Positions 1 through 64,000 of a stretch of DNA of 64,000 nt are shown one piece after another. How positions within the stretch are numbered: position 1 is the stretch's first letter; each line of letters begins with the position of its first letter. The stretch lies in assembly GCF_024643285.1 (NCBI RefSeq), contig NZ_JAMSLW010000002.1:248001-312000 (forward strand), written 5' to 3'. The notes beneath the pieces were generated by a model. It had not been told where the DNA came from. It was given only the letters and a program-made list of their open reading frames with translations, and made no database searches. Made by a program: the position numbers and the translations under genes. Source of the stretch: Parapedobacter lycopersici. GTDB lineage: Bacteria; Bacteroidota; Bacteroidia; Sphingobacteriales; Sphingobacteriaceae.

Positions 1-1
1 G

Positions 2-1657
2 TACCCTTATGAGTGTGCCGAACAGGTATTCAGCCGATTCTATGCCAATGCACTGGCTGCGCATATCGTAGCCCAGGCACCTCGCGTAAAGGCCATTTTT
101 GATCAATGGAAATCGAGCGACACGACGGTTTTGCTCTCCAACCTGGAAAAAAACCAGGAATTAAAAACCGCGCTGCTGGAAGAAACGCCCTGGGTAATGG
201 AAGCCAAGAATGAAAGTGAACAGAAACGCCGCATAGCGTTGCTTTTCGATAGCCATAAACTTGCCCGCGGCTTGCAGCAGAACCTGGCGAAACTGGCCGA
301 AATGCAGCTTGCCGACGGCAGCTTCCCCTGGTTCATGGGAATGATGAGCAACCGGTACATCACCCAGTACATCGCGACCGGAATTGCCCGCCTGCAAAAA
401 CTGGGTGTAGCCGGCGCAAACAGCGAAACGGCAAACGAGATCCTTGCCCAGGCAGTTGGTTACCTGGACAGGCAAATCAACACCGATTATAAACGGTTGA
501 TAACGGATAAGGCCGACCTTAAAAAACAGCATATTGGCAATACGCAGGTCCAATACCTTTACCTGCGCAGCCTCACCGGCAACCTGCCAATATCAGACGA
601 ATATCAGACCGCATACCGCTATTACCTTACCCAGGCAGGCACTTATTGGCCGCAGTTTAACCCTTACCTCAAGGGCCAACTGGCACTGGCGCTTTACCGC
701 GCCGGCAACGGAAATACGGCTGTTGAACTGGTTAAATCGCTTCGCGAGACCGCTATCCAGCAGGAAGAGATGGGCATGTACTGGAAGGCTATGCCGCACG
801 GATATTGGTGGTATGAAGCACCCATTGAGGCGCAGGCGCTGCTCATTGAAACGTTCTCGGAAATAACGGGCGACACCAAAACGGTAGATGATCTGAAAGT
901 ATGGCTGCTTAAACAAAAGCAAACACAGCATTGGAAAACAACGAAAGCAACGGCGGATGCCATCTATGCCCTCTTGCTCAAGGGAAGCGACTGGCTGGTA
1001 AACGAGCCCGCTGTCACGATCCAGGTAGGCCCGGAAACTGTCCGGTCTAATGAACTGTCAACGGAAGCCGGAACGGGTTACTTCAAAAAACGCTTTGACG
1101 GCAGTGCCGTTACTCCGGCGATGGGCAACATTTCCGTAAATGTGGAAAAAGCAGTTAACGAAGGGGTGGCCTGGGGAGCGGTATATTGGCAATATTTTGA
1201 AGACCTGGATAAGATTTCCCACGCGGAAACTCCGCTCAGCCTGCAAAAGCAACTGTACATTGAGCGGAATACCGACCGTGGACCGGTGCTGGAGGAGATT
1301 ACCGCCACGAATCCATTGAAAGTCGGCGATAAGGTACGTGTGCGGATTGAACTTCGAGTGGACCGCGACATGGAATTTGTGCACCTGAAGGATATGCGTG
1401 CCGCGTGTTTCGAACCGATTAATGTGCTGAGCGGATACCGCTACCAGGGCGGTCTCGGTTATTACGAAAGCACGCGGGACGCAGCCACCAACTTCTTCTT
1501 CGATTACCTTCGGAATGGAACCTATGTATTTGAATATCAGGTATTTGTATCACAGGCGGGTGACTTCTCCAATGGCATCAGCACAATCCAGTGTATGTAT
1601 GCGCCGGAATTTAGCAGCCACAGCGCGGGCATCCGGGTGACGGTAGCGGGCGATTAA
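2..1657 (+). CDS. alpha-2-macroglobulin family protein, 3' part
   Basis: The reading frame is already open at the window edge, so this is the C-terminal 551 residues of a larger protein. The fragment starts with YPYECAEQ; the CAEQ part is the thioester motif (Cys codon 14-16, Gln codon 23-25) that lets alpha-2-macroglobulins bind attacking proteases covalently. It is followed by the helical thioester domain and a beta-rich C-terminal receptor-like domain. In bacteria such proteins are periplasmic or surface lipoproteins that trap proteases, and are often partnered with penicillin-binding protein 1C, which is not visible here. The signal peptide and bait region lie outside the window. An in-frame TTG at 131 is internal and not a real start. 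A Glu replaces the Gly that usually precedes the thioester Cys. I am confident of the family; the target proteases are unknown. Confidence 0.9.
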   Translation, partial: YPYECAEQVFSRFYANALAAHIVAQAPRVKAIFDQWKSSDTTVLLSNLEKNQELKTALLEETPWVMEAKNESEQKRRIALLFDSHKLARGLQQNLAKLAEMQLADGSFPWFMGMMSNRYITQYIATGIARLQKLGVAGANSETANEILAQAVGYLDRQINTDYKRLITDKADLKKQHIGNTQVQYLYLRSLTGNLPISDEYQTAYRYYLTQAGTYWPQFNPYLKGQLALALYRAGNGNTAVELVKSLRETAIQQEEMGMYWKAMPHGYWWYEAPIEAQALLIETFSEITGDTKTVDDLKVWLLKQKQTQHWKTTKATADAIYALLLKGSDWLVNEPAVTIQVGPETVRSNELSTEAGTGYFKKRFDGSAVTPAMGNISVNVEKAVNEGVAWGAVYWQYFEDLDKISHAETPLSLQKQLYIERNTDRGPVLEEITATNPLKVGDKVRVRIELRVDRDMEFVHLKDMRAACFEPINVLSGYRYQGGLGYYESTRDAATNFFFDYLRNGTYVFEYQVFVSQAGDFSNGISTIQCMYAPEFSSHSAGIRVTVAGD

Positions 1658-1745
1658 CGTCCTGTTAAGGTTATTGCTGGTCTGTAACGGGTACGGGGAG
1701 CGGGCAGAATAAGTAAAAATTGCGTATAATTGCGTGGCAATTGGC

Positions 1746-1787
1746 AGCCAACGGCTAACCACTGACAGCCGGCAAGTTAGAGCCAAC
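1746..1787 (+). repeat. degenerate 7-bp tandem array upstream of parE
   Basis: Six consecutive 7-bp units fill the stretch 14-55 bases before the parE start. The clearest are AGCCAAC (1746 and again 1781), GGCTAAC (1753) and CACTGAC (1760); the unit at 1774 is poor. The same kind of array occurs upstream of several other genes in this window. A weak TATAATTG, one mismatch from TAnnTTTG, lies before it at 1725, so the array may be in the 5' untranslated region. Function unknown. Confidence 0.6.
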
Positions 1788-1801
1788 AACGAATAATCAG
1801 C

Positions 1802-3670
1802 ATGACAGCATATAACGAAGATAGTATACGTTCACTGGACTGGAAAGAGCATATCCGGCTGCGGCCGGGTATGTATATCGGTAAGCTGGGGGACGGTTCG
1901 GCCTATGATGACGGGATCTATGTGTTGCTTAAAGAGGTAGTGGATAATTCCATCGACGAATTTGTGATGGGTGCCGGGAAAACCATTGATATTACGGTAA
2001 ACGAACACAAGGTTACCGTACGCGATTACGGACGCGGCATACCCATTGGGTCGGTAGTGGATGTGGTTTCCAAGATTAATACCGGAGGTAAATACGACAG
2101 TAAGGCATTCCAGAAGTCCGTCGGTCTGAATGGTGTGGGAACCAAAGCGGTAAACGCGCTTTCCAGCTCATTTACCGTGCAGTCTTACCGTCAGGGCAAG
2201 ACCCGGATCGCTGAATTCAGCAAGGGTGAGCTCCAGCGCGACGAAGAGAAAGAAACCACCCAGCGCAACGGTACTGCGGTGACGTTCTATCCGGATGACA
2301 GCATTTTCAGAAATTACCACTACCGCACCGAATTCGTGGAAAACATGATCTGGAATTATGTGTTTCTGAACTCGGGACTGACTGTTAATTTCAATGGGCA
2401 GAAGTTCATATCCGAAAACGGGCTGCGGGACCTGCTCGAACGCAACATCGATGCCGAATCGATGCGTTACCCCATCATTCACCTCCGTGGCGAAGATATT
2501 GAAATTGCCATTACCCATGGGCAGCAATACGGGGAGGAATATTATTCGTTCGTCAACGGCCAGCATACCACCCAGGGGGGTACCCACCAGGCGGCATTCC
2601 GCGAAGCAGTGGTTAAAACCGTGCGCGAATTCTATAAAAAGGATTTTGATGCATCTGACATCCGGGCTTCCATTATCGGTGCCATCGCCATTAAGGTGCA
2701 GGAACCGGTATTCGAATCGCAGACCAAAACGAAACTTGGGTCGCAGAACGTCGGCCCGGAGGGTCCAACCGTGCGCACGTTCATCAACGATTTTGTAAAA
2801 AAGGCGCTGGACGATTACCTTCATAAGCATGGTAGTACTGCCGATGCCCTATTGAAGCGGATTATGCAATCCGAACGCGAACGAAAGGACATTGCCGGCA
2901 TTAAAAAACTGGCCAACGAGCGGGCAAAAAAAGCATCCCTGCATAACCGGAAACTGCGCGACTGCAAAGTCCACTACGGTGATAAGCATGAGCGGGTACA
3001 GGAGACTACGCTGTTCATCACCGAAGGGGATTCCGCGAGCGGATCCATCACGAAATCGCGCGATGTACAAACACAGGCGGTGTTCAGCTTAAAGGGCAAG
3101 CCACTCAATGCGTTTGGCCTGACGAAAAAAGTCGTTTATGAAAACGAAGAGTTCAACTTGTTGCAGCACGCTCTTAACATTGAAGATGGTTTGGATGGCC
3201 TGCGTTACAATAACATTGTAATTGCAACGGATGCCGATGTAGACGGCATGCATATCCGCTTGCTGCTGATGACATTTTTCCTGCAATTTTTTCCCGACAT
3301 CGTGAAAGCGGGGCATGTTTCGATCTTGCAGACACCGCTATTCCGTGTACGGAATAAGAAAGAAACTATTTATTGCTACAGTGATGAGGAAAGGCAGCGC
3401 GCTATTCTGAAATTAGGCGGCAAGCCGGAAATCACCCGCTTTAAGGGGTTGGGAGAAATTTCCCCCGAAGAATTCGGCCTTTTTATTGGAAAGGATATGC
3501 GGCTGGACCCGGTTATTCTGTTAAAAGAAAACAAGATTATGCAGCTGCTGGAGTATTATATGGGTAAAAATACACCCGATCGGCAGAAACACATTGTCAA
3601 CAACCTGCGGGTTGAGGTCGATATCGCCGAAGAACAACATCCGAAGAATACTGAAGAATTGGTAGCCTGA
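1802..3670 (+). CDS. parE: DNA topoisomerase IV subunit B
   Basis: This is the ATPase/TOPRIM subunit of topoisomerase IV, which with ParC decatenates daughter chromosomes. The N-terminal GHKL ATPase shows the catalytic Glu45 and Asn49 in [10 protein letters not shown], Asp75 in DYGRGIP and the [14 protein letters not shown] lid near residues 109-122. The TOPRIM domain has EGDSASG with Glu408 and the later metal-binding TDADVDGMH. At 622 residues it matches ParE of Bacteroidota rather than the longer GyrB, and [18 protein letters not shown] is a ParE-like signature. The ATG at 1802 follows a heptad-repeat leader. purU begins 4 bases after the stop, so the two are probably cotranscribed. parC is not in the next gene position, which is unusual compared with many relatives. 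Confidence 0.93.
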
Positions 3671-3674
3671 CATC

Positions 3675-4517
3675 ATGATAAACCAAACCCTGATTCTCAT
3701 CCAATGCCGTGATGCCGTCGGCTTGGTTGGCCTGATTGCAAATACGGTAGCCGCACATCACCTGAATATCGTAACCATGCGTGAATATGTCGATGAGGCG
3801 GCCAATCGATTTTATGTACGCATTGTCTGTGCGGGTGAAACCACCGAACCCGGACGGCTCATTGAAGAACTGACGCAACGGCTTCCGGCAGGAGCTACCG
3901 TAAAGCTGAACCCGCCACAGCAAAAACGCTTTGCCATTTTGGTGACCAAAGAACACCACTGCCTCGGCGACATTATTGTGCGGCATTTTTTCAATACGCT
4001 GGGTGCGGAAGTATGCTGCGTGGTGGGCAATTACGACGATTTAAGTGCATTCACGGCACGGTTTGATATTCCTTTCCATCACGTTAGCCATGAGGGAAAA
4101 TCACGGGAGGAATTCGAGGAACAGGTTGCAGCCGTACTCCAACCTTATCAGCCGGACTACCTCGTGCTGGCTAAATTCATGCGAATCCTTTCACCCGACT
4201 TTGTAGCGCGATATCCCGGCAGGGTCATCAACATCCATCATTCTTTCCTTCCGGCATTCATCGGGGCTAATCCGTACAAGCAAGCCCACGTACGTGGCGT
4301 CAAATTAATCGGTGCTACCGCACACTTCGTAACCAATGATCTTGATGAAGGACCTATCATTGCGCAGGATATCCGTACCATTAATCACAGTTATACGGTA
4401 AAAGACATGGTCCGTGCGGGGAAGGAAGTGGAAAAATCCGTGTTGAGCAAAGCGCTTGCACTGGTAATTGAGGACCGCGTAATCATTACCGGCAATAAGA
4501 CCGTTGTTTTCGAATAG
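3675..4517 (+). CDS. purU: formyltetrahydrofolate deformylase
   Basis: PurU hydrolyses 10-formyltetrahydrofolate to formate and tetrahydrofolate, balancing one-carbon pools and feeding formate to purine synthesis. The 280-residue protein has an N-terminal ACT domain (about 5-80), which in this family senses methionine and glycine, and a formyltransferase-fold domain (about 85-270). The catalytic Asn-His-Asp set is visible as Asn186 and His188 in INIHHSFLPAF and Asp224 in DLDEGPI. The ACT domain and the overall length separate it from purN. It starts 4 bases after parE, which suggests translational coupling, although the two functions are unrelated. It converges on the cupin gene with a 21-base gap and no obvious terminator. 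Confidence 0.94.
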   Translation: MINQTLILIQCRDAVGLVGLIANTVAAHHLNIVTMREYVDEAANRFYVRIVCAGETTEPGRLIEELTQRLPAGATVKLNPPQQKRFAILVTKEHHCLGDIIVRHFFNTLGAEVCCVVGNYDDLSAFTARFDIPFHHVSHEGKSREEFEEQVAAVLQPYQPDYLVLAKFMRILSPDFVARYPGRVINIHHSFLPAFIGANPYKQAHVRGVKLIGATAHFVTNDLDEGPIIAQDIRTINHSYTVKDMVRAGKEVEKSVLSKALALVIEDRVIITGNKTVVFE

Positions 4518-4538
4518 CGCTCACCGTTTATCGGGATG

Positions 4539-4877
4539 CTATGGAAGAAAATCTTCGCGCATCGGACTAAAAATATCAATCAGTACTCCGGCGGCTATGC
4601 ACCGGCAACCGTGCACGGCATTTGGTGGCACATAGCAACTATCCCCGCTTTGGATGGTGTAGGTACGTTCGTCGACGGTGTACTCAAATACACCGCTCGC
4701 CACATAAGTTACCTGGGTATGCGGGTGCTGGTGTGTAGTCCCGATTGCATGTAATTCAAACTGGACTTTGACGACCATTACATCCGCATTGTACGACATG
4801 ACCTTCCGCCGGACACCCTCGCCGAGGTCCTCCCATGGGTGTTTACTGTCTTCAAAAAGCAGCTGATCTGGTTCCAT
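4539..4877 (-). CDS. small single-domain cupin, KdgF-like
   Basis: A 112-residue protein forming one cupin beta-barrel. The first cupin motif supplies His49, His51, His53 and Gln55 in THQHPHTQ, and the second supplies His89 in PPNAVHG, a metal-binding set resembling that of KdgF. KdgF-type proteins linearise unsaturated uronates released from pectin or alginate, but no polysaccharide lyase or uronate pathway gene is nearby, so the substrate cannot be named. The gene lies 5 bases downstream of the methyltransferase on the same strand and is probably cotranscribed with it. Alternative: a general sugar-binding or oxygenase-type cupin. Confidence 0.75.
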   Translation of the reverse strand: MEPDQLLFEDSKHPWEDLGEGVRRKVMSYNADVMVVKVQFELHAIGTTHQHPHTQVTYVASGVFEYTVDERTYTIQSGDSCYVPPNAVHGCRCIAAGVLIDIFSPMREDFLP

Positions 4878-4882
4878 GGTGG

Positions 4883-5800
4883 TTAACGGGTTTTACGGAA
4901 TTTACCGAAGACGCCCAGTGGCAATTTATTGCCGGCGGTGGCCTGTAGATACAGCTCGCCGGTTTCCAGCTGCGTTACGGAGGGAATAGCGGCGCGGATG
5001 AGGTTTTCCACGATAACCGAAGAGAAGCCCAACGAATACGTGTTCAGGATCAAGAAGTGTTCCTGCGGATCCAGTAACTGGACCACGTCACGCATCATTT
5101 CAGCAATGTGATCTTCCAGTTTCCATTTCTCACCTTTCGGACCGTGGCCGTAGGCCGGGGGGTCCAGGATAATTCCGTGATAGGTGTTCCCCCTTTTTAA
5201 CTCGCGTTTCACGAACTTCAGCGCATCCTCAACCACCCACCGGATATCCGACAGGCCCGATAGTTCCTGGTTTTCGTTCGCCCAGGTGACCACCTGTTTG
5301 ATGGAGTCGACATGCGTCGTATCAGCGCCCGCGGCACGCGCAGCCAGTGATGCGCCGCCTGTGTAGGCAAAGAGGTTCAATACTTTGGGTTTGGGTGCCT
5401 GAAATAACCGGATGGTATCGGCAATGTAATCCCAATTGACAGCCTGCTCCGGAAATACCCCAACGTGTTTGAACGACGTCAGGCCCAGCCGAAGTTTAAT
5501 GGAGATTGCCTTGGTTCGATAGGTAATGTGCCAGCGGTCAGTCAATTGCGGACGCTTCTTCAACCACTCGCCCGTTGTGGCAGACCGTCCCCGGAAGCGG
5601 ATATCATGGCGTTGCTGCCATACCGAATCGGAAAGTGCTTTTGGCCATACGGCCTGCGGTTCGGGGCGGATCAGCACCACGTTGCCGAAACGCTCGAGCT
5701 TCTCAAAATCGCCGCAGTCGATGAGTTCATAGTCTTCCCAATGCTGGGGAGTGAGAAGTTGGATACTGTTTGCTGCCAAAGTAATCGTTTTTTCCGCCAA
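4883..5800 (-). CDS. class I SAM-dependent methyltransferase, RlmI/COG1092-like
   Basis: A 305-residue protein whose C-terminal half is a Rossmann methyltransferase. Motif I is VLNLFAYTGGAS (residues 140-151), an acidic VDS ends the second strand near residue 164-166, and motif IV is DPPAYGHG (213-220). The N/D-P-P-Y/F type of motif IV and the FAYTGG loop are shared with RlmI and RlmK, 23S rRNA cytosine or guanine methyltransferases. The N-terminal 100 residues form a separate beta-rich part but lack an obvious PUA domain, so the RNA target is uncertain. It is probably first in a two-gene unit with the cupin. The ABC ATPase gene ends 10 bases upstream on the same strand, so read-through from mlaEF is likely. 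Confidence 0.85.
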   Translation of the reverse strand: MAEKTITLAANSIQLLTPQHWEDYELIDCGDFEKLERFGNVVLIRPEPQAVWPKALSDSVWQQRHDIRFRGRSATTGEWLKKRPQLTDRWHITYRTKAISIKLRLGLTSFKHVGVFPEQAVNWDYIADTIRLFQAPKPKVLNLFAYTGGASLAARAAGADTTHVDSIKQVVTWANENQELSGLSDIRWVVEDALKFVKRELKRGNTYHGIILDPPAYGHGPKGEKWKLEDHIAEMMRDVVQLLDPQEHFLILNTYSLGFSSVIVENLIRAAIPSVTQLETGELYLQATAGNKLPLGVFGKFRKTR

Positions 5801-5810
5801 AGATAAAAAA

Positions 5811-6563
5811 TTAAAACCGCTCTCTGGCTGCCTTCATAAATGGACTGGCAAAGACAAAGTCATTCAGTTCCTTCACATCGGTATGGGCAATTTCCTTATT
5901 GGAACCTTCCCACCATTTCTTCCCTTTATACAGATACAGGATATAGTCGCCGATGCCCATTACTGAATTCATGTCGTGGGTAACGACCACAGTCGTACAA
6001 TTGTACTCCGCCGTTAGGTCGGAGATCAATTCATCTATTAAAATCGCCGTTTCGGGATCAAGGCCCGAGTTGGGCTCATCGACAAACAGGTACTTCGGAC
6101 TCATGCTGATTGCCCTGGCAATGCCCACACGTTTTTTCATACCGCCCGAAAGTTCAGCCGGGTACAGCTTGTTTCGGCCGGCCAGGTTTACCCGTTCCAG
6201 ACAAAAGTTGGCGCGGTCAAGTTTCTCGCTCTTGCTCATTTCAGTGAACATCTCCAGAGGGAAAATAATATTCTGCTCCACCGTCATGGAATCGAACAGT
6301 GCCGAATTCTGAAACAGCATACCGATTTCTTTACGGATCGGGATCCGGCTCTCAAAATCCATGCGCGTAAAGTCCTGATTATCGTATAATACCTTTCCCT
6401 GTTCGGGTGTATGCAGGCCCACCATGCATTTCAGCAATGTACTCTTGCCCGAACCGGACCCTCCAATAATCAGGCTGATTTTACCGGGTTCAAACGTGGC
6501 GTCAATACCGTTCAGCACCTGGTTATCGCCAAACGATTTATGTATATGCTGTACTTCAATCAT
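5811..6563 (-). CDS. mlaF: ABC transporter ATP-binding protein, MlaF type
   Basis: This is the ATPase of an MCE-type phospholipid transporter that maintains outer-membrane lipid asymmetry. The 250-residue protein shows Walker A GGSGSGKST (34-42), signature LSGGM (138-142) and Walker B followed by DEPNSGLDP (162-170), then the switch His in VVTHD. The loop reads DEPNSGLDP where E. coli MlaF has DEPFAGLDP. It lies 19 bases downstream of its permease mlaE, on the same strand. The MlaD-like substrate-binding protein normally encoded next is absent here; the following gene is a methyltransferase, so mlaD must be elsewhere. Confidence in the family is high. Confidence 0.9.
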   Translation of the reverse strand: MIEVQHIHKSFGDNQVLNGIDATFEPGKISLIIGGSGSGKSTLLKCMVGLHTPEQGKVLYDNQDFTRMDFESRIPIRKEIGMLFQNSALFDSMTVEQNIIFPLEMFTEMSKSEKLDRANFCLERVNLAGRNKLYPAELSGGMKKRVGIARAISMSPKYLFVDEPNSGLDPETAILIDELISDLTAEYNCTTVVVTHDMNSVMGIGDYILYLYKGKKWWEGSNKEIAHTDVKELNDFVFASPFMKAARERF

Positions 6564-6582
6564 GTATGTGAATCTGCTAAAG

Positions 6583-7317
6583 CTAAAGCATTAATGCGGT
6601 TACGATATAATCGGCTGCCAAAATACTGATACAGCTGATGACTACACCCCGGGTACTGGCCTGTCCGACTTCCAGCGCCCCGCCCCGCACATAAAAGCCC
6701 TTAAACGCCGAAACGGAAGTGATGATAAAACCAAACACAAATGCCTTCACCAAGGCAACAGCAACCGTATATCCTTTGAACCCGTCGGTAATTCCATTGA
6801 TGTAATCCACGGGGGTAACGGCACCTGAGAATGCACCCCCCATTAATCCGCCAACCAACGCCAGAAAAATAGACATAATAACCAACATCGGAATCATGGT
6901 GATGCCGGCGAGTATCTTCGGAAGGATCAAATAGCCCGGCGCATTGATGCCCATAATTTCAAGCGCGTCAATCTGCTCGGTTACCCGCATCGATCCGATC
7001 TGGGAAGAGATGGACGAACCTACCTTTCCGGCCAGCACCAACGCCGTGATGGTGGGGCTCAGCTCCAGGATACTGGAATCGCGGTTAATCTGGCCAATGA
7101 CCGATGACGGGATGAGATCGGAAACCAGCTGAAAGGCAATTTGCATGGTCATTACCGCACCGACAAACGTCGAAATAATCGCGATAAGGCCAAGAGAACC
7201 CACCCCAATTTCATTCATCTCATGGATGATTTCCTTCCAGTAAATCCGCCATTTTTCAGGCCGTCTGAATACTGATTTCAATAAAAGCAGGTATCTGCCG
7301 AAATAGGTAAAAAACAT
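6583..7317 (-). CDS. mlaE: MlaE family ABC transporter permease
   Basis: Permease partner of the adjacent ATPase. From the ATG at 7317 it is 244 residues, the usual MlaE length, beginning MFFTYFGRYLLLLKS. An upstream in-frame ATG at 7383 would add 22 residues that look unlike the family. Conserved features include the EMNEIGVGSLG coupling region and the GSMRVTEQIDALEIMGI stretch, which contains the EQ[IV]DAL motif characteristic of MlaE/TrgB permeases, and five to six hydrophobic segments. It is transcribed divergently from the SDR gene. Together with the ATPase it should move phospholipid between the inner membrane and a periplasmic MCE protein. Confidence 0.9.
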   Translation of the reverse strand: MFFTYFGRYLLLLKSVFRRPEKWRIYWKEIIHEMNEIGVGSLGLIAIISTFVGAVMTMQIAFQLVSDLIPSSVIGQINRDSSILELSPTITALVLAGKVGSSISSQIGSMRVTEQIDALEIMGINAPGYLILPKILAGITMIPMLVIMSIFLALVGGLMGGAFSGAVTPVDYINGITDGFKGYTVAVALVKAFVFGFIITSVSAFKGFYVRGGALEVGQASTRGVVISCISILAADYIVTALML

Positions 7318-7458
7318 AAATCTGCCTGAATAGTCCGCTAAATATACGTGTTTTGAAATTATGCCGGAACAATAAATGCCCAAAGCGGTTGCATTGCCTG
7401 CACAGGCAAAACGAAACGGCGTATATTTTGTTTGTTATTCTTGATAAATAAAACTTAG

Positions 7459-7466
7459 TATTTTTG
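7459..7466 (+). promoter_or_regulatory. TAnnTTTG -7 element for the SDR gene
   Basis: TATTTTTG matches the Bacteroidota -7 consensus 38 bases before the SDR start. A TTTG at 7431-7434 is the best -33 candidate but is 24 bases away, longer than ideal. Confidence 0.5.
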
Positions 7467-7503
7467 GCAAAACCGGCAAATTGAACAATAAAATCCAGAT
7501 CGT

Positions 7504-8223
7504 ATGACGCCCCTATCCAATAAAACCGCACTCATTACCGGAGCAACCAAAGGAATGGGTGCCGCTATTGCGGAAAAGCTAGCCCAAAACGGGTACAATC
7601 TTTTGCTGTGCGCCCGTGATACGCACGCATTAAACCGCGTTAAACATCAGCTGGAACAGACCTACCCGGCAATTTATGTAACGACCTACCCTGTTGATTT
7701 CTCGCAGAAGCAGCAGGTGCACGACCTGGCAGAACAGGCCACCGCGCAAAAGGATGCCATAGACATTCTTGTCAATAATGTGGGTATCTACCGGCCGGTA
7801 TCCGTGCTGGACGAAACCGCAGAAGACTATGAAGCACAAATGCAGGTTAATTATTATACAACCTACCACCTTTGCCAGGCAATCGGCCGTGTCATGCGTA
7901 AAAATCGCAGCGGCCATATCTTCAATATCAGTTCCATTGCAAGCCGGTCGCCTGTAGCGACAGCGGGAACGTACACTGTAACAAAGTATGCGATACGTGG
8001 TCTAACCCAGGTATTGCGGGACGAATTACGGCCTTACGGTGTGCGAGTTACGGAAATCGTCCCCGGTTCTACTCTGACGTCATCATGGGAAGGGACAACA
8101 ATACCGGCTGACCGTTTTGTATTACCGGAAGACATTGCTCAGGCTATTTTGACCTGTCTTCGGGTAAGTGAGGGTGCTAATGTGGATGAATTGGTCGTAA
8201 CACCGAGGTATGGTAACATATAA
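7504..8223 (+). CDS. short-chain dehydrogenase/reductase
   Basis: A classical SDR of 239 residues. The cofactor site is TGATKGMG (12-19) and NNVG is at 91-94. The catalytic residues are Ser143 or Ser144 in NISSIAS, Tyr157 and Lys161 in YTVTK. The Arg at 38 in CARD after the second strand suggests a preference for NADP(H). SDRs of this kind reduce small carbonyls or 3-oxoacyl chains, but nothing in the sequence or the neighbourhood fixes the substrate. The downstream PspC gene starts 11 bases after the stop, so the SDR may be the first gene of the 7.5-10.4 kb unit. Confidence 0.88.
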   Translation: MTPLSNKTALITGATKGMGAAIAEKLAQNGYNLLLCARDTHALNRVKHQLEQTYPAIYVTTYPVDFSQKQQVHDLAEQATAQKDAIDILVNNVGIYRPVSVLDETAEDYEAQMQVNYYTTYHLCQAIGRVMRKNRSGHIFNISSIASRSPVATAGTYTVTKYAIRGLTQVLRDELRPYGVRVTEIVPGSTLTSSWEGTTIPADRFVLPEDIAQAILTCLRVSEGANVDELVVTPRYGNI

Positions 8224-8234
8224 TTTGAAAAGAT

Positions 8235-8825
8235 ATGGAAAAGAAACTTCAGCGAATCCCGCACGAAGGAGCGATCGCGGGGATTTGTGCCGGCTTAGGG
8301 GAATACTTTAACATTGATAAAACCTGGGTCCGGATTGTATTTATACTCAGCGTCTTTTTTGCCGGGTATGGTATTGGCCTCCTTGGCCCCATAGTCTATG
8401 TGGTATTGTGGATTGTATTGCCGGTAAAGGCAGCATTTCTGTCCAGGGATCCCTTCGATGTCGACTACCGCGCGCCGGGATTCCAATCCCGGGAAGCCCC
8501 TGCATATGAAGCAGCAAATGCCACCGGCCGGCAAACCAAAAAATCAAAAGACCGATATGTTGCGGGAATCATCCTATTGATGGTGGGAACCTTTTTCCTG
8601 CTGCATCAGCTCAATGTATTTTATTGGCATGATTTCGCCCGCTTTTGGCCGGTGGCGATCATCATTCTCGGAATAGCGTTGCTCGTTGGAGCGTTCAATA
8701 CGAACCAGCGCACCGCGCCATTGCAACATGAGGATGAATATGCAGCTACCGCTCCATCCGAACCGGATGAAAAGGGTGCACCTCAGGCGGACAATGACAC
8801 ACTAAATCATCGCGATCATGAATAA
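8235..8825 (+). CDS. PspC domain membrane protein
   Basis: A 196-residue inner-membrane protein. The N-terminal PspC domain (about 3-65) has the typical AGICAGLGEYFNIDKTWVR start followed by a long hydrophobic segment. A linker is followed by two more membrane segments (about 107-125 and 135-155) ending in a LiaF-like WPVAIIILGIALL motif. The C-terminal tail (about 160-196) is acidic and probably cytosolic. PspC proteins sense envelope stress in phage-shock-type responses. The stop overlaps the next gene by 8 bases, so the two are translationally coupled and probably act together. Confidence 0.85.
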   Translation: MEKKLQRIPHEGAIAGICAGLGEYFNIDKTWVRIVFILSVFFAGYGIGLLGPIVYVVLWIVLPVKAAFLSRDPFDVDYRAPGFQSREAPAYEAANATGRQTKKSKDRYVAGIILLMVGTFFLLHQLNVFYWHDFARFWPVAIIILGIALLVGAFNTNQRTAPLQHEDEYAATAPSEPDEKGAPQADNDTLNHRDHE

Positions 8826-9789
8826 GGAAAAATTTGGCTGGGGGCTCGTCCTGCTGTTTGTGGGCGGTATCCTGTTACTTGATAATTTATCGATTATTGA
8901 CTTTTACTGGCGCTCGGTGCTCCATATGTGGCCCGTTATCTTAATTGTCGTAGGCGTGAACCTGCTGGTACCAAAACGTGGTGCAGGCTCGTTAATCTCC
9001 ATTGTCGTAACCGTCGTTGCCTTGGCTTTTTTAGCGTATCGGGGTACCATCCCTCCCAATGGCCGGCAGTGGTTCAGTGAAGAACGCCGGGGTTGGGATT
9101 CCGAACGCAGGGAACGTAATGAAAGGCGCAGGGAACGGAACGAGGGGCGCAGGGAGCGGTCGAGCGGAACGTTTACCCACGATTATGACAGCGCCATTAC
9201 GGAGGCGCACCTCGACATCCGCGGCGGGGCGGTAGCTTATGAAATTACCGGCCATACCGAGCGTCTTTTCAATGCTGAAGCAACGAATACTTTCGGTGCA
9301 CATCACCTGGAAACCACCACTACCGGCAATGTCGCCCGGCTGCTATTCAGCATGAAAAACGATGGTGATGGCCGTTGGGATTTGGATGCAGATGATAACC
9401 AGGCCCAGATTAGCCTCAATACCCGTCCGGAATGGCATATCAATCTGGAGATGGGTGCCGGCAGTGCGGAATTCGACCTCACTGAATATAAGGTTGCCAG
9501 TCTTCGTTTCAAGGGTGGTGCCGCATCATTTGAAGCCCGACTGGGTATGCCTCTAGCGGAAACGGTCATCAGCGCGGAGTCGGGTGTAGCGGATATCGAA
9601 GTGGAAATACCCCGCGCTGCGGCTTGCCGGATTGTTATTGACTCCGGGCTTTCGTCCAAGGATTTTCCTGGATTTACGAAACAAAACGACGGATCATATA
9701 CCACGGAAAATTATACCGGAACAGCGAATCATTTTATTATCAACCTCAAAGGCGGGCTAAGTTCTTTTTCGGTGCAACGTTATGACTAA
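8818..9789 (+). CDS. LiaF-like transmembrane protein with DUF4097/toastrack-like C-terminal domain
   Basis: A 323-residue protein with an N-terminal hairpin of membrane segments (about 5-25, 35-50, 58-73) of the LiaF-TM/DUF5668 kind, including MWPVILIVVGV. Next comes a highly charged Arg/Glu linker (about 88-116) built from RRERNE-like units. The C-terminal beta-rich domain (about 120-323) has regularly spaced hydrophobic strands, as in DUF4097 or toastrack proteins. LiaF-type proteins in Firmicutes inhibit an envelope-stress sensor; here no histidine kinase is adjacent. It overlaps the PspC gene by 8 bases and is followed 2 bases later by an RDD gene, so these three are one envelope module. 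Its exact role is unknown. Confidence 0.75.
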   Translation: MNKEKFGWGLVLLFVGGILLLDNLSIIDFYWRSVLHMWPVILIVVGVNLLVPKRGAGSLISIVVTVVALAFLAYRGTIPPNGRQWFSEERRGWDSERRERNERRRERNEGRRERSSGTFTHDYDSAITEAHLDIRGGAVAYEITGHTERLFNAEATNTFGAHHLETTTTGNVARLLFSMKNDGDGRWDLDADDNQAQISLNTRPEWHINLEMGAGSAEFDLTEYKVASLRFKGGAASFEARLGMPLAETVISAESGVADIEVEIPRAAACRIVIDSGLSSKDFPGFTKQNDGSYTTENYTGTANHFIINLKGGLSSFSVQRYD

Positions 9790-9791
9790 GC

Positions 9792-10409
9792 GTGGAAATA
9801 CAGCATGATCAATATGAAGTTGTTCTTGCGGGAAAGCCGGCGGGACCCTTCACGTTGGATGAACTGCGCGATATGTCGCTCCATCCAACGGATTTCGTAA
9901 AACCTATCGGTCAGCCGGAGTTTAAAGAATTACGGGAATGGCCCGAGCTGAGCAGGCTCTTGCATGTTGAGCATCAGCTCACGCCGCCCCAATATTTCGC
10001 TACGCTGGATGTACGCTTATTGAGTACAGCTATCGATTACTTTATCGCATTTTGTTGTTACGCCATCCTGGCAGCCATTTATCTGGCTGGCGTAGCAAAT
10101 AGCCGGGAGCATATTCCCACGCTTCTTGCCGGCCTAATATTGGTCCCGATCATCAAATTTGTCTTTTGCGTGATTGCCGAAGGTTCAAAAAGACAGGCTT
10201 CAGTCGGAAAGATGCTTGTTGGGATTAAAGTTACCGATCAACAGGGCAAACCGATCGGCTATGGACGTGCACTGCTGCGTAATGTGGCTAAGCTGGTGGG
10301 GGTCGCTACGCTGGGCATTGGCTTTTTTGCTGGTTTCTTCGACCGGAAACAGCGCTGTTGGCACGACAGGATTGCGGACACGCTGGTAATTAAAGATCGG
10401 CTTCTCTGA
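9792..10409 (+). CDS. GYF_2/RDD family membrane protein
   Basis: A 205-residue protein starting with GTG at 9792, 2 bases after the preceding stop; the next Met is too far in. The N-terminal 55 residues contain GKPAGPFTLDELRDM, matching the GYF_2 domain often fused to RDD proteins. The RDD domain follows (about 68-200), with the first Arg-Asp pair in LDVRLLSTAIDYF, two or three membrane segments, and the cytosolic SVGKMLVGIKVTD and RNVAKL motifs. RDD proteins are poorly characterised; some act in ion or osmolyte handling. It is probably cotranscribed with the PspC and LiaF-like genes. Confidence 0.82.
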   Translation: MEIQHDQYEVVLAGKPAGPFTLDELRDMSLHPTDFVKPIGQPEFKELREWPELSRLLHVEHQLTPPQYFATLDVRLLSTAIDYFIAFCCYAILAAIYLAGVANSREHIPTLLAGLILVPIIKFVFCVIAEGSKRQASVGKMLVGIKVTDQQGKPIGYGRALLRNVAKLVGVATLGIGFFAGFFDRKQRCWHDRIADTLVIKDRLL

Positions 10410-10452
10410 TTTCTCCCGTGGCCGTCTGTGTATGCTTTTCGCTTTTTATCGC

Positions 10453-10460
10453 TAACTTTG
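10453..10460 (+). promoter_or_regulatory. TAnnTTTG -7 element directly before ispG
   Basis: TAACTTTG ends 7 bases before the ispG ATG. Transcription would start at or next to the ATG, which suggests a leaderless mRNA. No good TTTG -33 element is at the expected distance. Confidence 0.5.
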
Positions 10461-10467
10461 CGTTATT

Positions 10468-12468
10468 ATGGATACCAAAATCGGAAACTCCCTACCTGGC
10501 GGTTACTGCAATTCACTGACGGCATATTCGAGGTGGCATACCCGTGAAGTTTCCATTGGCGACGTACCCATGGGGGGGACTCATCCGATCCGTATCCAGA
10601 GCATGACTACCGTAGATACCATGGATACCCAGGGCTCGGTAGAACAGACCATCCGGATGGTGGAAGCGGGTTGCGAATACGTGCGTATTACCGCGCCCAG
10701 TATCAAGGAAGCGAACAACCTCGCCGAAATTAAAAAAGCACTCCGCAAACGGGGATACACGGTTCCGCTTGTTGCGGACATCCATTTTACACCAAATGCC
10801 GCAGAGGTGGCCGCACGTATTGTGGAGAAGGTGCGTATCAACCCGGGAAACTATGCCGATAAGAAAAAATTTGATCAGCTAAATTACACCGAAGCGGCGT
10901 ACCGTGCCGAGTTGGACCGTATCTACACAAAATTTGCCCCACTGGTAAAAATCTGCAAAACATACGGTACTGCCATGCGCATCGGCACCAACCATGGTTC
11001 ACTGTCCGACAGGATCATGAGCCACTATGGCGATACGCCGGAGGGCATGGTGGAGTCTGCGATGGAATTTATCCGGATCTGCGAAGATTTAAACTATTAC
11101 AACCTGGTCATCTCCATGAAGTCCAGCAACCCACAGGTTATGGTACAGGCGTACCGGCAGCTGGTTGAAAAAATGGTGGCGGAGGGGATGAACTACCCGC
11201 TGCATCTGGGGGTAACGGAAGCCGGCGATGGCGACGACGGCCGTATCAAATCGGCCGTGGGTATAGGGACATTACTGGAAGACGGCCTTGGTGATACCGT
11301 CCGCGTTTCCCTGACTGAAGAACCCGAACTGGAGGCGCCGGTAGCTATTGCATTGATAAACCGTTACACCAACCGGCAGGCAAAAGCAGAACCGGTAGAA
11401 ACGGCACGTAATACATCATATCCCGAGGACCTCACCCCATCGCCTTACCGCACAGAAGAAGTCAATGCTTTTATTGGCGGATCATTGGTACCGCGTGTCG
11501 TTGTCGACATCTCCCGAAGTAACCTGAAAGATCCCCAGGTGCTCTCCGATGCGGGTTACCGATATGACATCCTGTTAGACAAGTATCACATGGGTGAGCA
11601 GTCGGTCGATTTTGTATACCTGGCAGATGAGTTACCCTCATTTACCATGCCCGGGAACCTCAAGCAACTATATAATTATAAGACATGGCAGGGCATCAGG
11701 GACAAGGCGAACATTCATCCCGTATATCAACTGGGCGAGTTTGTAACGGCTACGGAAAAAGACAGCTATCTTAATCTGGTTCGTATCCGCCGCGCCGACC
11801 TGTATACGCCGATCTTCGAATCCCTCCCACTGGATAAGACACTTGTTTTCATTGTGGAAACTGATGAACTTCACGGGATGGCCGACCAGCGGCTATTCTT
11901 TTCAGCCATCCGTACACTCGGCCTTACTAATCCGGTAATCATCCGGCGGTATTATGCCCCTGAAACTTTTTCCGGACCGGCAGGTGATTTTATGAGTCCC
12001 GAAGAGCCTGTCTCTAAATTACAGCTTTACGCAGCTACCGATATGGGAGCGCTGTTGGTGGATGGGATGGGTAATGGCGTATGGATCGATTCGCCGGCTA
12101 CGCCGCTCAATAAACTGGTAGCAACTTCATTCGGGATCTTGCAGGCAACCCGGTCACGCATTTCCAAAACCGAATATATTTCCTGCCCAAGCTGCGGACG
12201 TACATTATTTGACCTTCAGGAAACTACACAGATGATCCGCAGCCGGACCAATCACCTGAAGGGACTTAAAATCGGGATTATGGGATGTATCGTTAACGGA
12301 CCGGGGGAAATGGCCGATGCGGATTATGGATATGTTGGCGCAGGTCCTGGAAAGATCACGCTGTATCGTGGAAAGGAAGTGGTTAAACGCAATGTGCAGT
12401 CGGCCGATGCACTGGACGAGCTCATCGAAATTATCCGCGGAGACGGCCGCTGGATAGACCCCGAATAA
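10468..12468 (+). CDS. ispG: (E)-4-hydroxy-3-methylbut-2-enyl-diphosphate synthase, long form
   Basis: IspG (GcpE) converts methylerythritol cyclodiphosphate to HMBPP in the non-mevalonate isoprenoid pathway. The N-terminal TIM barrel (about 25-300) includes MTTVDTMDT and INPGNYADKK. The C-terminal iron-sulfur domain carries the 4Fe-4S ligands Cys573 and Cys576 in CPSCGRT, Cys607 in GCIVNGPGE, and Glu614. At 666 residues it is far longer than the roughly 370-residue E. coli enzyme because of an extra domain (about 300-560) between barrel and cluster domain. This three-domain form is known from plants, Bacteroidota and Chlorobi. No other pathway gene is adjacent. Confidence 0.96.
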   Translation: MDTKIGNSLPGGYCNSLTAYSRWHTREVSIGDVPMGGTHPIRIQSMTTVDTMDTQGSVEQTIRMVEAGCEYVRITAPSIKEANNLAEIKKALRKRGYTVPLVADIHFTPNAAEVAARIVEKVRINPGNYADKKKFDQLNYTEAAYRAELDRIYTKFAPLVKICKTYGTAMRIGTNHGSLSDRIMSHYGDTPEGMVESAMEFIRICEDLNYYNLVISMKSSNPQVMVQAYRQLVEKMVAEGMNYPLHLGVTEAGDGDDGRIKSAVGIGTLLEDGLGDTVRVSLTEEPELEAPVAIALINRYTNRQAKAEPVETARNTSYPEDLTPSPYRTEEVNAFIGGSLVPRVVVDISRSNLKDPQVLSDAGYRYDILLDKYHMGEQSVDFVYLADELPSFTMPGNLKQLYNYKTWQGIRDKANIHPVYQLGEFVTATEKDSYLNLVRIRRADLYTPIFESLPLDKTLVFIVETDELHGMADQRLFFSAIRTLGLTNPVIIRRYYAPETFSGPAGDFMSPEEPVSKLQLYAATDMGALLVDGMGNGVWIDSPATPLNKLVATSFGILQATRSRISKTEYISCPSCGRTLFDLQETTQMIRSRTNHLKGLKIGIMGCIVNGPGEMADADYGYVGAGPGKITLYRGKEVVKRNVQSADALDELIEIIRGDGRWIDPE

Positions 12469-12529
12469 TCCCATAGGAACCATTCCGGAACCGAACAATA
12501 AAATAAGAGATAGCTGTAGGGGTTAAGAT

Positions 12530-12551
12530 CTTCGTCCCGCACGAAGGTGCG
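12530..12551 (+). other. two overlapping, mutually exclusive hairpins after ispG
   Basis: CTTCGT (12530-12535) can pair with ACGAAG (12541-12546), while CGCAC (12538-12542) can pair with GTGCG (12547-12551) around a GAAG tetraloop. The two folds exclude each other. A purine-rich run follows and there is no clear U-tract, so this is not a typical terminator. It lies in the 118-base gap between convergent genes. Its role is unknown. Confidence 0.4.
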
Positions 12552-12586
12552 ATGGAAAGGATTGTACTAAAAACGTAAATGGAAGG

Positions 12587-13099
12587 TTACAATACGGAAA
12601 TCCGCTTTATCACGGTTTCGGTACCTGCAGAAACCCGGATAAAATAGAACCCGTTAGTGAGTTTGTCGTTGGTTTCAAACGCGTGGTGCTGGTTTCCTGC
12701 ATCCAGCTGCTGGTCAAGCAATGTCATTACCTCATTCCCCAATGCATCCATCACCTTAATGGAAACGGCCTGCTGTTTACTGAGCCTGAATGAAAGGTTA
12801 ATCTGATCGACCACCGGATTTGGGAATACTTTTACGTTACTCAGCAATTTATCGTCCATGGAGGCATTGCCCATCCGGAATGGGAAAAATCCTTTTAGGG
12901 CACCGAAAAAGGAACGCTGCCTGCTTTCCATATCCTCACTCTGAAATGGCCGTAATGATTCAGGGGCCTCTCCCTTTCTCATCAGGCTGCTATCTGCTGC
13001 TGTAGGAGCCGCCGGCATCAGTGCAGCGTCCACACTTCCAATCAGCGTGGCTGCACCTACCATTAGCATGACAAAAATGTCTCGTAAAAACTTCCTCAT
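12587..13099 (-). CDS. secreted protein with type IX secretion C-terminal sorting domain
   Basis: From the Met at 13099 (MRKFLRDIFVMLMVGAATLIG) the protein is 170 residues, with an N-terminal hydrophobic signal segment; the in-frame ATG at 13156 would place an unsuitable extension before it. A short variable region is followed by an about 80-residue C-terminal domain containing VKVFPNPVVDQINLSF, then ALGNEVMTLL and NGFYFIRVSAG. This is the classic type A sorting domain that directs export through the type IX secretion system. Almost nothing is left between signal and sorting domain, so the cargo is very small or the protein is a reduced relic. It converges on ispG. Confidence 0.8.
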   Translation of the reverse strand: MRKFLRDIFVMLMVGAATLIGSVDAALMPAAPTAADSSLMRKGEAPESLRPFQSEDMESRQRSFFGALKGFFPFRMGNASMDDKLLSNVKVFPNPVVDQINLSFRLSKQQAVSIKVMDALGNEVMTLLDQQLDAGNQHHAFETNDKLTNGFYFIRVSAGTETVIKRISVL

Positions 13100-13158
13100 A
13101 CAGTAATTAGCAATGACGACTAAGGTTATCCGTTGGTGTAAACCCACACCCTTCATGA

Positions 13159-13166
13159 CAAATGTA
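13159..13166 (-). promoter_or_regulatory. TAnnTTTG -7 element for the T9SS-sorted protein
   Basis: TACATTTG on the minus strand, 59 bases before the ATG at 13099. No convincing -33 TTTG at the usual distance. Confidence 0.4.
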
Positions 13167-13195
13167 GAATAAAAATGATATATTACCTAAGTAAC

Positions 13196-13219
13196 GTTAA
13201 AAAAAGTCTTTTTTTTAAC
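13196..13219 (-). terminator. AT-rich hairpin after the amino-acid permease
   Basis: A perfect 10-bp inverted repeat, GTTAAAAAAA and TTTTTTTAAC, around a 4-base loop. It lies about 50 bases downstream of the permease stop on the minus strand. The stem is almost all A:T, so it is a weaker terminator than a GC-rich one. Confidence 0.45.
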
Positions 13220-13266
13220 AATTTTTAACAGGCTTTTACGTTGGCGCGGGATTTCATTACCGCTTT

Positions 13267-14949
13267 TTATCTGCGGGTCTGATTCAATACGGAGTGCCGA
13301 TAGCCGTATCCGAAATACACCAGCAGCCCCATCGCCAGCCATACCAAAAATATCATCCAGTTACTGGCACCCAATTGGGACATCAGGTATAGGTTAAACA
13401 GAATACCCGCTACCGGAAAAAGTGAGAAATTAAATTTAAAGCCCATGACGCTGAGTACGGCCCACGTCAGCCAAAAAATAATGATCAGTAATTTGTGTGC
13501 TATAATTTCCGTTATTGACAGTTGGCGCCATTCAGCGATCAGCTCCGGTTCCCCATAATAAACCCATAGCATGGCAATGATTAACCCTAATGAAATCAGG
13601 TATTTGCCATTTATATAGGGCACCCTGAATTTCGATTGCCTGGAAATTCCTGAATGATCCATATAAAGCACACCCGCACATACCAGAATAAATGCAAAAA
13701 AGGTACCTACACTGGTTAAGTCGACAAAGAAATCCATTTTAAAAAACAGCGCAGGTACGGCTACGATGATGCCGGTAACAATAGTTGCAAACGAAGGTGT
13801 TTTATATTTCGGATGGATCGTGGAAAAACGTTTCCAAAGAAGACCATCGCGACTCATGGTCATCCAGATACGGGGCTGTGCAAGCTGAAAAACCAACAAT
13901 GCGCTGGTAATCGCTACAACTGAGGTTACCGAAACAATACCGGCCATATAATCCATGCCTACGTATTCAAACACATACGCCAGCGGGTCCTTTACATTTA
14001 ACTCCGTATAATGGACCATGCCTGTCAATACCAGTGTAATCAAAATATATAATACCGCACAGATCAGCAGGCAAAGAATCATCGCCCGCGGCAGATCCCG
14101 TTGGGGATTCCTACATTCTTCCGCCGTCGTTGATATGGAGTCAAATCCGATAAAAGCAAAGAAAACGGCCGCGACACCACTCATAATGCCATCAACGCCA
14201 TTCGGCGCGAATGGCACCCAATTTTCCGGCTTTACAAAGAAAATCCCACCGAATACAACCAATAAGATAACGCCGATTTTCACGGCAACCATGATATTGC
14301 TCGCTGTCCTTGATTCCTTGATGCCAATGTAAACCAGCCAGGTAACCAGAAAGGTGATGAGGCCTGCGGGTAAGTCAAAAATAATCGGAATATCTCCTAT
14401 CCGCGGGGCATCCACGTATGCTGCCGCGGCCGCCTGATCCACCTTGGAAAGTGACGCCATACCACCTGCCCCCAATTTGGCATGTGCTTCAATAGCATAG
14501 GCCGGGGCCATGGTGAGCCATCTTGGGATCACGATCCCGAAACCTTCCAGCATACTTACAAAGTATTGCGACCAGGAAATAGCCACTACCATGTTGGAAA
14601 CGGCGTACTCCAAAATAAGCGCCCACCCAATAATCCAGGCAAATAACTCCCCGAAAGCAACATATGCATAGGTATAAGCGCTGCCCGAAACAGGTACGGT
14701 GCTGGCAAATTGCGCATAGGAAAGTGCGGTAAATACACAGGCAACCGCCACAAACACAAATAAAAGCGATACTGCAGGCCCGCCGTTGTAACTGGCAAGA
14801 CCGATGGTGCTGAAGATACCGGCCCCTACGATAGCTGCAATCCCAAGCGATACCAGATCACGTACGCCCAGTACTTTGGCCAATCCACCGTGTGGTGCAC
14901 CTGCCAGCAACTGATCGATCTGTTTTTTTTGGAAAAGTCTGTTTGCCAT
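13267..14949 (-). CDS. APC superfamily amino acid permease
   Basis: A 560-residue inner-membrane transporter with about twelve to fourteen hydrophobic segments. The first segment contains the substrate-binding GAGIF motif (LGIAAIVGAGIFSTIGLASY, about 34-53), and AFIGFDSISTTAEECRNPQRDLPRA near the middle is characteristic of the cationic amino-acid transporter (CAT) and YfnA branch. It probably imports an amino acid by proton symport, but specificity cannot be read from the sequence. There is an extended extracytoplasmic loop (about 150-195) rich in alanine. It is transcribed alone, with an AT-rich hairpin after its stop. Confidence 0.9.
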   Translation of the reverse strand: MANRLFQKKQIDQLLAGAPHGGLAKVLGVRDLVSLGIAAIVGAGIFSTIGLASYNGGPAVSLLFVFVAVACVFTALSYAQFASTVPVSGSAYTYAYVAFGELFAWIIGWALILEYAVSNMVVAISWSQYFVSMLEGFGIVIPRWLTMAPAYAIEAHAKLGAGGMASLSKVDQAAAAAYVDAPRIGDIPIIFDLPAGLITFLVTWLVYIGIKESRTASNIMVAVKIGVILLVVFGGIFFVKPENWVPFAPNGVDGIMSGVAAVFFAFIGFDSISTTAEECRNPQRDLPRAMILCLLICAVLYILITLVLTGMVHYTELNVKDPLAYVFEYVGMDYMAGIVSVTSVVAITSALLVFQLAQPRIWMTMSRDGLLWKRFSTIHPKYKTPSFATIVTGIIVAVPALFFKMDFFVDLTSVGTFFAFILVCAGVLYMDHSGISRQSKFRVPYINGKYLISLGLIIAMLWVYYGEPELIAEWRQLSITEIIAHKLLIIIFWLTWAVLSVMGFKFNFSLFPVAGILFNLYLMSQLGASNWMIFLVWLAMGLLVYFGYGYRHSVLNQTRR

Positions 14950-15043
14950 ACGCGGATAACATTTGGTTAGCCCACTGTTAACCGGTCAAACTTATAAAAA
15001 AAACCCGACGGAGCAGCCAATTTTCGGCAAGGAGGAAAAGAAG

Positions 15044-15718
15044 TTATGGCAATAATGGTCCGATCTCATCAAATATAAGGTTAAAGTCCCCGTTCATTTT
15101 TTTTGCGTAGTCCCTTAAGCTTGCCGTGATCTGTTTTTTTTGGTCCGCTGTAATAACGACACGCCAAAGCCGTCTGCAAATGTTGATCAGCGCAAAAGTA
15201 ATCTGCTCAAACTCCCGGTAACTGCCTACATACCGTGCCTTTATAAAGCCGTCGAAATAAGTAAAGAAGAACTCCGTATCAGGTACGTCACATATTTTCA
15301 GAAACCGGGCTACCGTATCGCGGTCGGCCGCAGTTAGGTAAGCATAAAAATCGTTTTCATTCACCATCCCGTTTTCAAGCAGCAGGTGATCTAAAAGTAA
15401 TTCAAGGGCGATATGCGATAAAAACGACGGCCGTATCGCCGTAGTCTCCACTGCGGGCGCCAGCAGCAGTTTCAGCTCGTGGGTGTTTTCATAAAAAAAA
15501 GGCGCATTGTGAAAAAGCCGATCCGTTTCGATATGCCGCATCCACCCCTGATACAGGCTATTCAATTTGGGGTTATTACCCAGTTTGGTTTCGTATTTAT
15601 GCGCCTGTATGTTAACTTCTTTAGCTGCATTTTTTACTAAATCGGGCAATATACTGCCCAGCACCAACTCAGGGTTGTGGCTATATCGTTCAAAATAATA
15701 GTGCGAAAGGAAATTCAT
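15044..15718 (-). CDS. acyl carrier protein phosphodiesterase-like (AcpH/DUF479)
   Basis: A 224-residue protein beginning MNFLSHYYFERY and continuing with LVLGSILPDLVKN, the conserved start of the AcpH family. E. coli AcpH removes the phosphopantetheine group from acyl carrier protein. The family adopts an HD-like fold in which a His near residue 6 and an Asp near residue 26 (ILPD) are metal ligands; both are present. The remainder is helical and rich in aromatic residues. The gene is monocistronic and divergent from tyrS. Many distant Bacteroidota relatives are unproven enzymes, so the reaction is inferred only from the family. Confidence 0.75.
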   Translation of the reverse strand: MNFLSHYYFERYSHNPELVLGSILPDLVKNAAKEVNIQAHKYETKLGNNPKLNSLYQGWMRHIETDRLFHNAPFFYENTHELKLLLAPAVETTAIRPSFLSHIALELLLDHLLLENGMVNENDFYAYLTAADRDTVARFLKICDVPDTEFFFTYFDGFIKARYVGSYREFEQITFALINICRRLWRVVITADQKKQITASLRDYAKKMNGDFNLIFDEIGPLLP

Positions 15719-15853
15719 GCAGCCCGTTTTAGCTTAACGTGCACTTATTGTGCCAATGTCTCCTGTCGATATTCCTCCCTGCTTCAAAGGCCTATTATGC
15801 ATCATCTGATACCAAGATAACAATTTCAACGCATAAATTTACGCATAATCTAC

Positions 15854-15861
15854 TATCTTTG
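15854..15861 (+). promoter_or_regulatory. TAnnTTTG -7 element for tyrS
   Basis: TATCTTTG lies 47 bases before the tyrS start, giving a leader of about 40 bases. No convincing -33 TTTG. Confidence 0.5.
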
Positions 15862-15908
15862 CGGTCGTTTTACGGGAGTCATCCGAAAGCTTAAAACAGG
15901 GAATTACC

Positions 15909-17192
15909 ATGAATTTTGTAGACGAATTACGTTGGCGGGGTATGTTGCAGGATATCATACCGGGTACTGAAGAATTACTGAATAAAGGACCGGTTTCAGG
16001 TTATATCGGCTTTGATCCGACGGCAGATTCACTGCATGTGGGGCACCTGACCCAAATCATGACCCTGATTCATTTCCAGCGTGCAGGGCACAACCCTATC
16101 GCGTTGGTTGGCGGTGCCACCGGCATGATCGGCGACCCATCTTTCAAATCCGCAGAACGGAACTTGCTTGATGAAGCGACCTTGCAGCACAATGTAAACT
16201 GCCTCGAAAAACAGCTGCGGCAGTTCCTGAATTTTGGCGAAGGACCGAACCCGGCAAAAATGGTCAACAACTACGACTGGTTCAAAGAATTTAGATTTCT
16301 GGATTTTATCCGTGATGTCGGGAAACTGATTACGGTGAATTACATGATGGCAAAAGATTCTGTCAAAAGTCGGCTGGCAAGTGAAAACGGCCTGTCGTTC
16401 ACTGAATTTTCATACCAGTTGATCCAGGGCTACGACTTCTACCACCTGTGGAAGCACCACAATTGCCTGATACAAATGGGCGGGTCAGACCAATGGGGAA
16501 ATATTGTAACTGGAACCGAATTTATCCGCCGACAGGACGCCGGTACCGCCTACGGCGTTACTACGCAACTGATCAAAAAAGCAGACGGCAATAAGTTTGG
16601 GAAAACCGAAAGTGGGGCAGTCTGGTTAGACAGAACAAAGACCTCACCATACCGGTTTTACCAATTCTGGCTCAACGCAAGCGACGATGATGCAAAAAAC
16701 TGGATTAAGATATTCACACTGAAATCCCGGGAAGAGATCGATTCGATTATTGCCGAGCACGACACAGCACCGCATTTACGTATTGTACAAAAGGCCCTGG
16801 CCAGTGACATCACCGTCCGGACACACGGTGAACAGGACTACGAAACCGCCGTTAAAACCTCGGAATTTCTATTTGGCAGCGGTTCCCTGGAGTTCCTCAA
16901 TGGAATGGACCCCGCAGGCGTACTTGACGTATTTGACGGCATCCCGCAGTTCGAGATTGATAAGACCCAGTTTGAGACTGGCATTAATGTATTGGACCTG
17001 CTGGCGCAATCTTCGTCTGTTTTCCCTTCCAAGGGCGAAGCACGTAAAATGATACAGGGTGGTGGCGTTTCTGTTAACCGGGAAAAACTCGGCAATACGG
17101 AACAGGTATTTACAACTGCGGACCTGGTGAACGGCCGTTACCTGGTTGTGCAACGGGGTAAAAAGAACTATTTTCTGCTAACAGCGGTATAA
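15909..17192 (+). CDS. tyrS: tyrosine--tRNA ligase
   Basis: Class I aminoacyl-tRNA synthetase charging tRNA-Tyr. It shows the HIGH-type motif HVGH at residues 43-46 in [12 protein letters not shown] and the KMSKS-type motif KFGKT at 229-233. Between them [13 protein letters not shown] and MGGSDQWGN are tyrosine-binding signatures. The C-terminal portion (about 360-427) is an S4 RNA-binding domain containing the [20 protein letters not shown] pattern. The length of 427 is normal for the TyrRS1 class. Its cognate tRNA-Tyr gene is in this window at about 38.5 kb. Confidence 0.96.
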
Positions 17193-17222
17193 AAGTATCG
17201 CACGAACCATTAGCCAAAAAAA

Positions 17223-17244
17223 ACCGCTCCCGGGCGGGAGCGGT
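17223..17244 (-). terminator. rho-independent terminator of the DUF4397 lipoprotein gene
   Basis: The 9-bp stem ACCGCTCCC/GGGAGCGGT closes a GGGC loop. On the minus strand it is followed by a run of eight T, so it terminates the lipoprotein gene. It is also 30 bases after tyrS and may block transcripts from that side. Confidence 0.85.
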
Positions 17245-17245
17245 A

Positions 17246-17269
17246 TCCATCCACCGGTTGGCGGATGGA
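17246..17269. terminator. second hairpin between tyrS and the lipoprotein gene
   Basis: TCCATCC pairs with GGATGGA, and CC pairs with GG inside, around a GGTT loop with one A/C mismatch. It has no T-run and directly abuts the stronger hairpin. Confidence 0.45.
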
Positions 17270-17312
17270 CTTCAATCAACCTAAATTTATGGAGAATCTT
17301 AAACTACAACGA

Positions 17313-18047
17313 TCAGTGGGTAATTACCTCATGGCCGAAAGCCAGCGATTCATCGCCCTCACTTTCAAATAAGCCTTTAACCCATATCGTGTAAATTTTA
17401 TTATTTTCCGGCGTAAAATCGAACGTATGGACGACATCGGTACTGCCGTGTTCCAGGATATTAAATGTGTGAGCCGTACCAGCTTCCACATCAAAAAAGT
17501 CGACAACATCCTTAAATTCCATGTCGCTTGCCAGCACATCATCTTCCCCTTCCTCTACAATATCCAGCGATGGGGCATCCGGGCTCAGTTGAATAAACCG
17601 GATTTTCGCATTTCCCTCAGCCGGAGCCGAAGGGTCGTCTTCCGTCACCATGATTTCCAGTTCATCATAACCCACTACATACAGGGTATAAAAAGTACCG
17701 GGAACAAAATTTACCGTCGCATAGGCCAACGGCGGGGTATCCACGTTGCGCTGGGGGTCAAATACGCGGGCCAGCCGGCTTCCGGGATAAGCATTCTTGT
17801 AAGGCAGCACATCCGTGTATGCAAATTCTTCACCCCAGTAGCGGTCATTCAGCTGGTTGTTGTCCAATCCGATATCAAGCCCTTCCGAACCTGGTACGGC
17901 ATTCAGCGCGGCAGTTGCAGAAATTTGACTTGGTCCGGTATCGTCCTTCAGACAGCTGCCAAACGCGATCACTACGCCTAACATCAGCACGGCCAGCGAA
18001 AGGCGGTTACGTTTTCCTGTTTTTCTAAATTGTATCTTTTTCATCAT
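17313..18047 (-). CDS. DUF4397 domain lipoprotein
   Basis: A 244-residue exported lipoprotein. A basic N-terminus and hydrophobic core (about 15-30) end in a lipobox with Cys32 (AFGSC). The next residues LKDD fit the acidic signal that sends Bacteroidota lipoproteins to the surface. The body contains PGTFYTLYVVGYD and IRFIQLSPDAPSLDIV, hallmarks of DUF4397, a beta-sandwich module of unknown function; the pattern appears about twice (roughly 70-135 and 145-240). It is acidic and has Asp/Glu-rich patches. Cell-surface structural or carbohydrate-related roles are possible but unproven. It is transcribed alone, opposite to tyrS and ftsK. Confidence 0.8.
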   Translation of the reverse strand: MMKKIQFRKTGKRNRLSLAVLMLGVVIAFGSCLKDDTGPSQISATAALNAVPGSEGLDIGLDNNQLNDRYWGEEFAYTDVLPYKNAYPGSRLARVFDPQRNVDTPPLAYATVNFVPGTFYTLYVVGYDELEIMVTEDDPSAPAEGNAKIRFIQLSPDAPSLDIVEEGEDDVLASDMEFKDVVDFFDVEAGTAHTFNILEHGSTDVVHTFDFTPENNKIYTIWVKGLFESEGDESLAFGHEVITH

Positions 18048-18224
18048 TATATTTTCTTTAATAACTAACCATTGTTGTTATATCGTCATCACGTATATCT
18101 GCAAACAACTTTTTAAACCGGATGTTTTGATAAAACGCGGCCCGCGTATAAAACGCTACAGTCCGAAAAAAAACCGATCAAACAGCATCCGGTTAGCCAC
18201 AATCATTTTATCTGTAAAAAATCG

Positions 18225-18232
18225 TAAGTTTG
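18225..18232 (+). promoter_or_regulatory. TAnnTTTG -7 element for ftsK
   Basis: TAAGTTTG sits 24 bases before the ftsK start, implying a leader of about 18 bases. Confidence 0.5.
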
Positions 18233-18256
18233 TCTCAAACATAACGTGTCCGCTAA

Positions 18257-20788
18257 ATGTCTGGAAAAGGAAACTCATTCAGAAAAAACACACCATACGA
18301 TACCGGAAGCAAGTCGCCCGAACGAAAAAAAACCGAGCGTAGGCGTAATTCCGGCACAGCTTCAGGAAAGACCGTAGGCGCAAAAATTGTCAAAATTGCC
18401 GGTCTGTTTCTACTGGCCATGTCGGTTTACTTCCTCATTGCCTTTATTTCCTACTTATTTACCTGGCAGGAAGACCAGAGTTACATCTCCGCAACCAACG
18501 GAAGCTGGGACACGCTGTTTAAAACCCGGGAAGAGCTGGAGCTTGCCGGTGTTGAGCAGCCTGTTGTGGAAAACTGGATGGGAAAATTCGGCGCATTGCT
18601 TGCCCATCAGTTTATTTATAAGTGGTTTGGGGTGGCTTCATTCATTTTTGTGGGTATCTTTTTTGTCATCGGGTATCGCCTGTTGCTGAAAGTGCGGATT
18701 ATCTCCATTTGGAAAACACTGGTCTACTCCTTATGTGCGTTAATATTCATTTCGGTCACGCTCGCCTATATTCATGGTTTTGCCAGCAATTACCCGCATT
18801 TTCTGGAAGGTGAATTCGGGTTTTGGACCAATCGGTTGCTGCAGGCGCAAATTGGTGTGGCCGGCGTAGGCGGTTTGCTCATTTTCGTCATACTCACGGT
18901 ACTGATTATGGCGTTTAACCTGGATTTTAAGCTACCTGTCCGACAACCGAAGACCACGAATCCGACACCGGAAACGGCCTATACCGCACGTGAAGAAAAC
19001 CGTTACCTGGAAGAATCGGAGTACCGGATCGATCCGGTTGAATTCAGCCTCAATAAGATGAAAGACGAGGCACCGGTGGAACCGCCTGTGCCGGCAGCTG
19101 CGGAATCCGGGCAACAGCCGGATAAGCGTCCGGAAACACCCGATTTCACGGTAGCGCCCGTGGCTGAAAAGCCCGAACCAAAAAAAGAGACCCTGGCACC
19201 CGCACTTACGGTTTCAGCCATTAAGGAAGAGAAAAGCATTACTACGGCCGACGAGTTAGTCGAGAAGGTAGGACAGTACGACCCCAAACTGGATCTATCG
19301 GGATACCAATACCCAACACTCGATCTCCTTCGTGATTATGGCTCTGGAAAAATAACGGTCAATAACCACGAACTGGAAGCCAACAAAGATAAAATTGTCG
19401 AAACGCTGGGGAATTATAATATTGAGATTGCCAAAATCAAAGCAACCATCGGCCCTACCGTTACACTGTATGAAATTATCCCCAAACCGGGGGTACGTAT
19501 TTCCAAAATCAAAAACCTGGAGGACGATATTGCACTGAGCCTTGCCGCATTGGGCATCCGGATCATTGCGCCCATGCCGGGCAAAGGTACTATCGGCATT
19601 GAAGTGCCCAACAGCCATCCGGAAATGGTATCCATGCGATCCGTACTGGCCACAGAGAAATTCCAGCATACCGATATGGACCTACCCATCGCACTGGGAA
19701 GAACTATTTCCAATGAAGTCTTTATTGCTGATTTGGCGAAAATGCCCCACTTGTTGGTAGCCGGTGCTACTGGCCAGGGTAAGTCTGTGGGTATCAACGC
19801 CATCCTCACCTCTTTACTGTACAAAAAACATCCAGCGGAACTGAAGTTTGTACTGGTGGACCCCAAAAAGGTGGAACTTTCGTTATTCAAAAAAGTAGAA
19901 CGGCACTTTTTAGCCAAACTGCCCGGCGAAGAAGATGCTATCATTACCGATACCAAAAAGGTAATTAATACCCTCAATTCACTGTGTATCGAAATGGATA
20001 GCCGTTACGACCTCCTGAAAAACGGACAGGTCCGTAACCTCAAAGAGTACAACGCCAAATTCATTAACAGGCGCCTGAACCCCGAAGAGGGCCACCGTTA
20101 TCTCCCTTTCATTGTATTGATTGTCGATGAATTCGCCGATCTGATGATGACTGCCGGCAAAGAGGTGGAAACCCCCATTGCCCGCCTGGCACAATTAGCC
20201 CGTGCTGTCGGTATTCACCTGGTAATTGCCACCCAGCGCCCATCCGTGAATATCATTACCGGTACTATCAAGGCCAACTTCCCTGCCCGGCTTGCTTTCC
20301 GGGTACTCTCCAAGGTGGATTCACGGACTATTCTCGACTCCGGAGGTGCCGACCAGCTGATCGGCCGTGGGGATATGTTATTGGCTACGGGAAGCGACCT
20401 GATCCGGATACAGTGTGCTTTTGTAGATACGCCCGAGGTCGAAGAGATTTCCGAATTCATCGGCAGCCAGCGGGGTTACCCTTCGGCATTCCTTCTCCCT
20501 GAATATATCGACGAAAACGGCGAAAGCGGAACCGGAGATTTCGACATGAGCGATCGCGACCCGATGTTTGAGGATGCCGCACGCCTTATTGTGCTCCACC
20601 AGCAGGGATCGACTTCACTTATCCAGCGTAAATTAAAACTGGGATACAACCGGGCCGGCCGGATCATCGACCAACTGGAGGCCGCCGGCATCGTAGGGCC
20701 ATTTGAGGGCAGCAAAGCCCGCGAAGTGCTATTCCCTGACGAATATTCATTGGAACAGTTTTTGGATGGGTTAAAGAAAGATGCTTAA
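18257..20788 (+). CDS. ftsK: DNA translocase FtsK
   Basis: Septum-anchored DNA pump that clears chromosome termini from the division site and aligns dif sites for XerCD. The 843-residue protein has a basic N-terminal tail, four membrane segments (about 45-65, 120-140, 150-170, 195-220), an acidic/proline-rich linker (about 225-335), the alpha and beta motor domains with Walker A GATGQGKS (503-510) and Walker B LIVDEFADL, and a C-terminal gamma winged helix (about 775-840) that reads the polar KOPS sequences. Its stop overlaps lolA by 8 bases, so the two are translationally coupled. Confidence 0.95.
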   Translation: MSGKGNSFRKNTPYDTGSKSPERKKTERRRNSGTASGKTVGAKIVKIAGLFLLAMSVYFLIAFISYLFTWQEDQSYISATNGSWDTLFKTREELELAGVEQPVVENWMGKFGALLAHQFIYKWFGVASFIFVGIFFVIGYRLLLKVRIISIWKTLVYSLCALIFISVTLAYIHGFASNYPHFLEGEFGFWTNRLLQAQIGVAGVGGLLIFVILTVLIMAFNLDFKLPVRQPKTTNPTPETAYTAREENRYLEESEYRIDPVEFSLNKMKDEAPVEPPVPAAAESGQQPDKRPETPDFTVAPVAEKPEPKKETLAPALTVSAIKEEKSITTADELVEKVGQYDPKLDLSGYQYPTLDLLRDYGSGKITVNNHELEANKDKIVETLGNYNIEIAKIKATIGPTVTLYEIIPKPGVRISKIKNLEDDIALSLAALGIRIIAPMPGKGTIGIEVPNSHPEMVSMRSVLATEKFQHTDMDLPIALGRTISNEVFIADLAKMPHLLVAGATGQGKSVGINAILTSLLYKKHPAELKFVLVDPKKVELSLFKKVERHFLAKLPGEEDAIITDTKKVINTLNSLCIEMDSRYDLLKNGQVRNLKEYNAKFINRRLNPEEGHRYLPFIVLIVDEFADLMMTAGKEVETPIARLAQLARAVGIHLVIATQRPSVNIITGTIKANFPARLAFRVLSKVDSRTILDSGGADQLIGRGDMLLATGSDLIRIQCAFVDTPEVEEISEFIGSQRGYPSAFLLPEYIDENGESGTGDFDMSDRDPMFEDAARLIVLHQQGSTSLIQRKLKLGYNRAGRIIDQLEAAGIVGPFEGSKAREVLFPDEYSLEQFLDGLKKDA

Positions 20789-21455
20789 GATAGCCATGAG
20801 AGAAGCGAAACGATTTGGACTGTTCATCCTGTTTTTAGTTGCTGTAACCAGCGTTTATGCACAGACGGATGCAGCGGCAAAAGCATTGCTCGATAAAATG
20901 AGCAGCACATATAAAGGTTATAAAACGGTTCAGGCTAATTTTACCGTCACTGCCCGGCAGTCGCCGCAGGCAGCTGCTGACTATTCGGAATCAGGGGTCA
21001 TCCTGATCGAACCGTCTAGCGGAAAATATCACATTACCATGGATAGCCAGGAGCTGATCAGTGATGGCAAAACGCTGTGGACGGTACTCAAGGACGTCAG
21101 TGAAGTACAGGTTACCGATGTAGACAACAGTGCCACGGCCATTTCACCGGTCAATATCTTCTCATTTTACAGCAGTGGGTACAAATACGTATCGGCCGCG
21201 GACGAACGTGCTGGAAATACGGCATTGCATGTGATTGAACTTTCACCGGAAGATACGCAATCGCCGTACTACAAAATCAAGCTGCGGATCAGTCAATCCA
21301 CGAACCTGCTCTACGATGTAACGGTTTTTGATAAGAATGGTATGCGGTATACCTATGCAATTAAAGGTACGAAAGCGAATCCAACGGTTCCGGCAGGCCG
21401 GTTTACTTTTCAGCAGAGTCAATACCCGGGGGTAGAAATTGTAGATCTTCGCTAG
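20781..21455 (+). CDS. lolA: outer membrane lipoprotein carrier protein LolA-like
   Basis: A 224-residue periplasmic protein with an N-terminal signal peptide ending near VYAQTDAAAK. LolA shuttles lipoproteins from the LolCDE complex to the outer membrane through an unclosed beta-barrel with a hydrophobic cavity. The family patterns are ALLDKMSSTYKGYKTVQANF at the start, then GKYHITM and SDGKTLWTV, and the tail AGRFTFQQSQYPGVEIVDLR. The start at 20781 overlaps ftsK by 8 bases; an internal Met at 20796 is an alternative. The ftsK-lolA arrangement, also common in Proteobacteria, supports the call. Confidence 0.88.
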   Translation: MLKIAMREAKRFGLFILFLVAVTSVYAQTDAAAKALLDKMSSTYKGYKTVQANFTVTARQSPQAAADYSESGVILIEPSSGKYHITMDSQELISDGKTLWTVLKDVSEVQVTDVDNSATAISPVNIFSFYSSGYKYVSAADERAGNTALHVIELSPEDTQSPYYKIKLRISQSTNLLYDVTVFDKNGMRYTYAIKGTKANPTVPAGRFTFQQSQYPGVEIVDLR

Positions 21456-21476
21456 CCGGCAAAGGCATACCTCTCA

Positions 21477-21507
21477 GCCGGTTATCCGGCAACAGGGGGT
21501 GCCCCTG
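21477..21507. terminator. two small GC-rich hairpins between convergent genes
   Basis: GCCGG-TTAT-CCGGC (21477-21490) and CAGGGG/CCCCTG (21493-21507) lie between lolA and the transglycosylase gene. Neither has a T-run, so termination is only inferred. Confidence 0.4.
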
Positions 21508-21512
21508 ACAGC

Positions 21513-22313
21513 CTATAATTTATGATCTTCTTCCTGTGCATCCGGTGTTGCATCAGCCAGCAGTGCTTTGTTACGCTCGCGGTGCAGCCCTGGATGCTCG
21601 ATAATCTCTTTTACCGAGATCAGCTTGTACACATAGCTGCCTGTTTCCCGGTTAAGTTTCAGCTTGAAATAGTTATCTTCCCGTTGACGGCTAATTGCAC
21701 GCTGTAAATTTCCCTCACCGATATTGTAGGCGGCTGCAACCAATGTCCAGCTATTAAAGACGCGATATAACGACTTCAGGTATTTCGCAGCGGCCACAGT
21801 TGATTTTTCAATATGCTGGCGTTCATCAACTTCATTGTCGACGCGGAGACCAAAAGCCCGGGCGGTGCTGGGCATAAACTGCCAGTAACCCGACGCACCC
21901 CGGTGCGATGTCGTGCCATGTGCGAGGCCACTTTCCACCAAGGGAATGTATTTAAAGTCTTCAGGGACGCCATACCGGCGTAAAACGGAAGCCACTTCCG
22001 GTAAATCGGACTGCGCCTTACGGTGCAATAGCTTCGACCACTGTTTCCGGGAATATGCCTTGAGATAGCGCATCATTTTCTGTTCAATTTGCTTGTCACC
22101 TAAAGGCAGGTTCTCTTCCGCAAAATTCAATGATGCAAAATAGGGGGAGTTTCGAACTTGATTAATATCATCCAGCCAAAAATCGCTGTACGATATGGTG
22201 TCCTGTTGCAAAACGGCCTGTTCTTCACTGACTGCTGAGTTATATGAATATAAATTAGACAGCAACACCAGCCCCAAAACCGCACTGCAACAGAGCAGTT
22301 GTTTTTTTATCAT
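21513..22313 (-). CDS. lytic transglycosylase, SLT domain
   Basis: A 266-residue periplasmic or membrane-attached peptidoglycan lyase with an N-terminal hydrophobic signal (about 5-22). The SLT domain (about 110-235) contains the catalytic Glu127 in PLVESGL, then GASGYWQFMPSTAR and AAYNIGEGNL, the canonical GxxQ and AYNxG motifs of the MltD/Slt families. It cleaves the MurNAc-GlcNAc bond to give 1,6-anhydro products. Unlike MltD it has no LysM repeat, so it is a short form. The closing tail is charged. It is transcribed alone from a well-formed promoter. Confidence 0.9.
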   Translation of the reverse strand: MIKKQLLCCSAVLGLVLLSNLYSYNSAVSEEQAVLQQDTISYSDFWLDDINQVRNSPYFASLNFAEENLPLGDKQIEQKMMRYLKAYSRKQWSKLLHRKAQSDLPEVASVLRRYGVPEDFKYIPLVESGLAHGTTSHRGASGYWQFMPSTARAFGLRVDNEVDERQHIEKSTVAAAKYLKSLYRVFNSWTLVAAAYNIGEGNLQRAISRQREDNYFKLKLNRETGSYVYKLISVKEIIEHPGLHRERNKALLADATPDAQEEDHKL

Positions 22314-22385
22314 GCATTACCTTTCTGTAATAGACCGCCCGGTTAAAAATGGGGGGAAATTATTACTTGATCCAAAAGTTGGTCG

Positions 22386-22417
22386 CAAATGTAAAAATTA
22401 TCTCGCTATCTTACAAA
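22386..22417 (-). promoter_or_regulatory. promoter of the lytic transglycosylase gene
   Basis: TTTG (22414-22417), a 20-base spacer and TACATTTG (22386-22393) on the minus strand, giving a leader of about 65 bases. Confidence 0.7.
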
Positions 22418-22522
22418 CACTTAGTTAACAACGGCTTGACTTTTAACAAAATTTAACGTACCTTTTCTGGTTATTTTTTTGTAAAAAACAAGGTCACTCG
22501 CCGTTAAACGCATATTTTTAGC

Positions 22523-22530
22523 TACCTTTG
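22523..22530 (+). promoter_or_regulatory. TAnnTTTG -7 element for the pseudouridine synthase gene
   Basis: TACCTTTG, 28 bases before the start codon. No exact -33 TTTG. Confidence 0.5.
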
Positions 22531-22558
22531 CGGTTCACATTTTTCTACGGTAAAAATC

Positions 22559-23728
22559 ATGCCATTAAGTAACAAACGGAACAGTCGCGACGACAAATCC
22601 AGAAAAAAAGGTAGATCGGCAAGCCCTTCCGCTCCCAGCGGCTATAAATCCAGGGGTCAGGACACACAGGCAAGTAACAGGAATCAACCGGGACGGAAGT
22701 CCGGTCCTTATAAAGGCCGCTCCGGCGAGTCAGGTCGCCCCTACAGCGGCGGCCCACGGAAAACCTGGGAAAACGATGAACCATCGAACGGACCGGACCG
22801 TAAACCCGCACCTTATAAAGGCCGATCGTCCGGACCGGGGCGCCCTTATAGTCGGGACACGCGAAATGCGCATGAAAACGACAATACCCAGCATCGTGCC
22901 TACCGTGAAAAACGGGCGGATAGCCGCCATGGTGCCGACGCAACTAAGCCTGTATATGAACGGCGTCGGGGAACATCCCGGAAGCCATTCCAGCAGGAAC
23001 CTGAAAATAACGGACTGGTCCGCCTCAACCGGTACATTGCCAACGCAGGAATCTGTTCCCGGCGCAAGGCAGATGAATTGATCGAGGCAGGCGTCATCCG
23101 GGTAAACGGCGAAGTAGTTACCGCGTTAGGTACCAAGGTCGATCCGGCGAAAGACGATATTCGGTATAATGGCGAACGCCTGCAACGTGAAAAAATGGTG
23201 TATGTGCTACTAAATAAGCCAAAGGACTATATTACCACCACTGACGATCCACAGGAACGGCGTACCGTTATGCAATTGGTTGCCAAGGCCACCCGTGAAC
23301 GGATTTATCCGGTAGGGCGGTTGGACCGCAATACGACCGGATTGCTGTTGCTGACAAACGACGGGAATCTCTCTGAGAAACTTTCCCATCCACGGAATAA
23401 TGTCAGCAAGATTTACCAGGTGGAGCTCCATAAGAACCTAACGCAGGGCGACCTTAATAAAATTGCATTTGGCGTGGAACTGGAAGACGGTTTTGTCAAA
23501 CCTGATGCGATCAGCTACGTCCAGGGTGGAAGCAAACGGGAAATCGGTGTCCAGATCCATAGTGGGAAAAACCGCATCGTACGCCGCATATTTGAATCAC
23601 TCGGCTACGACGTCGTGAAGCTCGACCGGGTAGTCTATGCCAACCTGACCAAGAAAGACCTGCCCCGCGGCCGCTGGCGTTTCCTGGAAGAAAAAGAGAT
23701 TATCCAGCTCAAGCATTTCATTAAATAG
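22559..23728 (+). CDS. S4 domain pseudouridine synthase (RsuA/RluB family) with basic repeat extension
   Basis: A 389-residue enzyme. The first 155 residues are a disordered Arg/Gly/Pro/Ser-rich extension with two about 30-residue repeats (46-80 and 81-109), each containing PYKGRS and GRPYS. An S4 RNA-binding domain follows (about 160-220, with RLNRYIANAGICSRRKADEL), and the catalytic domain carries Asp256 in GRLDRNTTGL. RluB modifies 23S rRNA U2605 in E. coli; here the exact rRNA site is inferred from the family only. The extension probably adds non-specific RNA affinity. It is followed 47 bases later by the MazG-like gene. Confidence 0.88.
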   Translation: MPLSNKRNSRDDKSRKKGRSASPSAPSGYKSRGQDTQASNRNQPGRKSGPYKGRSGESGRPYSGGPRKTWENDEPSNGPDRKPAPYKGRSSGPGRPYSRDTRNAHENDNTQHRAYREKRADSRHGADATKPVYERRRGTSRKPFQQEPENNGLVRLNRYIANAGICSRRKADELIEAGVIRVNGEVVTALGTKVDPAKDDIRYNGERLQREKMVYVLLNKPKDYITTTDDPQERRTVMQLVAKATRERIYPVGRLDRNTTGLLLLTNDGNLSEKLSHPRNNVSKIYQVELHKNLTQGDLNKIAFGVELEDGFVKPDAISYVQGGSKREIGVQIHSGKNRIVRRIFESLGYDVVKLDRVVYANLTKKDLPRGRWRFLEEKEIIQLKHFIK

Positions 23729-23775
23729 CAGTTAAGCGTGCTATATTCAATACTTACGACGAAAAACCATTAAGC

Positions 23776-24243
23776 ATGACAGACCCGAAGACGTTGACAG
23801 CCGTTGCCGAATTTCACCGTACGTTTCAACACCCTATATTGGCCCAGCCTGCCATTCCTGACGAAAAACGATGCAACCTGCGTGTTTCCCTTATCTCCGA
23901 AGAGCTGAAAGAACTGGAGGAAGCCATCGCCAACCGAGATATTATCGAAATAGCCGATGCCCTTTGCGACATTCAGTATGTGCTTTCCGGTGCCGTTCTG
24001 GAGTTTGGCCTGGCCGATAAATTCGCCGCATTGTTCGACGAAGTCCAACGGTCGAACATGAGCAAGGCCTGCAAAACCGTACAGGAAGCGGAAGCTACCA
24101 TGTCACATTACAAGGCAAAAGGCGTAGAATCATACTATAAGGAAGTCGATGGATTATTTCTGGTATTCCGTACCGAAGACAACAAGACATTGAAATCAGT
24201 TGCGTATTCGCCTGCCGACCTGAAACAGGTGCTGGAAGGTTAA
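23776..24243 (+). CDS. MazG-like nucleotide pyrophosphohydrolase
   Basis: A 155-residue all-helical protein. The metal-binding signature of the MazG/dUTPase superfamily is visible as SEELKELEEA (Glu42, Glu43, Glu46) followed by EIADALCD (Glu58, Asp61 and Asp65). Such enzymes split nucleoside triphosphates, often non-canonical ones, to monophosphate and pyrophosphate. It is a single-domain form, resembling phosphoribosyl-ATP-pyrophosphatase-like proteins annotated in Bacteroidota. The C-terminal 45 residues form a small extra part. The natural nucleotide cannot be read from the sequence. It converges with the radical SAM gene across 16 bases. Confidence 0.82.
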   Translation: MTDPKTLTAVAEFHRTFQHPILAQPAIPDEKRCNLRVSLISEELKELEEAIANRDIIEIADALCDIQYVLSGAVLEFGLADKFAALFDEVQRSNMSKACKTVQEAEATMSHYKAKGVESYYKEVDGLFLVFRTEDNKTLKSVAYSPADLKQVLEG

Positions 24244-24259
24244 ACCACACGCGATCGGA

Positions 24260-25210
24260 TTATTTCGCTTTATACTGACTCCCTTGGTAAGCACCCCGGC
24301 GTTCCAGTTCTTTATCAATATGGGTCTGAATAGCCGATTTTCCCTTGCCCCAATTCGGTGCAATCAGTAGCTCCTGATCCGCCAGGCCAAACAGGCGCTG
24401 GATGACGATATCAGGCCTAAGTAAGGGAATAAATGCACAAAGAAAGTCGGTATAGCCGGCTAAGCTGAACACCGGAAAAGGATTACGTTTATACTGTACG
24501 CCCATAATGGATCCCTCGACAATATGCAAATGATGCAGTTTTACAAACTTAATCTGCGGAAACCGGTTAATCTCATCGGCATAGCGCAGCATCATTTCCC
24601 TTGTTTCCCAGGGAAATCCGAAAATGGTATGCACACAGATATCAAGCGGGCTGTTGGCAACCAGGCCGAGGGCTGATTCCAGTTCCTCGTGGCTGCAGCC
24701 CCGGTTGATGCGCTCCAGCGTATCGTTATAAATCGACTCCATACCCATCTCCAGGTCCACATCATATCGGTCAGTGTAACTTTCAAGCAGCGCCACCTTT
24801 TCAAAGTCGATGCAATCCGGCCGGGTGCCAACGGACAGGCCCACCACGTTTTCCGGAGCGACGCTCAATGCTTCATCGTACAATGCCTTGAGGTAGTGGG
24901 TCGGTGCGTACGTGTTGGTATTGGGTTGAAAGTAAATCACGAATTTCTCTGCACCGTAACCATTTATCGCGCGTTGAATCCCTTCTTCCACCTGCTGACG
25001 GATAGTGGGTAATGTACGGGCAGATTCGGGGGTGAACGAATCCACGTTGCAGTAGGAACAGCCCCCATACCCCTTGCTGCCATCGCGATTCGGGCATGTA
25101 AAATTGCCATCCACGATAATCTTGAATACGCGTTTACCGTCGTATTTAGCACGCAGGTAGGCGCCATAATGATTGTACGGCTTTTGTCCGATATCCAGTA
25201 GGGTACCCAT
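24260..25210 (-). CDS. TIGR01212/YhcC family radical SAM protein
   Basis: A 316-residue radical SAM enzyme of unknown reaction. The 4Fe-4S cluster ligands are Cys39, Cys51 and Cys54 in a CX11CX2C arrangement (GNFTCPNRDG, then GGCSYC), typical for the YhcC branch related to Elp3. Further motifs are YFQPNTNTY, LSVGTRPDCI, DLEMGMESIY and VHTIFGFPWE. The family is widespread and close to tRNA-modifying Elp3-like proteins, but its substrate is unproven. Its promoter -7 element lies 8 bases before the ATG and a heptad array is immediately upstream. Confidence 0.88.
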   Translation of the reverse strand: MGTLLDIGQKPYNHYGAYLRAKYDGKRVFKIIVDGNFTCPNRDGSKGYGGCSYCNVDSFTPESARTLPTIRQQVEEGIQRAINGYGAEKFVIYFQPNTNTYAPTHYLKALYDEALSVAPENVVGLSVGTRPDCIDFEKVALLESYTDRYDVDLEMGMESIYNDTLERINRGCSHEELESALGLVANSPLDICVHTIFGFPWETREMMLRYADEINRFPQIKFVKLHHLHIVEGSIMGVQYKRNPFPVFSLAGYTDFLCAFIPLLRPDIVIQRLFGLADQELLIAPNWGKGKSAIQTHIDKELERRGAYQGSQYKAK

Positions 25211-25218
25211 AGCGATTG

Positions 25219-25226
25219 CAAAGATA
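25219..25226 (-). promoter_or_regulatory. TAnnTTTG -7 element for the radical SAM gene
   Basis: TATCTTTG on the minus strand ends 8 bases before the start codon, so the mRNA would be leaderless or nearly so. The -33 position lies inside a heptad array. Confidence 0.6.
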
Positions 25227-25229
25227 CGA

Positions 25230-25264
25230 TTTAGCCGTTAGCTTTCAGTGGTTGGGATTCAGCG
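25230..25264 (-). repeat. degenerate 7-bp tandem array upstream of the radical SAM gene
   Basis: Five consecutive heptads on the minus strand, including AGCTAAC and GGCTAAA, and CACTGAA as in the array at 60930. It is directly upstream of the -7 element, where the -33 box should be. Confidence 0.6.
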
Positions 25265-25274
25265 GAAACAAAAA

Positions 25275-25306
25275 AACCGCCGGGCATTTTCCAATGCCCG
25301 GCGGTT
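25275..25306 (-). terminator. rho-independent terminator of the rplKAJL-rpoBC operon
   Basis: A perfect 14-bp stem, AACCGCCGGGCATT and its complement, with loop TTCC on the plus strand. On the minus strand it is followed by seven T. It is 63 bases beyond the rpoC stop and is the strongest terminator in the window. Confidence 0.93.
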
Positions 25307-25368
25307 CATTTTATCCTGATCGGCCGGCCGGTCAGTAAACACCGGCTACCGATCAAACAATCCACTGA

Positions 25369-28300
25369 TTAATCCTCTTCTTTGGAAGCCAGCAGCTGAT
25401 CGTATTCCTCCTGGGAGCCCACGATAATCCGTTCGTAATCGCGTAGCCCGGTTCCCGAAGGAATCAGGTGTCCTACAATCACGTTCTCCTTCAGTCCCAA
25501 CAGGTTGTCACGCTTACCTGCGATTGCCGCCTCATTCAGCACTTTGGTTGTTTCCTGGAAGGAAGCCGCCGAAATGAATGATTTGGTACCCAATGAAGCA
25601 CGGGTAATTCCCTGCAGTATCGGGCTGGACGTAGCAGGAATGGCATCCCTGACATCCACTAATTTCAGGTCGCGGCGTTTTAGGCTGGAATTCACATCCC
25701 GCAATTTACGCAACGAAACAATCTGGCCGGGTTTCAGTTCATTGGAATCTCCAGCGTCTACCACTACTTTCTTATCGTAAATGTTATCGTTCTCTTCCAT
25801 GAAGTCCCACCGGTTAACTGCCTCTTTCTCGAGGAAACGGGTATCGCCTGGATCGGCAATTTCCACCTTCTGCATCATCTGATGCACAATGGTTTCAAAG
25901 TGCTTATCATTGATTTTTACCCCTTGCAGGCGGTATACTTCCTGAATACCATTTACCAGATACTCCTGTACTGCCGATGGACCTTTAATCGCCAGGATGT
26001 CTGCTGGAGAAATCGACCCGTCTGACAACGGCATACCGGCTTTCACAAAGTCATTATCCTGTACCAGGATGTGCTTGGAAAGCGGCACCAGGTATTTCTT
26101 GATCTGTCCATCGCGTGACTCGATGGATATCTCGCGATTACCGCGTTTGACACCACCAAGTGTCACCACACCATCGATTTCGGTTACTACTGCCGGGTTA
26201 GACGGATTACGGGCTTCAAACAGCTCGGTCACCCGTGGCAGACCACCTGTAATGTCCCGCGTTTTACCAGTAGAACGGGGTATCTTGGCCAAAATCATCC
26301 CTTCTTTCACATCCACCTGGTCGCTCACAGAAACGTGGGCACCAACCGGGATGTTGTACGTACGGATAACCGCACCTTTTTTATCCAGGATCTTAATGGC
26401 CGGGTTTTTCGTTTTATCCCGGGTATCAATAATTACCTTCTCACGGTGTCCGGTTTGTTCATCGGATTCCTCGCGGAACGTAACCCCTTCGATGATCGAT
26501 TCAAACTCCACTTTTCCGGCAAATTCGGAAATGATCACCGCATTATAAGGGTCCCAGGAGCAGATACGCTGCCCTGCGGTTACCTTATCCCCCGCATTGA
26601 CATACAGGTATGACCCGTAAGGGATGTTATTGGTCATGATCACCTTATTGGTTTCCGGATCAACGATACGGAGTTCGCCAGAACGGCCAATCACTACCTG
26701 ATCCGGCCCTTCCTCGCCTTCGTGCGGTACCGAGCGAATATTTTCCAGTTCAACAACACCGTCAAATTTTGCCAGAATCTGGGATTCTGCCGCAATGTTC
26801 GATGCCGTACCACCCACGTGGAACGTACGCAGTGTAAGCTGTGTACCCGGCTCACCGATGGACTGCGCAGCAATCACACCAACAGCCTCACCCTTTTGCA
26901 CCCGTTTGCCGGTTGCCAGGTTACGGCCATAGCAGAGCGCACATACGCCACGCCTACTTTCACACGTCAATACCGAGCGGATTTCCAGTCCTTCTACGGC
27001 CGAATTTTCAATTTTCGCCGCAATCTGTTCGTCGATATCCTGATCTGCCGCTACCAGCTGTTCACCCGAAATGGGGTCATATACATCGTGCAGCGATACA
27101 CGGCCGAGTATCCGGTCATATAACGGCTCAATAACATCTTCGTTATCCTTCAGGGCAGTCGTATAAACACCCCGCAGGCCACCGCAATCCTCGTCCACCA
27201 CAATCATATCCTGGGCCACATCATGCAACCGCCGGGTCAGGTAACCTGCGTCGGCCGTTTTCAGTGCCGTATCCGCAAGACCTTTACGGGCACCGTGTGT
27301 CGAAATGAAGTATTCCAATACCGAAAGTCCTTCCTTGAAGTTCGAAAGAATCGGGTTCTCAATAATCTCACCTCCGGAAGAGCCCGATTTCTGCGGTTTA
27401 GCCATCAGGCCCCGCATGCCGCATAACTGGCGGATCTGCTCCTTGGAACCCCGGGCGCCTGAATCCAGCATCATATAAACCGAATTGAAGCCCTGGTTAT
27501 CCGTAGAAAGAATCTCCATTACATTAGCCGTCAACCGGCTGTTAATGCGCGTCCAGATATCGATAATCTGGTTGTAACGCTCATTATTTGTAATGAAGCC
27601 CATGTTATAGTTGTTCGTCACTTCCTCTACTTCGCGGGTTGCCTGGTCGATCAGGTCAGACTTGGCATCCGGAATATTGAGGTCCTGCAGGTTAAACGAG
27701 AGCCCACCCCGAAATGCCATCTGGAACCCAAGCTCCTTAATGTCATCCAGGAACTGCGCCGCACGTGCCATACCCATGGTCTTTACCACGGATCCGATAA
27801 TATCACGAAGCGACTTCTTGGTGAGCAGTTCATTTACATAACCGATTTCCTCGGGAACAACCTGGTTAAACAGCACACGCCCCACGGTCGTTTCGATAAT
27901 CCGTTCTTCCAGCGTACCTGCCTGATTGCGGACAACCGTTTTTACTTTGATAAACGCGTGCAGATCGACCTGCTTCTCGTTATAGGCAATGATCACCTCC
28001 TCAGCGGAGTAAAAGACCATATCCTGCCCCTTAATTACGCGGGTTTCATCTGTTTTCCGGCCCTTGGTCATGTAATAAAGACCCAATACCATGTCCTGCG
28101 AAGGAACCGTAATCGGGGTTCCGTTAGCCGGGTTCAGGATATTGTGTGATGCCAGCATCAGGATCTGTGCTTCAAGGATCGCCGCGTTGCCCAACGGCAA
28201 GTGTACCGCCATCTGGTCACCGTCAAAGTCGGCGTTGAACGCCGTACACACCAACGGGTGCAGCTGGATGGCCTTACCTTCCACCAACGTGGGCTGGAAA

Positions 28301-29649
28301 GCCTGGATACCCAAACGGTGCAGCGTAGGTGCCCGGTTAAGCAGCACAGGATGTCCCTTCAATACATTTTCGAGGATATCCCACACTACCGGATCCTTGC
28401 GGTCCACAATTTTCTTGGCCGATTTCACGGTTTTTACAATACCGCGTTCAATCATCTTGCGGATGATAAACGGCTTATACAGTTCGGCTGCCATATCTTT
28501 CGGCAGTCCGCATTCGTGCAGTTTCAGGTTCGGCCCGACCACAATGACCGAGCGCGCCGAGTAATCCACCCGTTTACCCAACAGGTTCTGGCGGAAACGG
28601 CCCTGCTTACCTTTCAGGATATCGGACAACGATTTCAATGCGCGGTTACCTTCCGTTTTCACGGCATTTACCTTACGCGAGTTATCGAACAGGGAGTCAA
28701 CCGCTTCCTGCAACATCCGCTTTTCGTTCCGGAGAATTACTTCCGGCGCCTTGATTTCCATCAGGCGTTTCAGGCGGTTATTCCGGATAATCACCCGGCG
28801 ATACAGGTCGTTCAGATCGGATGTCGCAAAACGTCCGCCTTCCAATGGCACCAATGGGCGCAGCTCGGGCGGAATGATCGGTACAATTTTAACAATCATC
28901 CATTCCGGGCGGTTCTCGATCCGATCCCGGGAACCACGGAATGCCTCCACTACCTGCAAACGTTTCAAGGCTTCGTTTTTCCGCTGCTGCGACGTTTCGT
29001 TGGCTGCTTGATGGCGCAGATCATAAGAAAGTTGATCCAAATTAAGGCGTTTCAACAGCTCCTCCAGCGCCTCCGCACCCATCTTGGCGATGAATTTCTG
29101 CGGGTCGGTATCATCAAGGAACTGATTTTCCTTCGGCAGGGTATCCAGGATATCCAGGTATTCCTCTTCCGTCAGGAAGTCCATGTAATTAATACCATCC
29201 TCTTCTTTAACACCCGCCTGGATCACTACATACCGTTCGTAGTAAATGATCATATCAAGCTTCTTGGTGGGCAGACCCAGCAAGTAGCCGATTTTGTTAG
29301 GGAGGGAACGGAAGTACCAGATGTGTGCCACGGGAACTACCAGGCTGATATGCCCCATACGTTCACGGCGCACCTTCTTTTCGGTTACTTCCACCCCGCA
29401 ACGGTCACATACGATCCCCTTGTAACGGATACGCTTGTATTTACCGCAATGGCATTCGTAGTCCTTTACCGGACCGAAAATACGTTCGCAGAACAAACCG
29501 TCACGTTCCGGTTTGTACGTCCGGTAATTGATCGTCTCCGGTTTTACCACCTCGCCGCTTGAGCGTTCCAGAATGGTTTCCGGAGAAGCCAGACTAATGG
29601 TAATCGAGGTGAAGTTGCTTTTTATTTTATTATCCTTTTTGTAAGACAT
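25369..29649 (-). CDS. rpoC: DNA-directed RNA polymerase subunit beta'
   Basis: Largest catalytic subunit of RNA polymerase, 1426 residues. The active-site magnesium loop NADFDGDQM starts at residue 472. The N-terminal zinc site has Cys66, Cys68, Cys81 and Cys84, and a second zinc-binding set lies near residue 900 in [13 protein letters not shown]. The rudder and clamp motifs ([20 protein letters not shown]) and the trigger loop ([13 protein letters not shown]) are intact. It is 35 bases downstream of rpoB, in the usual rplKAJL-rpoBC order, and is the last gene before the terminator at 25275. Length and motifs are normal for Bacteroidota. Confidence 0.98.
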
Positions 29650-29684
29650 ACTTTCTTTTCTAAAAGTTAAAGCGCTATGCTTGA

Positions 29685-32600
29685 TTAATCCAGCGTGATA
29701 TCCAATCCTAAACCACGCAGCTCATGAACGAGTACGTTGAAGGATTCCGGTACAGACGGTGTTGGCAGATTATTGCCTTTGACGATCGCTTCGTACGTTT
29801 TCGCCCGGCCCACCACGTCGTCCGATTTAACGGTAAGGATTTCCTGAAGAATATTGGAGGCACCGAACGCTTCCAGTGCCCACACTTCCATCTCACCAAA
29901 CCGCTGGCCACCAAACTGTGCTTTACCGCCGAGTGGCTGCTGGGTAATGAGCGAGTACGGACCAATGGAACGTGCGTGCATCTTATCATCCACCATGTGG
30001 CCTAATTTCAGCATGTAGATAACACCTACCGTGGTCGGTTGGTCAAAACGCTCACCGGTCAATCCATTGTACAGGTACGTACGGCCCGATGCAGGAAGTT
30101 CGGCCTTAGCCACCCATCCTTCCACCTCTTCCGTAGAGGCTCCGTCAAAAATCGGCGTCGCAAATTTGACACCCAGTTTCTGTCCGGCCCAGCCCAATAC
30201 CGTTTCATAGATCTGACCCAGGTTCATCCGCGAAGGCACACCCAATGGGTTCAGCACGATATCAACCGGCGTACCATCTTCCAGGAACGGCATATCTTCA
30301 TCCCGCACAATCCGCGCAACGATACCCTTGTTCCCGTGACGGCCTGCCATCTTATCACCTACCTTCAGCTTCCGTTTTTTAGCGATGAACACCTTGGCCA
30401 TCTGTACGATGCCCGACGGCAGCTCATCCCCCACGCTAATAGCGAATTTATCCCGCTTATAAGCACCCAACTCCTCATTTAACTTGATGTTATAGAAGTG
30501 AAGCGTCTGCTTGATCAGCTCATTCTTTTCGTCGTCAGTTGTCCAGCCCGTAGGATTTACATTCGTATAATCCAGATCGGTCAGGATTTTCTGGGTAAAC
30601 TTGGCGCCCTTAGCGACCAGCAGCTCCTTATACACATTGTAAACACCCTGTGAAGTTTTGCCGTTTACAATCGCAAACAGCTTTTCAATCAGTTTGTCCT
30701 TCAGCACTTTCAGGGCCTTAGCATGTTGCGCATCCAGCTGGTCAAGCACGCGTTTTTCTTCTTCTTTACCCACTTTCTTGGCCCGTGAGAACAGCTTCGT
30801 ATCAATGACAACACCGTTAATTGAAGGCGGCGTTTTCAATGAAGCGTCCTTTACGTCACCGGCCTTGTCGCCGAAGATCGCACGGAGCAGCTTCTCTTCC
30901 GGTGAAGGATCCGATTCCCCTTTCGGCGTAATTTTACCGATCAGGATGTCACCCTCCCGCACCTCCGCACCAATGCGGATGATGCCTTTCTCATCCAGGT
31001 CTTTCGTAGCCTCTTCCGATACGTTCGGGATATCCGCCGTCAATTCCTCTTCACCCCGTTTGGTATCGCGCACTTCGAGCTCAAATTCCTCAATGTGCAG
31101 TGAAGTAAAGATGTCCTGGCTGACCACCCGTTCCGAAATCACGATAGCATCCTCAAAGTTAAATCCTTGCCATGGCATAAAAGCCACTTTCAGGTTGCGT
31201 CCGAGTGCCAGTTCGCCATCCTGGGTTGCATAACCCTCGCAAAGCACCTGTCCTTTTTCCACCTTTTGGCCGGTTTTGACAATCGGCTTCAGGTTTATGC
31301 AGGTACTCTGGTTGGTTTTCTTGAACTTAATCAGTTTATATGTTTTTACGTCATCGTCAAACGACACCAGCCGGTCGTCGTCTGTCCGGTCGTAACGGAT
31401 CTTGATCTCCTCGGCGTCCACATATTCCACTACACCGCTGCCTTCGGCATTGATCAGTGTACGTGAATCGCGTGCCACGCGTCCTTCCAATCCAGTTCCC
31501 ACAACCGGCGCCTCAGGCCGCAATAGCGGTACTGCCTGCCGCTGCATGTTGGAACCCATGAGGGCCCGGTTAGCATCATCGTGTTCCAGGAACGGAATCA
31601 GCGAAGCAGCGATGGAAGTAATCTGGTTCGGCGCAATGTCCATCAGGTCCAGTTTTTCCGGCTCGATAACAGGGAAGTCACCTTCATACCGGGCTTTTAC
31701 CCTCGGCGTAACGAAGTTACCCTTATCATCGTATTCCGCGTTGGCCTGAGCGATGGTTTTACCATCTTCGTCTTCGGCAGACAGGTAGATCACCGGTTCT
31801 TCCACGACTACCCTTCCGTCTTCTACTTTACGGTAGGGGGTCTCAATGAATCCCAGGTTATTGATTTTCGCATGTACACAAAGCGAGGAAATCAACCCGA
31901 TATTCGGACCTTCCGGTGTTTCAATGGTACATAAACGGCCATAGTGGGTATAGTGCACGTCGCGCACCTCAAATCCCGCCCGTTCACGCGACAAACCGCC
32001 GGGCCCTAAAGCCGACAAACGGCGTTTGTGGGTAATTTCTGCCAGCGGGTTGGTCTGGTCCATGAACTGTGACAGTTGGTTGGTACCAAAGAAGGAATTG
32101 ATCACAGACGAAAGCGTCCGGGCATTGATCAGGTCCGTAGGCGTAAACACCTCGTTGTCGCGGATATTCATCCGTTCGCGGATTGTACGCGCCATACGCG
32201 ACAGGCCTACACCAAACTGCGTATACAATTGCTCGCCCACGGTACGTACGCGCCGGTTGGACAAGTGGTCGATATCGTCGACCTCTGCCTTGGAGTTGAT
32301 CAGGTTGATCAGGTACTTCACAATGGCGATGATATCCTCACGGGTGAGCACTTTAGTATCGTCCGGTGTATCCAACTGCAGCTTGCGGTTGATCCGGTAA
32401 CGGCCCACGTCGCCCAGGTCATAACGTTTGTCGGAAAAGAACAGGCGCTCGATGATGCCGCGAGCGGTTTCCTCATCGGGTGGTTCAGCATTACGCAACT
32501 GGCGGTAAATATGCTCAACAGCCTCTTTCTCCGAGTTCGATGTATCTTTCTGTAACGTATTGTATATAATGGAATAATCAGCGTTGTTCGACGCATCTTC

Positions 32601-33494
32601 CTTCGTCAGGATGATGGATTTCACACCGGCGTCGATAATCAGGTCGATATGGTCATCTTCCAATACCGTTTCGCGTTCCAATACGACCTCGTTTCGGTCG
32701 ATTGACACCACCTCACCCGTATCTTCGTCCACAAAATCCTCAATCCATTTTTTAAGTACCCGTGCCGCAAGTCTGCGGCCCACATATTTTTTGAGCCCGG
32801 ATTTGCTCACTTTCACTTCATCGGCCAGCTCAAACAATTCCAGGATGTCCTTGTCCGAATCGTAACCGATGGCCCGTAAAAGTGTAGTTACCGGGAATTT
32901 TTTCTTACGGTCGATATACGCGTACATGACGTTGTTCACGTCTGTCGCGAATTCAATCCATGATCCCTTAAACGGAATAACCCGAGCTGAATACAACTTG
33001 GTACCGTTCGTGTGGCGGCTCTGTCCGAAGAATACGCCCGGCGAGCGGTGCAGCTGGGATACAATAACGCGTTCAGCGCCATTGATGACAAAGGTTCCCT
33101 TCGGGGTCATGTAGGGGATAGTCCCCAGATAAACGTCCTGCACGATGGTTTCAAAATCCTCATGTTCTTCGTCGTTACAGGACAGGCGGAGTTTCGCCTT
33201 GAGCGGGACGCTGTAGGTCAGGCCACGTTCGATACACTCCTGAATATCGTAGCGCGGCGGATCAATAAAATAATCCAGAAACTCAAGCACAAAGATGTTC
33301 CGTGAATCAGAAATGGGAAAGTTTTCTGAAAATACCTTGAACAGCCCTTCCTGGTGGCGGTTGTCTGAAGTTGTTTCAAGCTGAAAAAACTCCCTGAAAG
33401 ATTGCAATTGCACATCCAGAAAATCGGGGTAGTCGATCACCTTTTTACTGCTTGCAAAATTCACTCTTTCGTTTTGAATACTTTTGTTTGCCAA
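29685..33494 (-). CDS. rpoB: DNA-directed RNA polymerase subunit beta
   Basis: Second catalytic subunit of RNA polymerase, 1269 residues. The rifampicin pocket reads [11 protein letters not shown] and [13 protein letters not shown]. The equivalents of E. coli Asp516, His526 and Ser531 are Asp479, His489 and Ser494, all wild type. Other landmarks are [36 protein letters not shown] and the C-terminal [23 protein letters not shown]. It is separated from rplL by 171 bases holding three hairpins, so its level may be set by attenuation or RNA processing. rpoC follows 35 bases later. Confidence 0.98.
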
Positions 33495-33555
33495 GGGAAT
33501 AAGAATTTAGTTTAATTTAAACTGTGCACACGATGCCGTTTTCTGCCTTAGGGGC

Positions 33556-33636
33556 CCATGTACGGCATAGACATGGTATGATAGGGGAAATATCATAAAT
33601 AGGAATAGACTCTGACGAAATACACGTCAGAGTCTA
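33556..33636 (-). promoter_or_regulatory. three successive hairpins in the rplL-rpoB gap, attenuator-like
   Basis: Hairpin 1 is the perfect 12-bp TAGACTCTGACG/CGTCAGAGTCTA (33606-33636, 7-base loop). Hairpin 2 is TATGATA/TATCATA (33577-33597). Hairpin 3 is CCATGT/ACATGG (33556-33576). None is followed by a run of T. In E. coli the same gap holds an attenuator and an RNase III site; a similar role here is inferred from position. Confidence 0.65.
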
Positions 33637-33665
33637 ACCCGTTCAGGTATGTTGTATGACCTAAT

Positions 33666-34046
33666 TTATTTGATCTCAACAACAGCTCCTGCTTCTTCAA
33701 GTTGTTTTTTCAAAGCTTCTGCTTCGTCTTTTGCAACACCGGCTTTCAATTCTTTAGGTGCGCCGTCAACCAAGTCTTTCGCTTCTTTCAGGCCAAGTCC
33801 TGTCAGGTCTTTCACCAGCTTTACAACAGCCAGTTTCTGGCCACCGGCTTCTTTCAGGATGACATCAAAGGAAGTTTTTTCCTCAGCAGCAGCAGGTGCA
33901 TCACCACCTGCAGCCGGACCAGCAACAGCAACAGCTGCAGCAGCAGGCTCAATGCCATACTCATCTTTCAGGATTTGAGCTAACTCGTTAACTTCTTTTA
34001 CTGTCAAGTTTACCAACTGCTCAGCAAACGCTTTTAAATCTGCCAT
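33666..34046 (-). CDS. rplL: 50S ribosomal protein L7/L12
   Basis: 126-residue stalk protein that recruits translation factors to the ribosome. The N-terminal dimerisation helices (1-33) lead into an Ala/Gly-rich hinge (about 34-55, [20 protein letters not shown]), then the C-terminal domain with [21 protein letters not shown] and the conserved [19 protein letters not shown] surface that contacts factors. It lies 77 bases downstream of rplJ, as expected for the L10-(L12)n partners, and 171 bases upstream of rpoB. Confidence 0.97.
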
Positions 34047-34123
34047 TTTATTTTAATTTTTTGAATTACGTTTTAAAAAAATTTTAATTAATCACGCGGA
34101 ATTTTTCCGTTGGGAGCCTCCGC

Positions 34124-34642
34124 TTAGCCCCGCTCCTGTAAAGTTTTAACCAATCCGGCCAGGGTGTTACCACCGGACTGCAGTCCGGAGATGACATTCT
34201 TGGCAGGCGACTGCAACAATCCAATGATGTCGCCGATCAATTCGTTCTTCGATTTCAGTCTGCTCAACACATCAACCTGGTTGTCTCCAATGAAGACCGC
34301 CGCATCAATGTATGCGCCTTTCAGTACCGGCTTATCGCCTTCTTTCCGAAGTTCCTTGATCAACTTGGCCGGTGCACTTCCCGTTTCTGAAAACAGCATC
34401 GTAGATGAGCCCTTCAGTACGCCGAGTAATTCTTCCGAATCCACTCCAGCTTCTGTAAGTGCTTTTCTGATCAGCGTGTTTTTCACCACCTGCATCGCAA
34501 TGCCTCTATCGTAGCATTTGCGGCGGATGCCATTCACGGTAGCTACCGTCAAATCAGCAGTATCAGCAATGTAAAAATTACCGTAAGATTTAATCTGCTC
34601 GGCTAAAGCTTTAACAATTTCTTGTTTCTCTTCTCTTTTCAT
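34124..34642 (-). CDS. rplJ: 50S ribosomal protein L10
   Basis: 172-residue stalk base protein that anchors L7/L12 dimers to 23S rRNA. The N-terminal RNA-binding domain begins MKREEKQEIVKALAEQIKSY and contains TVATVNGIRRKCYDRGIAMQVVKNTLI; the C-terminal helix that binds L12 follows. It starts 2 bases after rplA, so translation is coupled. In E. coli the L10-L12 complex represses its own mRNA; there is no long leader before rplJ here, so any such site would lie within the rplA end. Confidence 0.97.
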   Translation of the reverse strand: MKREEKQEIVKALAEQIKSYGNFYIADTADLTVATVNGIRRKCYDRGIAMQVVKNTLIRKALTEAGVDSEELLGVLKGSSTMLFSETGSAPAKLIKELRKEGDKPVLKGAYIDAAVFIGDNQVDVLSRLKSKNELIGDIIGLLQSPAKNVISGLQSGGNTLAGLVKTLQERG

Positions 34643-34644
34643 GA

Positions 34645-35343
34645 TTAAATACCTGCTACTGATTTACTCTCTATTTGGATTCCCGGGCTCATGGTAGAAG
34701 AAAGGTAAATGCTCTTGAAATACGTTCCCTTTGCAGCCGATGGCTTCAACCGGGAAATCGTTTGCAATACCTCCAGGGCATTCTCATAGATCTTCTCGGG
34801 AGCGAAAGAAGCCTTACCGACCGATGTATGAATGATGCCTGTTTTGTCTACCTTGAAATCAATCTTACCGCCTTTAACGTCGGTTACTGCCTTGCCGATA
34901 TCAGTTGTTACCGTGCCGGTTTTCGGATTTGGCATCAGGTTACGCGGACCGAGGATACGGCCCAGTTTACCTACTTTTGCCATCACGCTGGGCATGGTAA
35001 TAATGATATCAATGTCGGTCCATCCACCCTCGATTTTGCTGATATAGTCGTCCAGTCCCACATGGTCTGCACCCGCTGCCTTTGCTTCTTCCTCCTTGTC
35101 CGGAGTACAAAGCACCAGTACGCGAACGGTCTTGCCTGTACCATGCGGTAATGTTGCGATACCGCGTACCATTTGGTTCGCTTTACGGGGATCCACGCCG
35201 AGGCGTACATCGATATCCACCGAAGCGTCAAATTTGGTATTGGTAATATCCTTCACCAGGGCTGCTGCCTCTTGTAAAGTATATGCTTTGCCAACTTCAA
35301 TCTTGGATAGTGCCGCTTTCTGATTTTTTGTTAATCTTGCCAC
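34645..35343 (-). CDS. rplA: 50S ribosomal protein L1
   Basis: 232-residue protein of the L1 stalk that helps release deacylated tRNA from the E site. Family patterns include [33 protein letters not shown], and [19 protein letters not shown] in domain II, with [16 protein letters not shown] following. In many bacteria L1 also represses the rplK-rplA mRNA by binding a leader that imitates its rRNA site. It is 23 bases after rplK and 2 bases before rplJ. Confidence 0.97.
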
Positions 35344-35366
35344 TTTCTTAAATTGATTTCGTTAAA

Positions 35367-35810
35367 TTAATTGTTCCAGGGCGCGTTACCGCTCACCGTG
35401 ATGCCCATGCTGCGTGCCGTACCGGCAACCATACGCATGGCAGACTCCACCGTGAACGCGTTCAAATCCGGCATTTTATCCTTCGCGATGGTTTCCACCT
35501 GTTCCCAGGTTACCGACCCCACTTTTTTCCGGTTAGGTTCACCGGAACCACCCTTTAACCCTGAAGCCTCAACCAACTGGATTGCAACAGGAGGGGTTTT
35601 AATGATAAAATCGAAAGATTTGTCGCTATATACCGTGATAACAACAGGCAATACTTTGCCGGGTTTATCCTGGGTACGTGCATTGAACTGCTTGCAGAAC
35701 TCCATGATATTCACCCCTTTCGCACCCAAAGCAGGTCCGACTGGAGGAGATGGATTTGCAGCGCCGCCCTTCACTTGTAATTTTACTAACGCACTGACTT
35801 CTTTTGCCAT
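35367..35810 (-). CDS. rplK: 50S ribosomal protein L11
   Basis: 147-residue protein of the GTPase-associated centre. It shows the N-terminal proline-rich [20 protein letters not shown] helix (the thiostrepton-binding surface) and the C-terminal rRNA-binding domain with [25 protein letters not shown]. First gene of the rplKAJL-rpoBC unit, with its own strong promoter 116-145 bases upstream, so it need not depend on read-through from nusG. Confidence 0.97.
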
Positions 35811-35908
35811 TTTACGATGTTGAATTAATTAATAAATGTTTGTTAGTAAGGTGGAAGCATTATAACGTAACATTTAGATTTTGAAGCGCTTTTGTGTAAA
35901 TTGCAAAT

Positions 35909-35926
35909 GCACCCCAAAAGGAGTGC
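35909..35926 (-). promoter_or_regulatory. hairpin at the 5' end of the rplK transcript
   Basis: A 7-bp stem (GCACTCC with GGGGTGC, one G:T pair) with a TTTT loop on the minus strand, starting just downstream of the -7 element. It would form the extreme 5' end of the mRNA. It may stabilise the message or take part in L1 autoregulation; this is inference. Confidence 0.45.
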
Positions 35927-35955
35927 AAAGGTACAAATATTTTTCTAATCACAAA
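35926..35955 (-). promoter_or_regulatory. promoter of rplKAJL-rpoBC
   Basis: TTTG (35952-35955), an 18-base spacer and TACCTTTG (35926-35933) on the minus strand: an exact match to the Bacteroidota vegetative promoter. Confidence 0.88.
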
Positions 35956-35998
35956 GCATTATGAAAAATATAGGCGAATTTTACCAATTCGCCTGCAA

Positions 35999-36544
35999 TT
36001 ATTCTTTCTCCACCTGGATATAGTTCAGCTCCAACGGGGTTTTACGGCCGAACACTTTTACCATGACTTTCAATTTCTTTTTCTCCTCGTTCACCTCTTC
36101 GATCTCACCGGTGAATCCATTGAACGGTCCGTCGTTGACCTTGACCAATTCGCCCACATAGAAAGGCACATTCATCAGCTCGCCCTGCTCCGACATTTCG
36201 TCTACCTTGCCGAGAATACGGTTGATCTCGGCCGGGCGCAATGGGATCGGTGTTCCGGCTTTATCACCCAGAAACCCGACAACACTATTAATATTCTTGA
36301 TTACGTGCTCCAGCTCACCATCCAATGCCGCTTCCAACAGCACATATCCCGGATAAAAATTACGCTCTTTCGCTACCTTCTTCCCATCACGCATCTGGTA
36401 ATATTTCTCCATAGGGATCAAAACCTGGGGTACAAGGTGGTTAATGCCCAACCGGTTTACCTCAGCCTCGATATATTGCTTAACCTTTTTCTCCTTTCCA
36501 CTAACGGCCCGTACAACGTACCATTTCAGTTCTTGATCTGCCAT
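35999..36544 (-). CDS. nusG: transcription termination/antitermination protein NusG
   Basis: 181 residues from the ATG at 36544 (MADQELKWYVVRAVSGKEKKV). Two codons upstream is an in-frame GTG (36550) that is a less likely start. The NGN domain (about 6-110), which binds the RNA polymerase clamp, contains the VPQVLIPMEKY and GYVLLEA patterns; the C-terminal KOW domain has VKVNDGPFNGFTGEIEEV. NusG couples RNA polymerase to Rho or to the ribosome. It follows secE by 13 bases and is followed by the rplK promoter. Confidence 0.96.
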   Translation of the reverse strand: MADQELKWYVVRAVSGKEKKVKQYIEAEVNRLGINHLVPQVLIPMEKYYQMRDGKKVAKERNFYPGYVLLEAALDGELEHVIKNINSVVGFLGDKAGTPIPLRPAEINRILGKVDEMSEQGELMNVPFYVGELVKVNDGPFNGFTGEIEEVNEEKKKLKVMVKVFGRKTPLELNYIQVEKE

Positions 36545-36557
36545 TTTCACTCAACAA

Positions 36558-36752
36558 TTAAGATGCAATACCGTAGAACAACTCGAGCACGCCACTTGAA
36601 GCCTTGTCCATCGCGAAAATCACCAATGCGATGATGATCGATGCCACCAACACTACGATGGCTGAACTCTGCAGTTCAGACCAAGTAGGCCAGGTGACCT
36701 TTTGGGTCATTTCGGTATACGAGTCTTTTATAAAACCAAGTACATTTGCCAT
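36558..36752 (-). CDS. secE: preprotein translocase subunit SecE
   Basis: 64-residue single-span membrane protein that clamps SecY. It reads FIKDSYTEMTQKVTWPTWSELQSS, the amphipathic family motif, followed by one hydrophobic helix (about 30-50). This is the short one-helix form normal outside gammaproteobacteria. It starts 16 bases after the end of tRNA-Trp and precedes nusG by 13 bases, so tuf, tRNA-Trp, secE and nusG probably share transcripts. Confidence 0.95.
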   Translation of the reverse strand: MANVLGFIKDSYTEMTQKVTWPTWSELQSSAIVVLVASIIIALVIFAMDKASSGVLELFYGIAS

Positions 36753-36768
36753 GTTCTATCAAAATTTG

Positions 36769-36839
36769 CACGGGCACCAGGATTCGAACCCAGATCAAAG
36801 GTTTTGGAGACCTCTATTCTACCATTGAACTATGCCCGT
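36769..36839 (-). tRNA. tRNA-Trp (CCA)
   Basis: 71-base cloverleaf with 7-bp acceptor stem (ACGGGCA/TGCCCGT), anticodon loop CTCCAAA giving anticodon CCA, and TTCGAAT T-loop. CCA is not encoded at the 3' end. It lies between tuf and secE. Confidence 0.95.
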
Positions 36840-36855
36840 GTGTCAGTATTTAGAC

Positions 36856-36937
36856 ACGATTAGCTAACCAGCACAGTGACTGATTAGCTAATCGTTTATA
36901 GAGAATACGCTAATCAACCCTTAACGGATTGCGTATT
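36856..36937 (-). promoter_or_regulatory. two long hairpins between tuf and tRNA-Trp
   Basis: A perfect 12-bp repeat ACGATTAGCTAA (36856-36867) with TTAGCTAATCGT (36884-36895), and a second stem AATACGC (36904-36910) with GCGTATT (36931-36937) extended by AATC/GATT with one bulge. The second overlaps the tuf stop codon. Neither has a T-run, so RNA processing of the tuf/tRNA transcript or mRNA 3'-end protection seems likelier than termination. Confidence 0.6.
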
Positions 36938-38123
36938 ACTTAATAATCTCAGTCACCTGACCGGCACCTACCGTTCTGCCACCTTCACGGATAGCGAAAC
37001 GAAGACCTTTTTCCATCGCGATTGCGTTGATCAGTTTTACTGTGATCGTTACGTTATCGCCAGGCATTACCATTTCCACGCCATCAGGCAACGCGATCTC
37101 GCCGGTTACGTCTGTGGTACGGAAATAGAATTGCGGACGATATTTGTTGAAGAAAGGCGTGTGACGGCCACCTTCAGCTTTTGACAATACGTAAACTTCT
37201 GCTTTGAACTCGGTGTGCGGAGTTACCGTACCGGGTTTACAGATAACCATACCCCGACGGATATCGGTTTTCTCAATACCACGCAACAGCAGACCTACGT
37301 TATCACCAGCCTCACCGTAATCCAGAATCTTGCGGAACATTTCCACACCAGTAACGGTAGACTTCAGGTTTTCAGCACCCATACCCAGGATTTCCACAGG
37401 ATCTCCGGAGTTGATCACACCGCGCTCGATACGGCCGGTAGCAACGGTACCACGACCTGTGATCGAGAATACGTCTTCGATCGGCATCAGGAACGGAAGA
37501 TCTGTCAACCGTGGAGGAATCGGAATGTAGTTATCCACTGCATCCATCAGCTCCATAATTTTGTCTACCCATTGCTCTTCGCCGTTCAGGCCACCCAGTG
37601 CAGAACCACGGATTACCGGAATATCATCACCAGGGTATTCGTAGAATGACAGCAACTCACGGATTTCCATCTCAACAAGATCCAACAGCTCAGGGTCGTC
37701 CACCAAGTCAACTTTATTCATGAAAACCACCAGGGCAGGTACACCTACCTGACGGGCCAACAGGATGTGCTCACGGGTTTGCGGCATCGGACCGTCCGTA
37801 GCAGCAACCACGATGATCGCACCGTCCATCTGCGCAGCACCAGTAACCATGTTTTTCACATAGTCAGCGTGACCCGGACAGTCAACGTGTGCATAGTGAC
37901 GGTTTGCAGTTTGGTATTCAACGTGTGATGTATTGATGGTAATACCCCGCTCTTTTTCTTCGGGCGCAGAGTCAATCGAGTCGAAAGACCGTGCTTCTGA
38001 AAGCCCCTTATCTGCCAATACTTTGGTAATCGCTGCGGTAGTTGTCGTTTTCCCGTGGTCAACGTGACCGATTGTACCGATATTCAAGTGCGGCTTACTG
38101 CGGTCAAATTTCTCTTTTGCCAT
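36936..38123 (-). CDS. tuf: elongation factor Tu
   Basis: 395-residue GTPase that delivers aminoacyl-tRNA to the ribosome. G1 is [10 protein letters not shown]3 is [13 protein letters not shown]4 is NKVD, followed by domains II and III ending in [15 protein letters not shown]. It is encoded downstream of four tRNA genes and is the only tuf copy in the window; no fusA or rpsL is next to it, so this is the tufB-type locus. There is no separate promoter before it, so it is probably expressed from the tRNA promoter at 38760. Codon choice looks strongly biased, as expected for a highly expressed gene. Confidence 0.98.
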
Positions 38124-38185
38124 GTTTATGCGAATTAGTAATTTAAAATTTTATTGTATTTGAATAATTGTATGTTACTCTTACG

Positions 38186-38257
<72 letters not shown>

Positions 38258-38323
38258 TTGTGCCTATAACTAAACTCCGCCAATACACTGCTGTGACTTG
38301 ACAGAGCTGGTTAACACATTAAG

Positions 38324-38396
38324 AGCGGAAGACGGGTCTCGAACCCGCAACCTATAGCTTGGAAGGCTATCGCTCTACCAATTGAGCTACTTCCGC
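38324..38396 (-). tRNA. tRNA-Gly (TCC)
   Basis: 73-base cloverleaf, acceptor GCGGAAG with CTTCCGC, anticodon loop CTTCCAA giving TCC. CCA is not encoded. Confidence 0.95.
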
Positions 38397-38462
38397 TTTT
38401 TTATTTTGCCTTATTTTTATTCGAGCCTGCCCGGCTTTCTGGGCCTCGAAACTGCGACCGGC

Positions 38463-38480
38463 AGCCCGATCAATCGGGCT
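38463..38480. repeat. inverted repeat in the Gly-Tyr tRNA spacer
   Basis: AGCCCGAT and ATCGGGCT are separated by CA: an 8-bp perfect palindrome in the 97-base spacer between two tRNA genes. In the transcript it would form a hairpin and might guide tRNA processing. Confidence 0.5.
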
Positions 38481-38493
38481 ACCTTTGCAGGAG

Positions 38494-38574
38494 TGGGGGG
38501 AGAAGGATTCGAACCTTCGAAGCCGAAGCAACGGATTTACAGTCCGTCCCATTTGACCGCTCTGGAATCCCCCC
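38494..38574 (-). tRNA. tRNA-Tyr (GTA)
   Basis: 81-base type II tRNA with a variable arm, acceptor GGGGGGA with TCCCCCC, anticodon loop CTGTAAA giving GTA. CCA is not encoded. Confidence 0.95.
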
Positions 38575-38581
38575 AACTTAG

Positions 38582-38654
<73 letters not shown>

Positions 38655-38701
38655 AAAATATTTCAAAAAAACGTCTATTCCCACATGTCCCGCTCTTCTC
38701 C

Positions 38702-38725
38702 CGACTACTTGATTACAAGTTGGTT
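38702..38725 (-). other. tRNA-Thr anticodon-arm-like sequence in the tRNA operon leader
   Basis: On the minus strand this leader segment contains ACTTGTAATC, identical to the anticodon region of the downstream tRNA-Thr (TGT), with similar flanks and a five-pair stem (ACTTG/CAAGT). It lies about 28 bases after the predicted transcription start. It could be a decayed tRNA gene or a regulatory mimic. Confidence 0.4.
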
Positions 38726-38759
38726 CAAGCGCCCTTAGCACCCTTCGCTTTAGGGACTG

Positions 38760-38789
38760 CAAAGATATACAAACTTGAATGAATTCAAA
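38760..38789 (-). promoter_or_regulatory. promoter of the tRNA-Thr-Tyr-Gly-Thr-tuf operon
   Basis: TTTG (38786-38789), an 18-base spacer and TATCTTTG (38760-38767) on the minus strand. A GC-containing initial region follows. Confidence 0.9.
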
Positions 38790-38826
38790 AAAAATTTAGA
38801 AAAATCAATTCATGCGTCGCGACGGA

Positions 38827-41013
38827 TTATTCCGGTAGGGCAAAGGCAACATAGGAATCACCCGACTTAGCTCCCAATTTCCCTCCCCCGCATGCGATAA
38901 CCACGTATTGCTTGCCATTTACTTCGTATATAGCCGGTGTGGCAAATCCAGCAGCCGGCAGGGCTGTTTCCCATAGGAGCGCGCCTGTACGCTTATGGAA
39001 AGCCCTGAATTTCCCGTCCTTGGTTGCCCCGATAAACAGCAGTCCGCCCGCGGTTACCGCGGGACCGCCGTAGTTCTCCGTTCCGGTCGTTTCCACTCCC
39101 CTGGACTGCAGCTCCGCGTCTTCGCCGAGCACTGTCTTCCATACCAGTTCCCCGGTATGGAGATCGATGGCATTCAGCGTGCCCCACGGCGGCGCGATTG
39201 CCGGTTTCCCCGATGTGCTCAAAAACCGGTTATATCCCGATATGTTGTACGGAATCCGGCGAAAGGCCTCTATCGGTGTCGGCTTCCTTTTTTCAAAAGG
39301 CATATCGGCCGCCGGCCCGGCACCAAGCACATACGCGGTAATGGCGGCCTGCTCCTCCGCTTCCAGGTGGCGGAATGCCGGCATCATCCCCCGGCCGGCC
39401 CCGATAAATTCAGTGAACGCCTTTGGCGTATACCGCTCCGCAACGCCCGCAAGCGAAGGATAGTTCCCGCTTCCCTTCCGGTCGGCACCATGGCAGGCCA
39501 TGCAGTGCTGCTGGTACAGGGCCCTGCCTGCTTCCCCATAGGTAACGGTTTTCTGCTCCGCCTCATCCACATCCCACATTTCCATCACCCAGGCCATCTC
39601 ATTGGCGTTTACGTAGAGCATCCCCGTCGTTGGGTCCACGGCCGGACCTCCCCACTCGGCACCGCCATCAAAACCCGGAAAGATCACGGTTCCCTGGCGG
39701 GACTGGGGCGTGAACAGGCCGTCCGATTTATACGACCGCAGCCGTTGCCGCACTTCTTCATATTCTTCCTCCGATAAATGCGGGTTGATGTCCTTTTCCG
39801 TGAATGACTGTCGCACAAACGGGGCAGGTTTCTGCGGAATGGGCTGCGTAGGCCACAGCTTTTCCCCCACCAGTTCCGTAACGGTATCTACCGGTGTTTC
39901 GCTGATCGGAAAAAGTGATTTGCCGGTTTCCCGGTCAAACAGAAACACAAAACCGGTTTTCGTTGTCTGGGCCACCGCATCGATCTCCGTCCCGTTATGA
40001 TTCACGGTCAGCAGCACCGGTGCCGACGATGGATCCCAGTCCCAGGTATTGTGGTGGATGTATTGGAAATACCAGCGCAGCTCCCCTGTTGCCGCGTCCA
40101 ATGCCAGCAGGCAGTCGGTATACAGGTTGGAGCCCGTCCGCTTCCCGCCGTAGAAATCCATGGCGGCCGAGCCGGTGGGGGCATATATGATTCCCCGGTC
40201 GTGGTCGATGGTCATCCCCATCCAGTTGTTTCCCCCGCCCGTCCATTTCAGCATTTCCTGGTCGTCCCAGGTCTCCGAGCCCGGCTCGCCCGCCCGCGGG
40301 ATGGTACGGAATGTCCAGGCAATTTCACCCGTACGGACATCGTAGGCCCGGATGTGTCCCGGGGCCGCGTCCATGGCCTCCGATACGCGCGTACCGGATA
40401 TCACCAGGTTCTTGTACACCGACGGAGGTGAGGTATTGGTAATGAAAAGATCGGCGAAGTCCGCACCCAGTCCATCGTGCAGGTCTTTCCTGCCATGCAC
40501 CCCGAAAGTCTCGACCGGCTTGCCGGTCTTGGCATCAACTGCATGCAGGAACGGGCCCGCACAGTAAAAAATGCGGCTGTTGCCCGCGTCGTCGCTCCAG
40601 TAAGCGACACCCCGGTTGTTGTTTAATCCGAAATCCGCCGGACGGTCAGCATCCTCCCCGAAGGGCGCATACACCCATTTTTCCCTGCCCGTCGCCGCAT
40701 CAATGGCAAAGAGGTTCAGCTGGGGCGAAGTACCGTAGAGCACACCATCTACCATAATGGGGTTACATTGGATCTGGGAACCTGCCGCGGTATCGGCGTC
40801 GCCGGTATGGTATTCCCATGCCACCGTAAGCAGGTGCACGTTGCCCGTGTCGATCTGAGTGAGCGCCGAGTACTTATTTCCCGTCGCATTACCTCCCGCG
40901 GTTTCCCAGCCTGCAAAATGAAGGTTTTGGCCACGGTTGCACGCACAGCATGCAGCGAATACAGAACCGGCCATCAAGAGGTTGCTAATGTATTTATTCA
41001 TGAAATTACCCAT
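38827..41013 (-). CDS. PQQ-dependent dehydrogenase with internal cytochrome c domain (lipoprotein)
   Basis: A 728-residue quinoprotein. The signal peptide ends at a candidate lipobox Cys22 (SVFAAC), so it is probably a periplasm-facing lipoprotein; Met5 (41001) is an alternative start. Repeated tryptophan-docking motifs such as AATGREKWVY, DAATGELRWYF and TGALLWETALP build an eight-bladed PQQ propeller. A heme c site CMACH (504-508), with axial Met candidates at 543-544, is inserted before the last blades. Related enzymes oxidise sugars or alcohols and pass electrons through the heme. No PQQ synthesis genes are near, so the cofactor must be made elsewhere or scavenged. The gene looks richer in GC than its neighbours. 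Confidence 0.87.
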   Translation of the reverse strand: MGNFMNKYISNLLMAGSVFAACCACNRGQNLHFAGWETAGGNATGNKYSALTQIDTGNVHLLTVAWEYHTGDADTAAGSQIQCNPIMVDGVLYGTSPQLNLFAIDAATGREKWVYAPFGEDADRPADFGLNNNRGVAYWSDDAGNSRIFYCAGPFLHAVDAKTGKPVETFGVHGRKDLHDGLGADFADLFITNTSPPSVYKNLVISGTRVSEAMDAAPGHIRAYDVRTGEIAWTFRTIPRAGEPGSETWDDQEMLKWTGGGNNWMGMTIDHDRGIIYAPTGSAAMDFYGGKRTGSNLYTDCLLALDAATGELRWYFQYIHHNTWDWDPSSAPVLLTVNHNGTEIDAVAQTTKTGFVFLFDRETGKSLFPISETPVDTVTELVGEKLWPTQPIPQKPAPFVRQSFTEKDINPHLSEEEYEEVRQRLRSYKSDGLFTPQSRQGTVIFPGFDGGAEWGGPAVDPTTGMLYVNANEMAWVMEMWDVDEAEQKTVTYGEAGRALYQQHCMACHGADRKGSGNYPSLAGVAERYTPKAFTEFIGAGRGMMPAFRHLEAEEQAAITAYVLGAGPAADMPFEKRKPTPIEAFRRIPYNISGYNRFLSTSGKPAIAPPWGTLNAIDLHTGELVWKTVLGEDAELQSRGVETTGTENYGGPAVTAGGLLFIGATKDGKFRAFHKRTGALLWETALPAAGFATPAIYEVNGKQYVVIACGGGKLGAKSGDSYVAFALPE

Positions 41014-41172
41014 TCCGGGGGAGTGTAATGTTTAAACTGGCTGCGCAAGCGCGCTAATCCAAAGAAAGGAATATTCGGACATAATTCCAAATAGCGTCCC
41101 GAAGCCGGCACAAAAACATACCATTAGCGGGGATTCTTCGGGAATCCGTATCTTCGCTGCACAAAATTCACT

Positions 41173-42327
41173 ATGGGTATCGCACCACGTTTCTTCATCA
41201 GTATAATGTTTTGCACGCTGTTGCTGCCCGCGGCAGCGCAGGAAAAGAAAAGCCTGTGGGACCACAAGCTGATCAAGCGCTTCATCTCGTCCGAAAAGGA
41301 CAGCAGCCGGTCAGCGGGTTTCGTAGCCGTACCGGCGCTGGGGTATGCCCCCGAGACCGGGCTGGAGTTCGGTCTGGCCGGTGTATATAATTTTTACCTC
41401 AACAAAGCCGACACCACAATCCGCACCTCGAACGCTACGTTTGTCGGCACATTCACCACCGAGCGGCAGACCAACCTCAAACTGGAGTCCGATATCTGGA
41501 CCACCGGCAACCAATACCATTACAGCAGCGAGCTGCGTTTCCGTAATTTCCCGTTCAATTATTATGGGCTCGGAAATGCTACAAATCATGCCGACGAGGA
41601 CGTGCTGGTCCTGCGGCTTATCCGTATCCGGCTGGAAGGCGAACGCAGGCTGGCGCCCCATTATTATGCGGGACTGAATTTTGCGTTTGAGGACTACGGA
41701 TTCAGCGATAAGGAACCCGGCGGAATTTACGGCACACAGGTGCCTGTCGGACACAGCGGGGGTACCCACGTTGCCGTGGGCATTTCCCAGTCGTATGATA
41801 CGCGTAACATTAATACTTACACTACCAAAGGTTATTATGCCCACCTGAAATATGCTTATTCGCCGGGACTGTGGGGTGGCGACAGTTTCAAGGGAAGCCT
41901 GCTCGAGACCGACCTTCGGGCATTTTATCCGCTGACCGGCTCCCTCACGCTCGGACTGAATGCCATTTACAAAACGACCATCGGATCCCGCATCCCCTTC
42001 TATGTATACCCCGAGCTCGGAGGCGATATGATGATGCGCGGTTACTACACCGGGCGGTACCGCGACCGCAGCCTGCTGGCGGGGCAGGCTGAATTCCGCT
42101 ACCGCTTCCATCCGCGGATCGGCGTAGCGGCATTTGCCGGAACGGGATCAACTTACCGGGACGGACTTCAGAACGCCCGCTTTATTCCCTCCTATGGCGG
42201 CGGGGTCCGTTATTTCTTCGACCTCGAACACAACAGCAGTATCCGTCTGGAATACGGTGTGGGTGAAAAACGCCCCGGAGAGAAACGCCAGGGCGGATTT
42301 TATTTGTCGTTGAGCGAGGCTTTTTAG
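41173..42327 (+). CDS. outer membrane beta-barrel protein, BamA/TamA (Omp85) barrel-like
   Basis: A 384-residue protein with a signal peptide (about 1-23, ending in AAAQ). The rest is made of alternating amphipathic strands with aromatic girdles, ending in a terminal Phe, the signal for outer-membrane insertion. MMRGYYTGRYRDR corresponds to the conserved VRGY-type loop of the bacterial surface antigen domain. It lacks POTRA repeats, so it is a barrel-only member and not the essential BamA. It is divergent from the dehydrogenase gene, with a 159-base gap. The function is unknown; patatin-type and calcineurin-type Omp85 partners are absent. Confidence 0.8.
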   Translation: MGIAPRFFISIMFCTLLLPAAAQEKKSLWDHKLIKRFISSEKDSSRSAGFVAVPALGYAPETGLEFGLAGVYNFYLNKADTTIRTSNATFVGTFTTERQTNLKLESDIWTTGNQYHYSSELRFRNFPFNYYGLGNATNHADEDVLVLRLIRIRLEGERRLAPHYYAGLNFAFEDYGFSDKEPGGIYGTQVPVGHSGGTHVAVGISQSYDTRNINTYTTKGYYAHLKYAYSPGLWGGDSFKGSLLETDLRAFYPLTGSLTLGLNAIYKTTIGSRIPFYVYPELGGDMMMRGYYTGRYRDRSLLAGQAEFRYRFHPRIGVAAFAGTGSTYRDGLQNARFIPSYGGGVRYFFDLEHNSSIRLEYGVGEKRPGEKRQGGFYLSLSEAF

Positions 42328-42362
42328 ATTAAAGCACGATGTATCTGAAACAATAGTCTGTT

Positions 42363-43215
42363 CTATCTCAATTTTTTAATGCTACTGTTTTCTAACAGTG
42401 ACTTCATTTGTATAATAGCTACTCGGTTTAACTCTTTTAATCTACTAGTCTGTGATAGCCCTTTTCTGATCAACAGCGCGTTAATACTTTCCAGATTACT
42501 GAGTCTGATCAACAGCGCGTTAATACTTTCCAGATTACTGAGTACAACCAGCTGTTCAATGGTCGCTTCATCACGAACATTCCCTTTTGCTTTGGGATTC
42601 TGTTCCCTCCATTCTTTCGATGTTATGCCAAAGAGCGCGACGTTCAATAGGTCAGCTTCATTAGCATAGACAAAACTCGCTTGTTGTTTTGTGATTTCTT
42701 TGGGTATCAGGTTTTCTTTGATTGCATCGGTATGGATACGGTAGTTGACTTTGGCCAACGTGCGTTGGAAATTCCATTCTAATCTGGACTGCTTGCTTTC
42801 AGTTTCTTTTAGGCGTTGAAATTCTTTTATCAGATAGATTTTGAATTGTGGACTGATCCACATCCCAAATTCAAAAGCAATATCAGGGTGCGCATAAGTC
42901 CCTCCGTATCTACCGACAGCTGCTTTTATCCCAACAGCATTAGTTTTTTTAACCCACTCTTTTACACTTAGTTTATAACTGTTCAGGCCTGCCTGACTTT
43001 TAATTATGGCAAATTCGCCATAATTAAAATCAGGATTATAGACACCTTCCCAAATCCCAAGATATTCAACGGTATTCCGGTTACGAAGCCAATCCGAAAT
43101 AAAAATCACCATCTTTTGCTTTGAGCATGTCTGTCAGAGAAATATATTCTTTCCCTTTGTCAAGGATAATACTAATCTCCTTACCTTCAACCTCAATTTT
43201 CTTGTTCTTTGCCAT
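42363..43215 (-). pseudogene. KilA-N domain gene with frameshift and internal duplication
   Basis: Two overlapping frames together make one KilA-N DNA-binding protein. The first (43215 to a TAA at 43081) begins MAKNKKIEVEGKEIS and reaches YISLTDMLKAKDGDF; the second (open from 43112) continues with ISDWLRNRNT, EFAIIKSQAGLNS and RYGGTYAHPDIAFEFGMWIS, the rest of the domain. The switch needs one extra base, or two lost, at the T5 run at 43101-43105. The C-terminal part holds an exact 39-bp duplication. The gene is visibly more AT-rich than its neighbours and KilA-N genes are often phage-borne, so acquisition and decay are likely. The ORF from 43112 alone would be 249 residues. A homopolymer sequencing error remains possible. 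Confidence 0.75.
42465..42542 (-). repeat. perfect 39-bp tandem duplication
   Basis: Bases 42465-42503 and 42504-42542 are identical. In the KilA-N frame this duplicates the 13 residues LSNLESINALLIR without changing the frame. The absence of any difference indicates a recent event. Confidence 0.95.
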
Positions 43216-43250
43216 GATATCAGGTTTATTGATAGGATTGATTAATTAAG

Positions 43251-45968
43251 CTACCCCCCATGTACCGATAACGTCCGGTCAATCAGAAACACCAAATGCT
43301 TCCGGTGCGCTGCCGACTGCGGATCGGAACCTCCGGCACCGTCCAGTTTGGTCCGGATTTCCATCAGCGCGGCGAACGATGCCGACTTGCTGGCATAATC
43401 ATACCCGCCCGTAGCTTCCAGGATGCTTTTCAGTGCATTTACATAAACCGTCTGGAGGTTCTGGCGCACCAGGCTGACTTCGCCCTGAAGGTCTGCATCA
43501 AATATGTTCGATGTCAGGTCGTGCATCACCTCAGCTACCGAATAATCATTGCCATACAGGCTACTGTTGTTGATACGAGACAACGTGCTGGGATGCAATA
43601 TGTGGGAAAGGGTGGTCGTTTGCAGCGAACGGAACGTATTCTGTGGCTTGTAATCTTCCGTTGTGCTGAAAAAATTAAAGCCGCGGCGCTGGGGTTGCAG
43701 GTAAGGGAACAACGGGTAGTCCACCGTAAACGCATCGGGGGCATAAATGTAGCGGCCCAATAATTCCATGGCTTTCTTCTGGGTTTCCAATGGTACCGGT
43801 GTGTAGGGTTGGGCGTCCGTCTCCTGTCCCACGAAACTGCGATCCACATATACCCCGCCGATATAACGGCTGATGGCGTTGGCCATATCCGCACGCTGGC
43901 GGTTGAGCTGGCCGTACCGCAGCAGCAATTCCTGATACCCCTGGTCCGGGTGGCTGAACCGCGCTTTTAACAGCACCATCATATCGTTGACCAGCAACAG
44001 CCGCTCCTCACCATAAGCCATCATGTCATTGGAAAGGTCATTGACATTGACCCGCGGGTCAATAGCCTTGCCCGGACTGCGCATATCATCGGCATCGTTT
44101 CCGAAAGCCAGTTTCGGGTCGGTGCTCCGCGCCAGGATGCGGTGAAGCCCCGCTTCTTCTGTTTCCGGGGAAAAGGGGGTATACCCATATTCAATTGCCC
44201 AGATATCATACGGTCCGGCTTTCGTCGTGTAATAATCGCCCTGCCGGCTGCGGTCGCGGCTCACATTGATGGCCGGGTAGTCCATGACCGAACCCTGTAA
44301 CCCAAGCTTATGGGTCAACTTCATATCGTGCAGCTGTTCCGGACTGAGCATCTGGCTCGCCCGCATGTTGTGGTTAAGGCCAAGGGTATGGCCCATTTCG
44401 TGCATAATCAGGTAATATAGGAATTGTTTATGCATTTCCCGGACAGTTTCGGCCCGGCGTTCCGCAGTCAGCTCCGCATCCAACGTTTCCACGGCCACCA
44501 ATCCGGTCTGGAATTGCAGGCTCAGCTCATTACCTATCCGGCACAGCAAGGCCGGGTTTGGCGGCCCCTCCGATATCGCTTGTTCCTGCGGTGAAACCGC
44601 CTGTTCCGGATGCGCCCAGGATGGTGCTACGGCCGGGATTCCACCATTAAACAAGTAGTCGTATACCGGCGTTCCCGCACCGGTCTTCCATTCCACGGTA
44701 ATATCTGCCCCCATGATCTGTCCGGTCAGCGGGTTGAAGAAACTCGGGCCAATGGCACCGTAACTTGGCTTAGCGGACGATTTCCAGCGGATCACATTGT
44801 AAGCAACATCCGCGGGATCCCAGGTAGCTGTGTCAGGCATCTCCTTCATCACAATCGCATTGCGGAAACCTGCGGCTTCAAACGCCTCGTTCCACTTTTC
44901 TCCTGCCTCCTTGATAATCGGGCGGTATTCCAGCGGTGTGGTGTTCTCAATCCAGAATACGATCGGCTCCACCGATTCGCTGATCCGGGCATCGGGGTTT
45001 TTCTTCTCCAGGTGCCAGCGGCTGATGAAGTCGCGGTACGGGGTAGCGGAAATGGATGTCAGGTCGTCGACCTGCGCACCGAAGTAACCCACACGGGGGT
45101 CATCCCGCCGTGGACGGTAGCTGTTTTCAGGCACAGCCAGAAAAGAATGCTGCATCCGGACAGTTACATAACGCGCATCCGTGATGTCCTTCCCCCCACC
45201 GTTCAGCGGCGCGGGGTTCTCGTATGCCAACCGCACCACAATATCCGTATTGCCGGGAAATGAACGCACCGTATCGTAACTCGACTTCGAGGTGCTCAGG
45301 CTGCCGAGGTTAAACACGGTTGCCGGTGATGTGCCCGGCGGAATCACCGGTTTCACGGCATCCAGCTTATTGCTGATGAACAGGCCATCGATCGGGATGA
45401 GGTAGCCCGTGCTGTCAGAGGCAGCAATTTTCTCCGAATGAAAAATGGCTTCTGCAACGTCGGCATTAGCGGCCTTGCTCACCGGATTGGCCGGGTCATA
45501 ATAGAAAGCGGTGTTTTTCCGTAGGAATTCGATCTTGTCCTGGTTCCTGCGGATACTGAACAGCCACGTTTCACGGATCATGTTTTCATTGAGGTACAGC
45601 TCGTTGGGTCCGCCCATGGAAAAGCTTTGGTAAATAAAATCCCTGTCCAGCTGGTCCTTGGCGACGTAAAGCTGCAGGCTGGATGTTGCGGTATCGCGGT
45701 ATAACGTAAACAGCCCTTCGATTTTTCGGCTCGACTTTACCTTATCGGCAATGGTGGGTTTTTCCTCTTTTTGCTTTTTCGCATCAGTCGTATCTCTTTT
45801 CGCGGTATCGGTTACGACAGTCGTGTCCGGCTTGCGTTTCAACGTATCGGTAACCAGCGTATCCATTCCGCCGGATGTTCCCCCGATCCCGCCTGCAAAA
45901 GCAGCGCATACCAGTGGACTGATTAGAAGCAACAACGCTGACCATTTTTTTATTTTCATGATGACCAT
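43251..45968 (-). CDS. zinc-dependent metalloprotease (DUF5117/DUF5118/DUF4953 metzincin)
   Basis: A 905-residue secreted protease. An N-terminal signal segment (about 5-25) is followed by a Thr/Asp/Lys-rich tract (35-72) and the DUF5118 and DUF5117 regions (about 75-320). The zinc site is HEMGHTLGLNH, with His523, Glu524, His527 and His533, and the Met-turn is SVMDY (Met562), making it a metzincin. The C-terminal 300 residues are helical and family-specific. Start ATG at 45968; Met4 (45959) also fits. Proteins of this family are abundant in Bacteroidota, but their targets are unknown. The promoter at 46018 gives a short leader. Confidence 0.9.
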   Translation of the reverse strand: MVIMKIKKWSALLLLISPLVCAAFAGGIGGTSGGMDTLVTDTLKRKPDTTVVTDTAKRDTTDAKKQKEEKPTIADKVKSSRKIEGLFTLYRDTATSSLQLYVAKDQLDRDFIYQSFSMGGPNELYLNENMIRETWLFSIRRNQDKIEFLRKNTAFYYDPANPVSKAANADVAEAIFHSEKIAASDSTGYLIPIDGLFISNKLDAVKPVIPPGTSPATVFNLGSLSTSKSSYDTVRSFPGNTDIVVRLAYENPAPLNGGGKDITDARYVTVRMQHSFLAVPENSYRPRRDDPRVGYFGAQVDDLTSISATPYRDFISRWHLEKKNPDARISESVEPIVFWIENTTPLEYRPIIKEAGEKWNEAFEAAGFRNAIVMKEMPDTATWDPADVAYNVIRWKSSAKPSYGAIGPSFFNPLTGQIMGADITVEWKTGAGTPVYDYLFNGGIPAVAPSWAHPEQAVSPQEQAISEGPPNPALLCRIGNELSLQFQTGLVAVETLDAELTAERRAETVREMHKQFLYYLIMHEMGHTLGLNHNMRASQMLSPEQLHDMKLTHKLGLQGSVMDYPAINVSRDRSRQGDYYTTKAGPYDIWAIEYGYTPFSPETEEAGLHRILARSTDPKLAFGNDADDMRSPGKAIDPRVNVNDLSNDMMAYGEERLLLVNDMMVLLKARFSHPDQGYQELLLRYGQLNRQRADMANAISRYIGGVYVDRSFVGQETDAQPYTPVPLETQKKAMELLGRYIYAPDAFTVDYPLFPYLQPQRRGFNFFSTTEDYKPQNTFRSLQTTTLSHILHPSTLSRINNSSLYGNDYSVAEVMHDLTSNIFDADLQGEVSLVRQNLQTVYVNALKSILEATGGYDYASKSASFAALMEIRTKLDGAGGSDPQSAAHRKHLVFLIDRTLSVHGG

Positions 45969-46017
45969 TCCTTTCGCTATTTTTTATTTTTTTAGGTTTC
46001 CGTCCGGTTGACGAATG

Positions 46018-46047
46018 CAAATATAGTGAAAGATCTTTTCGGGCAAA
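46018..46047 (-). promoter_or_regulatory. promoter of the metalloprotease gene
   Basis: TTTG (46044-46047), an 18-base spacer and TATATTTG (46018-46025) on the minus strand, an exact match to the Bacteroidota consensus with a leader of about 45 bases. Confidence 0.85.
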
Positions 46048-46051
46048 TCGC

Positions 46052-46080
46052 ATCGGCCGCACAACGGTGCAGAGGCCGAT
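46052..46080. repeat. hairpin just upstream of the metalloprotease promoter
   Basis: ATCGGCC and GGCCGAT form the outer stem, GCAC and GTGC the inner one around AACG, with an AGA bulge. It abuts the -33 element, so it may be an operator or the end of an upstream transcript. Confidence 0.5.
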
Positions 46081-46261
46081 ATAAAATGATTTCATTTTTG
46101 CCTTTTTGTTGTAATTTATTCAATATCATCCGGTTCTTTCAAAAAAATCATTTATTGGATACGGTATTTGACCGATGATTTAATAAAAATGAACAACATC
46201 GGATTTTGATCGGCTTTTCATCAGGATGACCTCCAGATTTCATCGTACCTGTTTCGAAATG

Positions 46262-46302
46262 AATCCGCGGTAAGTCCACCATGAGTCCACGGTGAGTCCA
46301 CG
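46262..46302. repeat. 11-bp-period direct repeat
   Basis: AGTCCAC occurs at 46273, 46284 and 46295, exactly 11 bases apart, preceded by a degenerate AATCCGC copy at 46262. The period is close to one helical turn, so the copies face the same side of the DNA. Confidence 0.7.
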
Positions 46303-46509
46303 TTTTTCCGACAAAACCCGGACACACCGCGCAGGCAATGCAGCTGCACCGTCCATGGATATTGTAGCAGGGCCGACCCATATCCGAACCGGCCGCCTAC
46401 GTTGCCAGGCCCGCACCGGACCAGCCGCAAAACAATTTTCGCACACCCGAAGCAAAGTCGGCCAAAGTTCATTAGCTTAGTCCCCGTACACCTAACTCGT
46501 TATAAACTT

Positions 46510-47865
46510 ATGGAAAAGAAGATTCTCCTGAATGAGCGTGATATGCCCACGCAATGGTATAATATTGTGGCTGATATGCCCAACAAGCCACTCCCGCCAC
46601 TGCATCCGGCCACCAAGCAACCGGTGGGTCCGGATGATCTGGCACCGTTATTCCCCATGGAACTCATCAAACAGGAAGTGGCTACGGCGCCGTATATCGA
46701 TATACCGGAAGAAGTACAGCAAGCCTACCGCATCTGGCGGCCTACGCCCCTGGTTCGGGCAACCAACCTGGAAAAGGCGCTCGGTACGGACTGCAAAATC
46801 TACTTTAAATACGAAGGAACAAGCCCCAGTGGCTCGCACAAGCCCAACACCGCAATTCCCCAGGCGTACTACAATAAGCAGGAAGGCGTAAAACGCATCA
46901 TCACTGAAACAGGTGCCGGCCAGTGGGGCACGGCATTGAGTTTCGCCTGCAGCCACTTCGGCATTGACTGTGAAGTCTATATGGTACGGATCAGTTTCGA
47001 CCAGAAGCCTTACCGCAAAATCCTGATGAATACGTTCGGCGCTAAGGTATATGCCTCCCCTACCAGTAACACGCAGGCCGGCCGGAATGCCCTCGCCGCC
47101 AACCCCAATACACCCGGGAGCCTGGGCCTGGCAATATCCGAGGCCATCGAGGTCGCCGTGGGCGACGGACAGACCAAATACGCGCTAGGCTCGGTGCTCA
47201 ACCACGTCCTGCTCCACCAAACCATTATCGGGCAGGAAGCCAAAAAGCAGCTGGAATATACCGGGGATTATCCGGATATCATCATCGCGCCGTTGGGCGG
47301 CGGCTCCAATTTCGCGGGCATCTCCTTTCCGTTCCTGAAAGACAAGATCGCGGGGAAACCCCTGCGCTGCGTCGCCGTGGAACCGGCCTCGTGTCCGAAA
47401 CTGACCAAGGGGAAGTTTATGTATGATTTCGGCGACACCCAGGGATATACGCCGCTGCTCCCCATGTATACGCTGGGACATACCTTTACCCCCGCCGCAA
47501 TTCACGCGGGTGGCTTACGCTACCACGGCGCCAGTGTGCTCTGCAGCCAATTGCTGAAAGACGGACTGATCGAAGCACAGGCTATCCAGCAGCTGGAATG
47601 CTTCGAAGCCGGTGTCCTGTTCGCCAAGGCCGAGGGTATCGTACCCGCTCCCGAAGCCAACCATGGCATCGCGCAGGTGATCCGGGAGGTCAATAAGGCC
47701 CGCGAAGAAGGTGTATCAAAAACCATCCTCTTCAACCTCTGCGGCCATGGTTTTGTGGATATGGCAGCCTACCAGGATTACTTCGACGGCAAACTACAAA
47801 ATCATACGTTTACGGATGCCGAACTAACCGCAGAACTGGCCAGCCTGGAAGCGCTGCAGCCCTAA
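46510..47865 (+). CDS. trpB: tryptophan synthase beta-like protein, TrpB2 type
   Basis: 451-residue PLP enzyme from the ATG at 46510 (MEKKILLNERDMPTQWYNI). An in-frame TTG at 46402 would add 36 unrelated residues. The PLP lysine lies in GSHKPNTA, the phosphate-binding loop is PLGGGSNFAG, and ETGAGQWG holds the substrate-side residues. The long N-terminus with PLPPLHP and GPDDLAPLFPMELI marks the TrpB2 subgroup, which makes tryptophan from indole and serine without a standard alpha partner. No other trp gene is near, so it may act in indole salvage or a related beta-replacement. Confidence 0.92.
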   Translation: MEKKILLNERDMPTQWYNIVADMPNKPLPPLHPATKQPVGPDDLAPLFPMELIKQEVATAPYIDIPEEVQQAYRIWRPTPLVRATNLEKALGTDCKIYFKYEGTSPSGSHKPNTAIPQAYYNKQEGVKRIITETGAGQWGTALSFACSHFGIDCEVYMVRISFDQKPYRKILMNTFGAKVYASPTSNTQAGRNALAANPNTPGSLGLAISEAIEVAVGDGQTKYALGSVLNHVLLHQTIIGQEAKKQLEYTGDYPDIIIAPLGGGSNFAGISFPFLKDKIAGKPLRCVAVEPASCPKLTKGKFMYDFGDTQGYTPLLPMYTLGHTFTPAAIHAGGLRYHGASVLCSQLLKDGLIEAQAIQQLECFEAGVLFAKAEGIVPAPEANHGIAQVIREVNKAREEGVSKTILFNLCGHGFVDMAAYQDYFDGKLQNHTFTDAELTAELASLEALQP

Positions 47866-47904
47866 TGGACTACCGGGCCGGCGAATGGCCAGCCAACGCT
47901 TCGG

Positions 47905-48378
47905 CTAACGGATCCGGAAATGCTCCCGTGCCTGGCCGGAGCGGAAAAAAACCAGCTGCACCCGGAAGAGATCGACCGTGACGGTCACTTCCGGGCGTGC
48001 CTTGATAGATTGCCAGAGCAGTTTTGCCTTTGCATTCCGATAGCTATCGGTAAGCAGCAGTACGCTGCCGGAATGAAGTTTTGGCCACAGCGCCCGAAGC
48101 CCATCGGCAGTCTCCCCGGCATCACGCCCGGTAGCCAAAACGAAATCCAGCGGTTCGGGTGCCGGACCGCTGCCCGGTTCATATACCTCCCGGGGCCTGA
48201 AATGGTCGACCAGCCGCGCGACCAGCCGCACGACCCGGTCGCGGGATTCCCCCGGCTGACGCCTGGCATAGATCACTTCATCAACCAGCCGGTACACAAA
48301 AGGCGAATGAGTGCCATGCCGCGTATTGGCGGTCAGCAAATGCTGCACGTAATCCAGGTAAAACCGGGCGCTTTTCAT
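47905..48378 (-). CDS. shortened class I methyltransferase-like protein
   Basis: A 157-residue protein. Its N-terminus (TRHGTHSPFVYRLVDEV) and C-terminus (VTVTVDLFRVQLVFFR, ending REHFRIR) match a family of about 250-residue SAM-dependent methyltransferase-like proteins of Bacteroidota. The middle is contracted: VYEPGSG, where motif I should be, is followed after only a few residues by PLDFVLATG, which normally lies about 50-60 residues later. The strands that hold S-adenosylmethionine therefore seem to be missing, with no frameshift or internal stop. It is probably not an active methyltransferase, or it has a new role. It converges on trpB2 and is divergent from the SirB1 gene. Confidence 0.6.
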   Translation of the reverse strand: MKSARFYLDYVQHLLTANTRHGTHSPFVYRLVDEVIYARRQPGESRDRVVRLVARLVDHFRPREVYEPGSGPAPEPLDFVLATGRDAGETADGLRALWPKLHSGSVLLLTDSYRNAKAKLLWQSIKARPEVTVTVDLFRVQLVFFRSGQAREHFRIR

Positions 48379-48416
48379 GCGGACAAATATGTGGATTTTT
48401 TCTAATCCATATTTTG

Positions 48417-48424
48417 TAACTTTG
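48417..48424 (+). promoter_or_regulatory. TAnnTTTG -7 element directly before the SirB1 gene
   Basis: TAACTTTG ends 5 bases before the ATG at 48430, so the mRNA is probably leaderless. The -33 element is poor. Confidence 0.5.
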
Positions 48425-48429
48425 TCTTA

Positions 48430-49296
48430 ATGGATAATAAAGAGTTAGATTCGTTAATCAGGCTGCTGGACGATCCGGACTCGGAAGTTTTCGAGCACGT
48501 AGAACAGCGGTTGCTCACCATGGGCCCGGAAGTCATCTCCCAGCTGGAGTCGGTGTGGGAGCAGTCTTTTGATGTGCTGCTCCAGACACGGATCGAAAAC
48601 CTGATCCACAAGATCCAGTTCAAGGATGTGCTGGAGGAGCTGGAGCTGTGGCGGCTGAGCGGTTCATTCGATCTTTTGCAGGGGCTCACCATTGTCAACA
48701 AGTACCAGTACCCCGATGTGGATGAACAGAAAATCATCAACCAGATCGAAGCCATTAAAAGGGACGTATGGCTGGAAATGATTTACAGCATGAGTGCGGT
48801 GGAAAAAGTGCGCTTGCTGAATAATGTCCTGTATAATGGATATGGTTTCTCCGGAAACACCAGTAATTACCACGACCCGCAGAATTCTTACATCAGTCAG
48901 GTACTTGAAAGCCGCAAGGGCAACCCCATCCTGCTTTCGTGCGTTTACAGCATCATTGCCCAGAAACTGGACATTCCCATTTACGGGGTAAACCTGCCAA
49001 AGCATTTTATCCTGGCCTACACGGAAGACCATACCCCCGTTGAGAATAAGAACGGTGTGCTGTTTTACATTAACGCCTTTAACCGGGGCCAGATTTTTGG
49101 ACGGCACGATGTAATCGCTTTTCTCAAGCAGCTTAATTTAACGCCCAATGACGATTTTGTGCTGCCCTGCAGCAATTTGGACATCATCACCCGGGTGCTG
49201 CGCAACTTATCCACTTCCTATGCCCAGGCCAGCAATGCCAGCAAGCAGGCGGAAATTGACCAGCTGTTGGACGTGCTGACGGCGGACGAGGTATAG
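48430..49296 (+). CDS. SirB1/transglutaminase-like family protein
   Basis: A 288-residue protein with an N-terminal helical part (about 1-105), probably HEAT-like because it starts LDSLIRLLDDPDSEVFEHVEQRL, followed by a transglutaminase-like core. The core shows LLNNVLYNGYGFSGNTSNYHDPQNSYISQV, RKGNPILLSCVYSIIAQKLDIPI and GVNLPKHFILAY, as in the SirB1 family. The Cys in LLSCVY and the His in LPKHFIL are positioned as a possible Cys-His pair. The biochemical role of SirB1 proteins is not established. The gene converges on the histidine kinase gene with only 11 bases between stops. Confidence 0.82.
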   Translation: MDNKELDSLIRLLDDPDSEVFEHVEQRLLTMGPEVISQLESVWEQSFDVLLQTRIENLIHKIQFKDVLEELELWRLSGSFDLLQGLTIVNKYQYPDVDEQKIINQIEAIKRDVWLEMIYSMSAVEKVRLLNNVLYNGYGFSGNTSNYHDPQNSYISQVLESRKGNPILLSCVYSIIAQKLDIPIYGVNLPKHFILAYTEDHTPVENKNGVLFYINAFNRGQIFGRHDVIAFLKQLNLTPNDDFVLPCSNLDIITRVLRNLSTSYAQASNASKQAEIDQLLDVLTADEV

Positions 49297-49307
49297 TGGA
49301 CAGTTAC

Positions 49308-50627
49308 CTAAAACACAAGCGTAAACACACTGCCTTCCCCTTCTTTGCTGTCGACGAGTATATTGCCACTGTGCAATAGCATGATCTGTTTGCTCAGCGT
49401 GAGGCCGATGCCGCTTCCGTTTTTCCGGGTGGTAAAGAAAGGGATAAAGATGTTCTCCAACAGATCAGGGGGAATACCTTTGCCATTGTCCTGCACCTTG
49501 ATATAAGCCCGTTCGTTCTTCCGTGACGCACTGAGACTGATATACGGAAATTTCGTCGTGCTCACGGCTTCAATGGCATTGATCAGCAGGTTGATCAGCA
49601 CCTGTTCGATCAGGTCGACATCCAGGTCAAGTTCCAGCTTGGTATCTTTGAGAATAATATCAAGTTCGATGTTTTTCTGCATCAGCGTCGGTTCCATCAG
49701 CTGGTAAAGATTTTCGAACACATCGGCAATCTGCACCCGGCTGGTATTCAGTCGGTCGATCCGGTTGAGCGACCGGTAAGTACCGGCGAACTTAAGCAAC
49801 CCTTCGCTCCTTCCCCGGATGGTCTGCACGCCGACACGGATATCTTCGAGCTCCTCACTCTGCGGCATCTGCTGCAGCCTGTTTTTCAGGGTATCGGCCA
49901 GCGACGATATCGGTGCAATGGAATTCATGATCTCGTGGGTAAGCACACTCAACAGCTTCTGCCAGGCTTTTGACTCGGTCTCATCAATGGTTTCGTTGAC
50001 GTTCTGATAGGTGATCAGCCGGTAGCTGCCTTCGGCGGTCTGAAAATCCCGCGCATAGAGCAGCACCTTTAGGTTTCCGCCCGCCGCCGGCAGCGTTTGC
50101 AGCAAAGCGTTTCCGATGACCAGATCAACGGTCTGCCGGTAAAGTTCTGGATTCCGCTTTTCCAGCGCCGAAAAATCGTGGAGGTGGGGAATGGCAAAAA
50201 GGTCACGGAAGGCTTTATTCATCCAGATGACCTTGCCGGAATTTTTATCGTATGACAGGATGGCCGTACCCACAATATCCAGGATCTGTTGCAGGTATTG
50301 GTATTGGATTTCCCTGTCGCTGCTTATTTTCCGCAGTATGGCGTTTACATTGTTGAACGCCTCGTACATCGGCCTCAATTCCGCAGACATGCCCTGGGTG
50401 CGGAATACGCGGGTAAAGTCCCGGTATTTTGCGGCTTCGGCAAATTCATCAAGTTCCCGGTAAATACGCCATTGCGCACGAAAATTGATCACAAACAGCC
50501 AAATACATACAAGCGCTACCAGAAGTGCCAGCCAGTAGTTGGCCTGCACAAGCAAATAAAGGAGTACGCCCAGTGCGATGAATAACGCCAGGCCCCGCCA
50601 CAGCATCAAGCGCCTGATTGCCTTCAT
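49308..50627 (-). CDS. sensor histidine kinase, NtrY-like
   Basis: 439-residue membrane kinase with two N-terminal membrane segments (about 8-28 and 30-48) and almost no periplasmic loop, so the signal is probably sensed in the membrane or cytosol. A PAS-like domain follows (about 105-215). The phosphoacceptor is His231 in SVLTHEIMNSIAPI. The ATPase domain has NLLINAIEAV (N box), VQDNGKGIP (G1) and GSGIGLTLS (G2). Its gene starts 2 bases after the response regulator, so they form one two-component operon. The adjacent efflux genes are the likely target. Confidence 0.92.
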   Translation of the reverse strand: MKAIRRLMLWRGLALFIALGVLLYLLVQANYWLALLVALVCIWLFVINFRAQWRIYRELDEFAEAAKYRDFTRVFRTQGMSAELRPMYEAFNNVNAILRKISSDREIQYQYLQQILDIVGTAILSYDKNSGKVIWMNKAFRDLFAIPHLHDFSALEKRNPELYRQTVDLVIGNALLQTLPAAGGNLKVLLYARDFQTAEGSYRLITYQNVNETIDETESKAWQKLLSVLTHEIMNSIAPISSLADTLKNRLQQMPQSEELEDIRVGVQTIRGRSEGLLKFAGTYRSLNRIDRLNTSRVQIADVFENLYQLMEPTLMQKNIELDIILKDTKLELDLDVDLIEQVLINLLINAIEAVSTTKFPYISLSASRKNERAYIKVQDNGKGIPPDLLENIFIPFFTTRKNGSGIGLTLSKQIMLLHSGNILVDSKEGEGSVFTLVF

Positions 50628-50629
50628 GA

Positions 50630-51982
50630 TCAGATATCGTATTTGTTGAGCCGCCTGTACAGCGCTGCGCGGGTGATTCCCAGCTCCCTTGCCGCCTTGG
50701 TGATATTACCATTATGCTTATCGACCACATTCCGTATGGTTGCGCGTTCAAGTTCACCTAAATTATGCGCTGCCTCGGCGACTTCAGCTGGTGCGCTGCC
50801 GGGTTTGTTTTCTATCGGAGAAAAGATAATGTCGGCCGGTGTAAGCAATTCCTGCTCGGCCATGATGACTGCGCGTTCCATGCTGTACTGAAGCTCCCGT
50901 ACATTGCCTGGATAGTGATAGGTCAACAATTTCTGGCAGGCTGCTTCACCCAGTTTTACTTCGGGTTTCAGGTATTTGGCTGCATATTTTTTCAGGAAAT
51001 GATTCGCAATCAGAACGATATCCTCCCCGCGTGCCCGAAGAGGCGGCACCTGGAGCTCCACCGTATTAATCCGGTAGATGAGGTCGCGCCTGAACCGGCT
51101 TTCATCGGCCAGTGTCTCCAGTGGCACGTTCGTGGCGCAGAGCAGCCGGATATCCACCGGCACCGGGCTGTTGCTTCCCAGCGGCACCACCTGCCGGTTT
51201 TGGAGGGCGGTCAGCAGCTTAGCCTGCTGGCGCAGGGGAATGTTGCCGATTTCATCGAGGAACAGCGTTCCTGCGTTGGCCGCCTCAAACCGGCCTTCCC
51301 GGTCGTCACGGGCATCGGTGAATGCCCCCTTTTTATGCCCGAACAATTCACTTTCGAACAGCGTGTCGGTAAGCGAGCCCACATCTACCTTGACATAGGG
51401 TTTCTCCGCCCGCATGGATTGGGTATGTATTGCGGCCGCGATCAGGTCCTTGCCGGTGCCGTTTTCGCCAAGGATCAGGATATTGGCATCGGTGGGTGCT
51501 ATTTTTTTTATTTTGTAGAACAGTTCCTGCATGATGGCCGATTCCCCGATCAGTTCCATCGGCGGGGCCACCGAAACCGGTTTGGCGGATTTGCCCTTCT
51601 TCTGGTTCGCGAGCGTTTCTTCGATGATGGCCATCAGCTGCTCGTTCTGCCAGGGTTTTACCACGAAGTCCACCGCACCCTGTTTGAGCGACCGTACGGC
51701 CAGGTCAATAGCGCCGTAGGCCGTAATCAGGATCACGGGAAGCTGCGGCTTTAATGCATTGACCCGGTTGAGCCAGTACAGCCCTTCGTTCCCTGTGTTA
51801 ATGGCGCTTTTGAAATTCATATCCAGCAGCATCAGGTCTACGTCGTTCCGGCTTAACAGTGTAGGGATATTTTCGGGATTGTACTCGGTGATGACTTTCT
51901 TTACCCGGTTTTTCAGCAGTAAGGTTACTGCGGTGAGTAAATCCCGGTCGTCATCTACTACTAAAATGGTTGCATTTTTCAC
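50630..51982 (-). CDS. sigma-54-dependent response regulator (NtrC family)
   Basis: 450-residue enhancer-binding activator. The receiver domain (1-120) has phosphoacceptor Asp54 in LMLLDMNF and acidic residues at 10-12. The AAA+ domain (about 143-380) has Walker A GENGTGKD (172-179), the sigma-54 contact loop GAFTDA (219-224, usually GAFTGA) and Walker B LFLDEIGN (240-247). The C-terminal Fis-type helix-turn-helix (about 405-450) ends in NITKAARELGITRAALYRRL. It is transcribed toward its kinase, away from tolC. The half-site cluster at 53579-53620 is a natural candidate for its binding site. rpoN is not in the window. Confidence 0.94.
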   Translation of the reverse strand: MKNATILVVDDDRDLLTAVTLLLKNRVKKVITEYNPENIPTLLSRNDVDLMLLDMNFKSAINTGNEGLYWLNRVNALKPQLPVILITAYGAIDLAVRSLKQGAVDFVVKPWQNEQLMAIIEETLANQKKGKSAKPVSVAPPMELIGESAIMQELFYKIKKIAPTDANILILGENGTGKDLIAAAIHTQSMRAEKPYVKVDVGSLTDTLFESELFGHKKGAFTDARDDREGRFEAANAGTLFLDEIGNIPLRQQAKLLTALQNRQVVPLGSNSPVPVDIRLLCATNVPLETLADESRFRRDLIYRINTVELQVPPLRARGEDIVLIANHFLKKYAAKYLKPEVKLGEAACQKLLTYHYPGNVRELQYSMERAVIMAEQELLTPADIIFSPIENKPGSAPAEVAEAAHNLGELERATIRNVVDKHNGNITKAARELGITRAALYRRLNKYDI

Positions 51983-52163
51983 GGTATATGTATTAGGTAA
52001 GTCCGGAATCTTATTCCATTTTTATCAAAACTACTATAAAATATCCATGCTGACGCGGGTCAACCCTACTTTTTTATTCGTAAGCCCACAAGATTTAAGG
52101 CGACATGAAAACGGAACGAAAGACCGGTGCTTCTATCTATAGCGGAATGCGCCGGCCGTCTAC

Positions 52164-53498
52164 CTAAAACTGCAGGTTCCCACTGTAATAATCGATCATC
52201 AGCTGCCGCATGATCCATTCGTATTTCGAGATGAGGAGCCTGGCGTTGGTCGTATCCATTTTATTCTTGGCGATCAGAAAGGGAACTGAATCAATATCGC
52301 CCGCCTCAAACCTAATTTCCGCAATCCGGTATGAAGCGCTGAAACTGGCGGATTCCTCGACGAGGTTATTGTAGCTGTCCTTGGCCAGTGCCAGGTCGAA
52401 GATCGCCCGGTCTGTCTGCTGCCGCAGCGCATTTCGCTGGTTTTCCTCCAGGTATTCGGCATTGGACACCGCCAGCTTGGCACGTGCCACATTATTCCGG
52501 GTGGTTAACCCGTTGAGCAGCGGGATGGATAGGGTGAACTGCAAATACCGGCCCAGGTTATTCTGCATCTGACGGCCATAAGACAGGTTCTCATTGCCCG
52601 AATAATTGCTTTCGAAGCCGGCACCGACCTTCAGGGATGGAAAATAAACAGAACGGGCTACTTTCAGTGCAACACTGGCCTCTTTTGCCCGTAATGCAGC
52701 GGCCCGAATGGCAGGCAGCGTATTTACCGCATAATCGTAAAGCTGTACATTGTCAGCGGGCTGCGGGTCGGCCAGCAGCTCCTCGCCCAACGGACGGATT
52801 TCAACCGCACTTCCCGGCGGCAGATTCAGCAGGTTGGCCAGCGCCACGCGGCTATTGTTGCAGCTGATGAGCAAATCATTAACAGCAGTCTGGTCGGCCA
52901 TATATTGTCCCTTGAGGTCGTAATAATCACCCGGATTGATGGCTCCTTTTTCATGCTGTATGGTTGCCTGATTCAGCTTTTGCTCGGTTACCGCCGCATT
53001 CAGCTCGGCCTGTTTCAGCATATCCTGCGCAGTAAGCAGCTGCACATATGCAAGCATGACATCCAGTTTTACCTGGTCCTGGACATTGTTGTTTTCCATT
53101 TCTGTTGCCTGCAGGGCGATGGCCTGCTGGCGGATGTTGCGGAGTGTACCCAGTCCGTCAAACAGTGTCAATGAACTGCTGATATTCTGGTTGCCTGCGG
53201 TAAACCGCCGCTCGATATACTGGTTGGTGGTCGGGTCGATCCGCCGGCCCTGGCTGAGCGAATGGCCCAGCGTGGCGTTCAGGCTGGGCAGCTGGTTCTG
53301 CCAGGCTTGCCGCCGGTCAATTTCCGCCTGCTCAATCAGCAGCCGGCTCTGCTGGGCGTTGATGTTCTGCTGGAGTGCAAGCGCGATGCATTGTTCCAGG
53401 CTTAAGGTATCCACATCGGCGACCTGGCTTCTGGCTGCGGAAAAAACCAGGCATAAGCAACTGATCAGGGTAAAACTATATAAATGATAACGTTTCAT
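52164..53498 (-). CDS. TolC family outer membrane efflux protein
   Basis: 444 residues with a signal peptide (about 1-25). Two repeats of long coiled-coil helices and short barrel strands follow, as in TolC. The family patterns LSLEQCIALALQQNINAQQSRLLIEQAEID at the N-terminus and the matching second half starting near SVALKVARSVYFPSLKVGAGF are visible. It forms the outer-membrane duct of a tripartite exporter. The adaptor and ABC components are encoded on the opposite strand across a 320-base regulatory gap, so the tripartite set is divided into two divergent units. The two-component genes lie downstream on the same strand, 181 bases away. Confidence 0.92.
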   Translation of the reverse strand: MKRYHLYSFTLISCLCLVFSAARSQVADVDTLSLEQCIALALQQNINAQQSRLLIEQAEIDRRQAWQNQLPSLNATLGHSLSQGRRIDPTTNQYIERRFTAGNQNISSSLTLFDGLGTLRNIRQQAIALQATEMENNNVQDQVKLDVMLAYVQLLTAQDMLKQAELNAAVTEQKLNQATIQHEKGAINPGDYYDLKGQYMADQTAVNDLLISCNNSRVALANLLNLPPGSAVEIRPLGEELLADPQPADNVQLYDYAVNTLPAIRAAALRAKEASVALKVARSVYFPSLKVGAGFESNYSGNENLSYGRQMQNNLGRYLQFTLSIPLLNGLTTRNNVARAKLAVSNAEYLEENQRNALRQQTDRAIFDLALAKDSYNNLVEESASFSASYRIAEIRFEAGDIDSVPFLIAKNKMDTTNARLLISKYEWIMRQLMIDYYSGNLQF

Positions 53499-53524
53499 TG
53501 TTTATTTACTTTGCTCCTATCCTT

Positions 53525-53539
53525 CCATAGCCTGTGCCA
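53525..53539 (-). promoter_or_regulatory. possible sigma-54 promoter for tolC
   Basis: On the minus strand TGGCAC (53534-53539) is followed at canonical spacing by ATGG instead of TTGC. The -24 box is perfect, the -12 box weak. Transcription would start about 15 bases before the tolC ATG. Confidence 0.4.
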
Positions 53540-53578
53540 AACTAACAGGAAGCTGAAAAACAACACCTTATCGTATAT

Positions 53579-53620
53579 GGTGTTCGCCTGAGGTGTTCGC
53601 AAACGGACACCCGCTGTCCG
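53579..53620. promoter_or_regulatory. candidate enhancer (upstream activating site) with four half-sites
   Basis: GGTGTTCG at 53579 and 53592 (13 bases apart, each followed by C), its inverted form CGGACACC at 53604, and GCTGTCCG at 53613. The second and third copies form a near-perfect palindrome around CAAA. Fis-type activators such as the neighbouring regulator bind such dyads. The cluster lies 40 bases from the tolC -24 box and 65 bases from the hlyD -24 box. Confidence 0.6.
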
Positions 53621-53684
53621 CTTTCGGATAGCTTTCATTTTTCAGCACCCGTGTTAATTATTGAAAATCAATGCATTAATTTTA

Positions 53685-53699
53685 TGGCACAACATTGCA
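53685..53699 (+). promoter_or_regulatory. possible sigma-54 promoter for hlyD operon
   Basis: TGGCAC (53685-53690) and TTGCA (53695-53699), both perfect, but separated by 4 instead of 5 bases. The predicted start is about 109 bases before hlyD. The short spacer weakens the case. Confidence 0.45.
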
Positions 53700-53793
53700 T
53701 AGCTAATTGGCACGGATGAACAGGTGATGGCTGGCAAGGCAACCACCTGGCCGACGAGAAGGAAACAACAATAGAAAAGGACCGGAAGCACAG

Positions 53794-53814
53794 GACTGCC
53801 GGCTGATAGCTAAA
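53794..53814 (+). repeat. short 7-bp array before hlyD
   Basis: Three consecutive heptads, among them GGCTGAT and AGCTAAA, end 4 bases before the hlyD ATG at 53819. Confidence 0.5.
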
Positions 53815-53818
53815 CAAA

Positions 53819-55069
53819 ATGGACAGAACATTACCAAAGAAAAAATGGAACAGTAAACGGATTACCCTGGTTGCCGGTGTATTGGGTATCCTCGCATTAA
53901 TATCCGCCAGTTATTATTTCACTTCCGGCAATTCGCAGCTCAACGTGGATGCCGAGCGCATTACCATATCCGAAGTAAAAGAAGATGCCTTCCGGGAATT
54001 CATACCCATTAATGGTACGGTATTACCGATTACGAGTATTTTCCTCGATGCTTCCGTAGGTGGCCGTGTGGAGGAAAAATTTGTGGAAGACGGGGCACAC
54101 CTCAAAAAGGGAGATCCGATTATGCGGCTTTCCAATACCGACCTGGAGCTGAGCCTGGTAAGCCAGGAGACCCAGGTATACAATAACCTTACCCAGATGC
54201 AGATCGCGCAGACCAGCGCCCAACAGGCCTCTATTGCCACCCGCAACCAGATGGCCGATGTGGAAAATGCCCTGAAGGAGGCCGAACGGGTATATAACCT
54301 GAATAAGTATCTTTACGAGAAAAAGGCGATCGGTTCGCAGGAATACCAGAAAGCCGTGAATGAATTCAATTACCAGAAAGAGCGGCTTACGCTGACCCGC
54401 GAAAACGTGTTGCAGGATTCCATCCGCAGCAAGCAGTCGCTGGAACAGAGCAAGCAGGTGTACGGGAGTACGATGTCGGCACTGGAGCTGATGCGCCAGA
54501 AGGTGGGCGACCTCATCCTCCGTGCGCCCGTGGATGGACAGTTGACCTCCTTCGATGCTGAAATCGGCCAGAACAAAACACCCGGCGAACGCTTAGGGCA
54601 AATTGACGTGCTTACCGGATTCAAAGTGCGCGCCGACATCGACGAGCATTACATTTCACGGATCTATCCCGACCTTGAAGGCGAGTTTACCTTTGCCGGC
54701 AAGAGCTATCGGTTGGTCATCAAAAAGGTATATACCCAGGTAACCAATGGCCGTTTCCAGGTGGACATGGAATTCGTAAACGAGGTCCCTGATGGCATCC
54801 GCCGTGGGCAGACACTGCAGATCCGCCTGGCGCTGAGCGATGAAACAAAAGCCGTGCTGCTGGCCAAGGGCGGATTTTATCAGCAAACCGGCGGCAACTG
54901 GGTGTTTAAAGTTTCGGAAGACGGAAATACGGCGTATCGGGTAGACGTGCAACTTGGCCGGCAAAATCCCGACTATTATGAGGTGATCAGCGGGTTGCAG
55001 CCCGGGGATAAAGTGGTAACATCCAGTTATGAAACGTATGACCGCGTGCAGGAATTGAATATTAAGTAA
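53819..55069 (+). CDS. HlyD/RND family periplasmic adaptor subunit
   Basis: 416-residue membrane fusion protein. One N-terminal membrane anchor (about 15-33) is followed by a barrel-sandwich (lipoyl) half at about 68-110 (GGRVEEKFVEDGAHLKKGDPI), a long coiled-coil hairpin (about 110-240) that meets TolC, the second lipoyl half (VGDLILRAPVDGQLTSF) and beta-barrel and membrane-proximal domains. The type resembles MacA adaptors for ABC exporters. The permease gene starts 7 bases later. It is the first gene of a plus-strand operon. Confidence 0.92.
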   Translation: MDRTLPKKKWNSKRITLVAGVLGILALISASYYFTSGNSQLNVDAERITISEVKEDAFREFIPINGTVLPITSIFLDASVGGRVEEKFVEDGAHLKKGDPIMRLSNTDLELSLVSQETQVYNNLTQMQIAQTSAQQASIATRNQMADVENALKEAERVYNLNKYLYEKKAIGSQEYQKAVNEFNYQKERLTLTRENVLQDSIRSKQSLEQSKQVYGSTMSALELMRQKVGDLILRAPVDGQLTSFDAEIGQNKTPGERLGQIDVLTGFKVRADIDEHYISRIYPDLEGEFTFAGKSYRLVIKKVYTQVTNGRFQVDMEFVNEVPDGIRRGQTLQIRLALSDETKAVLLAKGGFYQQTGGNWVFKVSEDGNTAYRVDVQLGRQNPDYYEVISGLQPGDKVVTSSYETYDRVQELNIK

Positions 55070-55076
55070 CAACGAG

Positions 55077-57455
55077 ATGATCAGAAATTACCTTAAGATC
55101 GCATTCCGGAACCTGGTTAAGAACAAGGTCTATTCCACCATTAATATTACCGGACTTGCCATCAGCCTGGCGGCGACGATCCTGATTTTGCTTTGGGTAT
55201 GGGACGAGCTGGGTTACGACCGGATGCACAGTAAGGCTGATCGCATTTATCAGTTGTCCAGTACTTTTGATATCACTTCGGATAATTTATGGCCGGTTGG
55301 GCCTCCGCCGCTGGCCGAATTTGGTAAAGCGGAGATACCAGGCATTGAAACTGCAACCCGTCTTTGGAAAAGCCGGGCGGTCATCACTACCATCAACGAC
55401 AACCATAAGTTTACCGAAAAAGGTCAGCATGTTGACCCGGCTTTCTTCGAGATTTTCGATTTTCCGCTGTTAGCCGGAGACCGGCAGCATCTTTTTCCTG
55501 ACAATCAATCCATTATACTAACAAAAGCATTGGCCAAAAAATACTTCGGCAACAATGAAGCGCTCGGGCAGACGGTGCTTGTAAACATGGACCCCCTTGT
55601 TGCAGCCGGGGAACGGAATTTCACAGTGACAGGCGTTATTGATGATTTCCCGCTGAATTCATCCATACAAACGGATTTTCTGCTGCCCTTTGATCTGCTC
55701 GATGAAATTCCGGGTACGGAAGGGATCTCCGAACAATGGGGCAACTTTGGCTTCCCAACTTATTTCCTATTAAAGGCAGGCACAGACCCACAAAAAGCAG
55801 CGAAACAGCTGGTCGACATTCACCGCAAAAACAATGAAAGTGAATTTTTCAACAGGTTAGTCTATTTTTTGCAGCCGCTTGAAAAAGTGCATTTATTTGA
55901 CGCCAAAGGAACGGAACGGGGTATGCAACAGGTACGCATTTTTGTGCTTGTCGCCGGTATTATTTTATTGATTGCCTGCGTGAATTACGTCAATCTCATT
56001 ACCGCACGTACCGCCCGGCGGGGAAAAGAGGTAGGTGTAAGAAAGGTCGTAGGAGCAAATCGCACCCACCTCTTTTACCAGTTTATTACCGAATCGGTTC
56101 TGGTATTTCTCATCGCAACGGTGCTTGCCATTGCATTGACATATGTGGGGATGCCCCTTTATAATAACCTGTCTGGCAAGGAGATGGAATTTAGCCTCCT
56201 GGATACGCGCATCTGGTTGCTGTTCGGCAGCACCCTGTTAGCGGTTGTGATACTGGCCGGCATCTATCCAGCGTTGCTGCTAACCACATTTAACCCCATA
56301 CCTGCATTAAAGGGAATGATGGCCGGCATTGGAAAAAACAGCGGTTTGCGTAAGACGTTGGTTGTATTCCAATTCAGTTGTTCCATTATCCTTATCATTT
56401 CCACCATTATGATCAGCAGGCAATTGGATTACATCCGCCAAAAGGAATTGGGCTATGACAAAGCGAACGTATTCTTGTTTCCACAGCTCAATTTTTTAAG
56501 TCGGTTTGAAGCGATCCGGACGGAACTGGAACGCCAACCGGGCATTAGAGGTGTTACTGCGGCCAGCGGCGACATCAGTAACATGGATACGGGCACAGGC
56601 GACATCGAATGGGAAGGGAAACCAGCAACTATGGCGAATTACATGGTGAGCTACATGGCAATTGACCATAAATTCATGGATGTTCTTGACGTACAGCTGA
56701 CTGAGGGCCGGGGGCTCACCGGTACCCCGGCCGATTCTGGCTATATGCTGCTCAACGAAACGGCGGTCAAGCAAATGGGACTGAAAAATCCCATCGGCAT
56801 GTCTATTGTTTTCCGCGACCGGCCCCGCACAGTCATCGGTGTAATAAAGGATTTCCACTTTAACGACTTAAAACAGGCTATCGGACCCTGTGTTTTGTTT
56901 TCGGATTCACGTTACGCGCTCGGAGGTATGTATGTCAAAACTTCGGGGACAGATGCATCATTAGCTTTGGATGCCGTAAAGAAACTATGGAAGCAGTATA
57001 ACAGTGCATTCGAGTTAGATTACCATTTCATGGATGAATCGTTTGATAATTTTTATAAAAGCGATATTCAGGTGGGAAAACTGTTTAACATATTCGCCGG
57101 CATCGCCATTTTAATCTCCTGTCTCGGCCTATTCGGACTGGTGACATTTACGGCGGAAACCAAGGTGAAGGAAATCGGCATACGCAAAACACTCGGCGCC
57201 AGCGTGACCAATGTGGTGCTGTTGATATCGCGTGACTTTCTCCTGCTAGTTGGTCTGTCACTGTTAGTCGCTTTTCCAGTTGGCTGGTGGATGATGAACA
57301 GCTGGTTAGCCAATTATGTATACCACACCGGTATCGAATGGTGGGTATTCGTTGTTGCAGGAACGGCCGCCTTCGCCATTGCAGCTATCACGGTATGCGG
57401 AAAGTCCGTAAAAGCGGCGCAGGAAAACCCAATAAAAGCGTTAAGAACAGAATAA
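55077..57455 (+). CDS. MacB/FtsX family ABC permease 1
   Basis: 792-residue permease without an ATPase domain. It starts MIRNYLKIAFRNLVKNKVYS and has a first membrane helix (about 20-42), a large MacB-type periplasmic domain (about 45-275), three helices (about 283-305, 335-360, 380-405), then another helix and periplasmic domain (about 425-660) and a final FtsX bundle (about 670-775). Two FtsX units in one chain mean it could make a complete transmembrane unit alone. It ends KAAQENPIKALRTE. MacB-type permeases move substrate from periplasm to the TolC duct by mechanotransmission. It is followed by the ATPase gene after 71 bases. Confidence 0.9.
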   Translation: MIRNYLKIAFRNLVKNKVYSTINITGLAISLAATILILLWVWDELGYDRMHSKADRIYQLSSTFDITSDNLWPVGPPPLAEFGKAEIPGIETATRLWKSRAVITTINDNHKFTEKGQHVDPAFFEIFDFPLLAGDRQHLFPDNQSIILTKALAKKYFGNNEALGQTVLVNMDPLVAAGERNFTVTGVIDDFPLNSSIQTDFLLPFDLLDEIPGTEGISEQWGNFGFPTYFLLKAGTDPQKAAKQLVDIHRKNNESEFFNRLVYFLQPLEKVHLFDAKGTERGMQQVRIFVLVAGIILLIACVNYVNLITARTARRGKEVGVRKVVGANRTHLFYQFITESVLVFLIATVLAIALTYVGMPLYNNLSGKEMEFSLLDTRIWLLFGSTLLAVVILAGIYPALLLTTFNPIPALKGMMAGIGKNSGLRKTLVVFQFSCSIILIISTIMISRQLDYIRQKELGYDKANVFLFPQLNFLSRFEAIRTELERQPGIRGVTAASGDISNMDTGTGDIEWEGKPATMANYMVSYMAIDHKFMDVLDVQLTEGRGLTGTPADSGYMLLNETAVKQMGLKNPIGMSIVFRDRPRTVIGVIKDFHFNDLKQAIGPCVLFSDSRYALGGMYVKTSGTDASLALDAVKKLWKQYNSAFELDYHFMDESFDNFYKSDIQVGKLFNIFAGIAILISCLGLFGLVTFTAETKVKEIGIRKTLGASVTNVVLLISRDFLLLVGLSLLVAFPVGWWMMNSWLANYVYHTGIEWWVFVVAGTAAFAIAAITVCGKSVKAAQENPIKALRTE

Positions 57456-57500
57456 GTTAACTATAAACACATGTGCCCGCGCGCTCAGTTTAACTGATGC

Positions 57501-57520
57501 AGCTAAGGCCAATTGCTGAT
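57501..57520 (+). repeat. short 7-bp array before the ABC ATPase gene
   Basis: AGCTAA, then the heptads GGCCAAT and TGCTGAT, end 6 bases before the ATG at 57527. This is the least regular of the arrays. Confidence 0.4.
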
Positions 57521-57526
57521 AACAAC

Positions 57527-58201
57527 ATGATCAAAATCTCCAATCTCCAAAAATTCTACCGCACCGAGGAAGTGGAAACGGTAGCGCTCAACGACCTGAG
57601 CATCCACGTCAAAGAAGGTGAATTCGTTGCCGTCATGGGACCATCGGGCTGCGGAAAGTCGACACTGCTGAATATTGTTGGTCTGCTGGACGACCTGGAT
57701 GAGGGAAGCTACCTGTTTAACAATATTGAGGTGGCCAAATTCAACGAACGCAAACGTTCTGATCTGCGCAAGCACAATATCGGTTTCGTGTTCCAAAGCT
57801 TCAACCTGATTGATGAGCTGACGGTATTTGAAAACGTGGAACTGCCGCTGATTTATACAAAAGTACCTGCGGCTGAACGTAAAAGACGGGTGGAGGAGGT
57901 GCTGGAAAAAGTGCAGATCATGCACCGGCGCAATCACTTTCCGCAGCAGCTCTCCGGCGGACAGCAACAGCGGGTGGCCGTCGCCCGTGCCGTGGTAAAC
58001 CATCCCAAGCTGATCCTGGCGGATGAGCCCACGGGTAACCTTGATTCGAACAACGGTAACGAGGTAATGCAGCTGCTGACGGAGCTCAACGAAGCGGGAA
58101 CCACCATTGTAATGGTAACGCACAGCGAGCACGATGCCCGCTTTGCCGACCGGGTAATCCGCATGCTGGATGGCCAGGTGCTGATGGAGACGGTGGGGTA
58201 G
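57527..58201 (+). CDS. ABC transporter ATP-binding protein, MacB/LolD type
   Basis: 224 residues from the ATG at 57527 (MIKISNLQKFYRTEEVETVALND), the usual LolD/MacB ATPase length; an in-frame ATG at 57497 would add ten atypical residues. It shows Walker A GPSGCGKST, Q-loop VFQSFNL, signature LSGGQQQR, Walker B LILADEPTGNLDS and the switch His in VTHSEHD. This is the only ATPase in the window for at least four MacB-like permeases, so it is probably shared by them. An inverted-repeat element lies immediately downstream. Confidence 0.94.
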   Translation: MIKISNLQKFYRTEEVETVALNDLSIHVKEGEFVAVMGPSGCGKSTLLNIVGLLDDLDEGSYLFNNIEVAKFNERKRSDLRKHNIGFVFQSFNLIDELTVFENVELPLIYTKVPAAERKRRVEEVLEKVQIMHRRNHFPQQLSGGQQQRVAVARAVVNHPKLILADEPTGNLDSNNGNEVMQLLTELNEAGTTIVMVTHSEHDARFADRVIRMLDGQVLMETVG

Positions 58202-58205
58202 GTGC

Positions 58206-58286
58206 TGTTTTAGCCTATTGCTCCCCGTCTGGATCCGGGGCGCTTCGCTGCCGTCTCCAAGGCCGGGATCGCAACAGGCTAAAACA
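58206..58286. repeat. 81-bp structured inverted-repeat element inside the efflux operon
   Basis: Arms of 16 bases at 58206-58221 and 58271-58286 pair at 15 of 16 positions. The 49-base interior contains a further CCCC/GGGG stem. It starts 4 bases after the ATPase stop. It may be a small REP/MITE-like element or an intercistronic mRNA hairpin that tunes expression of the downstream permeases. Confidence 0.65.
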
Positions 58287-58346
58287 AATAGTGGGTGGAA
58301 GCGAAAGAATAACGGCGAACTACTTTTAACCGGAGGACAATGCCAA

Positions 58347-58374
58347 AGCTAATTGCTAACGGCTAACAGCTATA
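58347..58374 (+). repeat. 7-bp array before permease 2
   Basis: Four consecutive heptads including TGCTAAC and GGCTAAC, ending 1 base before the ATG at 58376. Confidence 0.65.
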
Positions 58375-58375
58375 A

Positions 58376-60808
58376 ATGATGAAAAATACGCTCAAAATCA
58401 CGCTACGAAACCTGAACAAGAGCAGGCTGTTCACTGCACTCAATGGTATTGGGTTAGCGGTGGGACTGGCCGGATTCATGCTCATTGCCGCCTATGTAAT
58501 CGATGAGCTGAGCTTTGACCGTTTTCATGAAAATGCCGAACGGATTGTACGTGTTGATGCCCATATTGGCATCGGCGAAAGCAGCCTGGACATGGCACAG
58601 ACCAGTGACATGATGGGCGGGGTATTAAAGAATGACTATCCCGAAGTGGAGGAATATGCGCGTATCTATGCCGCAACAGGATCGAAATTAATCAAAAAAC
58701 AGACGCATTGGATTAATGAACCCAGTGTAGCGCATGCAGATTCCACCTTCTTCCGGGTGTTCACGTTCCAGGGGATAACCGGCGACATCCAAACGGCACT
58801 GGCCGGCCCCAACAAGGTGGTGCTTTCCGCTTCAGCCGCCAAAAGGTATTTTAACACCACGGATGCGGTTGGCAAAACGCTGGAAACAAATGACAACGGG
58901 AATACCGTGTATGAGGTGACCGCAGTCATCGAAGATATGCCCCGGAATTCGCATTTCCGGTATGACATGCTGTTTTCCATGGACAATGCCCATTATGGCG
59001 ACTGGGGCGAATTTTTATCCCATAATTTTAACACTTACCTCCTGCTGCGGCCGGGAACGGATACGGAAGCACTGGAAGCGCGGTTGGAACAATACGTTCA
59101 AAAATACTGTTTGCCCGCGGCGAAGGGTATCATGGATATTTCCAGCATGGAGGAGTTCCGTCGGCAGGGTAATCGGTTCTATTACGCGCTTACACCGCTT
59201 ACTGACATTCACCTGCATTCAAACCTGACTGGTGAACTGGGGCCGAATGGCAATATCCAGTATGTGTATATTTTCGGGGCGATATCCCTGTTCATCCTGC
59301 TGATTGCCTGTGTGAACTTCATGAACCTCTCGCTGGCCCGGTCAGCTAACCGCGCCAAAGGTGTGAGTGTTCGCAAAGTGCTCGGCTCCTCAAAAGGAGC
59401 ATTGATTGGGCAATTCCTAGCCGAGTCTGTCTTCCTGTCGGTATGCGCAACTGTACTGGCACTGCTGCTCGTTTTTGCCATTCTGCCCCTGTTCAATACG
59501 ATTTCGGGCAAGTCCCTCATTTTTGCCGACATCATAAATTGGCGCACGCTTCCGCTGGTTCTACTGCTGTCGCTGGGCACCGGCGTGGTTGCCGGCTACT
59601 ACCCGGCGTTGTTTCTTTCGGCAGCCAAACCGGTAAAAGTGCTGAAATCGCAGACTGTTATTGCATCAGCAAAAAGCCCCATGCGCAATGCACTGGTGGT
59701 GTTTCAATTTACCGCTTCCATTGTCCTTATCATCGGCACGTTGGTCGTTGCCCGTCAACTGCAATATATCCAAAGCAAACAGCTGGGTTACGAGCGTGAA
59801 AACATGATCCTCGTTAACGATTACTATGCGCTGGGCAACCAAACGAAAACATTCCGGGACGAGGTGCTGCAACTATCGGGCGTAAAAATGGGTACGATCA
59901 GCGGATTCCTGCCGGTGTCGTCCTCAAACCGCAGTGACAATACATATTCCCGCGGGGCGGTGATGTCGGGCACCAATTCGGTATCCATGCAGAGCTGGCG
60001 GGTAGACGATCAGTACCTGCCTACATTTGGCCTGGAGCTGAAAGCGGGGCGGAATTTTGACCACACCCGGCCTGCGGATTCAACGGCGGTGATCCTGAAC
60101 GAAATTGCAGTCAGGAACCTGGGCTACACCGGTGATCCCGTTGGCGAAAAACTTTATTTCACCTTGAATGGCGAGCCGGTGGCATACGACATTATCGGCG
60201 TGGTAAAAGATTTCAATTTTGAATCGTTGCGCGATCCCGTAACACCGCTGGGCTTTTTCCTGAAGGATCACCCGATACAGGCTGCATTTAAGGTACAGCA
60301 GGCCAATATACCGGCGTTGATCAGCCAGATGGAACAGCTGTGGGATAACATGGCTCCCGGATATCCATTTTCCTACCGGTTTATGGATGACGCATTCGAC
60401 GCCATGTACCGCAGCGAGCAGCGGACAGGGCTATTAAGTTTGTGTTTTTCTACCATAGCCATCCTGATTGCCTGTCTGGGCCTGTTCGGCCTCGCCGCCT
60501 TCACCGCGGAGCAACGCACAAAGGAAATCGGTGTCCGCAAGGTACTGGGTGCTTCGGTATCCGGCATCGTGCAGTTGCTGTCCAAAGATTTTATAAGACT
60601 TGTGCTGTTTGCCTTGGTCATCGCCTCACCCATTGCCTGGTGGGCGATGAACCATTGGTTGCAGGATTTTGCCTACCACATCGACATCCAGTGGTGGATG
60701 TTTGCGGTGGCTGGCCTGGCGGCCGTGGTGATTGCTTTACTGACGGTGAGTTTTCAGGCTGTAAAAGCGGCGGTGGCCAATCCGGTCGAATCTTTACGTG
60801 ATGAGTGA
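58376..60808 (+). CDS. MacB/FtsX family ABC permease 2
   Basis: 810-residue two-unit FtsX permease, starting MMKNTLKITLRNLNKSRLF with a first helix at about 20-42. It has the periplasmic MacB core domain, central helices (about 295-320, 345-375, 390-415), a second core domain, and the final bundle. FGLAAFTAEQRTKEIGVRKVLGASV before the last helices is a typical FtsX signature, and the tail is KAAVANPVESLRDE. It has clearly diverged from permease 1, so it is not a recent duplicate. It comes after the ATPase and shares that partner, by inference. The second codon is also ATG, so the start could be 58379. Confidence 0.9.
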   Translation: MMKNTLKITLRNLNKSRLFTALNGIGLAVGLAGFMLIAAYVIDELSFDRFHENAERIVRVDAHIGIGESSLDMAQTSDMMGGVLKNDYPEVEEYARIYAATGSKLIKKQTHWINEPSVAHADSTFFRVFTFQGITGDIQTALAGPNKVVLSASAAKRYFNTTDAVGKTLETNDNGNTVYEVTAVIEDMPRNSHFRYDMLFSMDNAHYGDWGEFLSHNFNTYLLLRPGTDTEALEARLEQYVQKYCLPAAKGIMDISSMEEFRRQGNRFYYALTPLTDIHLHSNLTGELGPNGNIQYVYIFGAISLFILLIACVNFMNLSLARSANRAKGVSVRKVLGSSKGALIGQFLAESVFLSVCATVLALLLVFAILPLFNTISGKSLIFADIINWRTLPLVLLLSLGTGVVAGYYPALFLSAAKPVKVLKSQTVIASAKSPMRNALVVFQFTASIVLIIGTLVVARQLQYIQSKQLGYERENMILVNDYYALGNQTKTFRDEVLQLSGVKMGTISGFLPVSSSNRSDNTYSRGAVMSGTNSVSMQSWRVDDQYLPTFGLELKAGRNFDHTRPADSTAVILNEIAVRNLGYTGDPVGEKLYFTLNGEPVAYDIIGVVKDFNFESLRDPVTPLGFFLKDHPIQAAFKVQQANIPALISQMEQLWDNMAPGYPFSYRFMDDAFDAMYRSEQRTGLLSLCFSTIAILIACLGLFGLAAFTAEQRTKEIGVRKVLGASVSGIVQLLSKDFIRLVLFALVIASPIAWWAMNHWLQDFAYHIDIQWWMFAVAGLAAVVIALLTVSFQAVKAAVANPVESLRDE

Positions 60809-60856
60809 TCGGTGGTTTGTGATCAGTAATGAAAACAAGTAAAGGGTGATGGGTAA
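60802..60856 (-). repeat. 7-bp array (minus-strand orientation) after permease 2
   Basis: Seven heptads, with one 6-base gap unit, read on the plus strand as TGAGTGA, TCAGTAA, AGGGTGA and similar (core RGTRA). The first unit overlaps the permease 2 stop codon. The minus-strand core YAC-type resembles the other arrays. Confidence 0.55.
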
Positions 60857-60929
60857 TTGAATAAGCAGAAATGAAGTAGCATCAGGGTAATGGAGTAAAA
60901 ATAGCTGTAATGGCATGGTGGGTTACTAC

Positions 60930-60957
60930 CATCGGCCACCAACCACTGAAAACGAAA
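60930..60957 (+). repeat. 7-bp array before permease 3
   Basis: Four heptads including CACCAAC and CACTGAA, ending 3 bases before the ATG at 60961. Thirteen bases are identical to the array of the radical SAM gene at 25 kb. Confidence 0.55.
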
Positions 60958-60960
60958 AAA

Positions 60961-63333
60961 ATGATAAAGAACTATTTCAAAACCGCGTGGCGAAGCATCG
61001 TAAAAAATAAGTTTTATACGATGATTAACGTGATCGGGCTATCGTTAAGCATAGCTACGTCATTGGTTATCTTCTGTATCATCCGTTTTGAGACAAGCTT
61101 TGATCATTATCACCATGCATCCGACCGCCTGTATAAAGTGATGTCGCACGATGTCTTCGGTGAATTAAATTCCCATATTCCCCAAGGATTGATGAAGGCC
61201 CTTCGTCAGCAGTTTCCAGAAATAGAAAAGGCAGCTACGGTGTATCGTTTTGATCCCTCGGTTATCCATGCGGGTGAACAAAACTTCAAAGCGGAGAACT
61301 CCTATTTTGTACACCCGGAGTTTTTTGATATGATCGATGTGGAATGGGTAAAAGGTTCTCCGGATGTTTCGCTTACCCAGCCTTACCAGGTTGTATTGGA
61401 TGAGCCTACCGCGCTCCGTCTCTTTAATGGTGACGCTATGGGTAAAACCATCCGATATGACAATAAATTTGACGTAACTGTATCAGGTATTATTAAAGCA
61501 GTTCCACCGAACTCAGACTTTCAGCTGAGGTTCATTTTTTCGCATGAAACACTGGCAAAATATATGCCTGAAATGGCCAATGCGGATTATTGGGATGGTG
61601 GGGATTCCTGGCATCAGGGTTACGTCTTACTTAAGCCTGGCGTAAATCCGACTGATATTGAATCGGGTATTAATAAACTAATTCAATCTTATCTGGCCGA
61701 CAACAAAACACATTACAAAAGCTTTACCTTATTACCTTTCTCTGCAATCCATTTTGATACCATCACCGATATTTTCAATTATGCAACCCCGGGATGGCTG
61801 TTATATGTTTTAGGAGGTGCGGCAGTTTTACTATTGCTCATTGCCTGTATTAATTATATCAATATTGCCATGGCACAGGCTATGTTGCGTGACAAGGAAA
61901 CAGGTATACGAAAAGTACTGGGCGGAACCCGATGGCAGATTATCGCCTCTTTTATGGTTGAAACAGCGGTGATTGTGTCCATATCCTTAATCGTCGGCGT
62001 TTTCCTGGCTAACGCAATGCTTCCTTACTCGGGCCAGTTATTAAATACACAGGTATCATTGGCCGACTATTGGGATATCGGTGCTATACTTTTTATAGGC
62101 TGCACCTCGCTTTCGCTTTGTGTGGTAGCGGGTGGATATCCCGGATGGATGCTGGCACATTTCTCACCTGCAAAACTCCTCCGTACCACGCTGTTTGTCC
62201 CTCGCGCAGGAGGATTTGCCCTGCGGAAAGTATTGCTGGTGTCTCAATTTATCATCGCACAGTTGTTGATAATCTGTACAATCATAGGCATCCGACAGGT
62301 AAACTACCTTTATGATAAAGAATTGGGATTTGATAAAACGGGCATTATAGCCGTCAATATGCCCAACGCTGAACATATTTTCAGGGAACGATTACGGAAT
62401 AACCTCTTGCAACATCCAGCAATTAAAGAAGTAACATTCGGTTTAACTACGCCATCAAGTATTCATAACTGGTGGTGGGGACAGGTTAAATACCCAGGCC
62501 TGATTCACGGTGAGGAGCAGTTTCGCCAGCAATTCGTCGATACGAATTATTTTAATTTTTTTAATATCGCTTTAATTGCGGGACGTAATTTTAATCAGGC
62601 TGACACCACAAGAGCCGTCGCGATGATAAATGAAAAAGCCGCACACGAAATGGGGCATTTAAACGCGTCGGCAGCTATCGGAAACCGCATAGAAATGTGG
62701 GGCGACACGTATGAGGTTACCGGGGTTGTCGATAACTACATTTCCCAAAGCCTAAAAGAAGACATTACACCACATATTTATTTTTACAATGGCCGCTTCT
62801 TTACAGCCATGATCCGAATAGCTCCGGCAGAGCGCAGTGAGGCAATAGCGGCTATCCGCGAGGAATGGAAGCCGATTTTTCCAAACAACTTTTTTGAATA
62901 CCGCTTCCTGGATGATGAGTTAAAAACCTTTTACAGCGGGGAAAACAAGTTTGCTGGCATGCTCTCCTTATTCACGGTAATAAGTGTGATAACCAGCTGT
63001 TTGGGGATATTCGGGTTGGTTTCGTTTATCTGCCGACGCAAAACGAAGGAAATTGGGATCCGTAAAGTGCTTGGCGCGTCAGTAGTTCATATCGTGCGGA
63101 TGCTGGCATCCGATTTTATGAAACTTATTGCTGTAGCTATTCTTATTGCCTCCCCTATTGCGTGGTGGGCTATGAATAAGTGGCTAACTGAATATACTTA
63201 CCGCGTGAATATAGCATGGTGGATTTTCGCTATTGCGGGATTGATAGCAGTTGTTGTTGTGACAATTACTGTAAGCTTCCAAACTATCCGGGCGGCCGTG
63301 GCCAACCCCGTGGACTCGTTGAGGGATGAATGA
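60961..63333 (+). CDS. MacB/FtsX family ABC permease 3
   Basis: 790 residues from the ATG at 60961 (MIKNYFKTAWRSIVKNKFYTM); an in-frame ATG at 60910 would add 17 residues including part of the repeat array. Layout as in the previous permeases: one helix (about 21-40), MacB core, three helices, second core, final FtsX bundle with FGLVSFICRRKTKEIGIRKVLGASV, and the tail RAAVANPVDSLRDE. The C-terminal tail matches permease 2 more closely than permease 1, but the periplasmic domains are quite different, which suggests different substrates. The gene looks more AT-rich than permease 2. Confidence 0.9.
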   Translation: MIKNYFKTAWRSIVKNKFYTMINVIGLSLSIATSLVIFCIIRFETSFDHYHHASDRLYKVMSHDVFGELNSHIPQGLMKALRQQFPEIEKAATVYRFDPSVIHAGEQNFKAENSYFVHPEFFDMIDVEWVKGSPDVSLTQPYQVVLDEPTALRLFNGDAMGKTIRYDNKFDVTVSGIIKAVPPNSDFQLRFIFSHETLAKYMPEMANADYWDGGDSWHQGYVLLKPGVNPTDIESGINKLIQSYLADNKTHYKSFTLLPFSAIHFDTITDIFNYATPGWLLYVLGGAAVLLLLIACINYINIAMAQAMLRDKETGIRKVLGGTRWQIIASFMVETAVIVSISLIVGVFLANAMLPYSGQLLNTQVSLADYWDIGAILFIGCTSLSLCVVAGGYPGWMLAHFSPAKLLRTTLFVPRAGGFALRKVLLVSQFIIAQLLIICTIIGIRQVNYLYDKELGFDKTGIIAVNMPNAEHIFRERLRNNLLQHPAIKEVTFGLTTPSSIHNWWWGQVKYPGLIHGEEQFRQQFVDTNYFNFFNIALIAGRNFNQADTTRAVAMINEKAAHEMGHLNASAAIGNRIEMWGDTYEVTGVVDNYISQSLKEDITPHIYFYNGRFFTAMIRIAPAERSEAIAAIREEWKPIFPNNFFEYRFLDDELKTFYSGENKFAGMLSLFTVISVITSCLGIFGLVSFICRRKTKEIGIRKVLGASVVHIVRMLASDFMKLIAVAILIASPIAWWAMNKWLTEYTYRVNIAWWIFAIAGLIAVVVVTITVSFQTIRAAVANPVDSLRDE

Positions 63334-63346
63334 TGTTGCAATAAGC

Positions 63347-63364
63347 TATAAAGCGGTATAAAGC
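63347..63364 (+). repeat. two copies of TATAAAGC 10 bases apart
   Basis: TATAAAGC at 63347 and 63357 in the 39-base gap before permease 4. The period is 10, not 7, so it differs from the heptad arrays. Confidence 0.5.
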
Positions 63365-63372
63365 ATACAACA

Positions 63373-64000
63373 ATGATAAAGAACTATTTAAAAATCGCCT
63401 GGCGGAACCTCGTGAAACACAAGTTGTATTCCGCTATTAAGATCGGGGGCTTTGCCTTTAGCATTGCCGCCTGCGTGTTAATCACTTTATTTATCCGGCA
63501 TGAAATCAGCTATGATCGCTCGTACCCCGATTCGGATCGACTTTACCGCGCGGTCATGTCCATCAACGATGACAAAGGCGATCCGCGAGAAGGCACCTCA
63601 TTTATGGCGCCTTTTGCGCCGACGATGAAAGCTAACTTCCCCGAGATTGAACACGCAGGACGGCTGTTACCCAATCCATTATTTGGCGCAGGGAGTAATC
63701 AGGTGTCCACGGCAGACAATCCGGAAAGCCTGCATGAAGACGGAATTGTATATGCCGACCAGGAATTGCTAAATGCCCTTCAGCTCCCCATGATTCAGGG
63801 CGATCCGCAACATGCCTTGGATGAGCCCAATACAGTGGTATTGACCGCGACTAAGGCAGGTAAATATTTTCCGGATGGAAACCCTGTCGGTAAGGTCATC
63901 TACCTGAACGACAACAAGGAAAAACCGTACACCATTAAGGGTGTGCTGGAAGATATTCCTAGCAATTCACACCTTTATGGTTTTGATTTTTTCCTTTCAC
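63373..64000 (+). CDS. MacB/FtsX family ABC permease 4, 5' part
   Basis: The first 209 codons of a further permease, cut by the window end. It starts MIKNYLKIAWRNLVKHKLYS, has the first membrane helix (about 21-43), then YDRSYPDSDRLYR and a MacB core with VVLTATKAGKYFPDGNPVGK, the same arrangement as the preceding three. It lies 39 bases after permease 3 on the same strand, so it is in the same operon. More permeases may follow beyond the window. Confidence 0.9.
   Translation, partial: MIKNYLKIAWRNLVKHKLYSAIKIGGFAFSIAACVLITLFIRHEISYDRSYPDSDRLYRAVMSINDDKGDPREGTSFMAPFAPTMKANFPEIEHAGRLLPNPLFGAGSNQVSTADNPESLHEDGIVYADQELLNALQLPMIQGDPQHALDEPNTVVLTATKAGKYFPDGNPVGKVIYLNDNKEKPYTIKGVLEDIPSNSHLYGFDFFLS

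Follow-up and report, generated by a model that had tools for sequence, protein, structure and literature searches.

A putative divergent sigma-54-type control region with one tandem-palindrome enhancer between the tolC and hlyD genes of a Parapedobacter lycopersici exporter locus

The 320-bp gap that separates the diverging tolC (minus strand) and hlyD (plus strand) genes of a Parapedobacter lycopersici exporter locus very probably constitutes a divergent pair of sigma-54-type promoters with one common enhancer and bend sites, for which the adjacent NtrC-type regulator is the likely binder. The tandem pair of palindromes in this gap is not a chance occurrence. Comparison with other genomes supports the view that the region is one member of a recurrent module, whose elements are conserved at a fixed spacing 5' of exporter genes; the source genome also carries rpoN and one HU/IHF-family gene. 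The window, by which we mean the whole stretch of 64,000 nucleotides that was analysed, corresponds to positions 248001-312000 of contig C12 in a 3.6-Mb draft genome of 22 contigs.

Layout of the tolC-hlyD intergenic region

The tolC-type outer membrane channel gene (52164-53498, minus strand) and the hlyD-type adaptor gene (53819-55069, plus strand) are the predicted targets. Located 3' of tolC on the same strand are the gene of an NtrC-type response regulator with receiver, sigma-54 AAA+ and Fis helix-turn-helix domains (50630-51982), the likely enhancer binder, and then that of a histidine kinase (49308-50627), its likely partner. The hlyD gene is followed, all on the plus strand, by a MacB/FtsX-type permease gene (55077-57455) that is probably co-transcribed with it, an ABC ATPase gene (57497-58201) and two further permease genes of the same type (58376-60808 and 60910-63333). 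With adaptor, ABC ATPase, MacB-type permeases and TolC-type channel, this set is reminiscent of the MacAB-TolC, DarBCD and ADOP exporters, and its NCBIfam matches include DarC, DarD and ADOP, all below the curated cut-offs. Unlike in those systems, ATPase and permease are separate proteins here, and many permeases accompany a single adaptor. The permease cluster extends past the end of the window, with ten further FtsX-type genes in C12:312001-350000 (L091, L092), five of them directly 3' of a tandem palindrome pair.

The enhancer consists of two palindromes of 8-4-8 form, neither of which has a strand: GGTGTTCG-CAAA-CGGACACC at 53592-53611 and GCTGTCCG-CTTT-CGGATAGC at 53613-53632, with a pitch of 21 bp, or two helical turns, from the first to the second. 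The half-sites lie at 53592 (GGTGTTCG), 53604-53611 (CGGACACC), 53613-53620 (GCTGTCCG) and 53625-53632 (CGGATAGC), and an extra plus-strand copy of GGTGTTCG occupies 53579-53586. The earlier note had counted four half-sites as a single enhancer. Its half-sites, like both of its TGGCAC boxes, are present exactly where it placed them; the grouping did not hold, since the units are two palindromes, CGGATAGC had been overlooked, and the copy at 53579 is not conserved, having no visible counterpart at that position in the tolC promoters of nine relatives. That copy is probably outside the switch, and the reading of four half-sites as a single enhancer was rejected. What stands is a pair of palindromes 5' of a sigma-54-type promoter, the arrangement looked for in an NtrC-type enhancer.

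On either side of the pair, a TGGCAC -24 box points outward: on the plus strand at 53685-53690 toward hlyD, and on the minus strand at 53534-53539 toward tolC. The distance from the start of each box to the closer 16-bp palindrome core is 55 bp (core 2 for hlyD, core 1 for tolC), and the control region is therefore mirror-symmetric about 53612. The -12-like boxes are imperfect in different ways. The one of tolC (ATGGA, 53524-53528, minus strand) has the canonical GG-N9-TG spacing and lacks the C, whereas that of hlyD (TTGCA, 53695-53699, plus strand) has TTGC in a GG-N8-TG arrangement, one base below canonical. These weak points, to which the earlier note had already drawn attention, are real; a -12 box with TG but often no C, and the short hlyD spacer, both recur in other promoters and species. 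A second TGGCAC (TTGGCACG) is seen at 53708-53713, 23 bp 3' of the first on the hlyD side, with no apparent -12 partner.

Taken singly, the elements are unremarkable. An initial dyad pattern whose spacer was 7 bases long matched nowhere in the genome, and a loose dyad with up to 2 mismatches gave 27+27 genome-wide matches versus 21+18 for the reversed-pattern control, the window site being the sole match with zero mismatches in the whole genome. Within the window, loose single dyads (10 vs 8.3 expected) and loose -24/-12 matches (31 vs 35.8 expected) occurred at chance level, and single-motif scans were dropped as proof. The tandem pair behaves differently: with up to 4 mismatches allowed in the two dyads together it occurs once in the window, as against an average of 0.075 in shuffles of the window that approximately preserve its dinucleotides, and at no more than 1 mismatch it was found 0 times in 40 shuffles. 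The weight of the argument rests on the 55/55-bp symmetry and on conservation in relatives.

Recurrence and fixed geometry of the module

A tandem pair is present 5' of tolC in nine relatives, seven of the same genus (G002-G008) and two of other genera in the same family (G022 and G023), with a pitch of 21 or 22 bp. The TolC proteins of these nine are 40-49% identical to that of the window. Loss of the half-sites in close relatives, which the earlier note had named as evidence against its reading, is not what was found, as the half-sites are kept as a pair. Nor is the window site the only one in its genome. The earlier note had proposed a look for further dyads near MacB-type permeases; six more pairs stand 5' of permease units, five of them in the 36 kb past the window and one on contig C17.

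A distance rule was derived from 25 promoter directions, of which 21 have a -24-like TGG at a distance of 53-55 bp, one has it at 64 bp and three lack it. A sequence-only model of the pair, built from 15 sites, was then run on 25 genomes, and 60 sites among the matches listed, none of them used to build the model, served as a test set. Exporter genes (FtsX, ATPase or HlyD) are directly 3' of 56 of these 60 sites (55 typed by script and L177 by hand; L153, L165, L190 and L191 have no typed gene and stand outside the 56). On the gene side, TGG lies at 53-55 bp in 54 of the 56, L157 and L192 being the misses, versus 5 occurrences on the opposite side; many of the test sites are orthologues in sister species and hence not independent events. 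The layout as such therefore appears to be real, with close copies 5' of many related Bacteroidota exporter genes, and it looks like a precisely measured switch. The conservation of the pair, the fixed distance to TGG and the mirror symmetry also lend support to the proposal, made in the earlier note, that one enhancer would serve both halves of the exporter.

Some pairs precede genes of other kinds. One at C12:26360 (L094:6361-6397) lies 5' of an acyltransferase-like gene (PF03417, below cut-off) and has no TGG at the expected distance in the direction measured; it is a relic or a chance match. Two related-looking proteins of 197-198 residues (L153:1728-2324 and L165:1713-2306), which lack a Pfam match and whose N-terminus resembles a signal sequence, are encoded 3' of tandem pairs with TTTTTTGG/TTTTTGG promoters and are possible extra members of the regulon.

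The IHF-like element and the hlyD promoters of distant Bacteroidota

An element that the earlier note did not mention lies between enhancer and -24 box on each side of the window enhancer. The published core of the IHF site is WATCARN4TTR (PMC8899819). When the 54 test-set promoters with TGG at 53-55 bp were aligned at GG, this core starts exactly at -20, with a mean of 7.59 of 9 matches; at least 8 of 9 positions agree there in 34 of the 54 promoters, whereas none of the other offsets scanned reaches this in more than 3. The mirror image of the core is directly 5', so that the whole reads YAAN4YTGA-N3-TCARN4TTR centred at -20, where a palindrome score with 11-bp arms also peaks. At least 5 of 7 positions match in both halves in 44 of the 54 promoters. 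In the window, the symmetric site on the hlyD side (53654-53678, plus strand) matches 6+7 of 7+7 positions and 9 of 9 of the core, and that on the tolC side (53546-53570, minus strand) 6+6 of 7+7 and 7 of 9. The tolC promoters of all nine relatives reach at least 5+5 (9/9), and five of the six further permease sites in the source genome score at least 11 of 14; the element is lacking at the permease site C17:222k (1+3 of 7+7, or 4/14).

The source genome encodes one PF00216 protein that we could find (C18:190399-190668), and the HU-HIG model matches the same gene. Its scores are higher with the IHF models (65.7 bits) than with the HU models (47.2 bits), yet it falls below the curated cut-offs of all IHF (alpha, beta) and HU models; the best matches among solved structures are single-chain IHF and then HU. 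An IHF alpha/beta heterodimer was not found in the source genome. Because the only family member detected lies below the IHF cut-offs, we call the element IHF-like, in the sense that its function may be that of an IHF site. Poor alignment is noted for many HU/IHF proteins of Bacteroidetes (PMC5683647), and further family members may therefore have been missed. A sole member would act as a homodimer, for which a symmetric site would be expected, and we infer that this protein bends the DNA at the IHF-like site.

It is less probable, although a serious alternative, that the element is the site of some other dimeric protein or a shape signal for the polymerase. Published IHF sites are asymmetric, with a 34-bp consensus (PMC8899819), whereas the element here is palindromic; binding by HU proteins is usually not sequence-specific (PMC5683647); and the low scores of the only candidate protein relative to the IHF alpha and beta cut-offs point the same way. 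Against this, the right half of the element is the published IHF core itself, and the interval between enhancer and promoter is the classical place for IHF (PMC8899819, PMC7057263). The candidate protein is closer to the IHF than to the HU models, and its presumed homodimeric form would account for the symmetry. We retain the IHF-like reading as the preferred one.

A scan with the regulator found at least 80 loci, nearly all in records titled Bacteroidota; the genera among the matches listed include Mucilaginibacter, Pedobacter, Sphingobacterium, Flavihumibacter, Pontibacter, Aequorivita, Psychroflexus and Parabacteroides. Among these listed matches, TGGCAY is present in 46 of 51 hlyD upstream regions, and 41 hlyD promoters were chosen for having TGGCAY together with at least 6 of 9 IHF core positions near -20. 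Two features that played no part in this choice are frequent in the chosen promoters from the matches listed: the dyad TGTnY..YGnAC is present in 40 of 41, where 0.69 would be expected, and the tandem pair in 24, where 0.005 would be, these shuffle figures being somewhat flattering because the half-site pattern was framed after the 41 sequences had been viewed. In 23 of the 24, again among the matches listed, the pair begins at -91 to -93. The left half of the IHF-like site reaches at least 5 of 7 in 38 of these 41 listed promoters, and their spacer is N8 in 19 and N9 in 1, with no TG at N7-N10 in 17. As background, 90 of 1106 TGGCAY occurrences in the loci among the matches listed have an IHF core of at least 7, true sites included. 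A sequence-agnostic palindrome profile of the 41 promoters from the matches listed gave only weak peaks, apparently because left and right half-sites differ and the spacing of the arms varies between clades, whereas the half-site pattern stood out clearly. In a weight-matrix scan of 80 loci among the matches listed, the upstream regions of hlyD, tolC and the regulator rose above shuffles, which was not so for the ATPase group or for the majority of permease regions. Beyond the genus of the window and its neighbours, the hlyD promoter is thus the firm case. By eye, the hlyD promoter of a genome from another family (G025, L110:9380-9680) has TATCAATGCATTA before GTGGCAC, which is almost the IHF-like core of the window, and a different palindrome (TGTACCACAGTGGAACA) upstream.

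The candidate regulator, the sigma factor and the proposed switch

The NtrC-type activator that the earlier note had seen in the adjoining operon is indeed there, with receiver, PF00158 (213 bits) and Fis helix-turn-helix domains. Its sigma-54 contact loop reads GAFTDA, not GAFTGA, in 11 of 11 aligned orthologues, a departure that counts against the proposed switch; in three other activators of the source genome the loop is GSFTGA or GSFTSA. The gene of the regulator is found beside hlyD/tolC, or divergent from the nearby pair, in G009, G011, G014, G020 and G023, and in G024 it has the pair close by, beside a different gene.

Site counts per genome, taken as model hits at the E limit given, were set beside the distribution of the regulator. 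Among the genomes whose orthologue is at least 60% identical, G000 and G002-G009 show 20-41 both-strand hits and G010 and G011 have 2 each (E<=1), G023 has 4 and G024 has 3 (E<=0.01), and G021 (65%) has 0 at E<=0.01. Where the orthologue is more distant, 24 hits were obtained in G014 (53%) and 0 at E<=0.01 in G038 (52-55%). Among genomes with no orthologue, G013 has 0 hits, G012 has 1 and G026-G033 have 1 to 5 weak ones (E<=1). Two genomes combine sites with no orthologue found: G001 (7 hits, E<=1) and G022 (32 hits, E<=0.01), the latter keeping the fixed TGG at most of the sites looked at. The absence in G022 is possibly a gap in its 120-contig draft. In G001, a permease gene next to tandem sites is split into three frames that overlap or adjoin one another (L319:10018-13207), as if the system were decaying, and a close TolC orthologue was not found there.

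The pair is most likely bound by the adjacent regulator, although the sites of G001 and G022 and the few or absent hits in G010, G011, G021 and G038 count against it. It is improbable that the module is as described and its enhancer is bound by one or more other NtrC-type activators. Such a binder would explain the sites of G022 and G001, and a further activator at C12:500k in the source genome is another candidate; yet in several genera the sites have the regulator gene next to them, the distant loci were found with the regulator alone as query, G022 is a fragmented draft, and the system of G001 looks as if it were decaying. G013, which has no sites, does have orthologues of two other activator groups (60-62% and 79-81% identity), and these groups are thus poorer candidates. 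We keep the neighbouring regulator as the predicted binder.

The promoters themselves fall into two spacer groups. GG-N9-TG is found in 34 of 38 permease promoters, with a C after the TG in 9 of 38, and also in the tolC promoters of the window and the nine relatives. In the test set, TG stands at N8 in 4 of 6 hlyD promoters and at N9 in 0 of 6, and in ATPase promoters at N8 in 7 of 10 and at N9 in 2 of 10, relative to a background TG frequency of 0.071 (47 rows). The source genome has one copy of rpoN, and the gene is present in 24 of the 25 genomes, the one that lacks it being 76% complete. The -24 box, TGGCAC on both sides of the window, and its distance to the conserved TG fit sigma-54, and transcription of both tolC and hlyD would be expected to depend on it. 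Sigma-54 promoters with mapped starts (motif SM4) have been described in Flavobacterium psychrophilum (PMC9723704), whose genome encodes three PF00158 activators (PMC9723704). A 2025 survey predicted from promoter statistics that FtsX-like permeases (COG0577) of Bacteroidia are under sigma-54 control and calls this the first evidence (PMC12316311); the link as such is therefore not new.

That these are ordinary promoters of the Bacteroidota primary sigma factor (consensus TAnnTTTG, taken from PMC9723704), with TTTGG as the -7 box and the palindromes as a conventional activator or repressor operator, is very improbable: TTTGG is common at the -24 place and two units of the source genome have a TTTATTACTTTGG stretch in common, but the TA that completes TAnnTTTG in 15 of 54 promoters is unenriched (14.7 expected from column composition) and far less constant than the second G and the downstream TG, the TGG keeps its fixed distance from the pair, and the gene next door encodes a regulator of the sigma-54 activator type. 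The TAnnTTTG reading, under which the earlier note would have abandoned its own, was rejected.

Based on these findings, we propose a plausible mechanism for the sigma-54-type switch. First, the sensor kinase would pass a signal to the adjacent NtrC-type response regulator; that a signal acts through this kinase is our inference. The activated regulator would bind the two palindromes as an upstream activating sequence, and the IHF/HU homologue would bend the DNA at the IHF-like site on each side. The bend would bring the activator onto RpoN polymerase waiting at the TGGCAC -24 box, 55 bp from the enhancer, which could then fire both ways, into tolC on one side and into hlyD, the permeases and the ATPase on the other. 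Through the further copies of the module, the same signal may turn on the other permease units of the genome. A broader reading is quite possible, though we advance it tentatively: a hard-wired Bacteroidota module of the form [palindrome-21 bp-palindrome]-54 bp-[-24/-12], whose intervening bend site is symmetric and is recognised by an IHF-like protein acting as a homodimer, would couple many MacB-type permeases to a common adaptor, ATPase and channel, and the conserved spacer classes N9 (permeases, tolC) and N8 (adaptor, ATPase) would make the outputs differ in response to the same signal.

The design is a known one. Like the NtrC/NifA systems of Proteobacteria, which combine enhancer, IHF and sigma-54, the module has paired upstream palindromes, an intervening IHF-type site, a -24/-12 promoter and an adjoining activator gene. 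It differs from them in its nearly rigid 54-bp spacing, its symmetric bend site and a -12 box that is often without C, as well as in a separate short-spacer class (hlyD, ATPase), one enhancer for two promoters, and its occurrence in Bacteroidota. The sigma-54 regulon of F. psychrophilum (SM4, PMC9723704) shares the phylum and the -24/-12 promoters; the targets named in the accessible text are chaperones, proteases, gliding proteins and exported proteins, and no mention of this enhancer, of an IHF-like site or of exporters was seen in it. The survey PMC12316311 ties the same permease type to sigma-54; the terms UAS, IHF, integration host factor and TolC were not found in the available text, which apparently does not give a regulator, enhancer, geometry or bend site. 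In the literature searched, outside which most subscription journals lay, no enhancer, IHF-like element or regulator of these exporters is described. The new points are a geometry that is almost rigid, a symmetric form of the IHF-like site, two classes of spacer, a regulon of exporter genes, and the phylum.

If this reading is true, a poorly understood family of Bacteroidota exporters gains a regulator, a signal path and a promoter grammar that its members share and that can be tested. The data suggest that the enhancer-IHF-sigma-54 design of Proteobacteria is closely matched in a distant phylum, with a geometry so nearly rigid that it would suit the study of phasing among activator, bend and polymerase. 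The symmetric bend site, together with the single HU/IHF-family gene detected, also raises the question of whether one homodimer can do the sequence-specific job of IHF.
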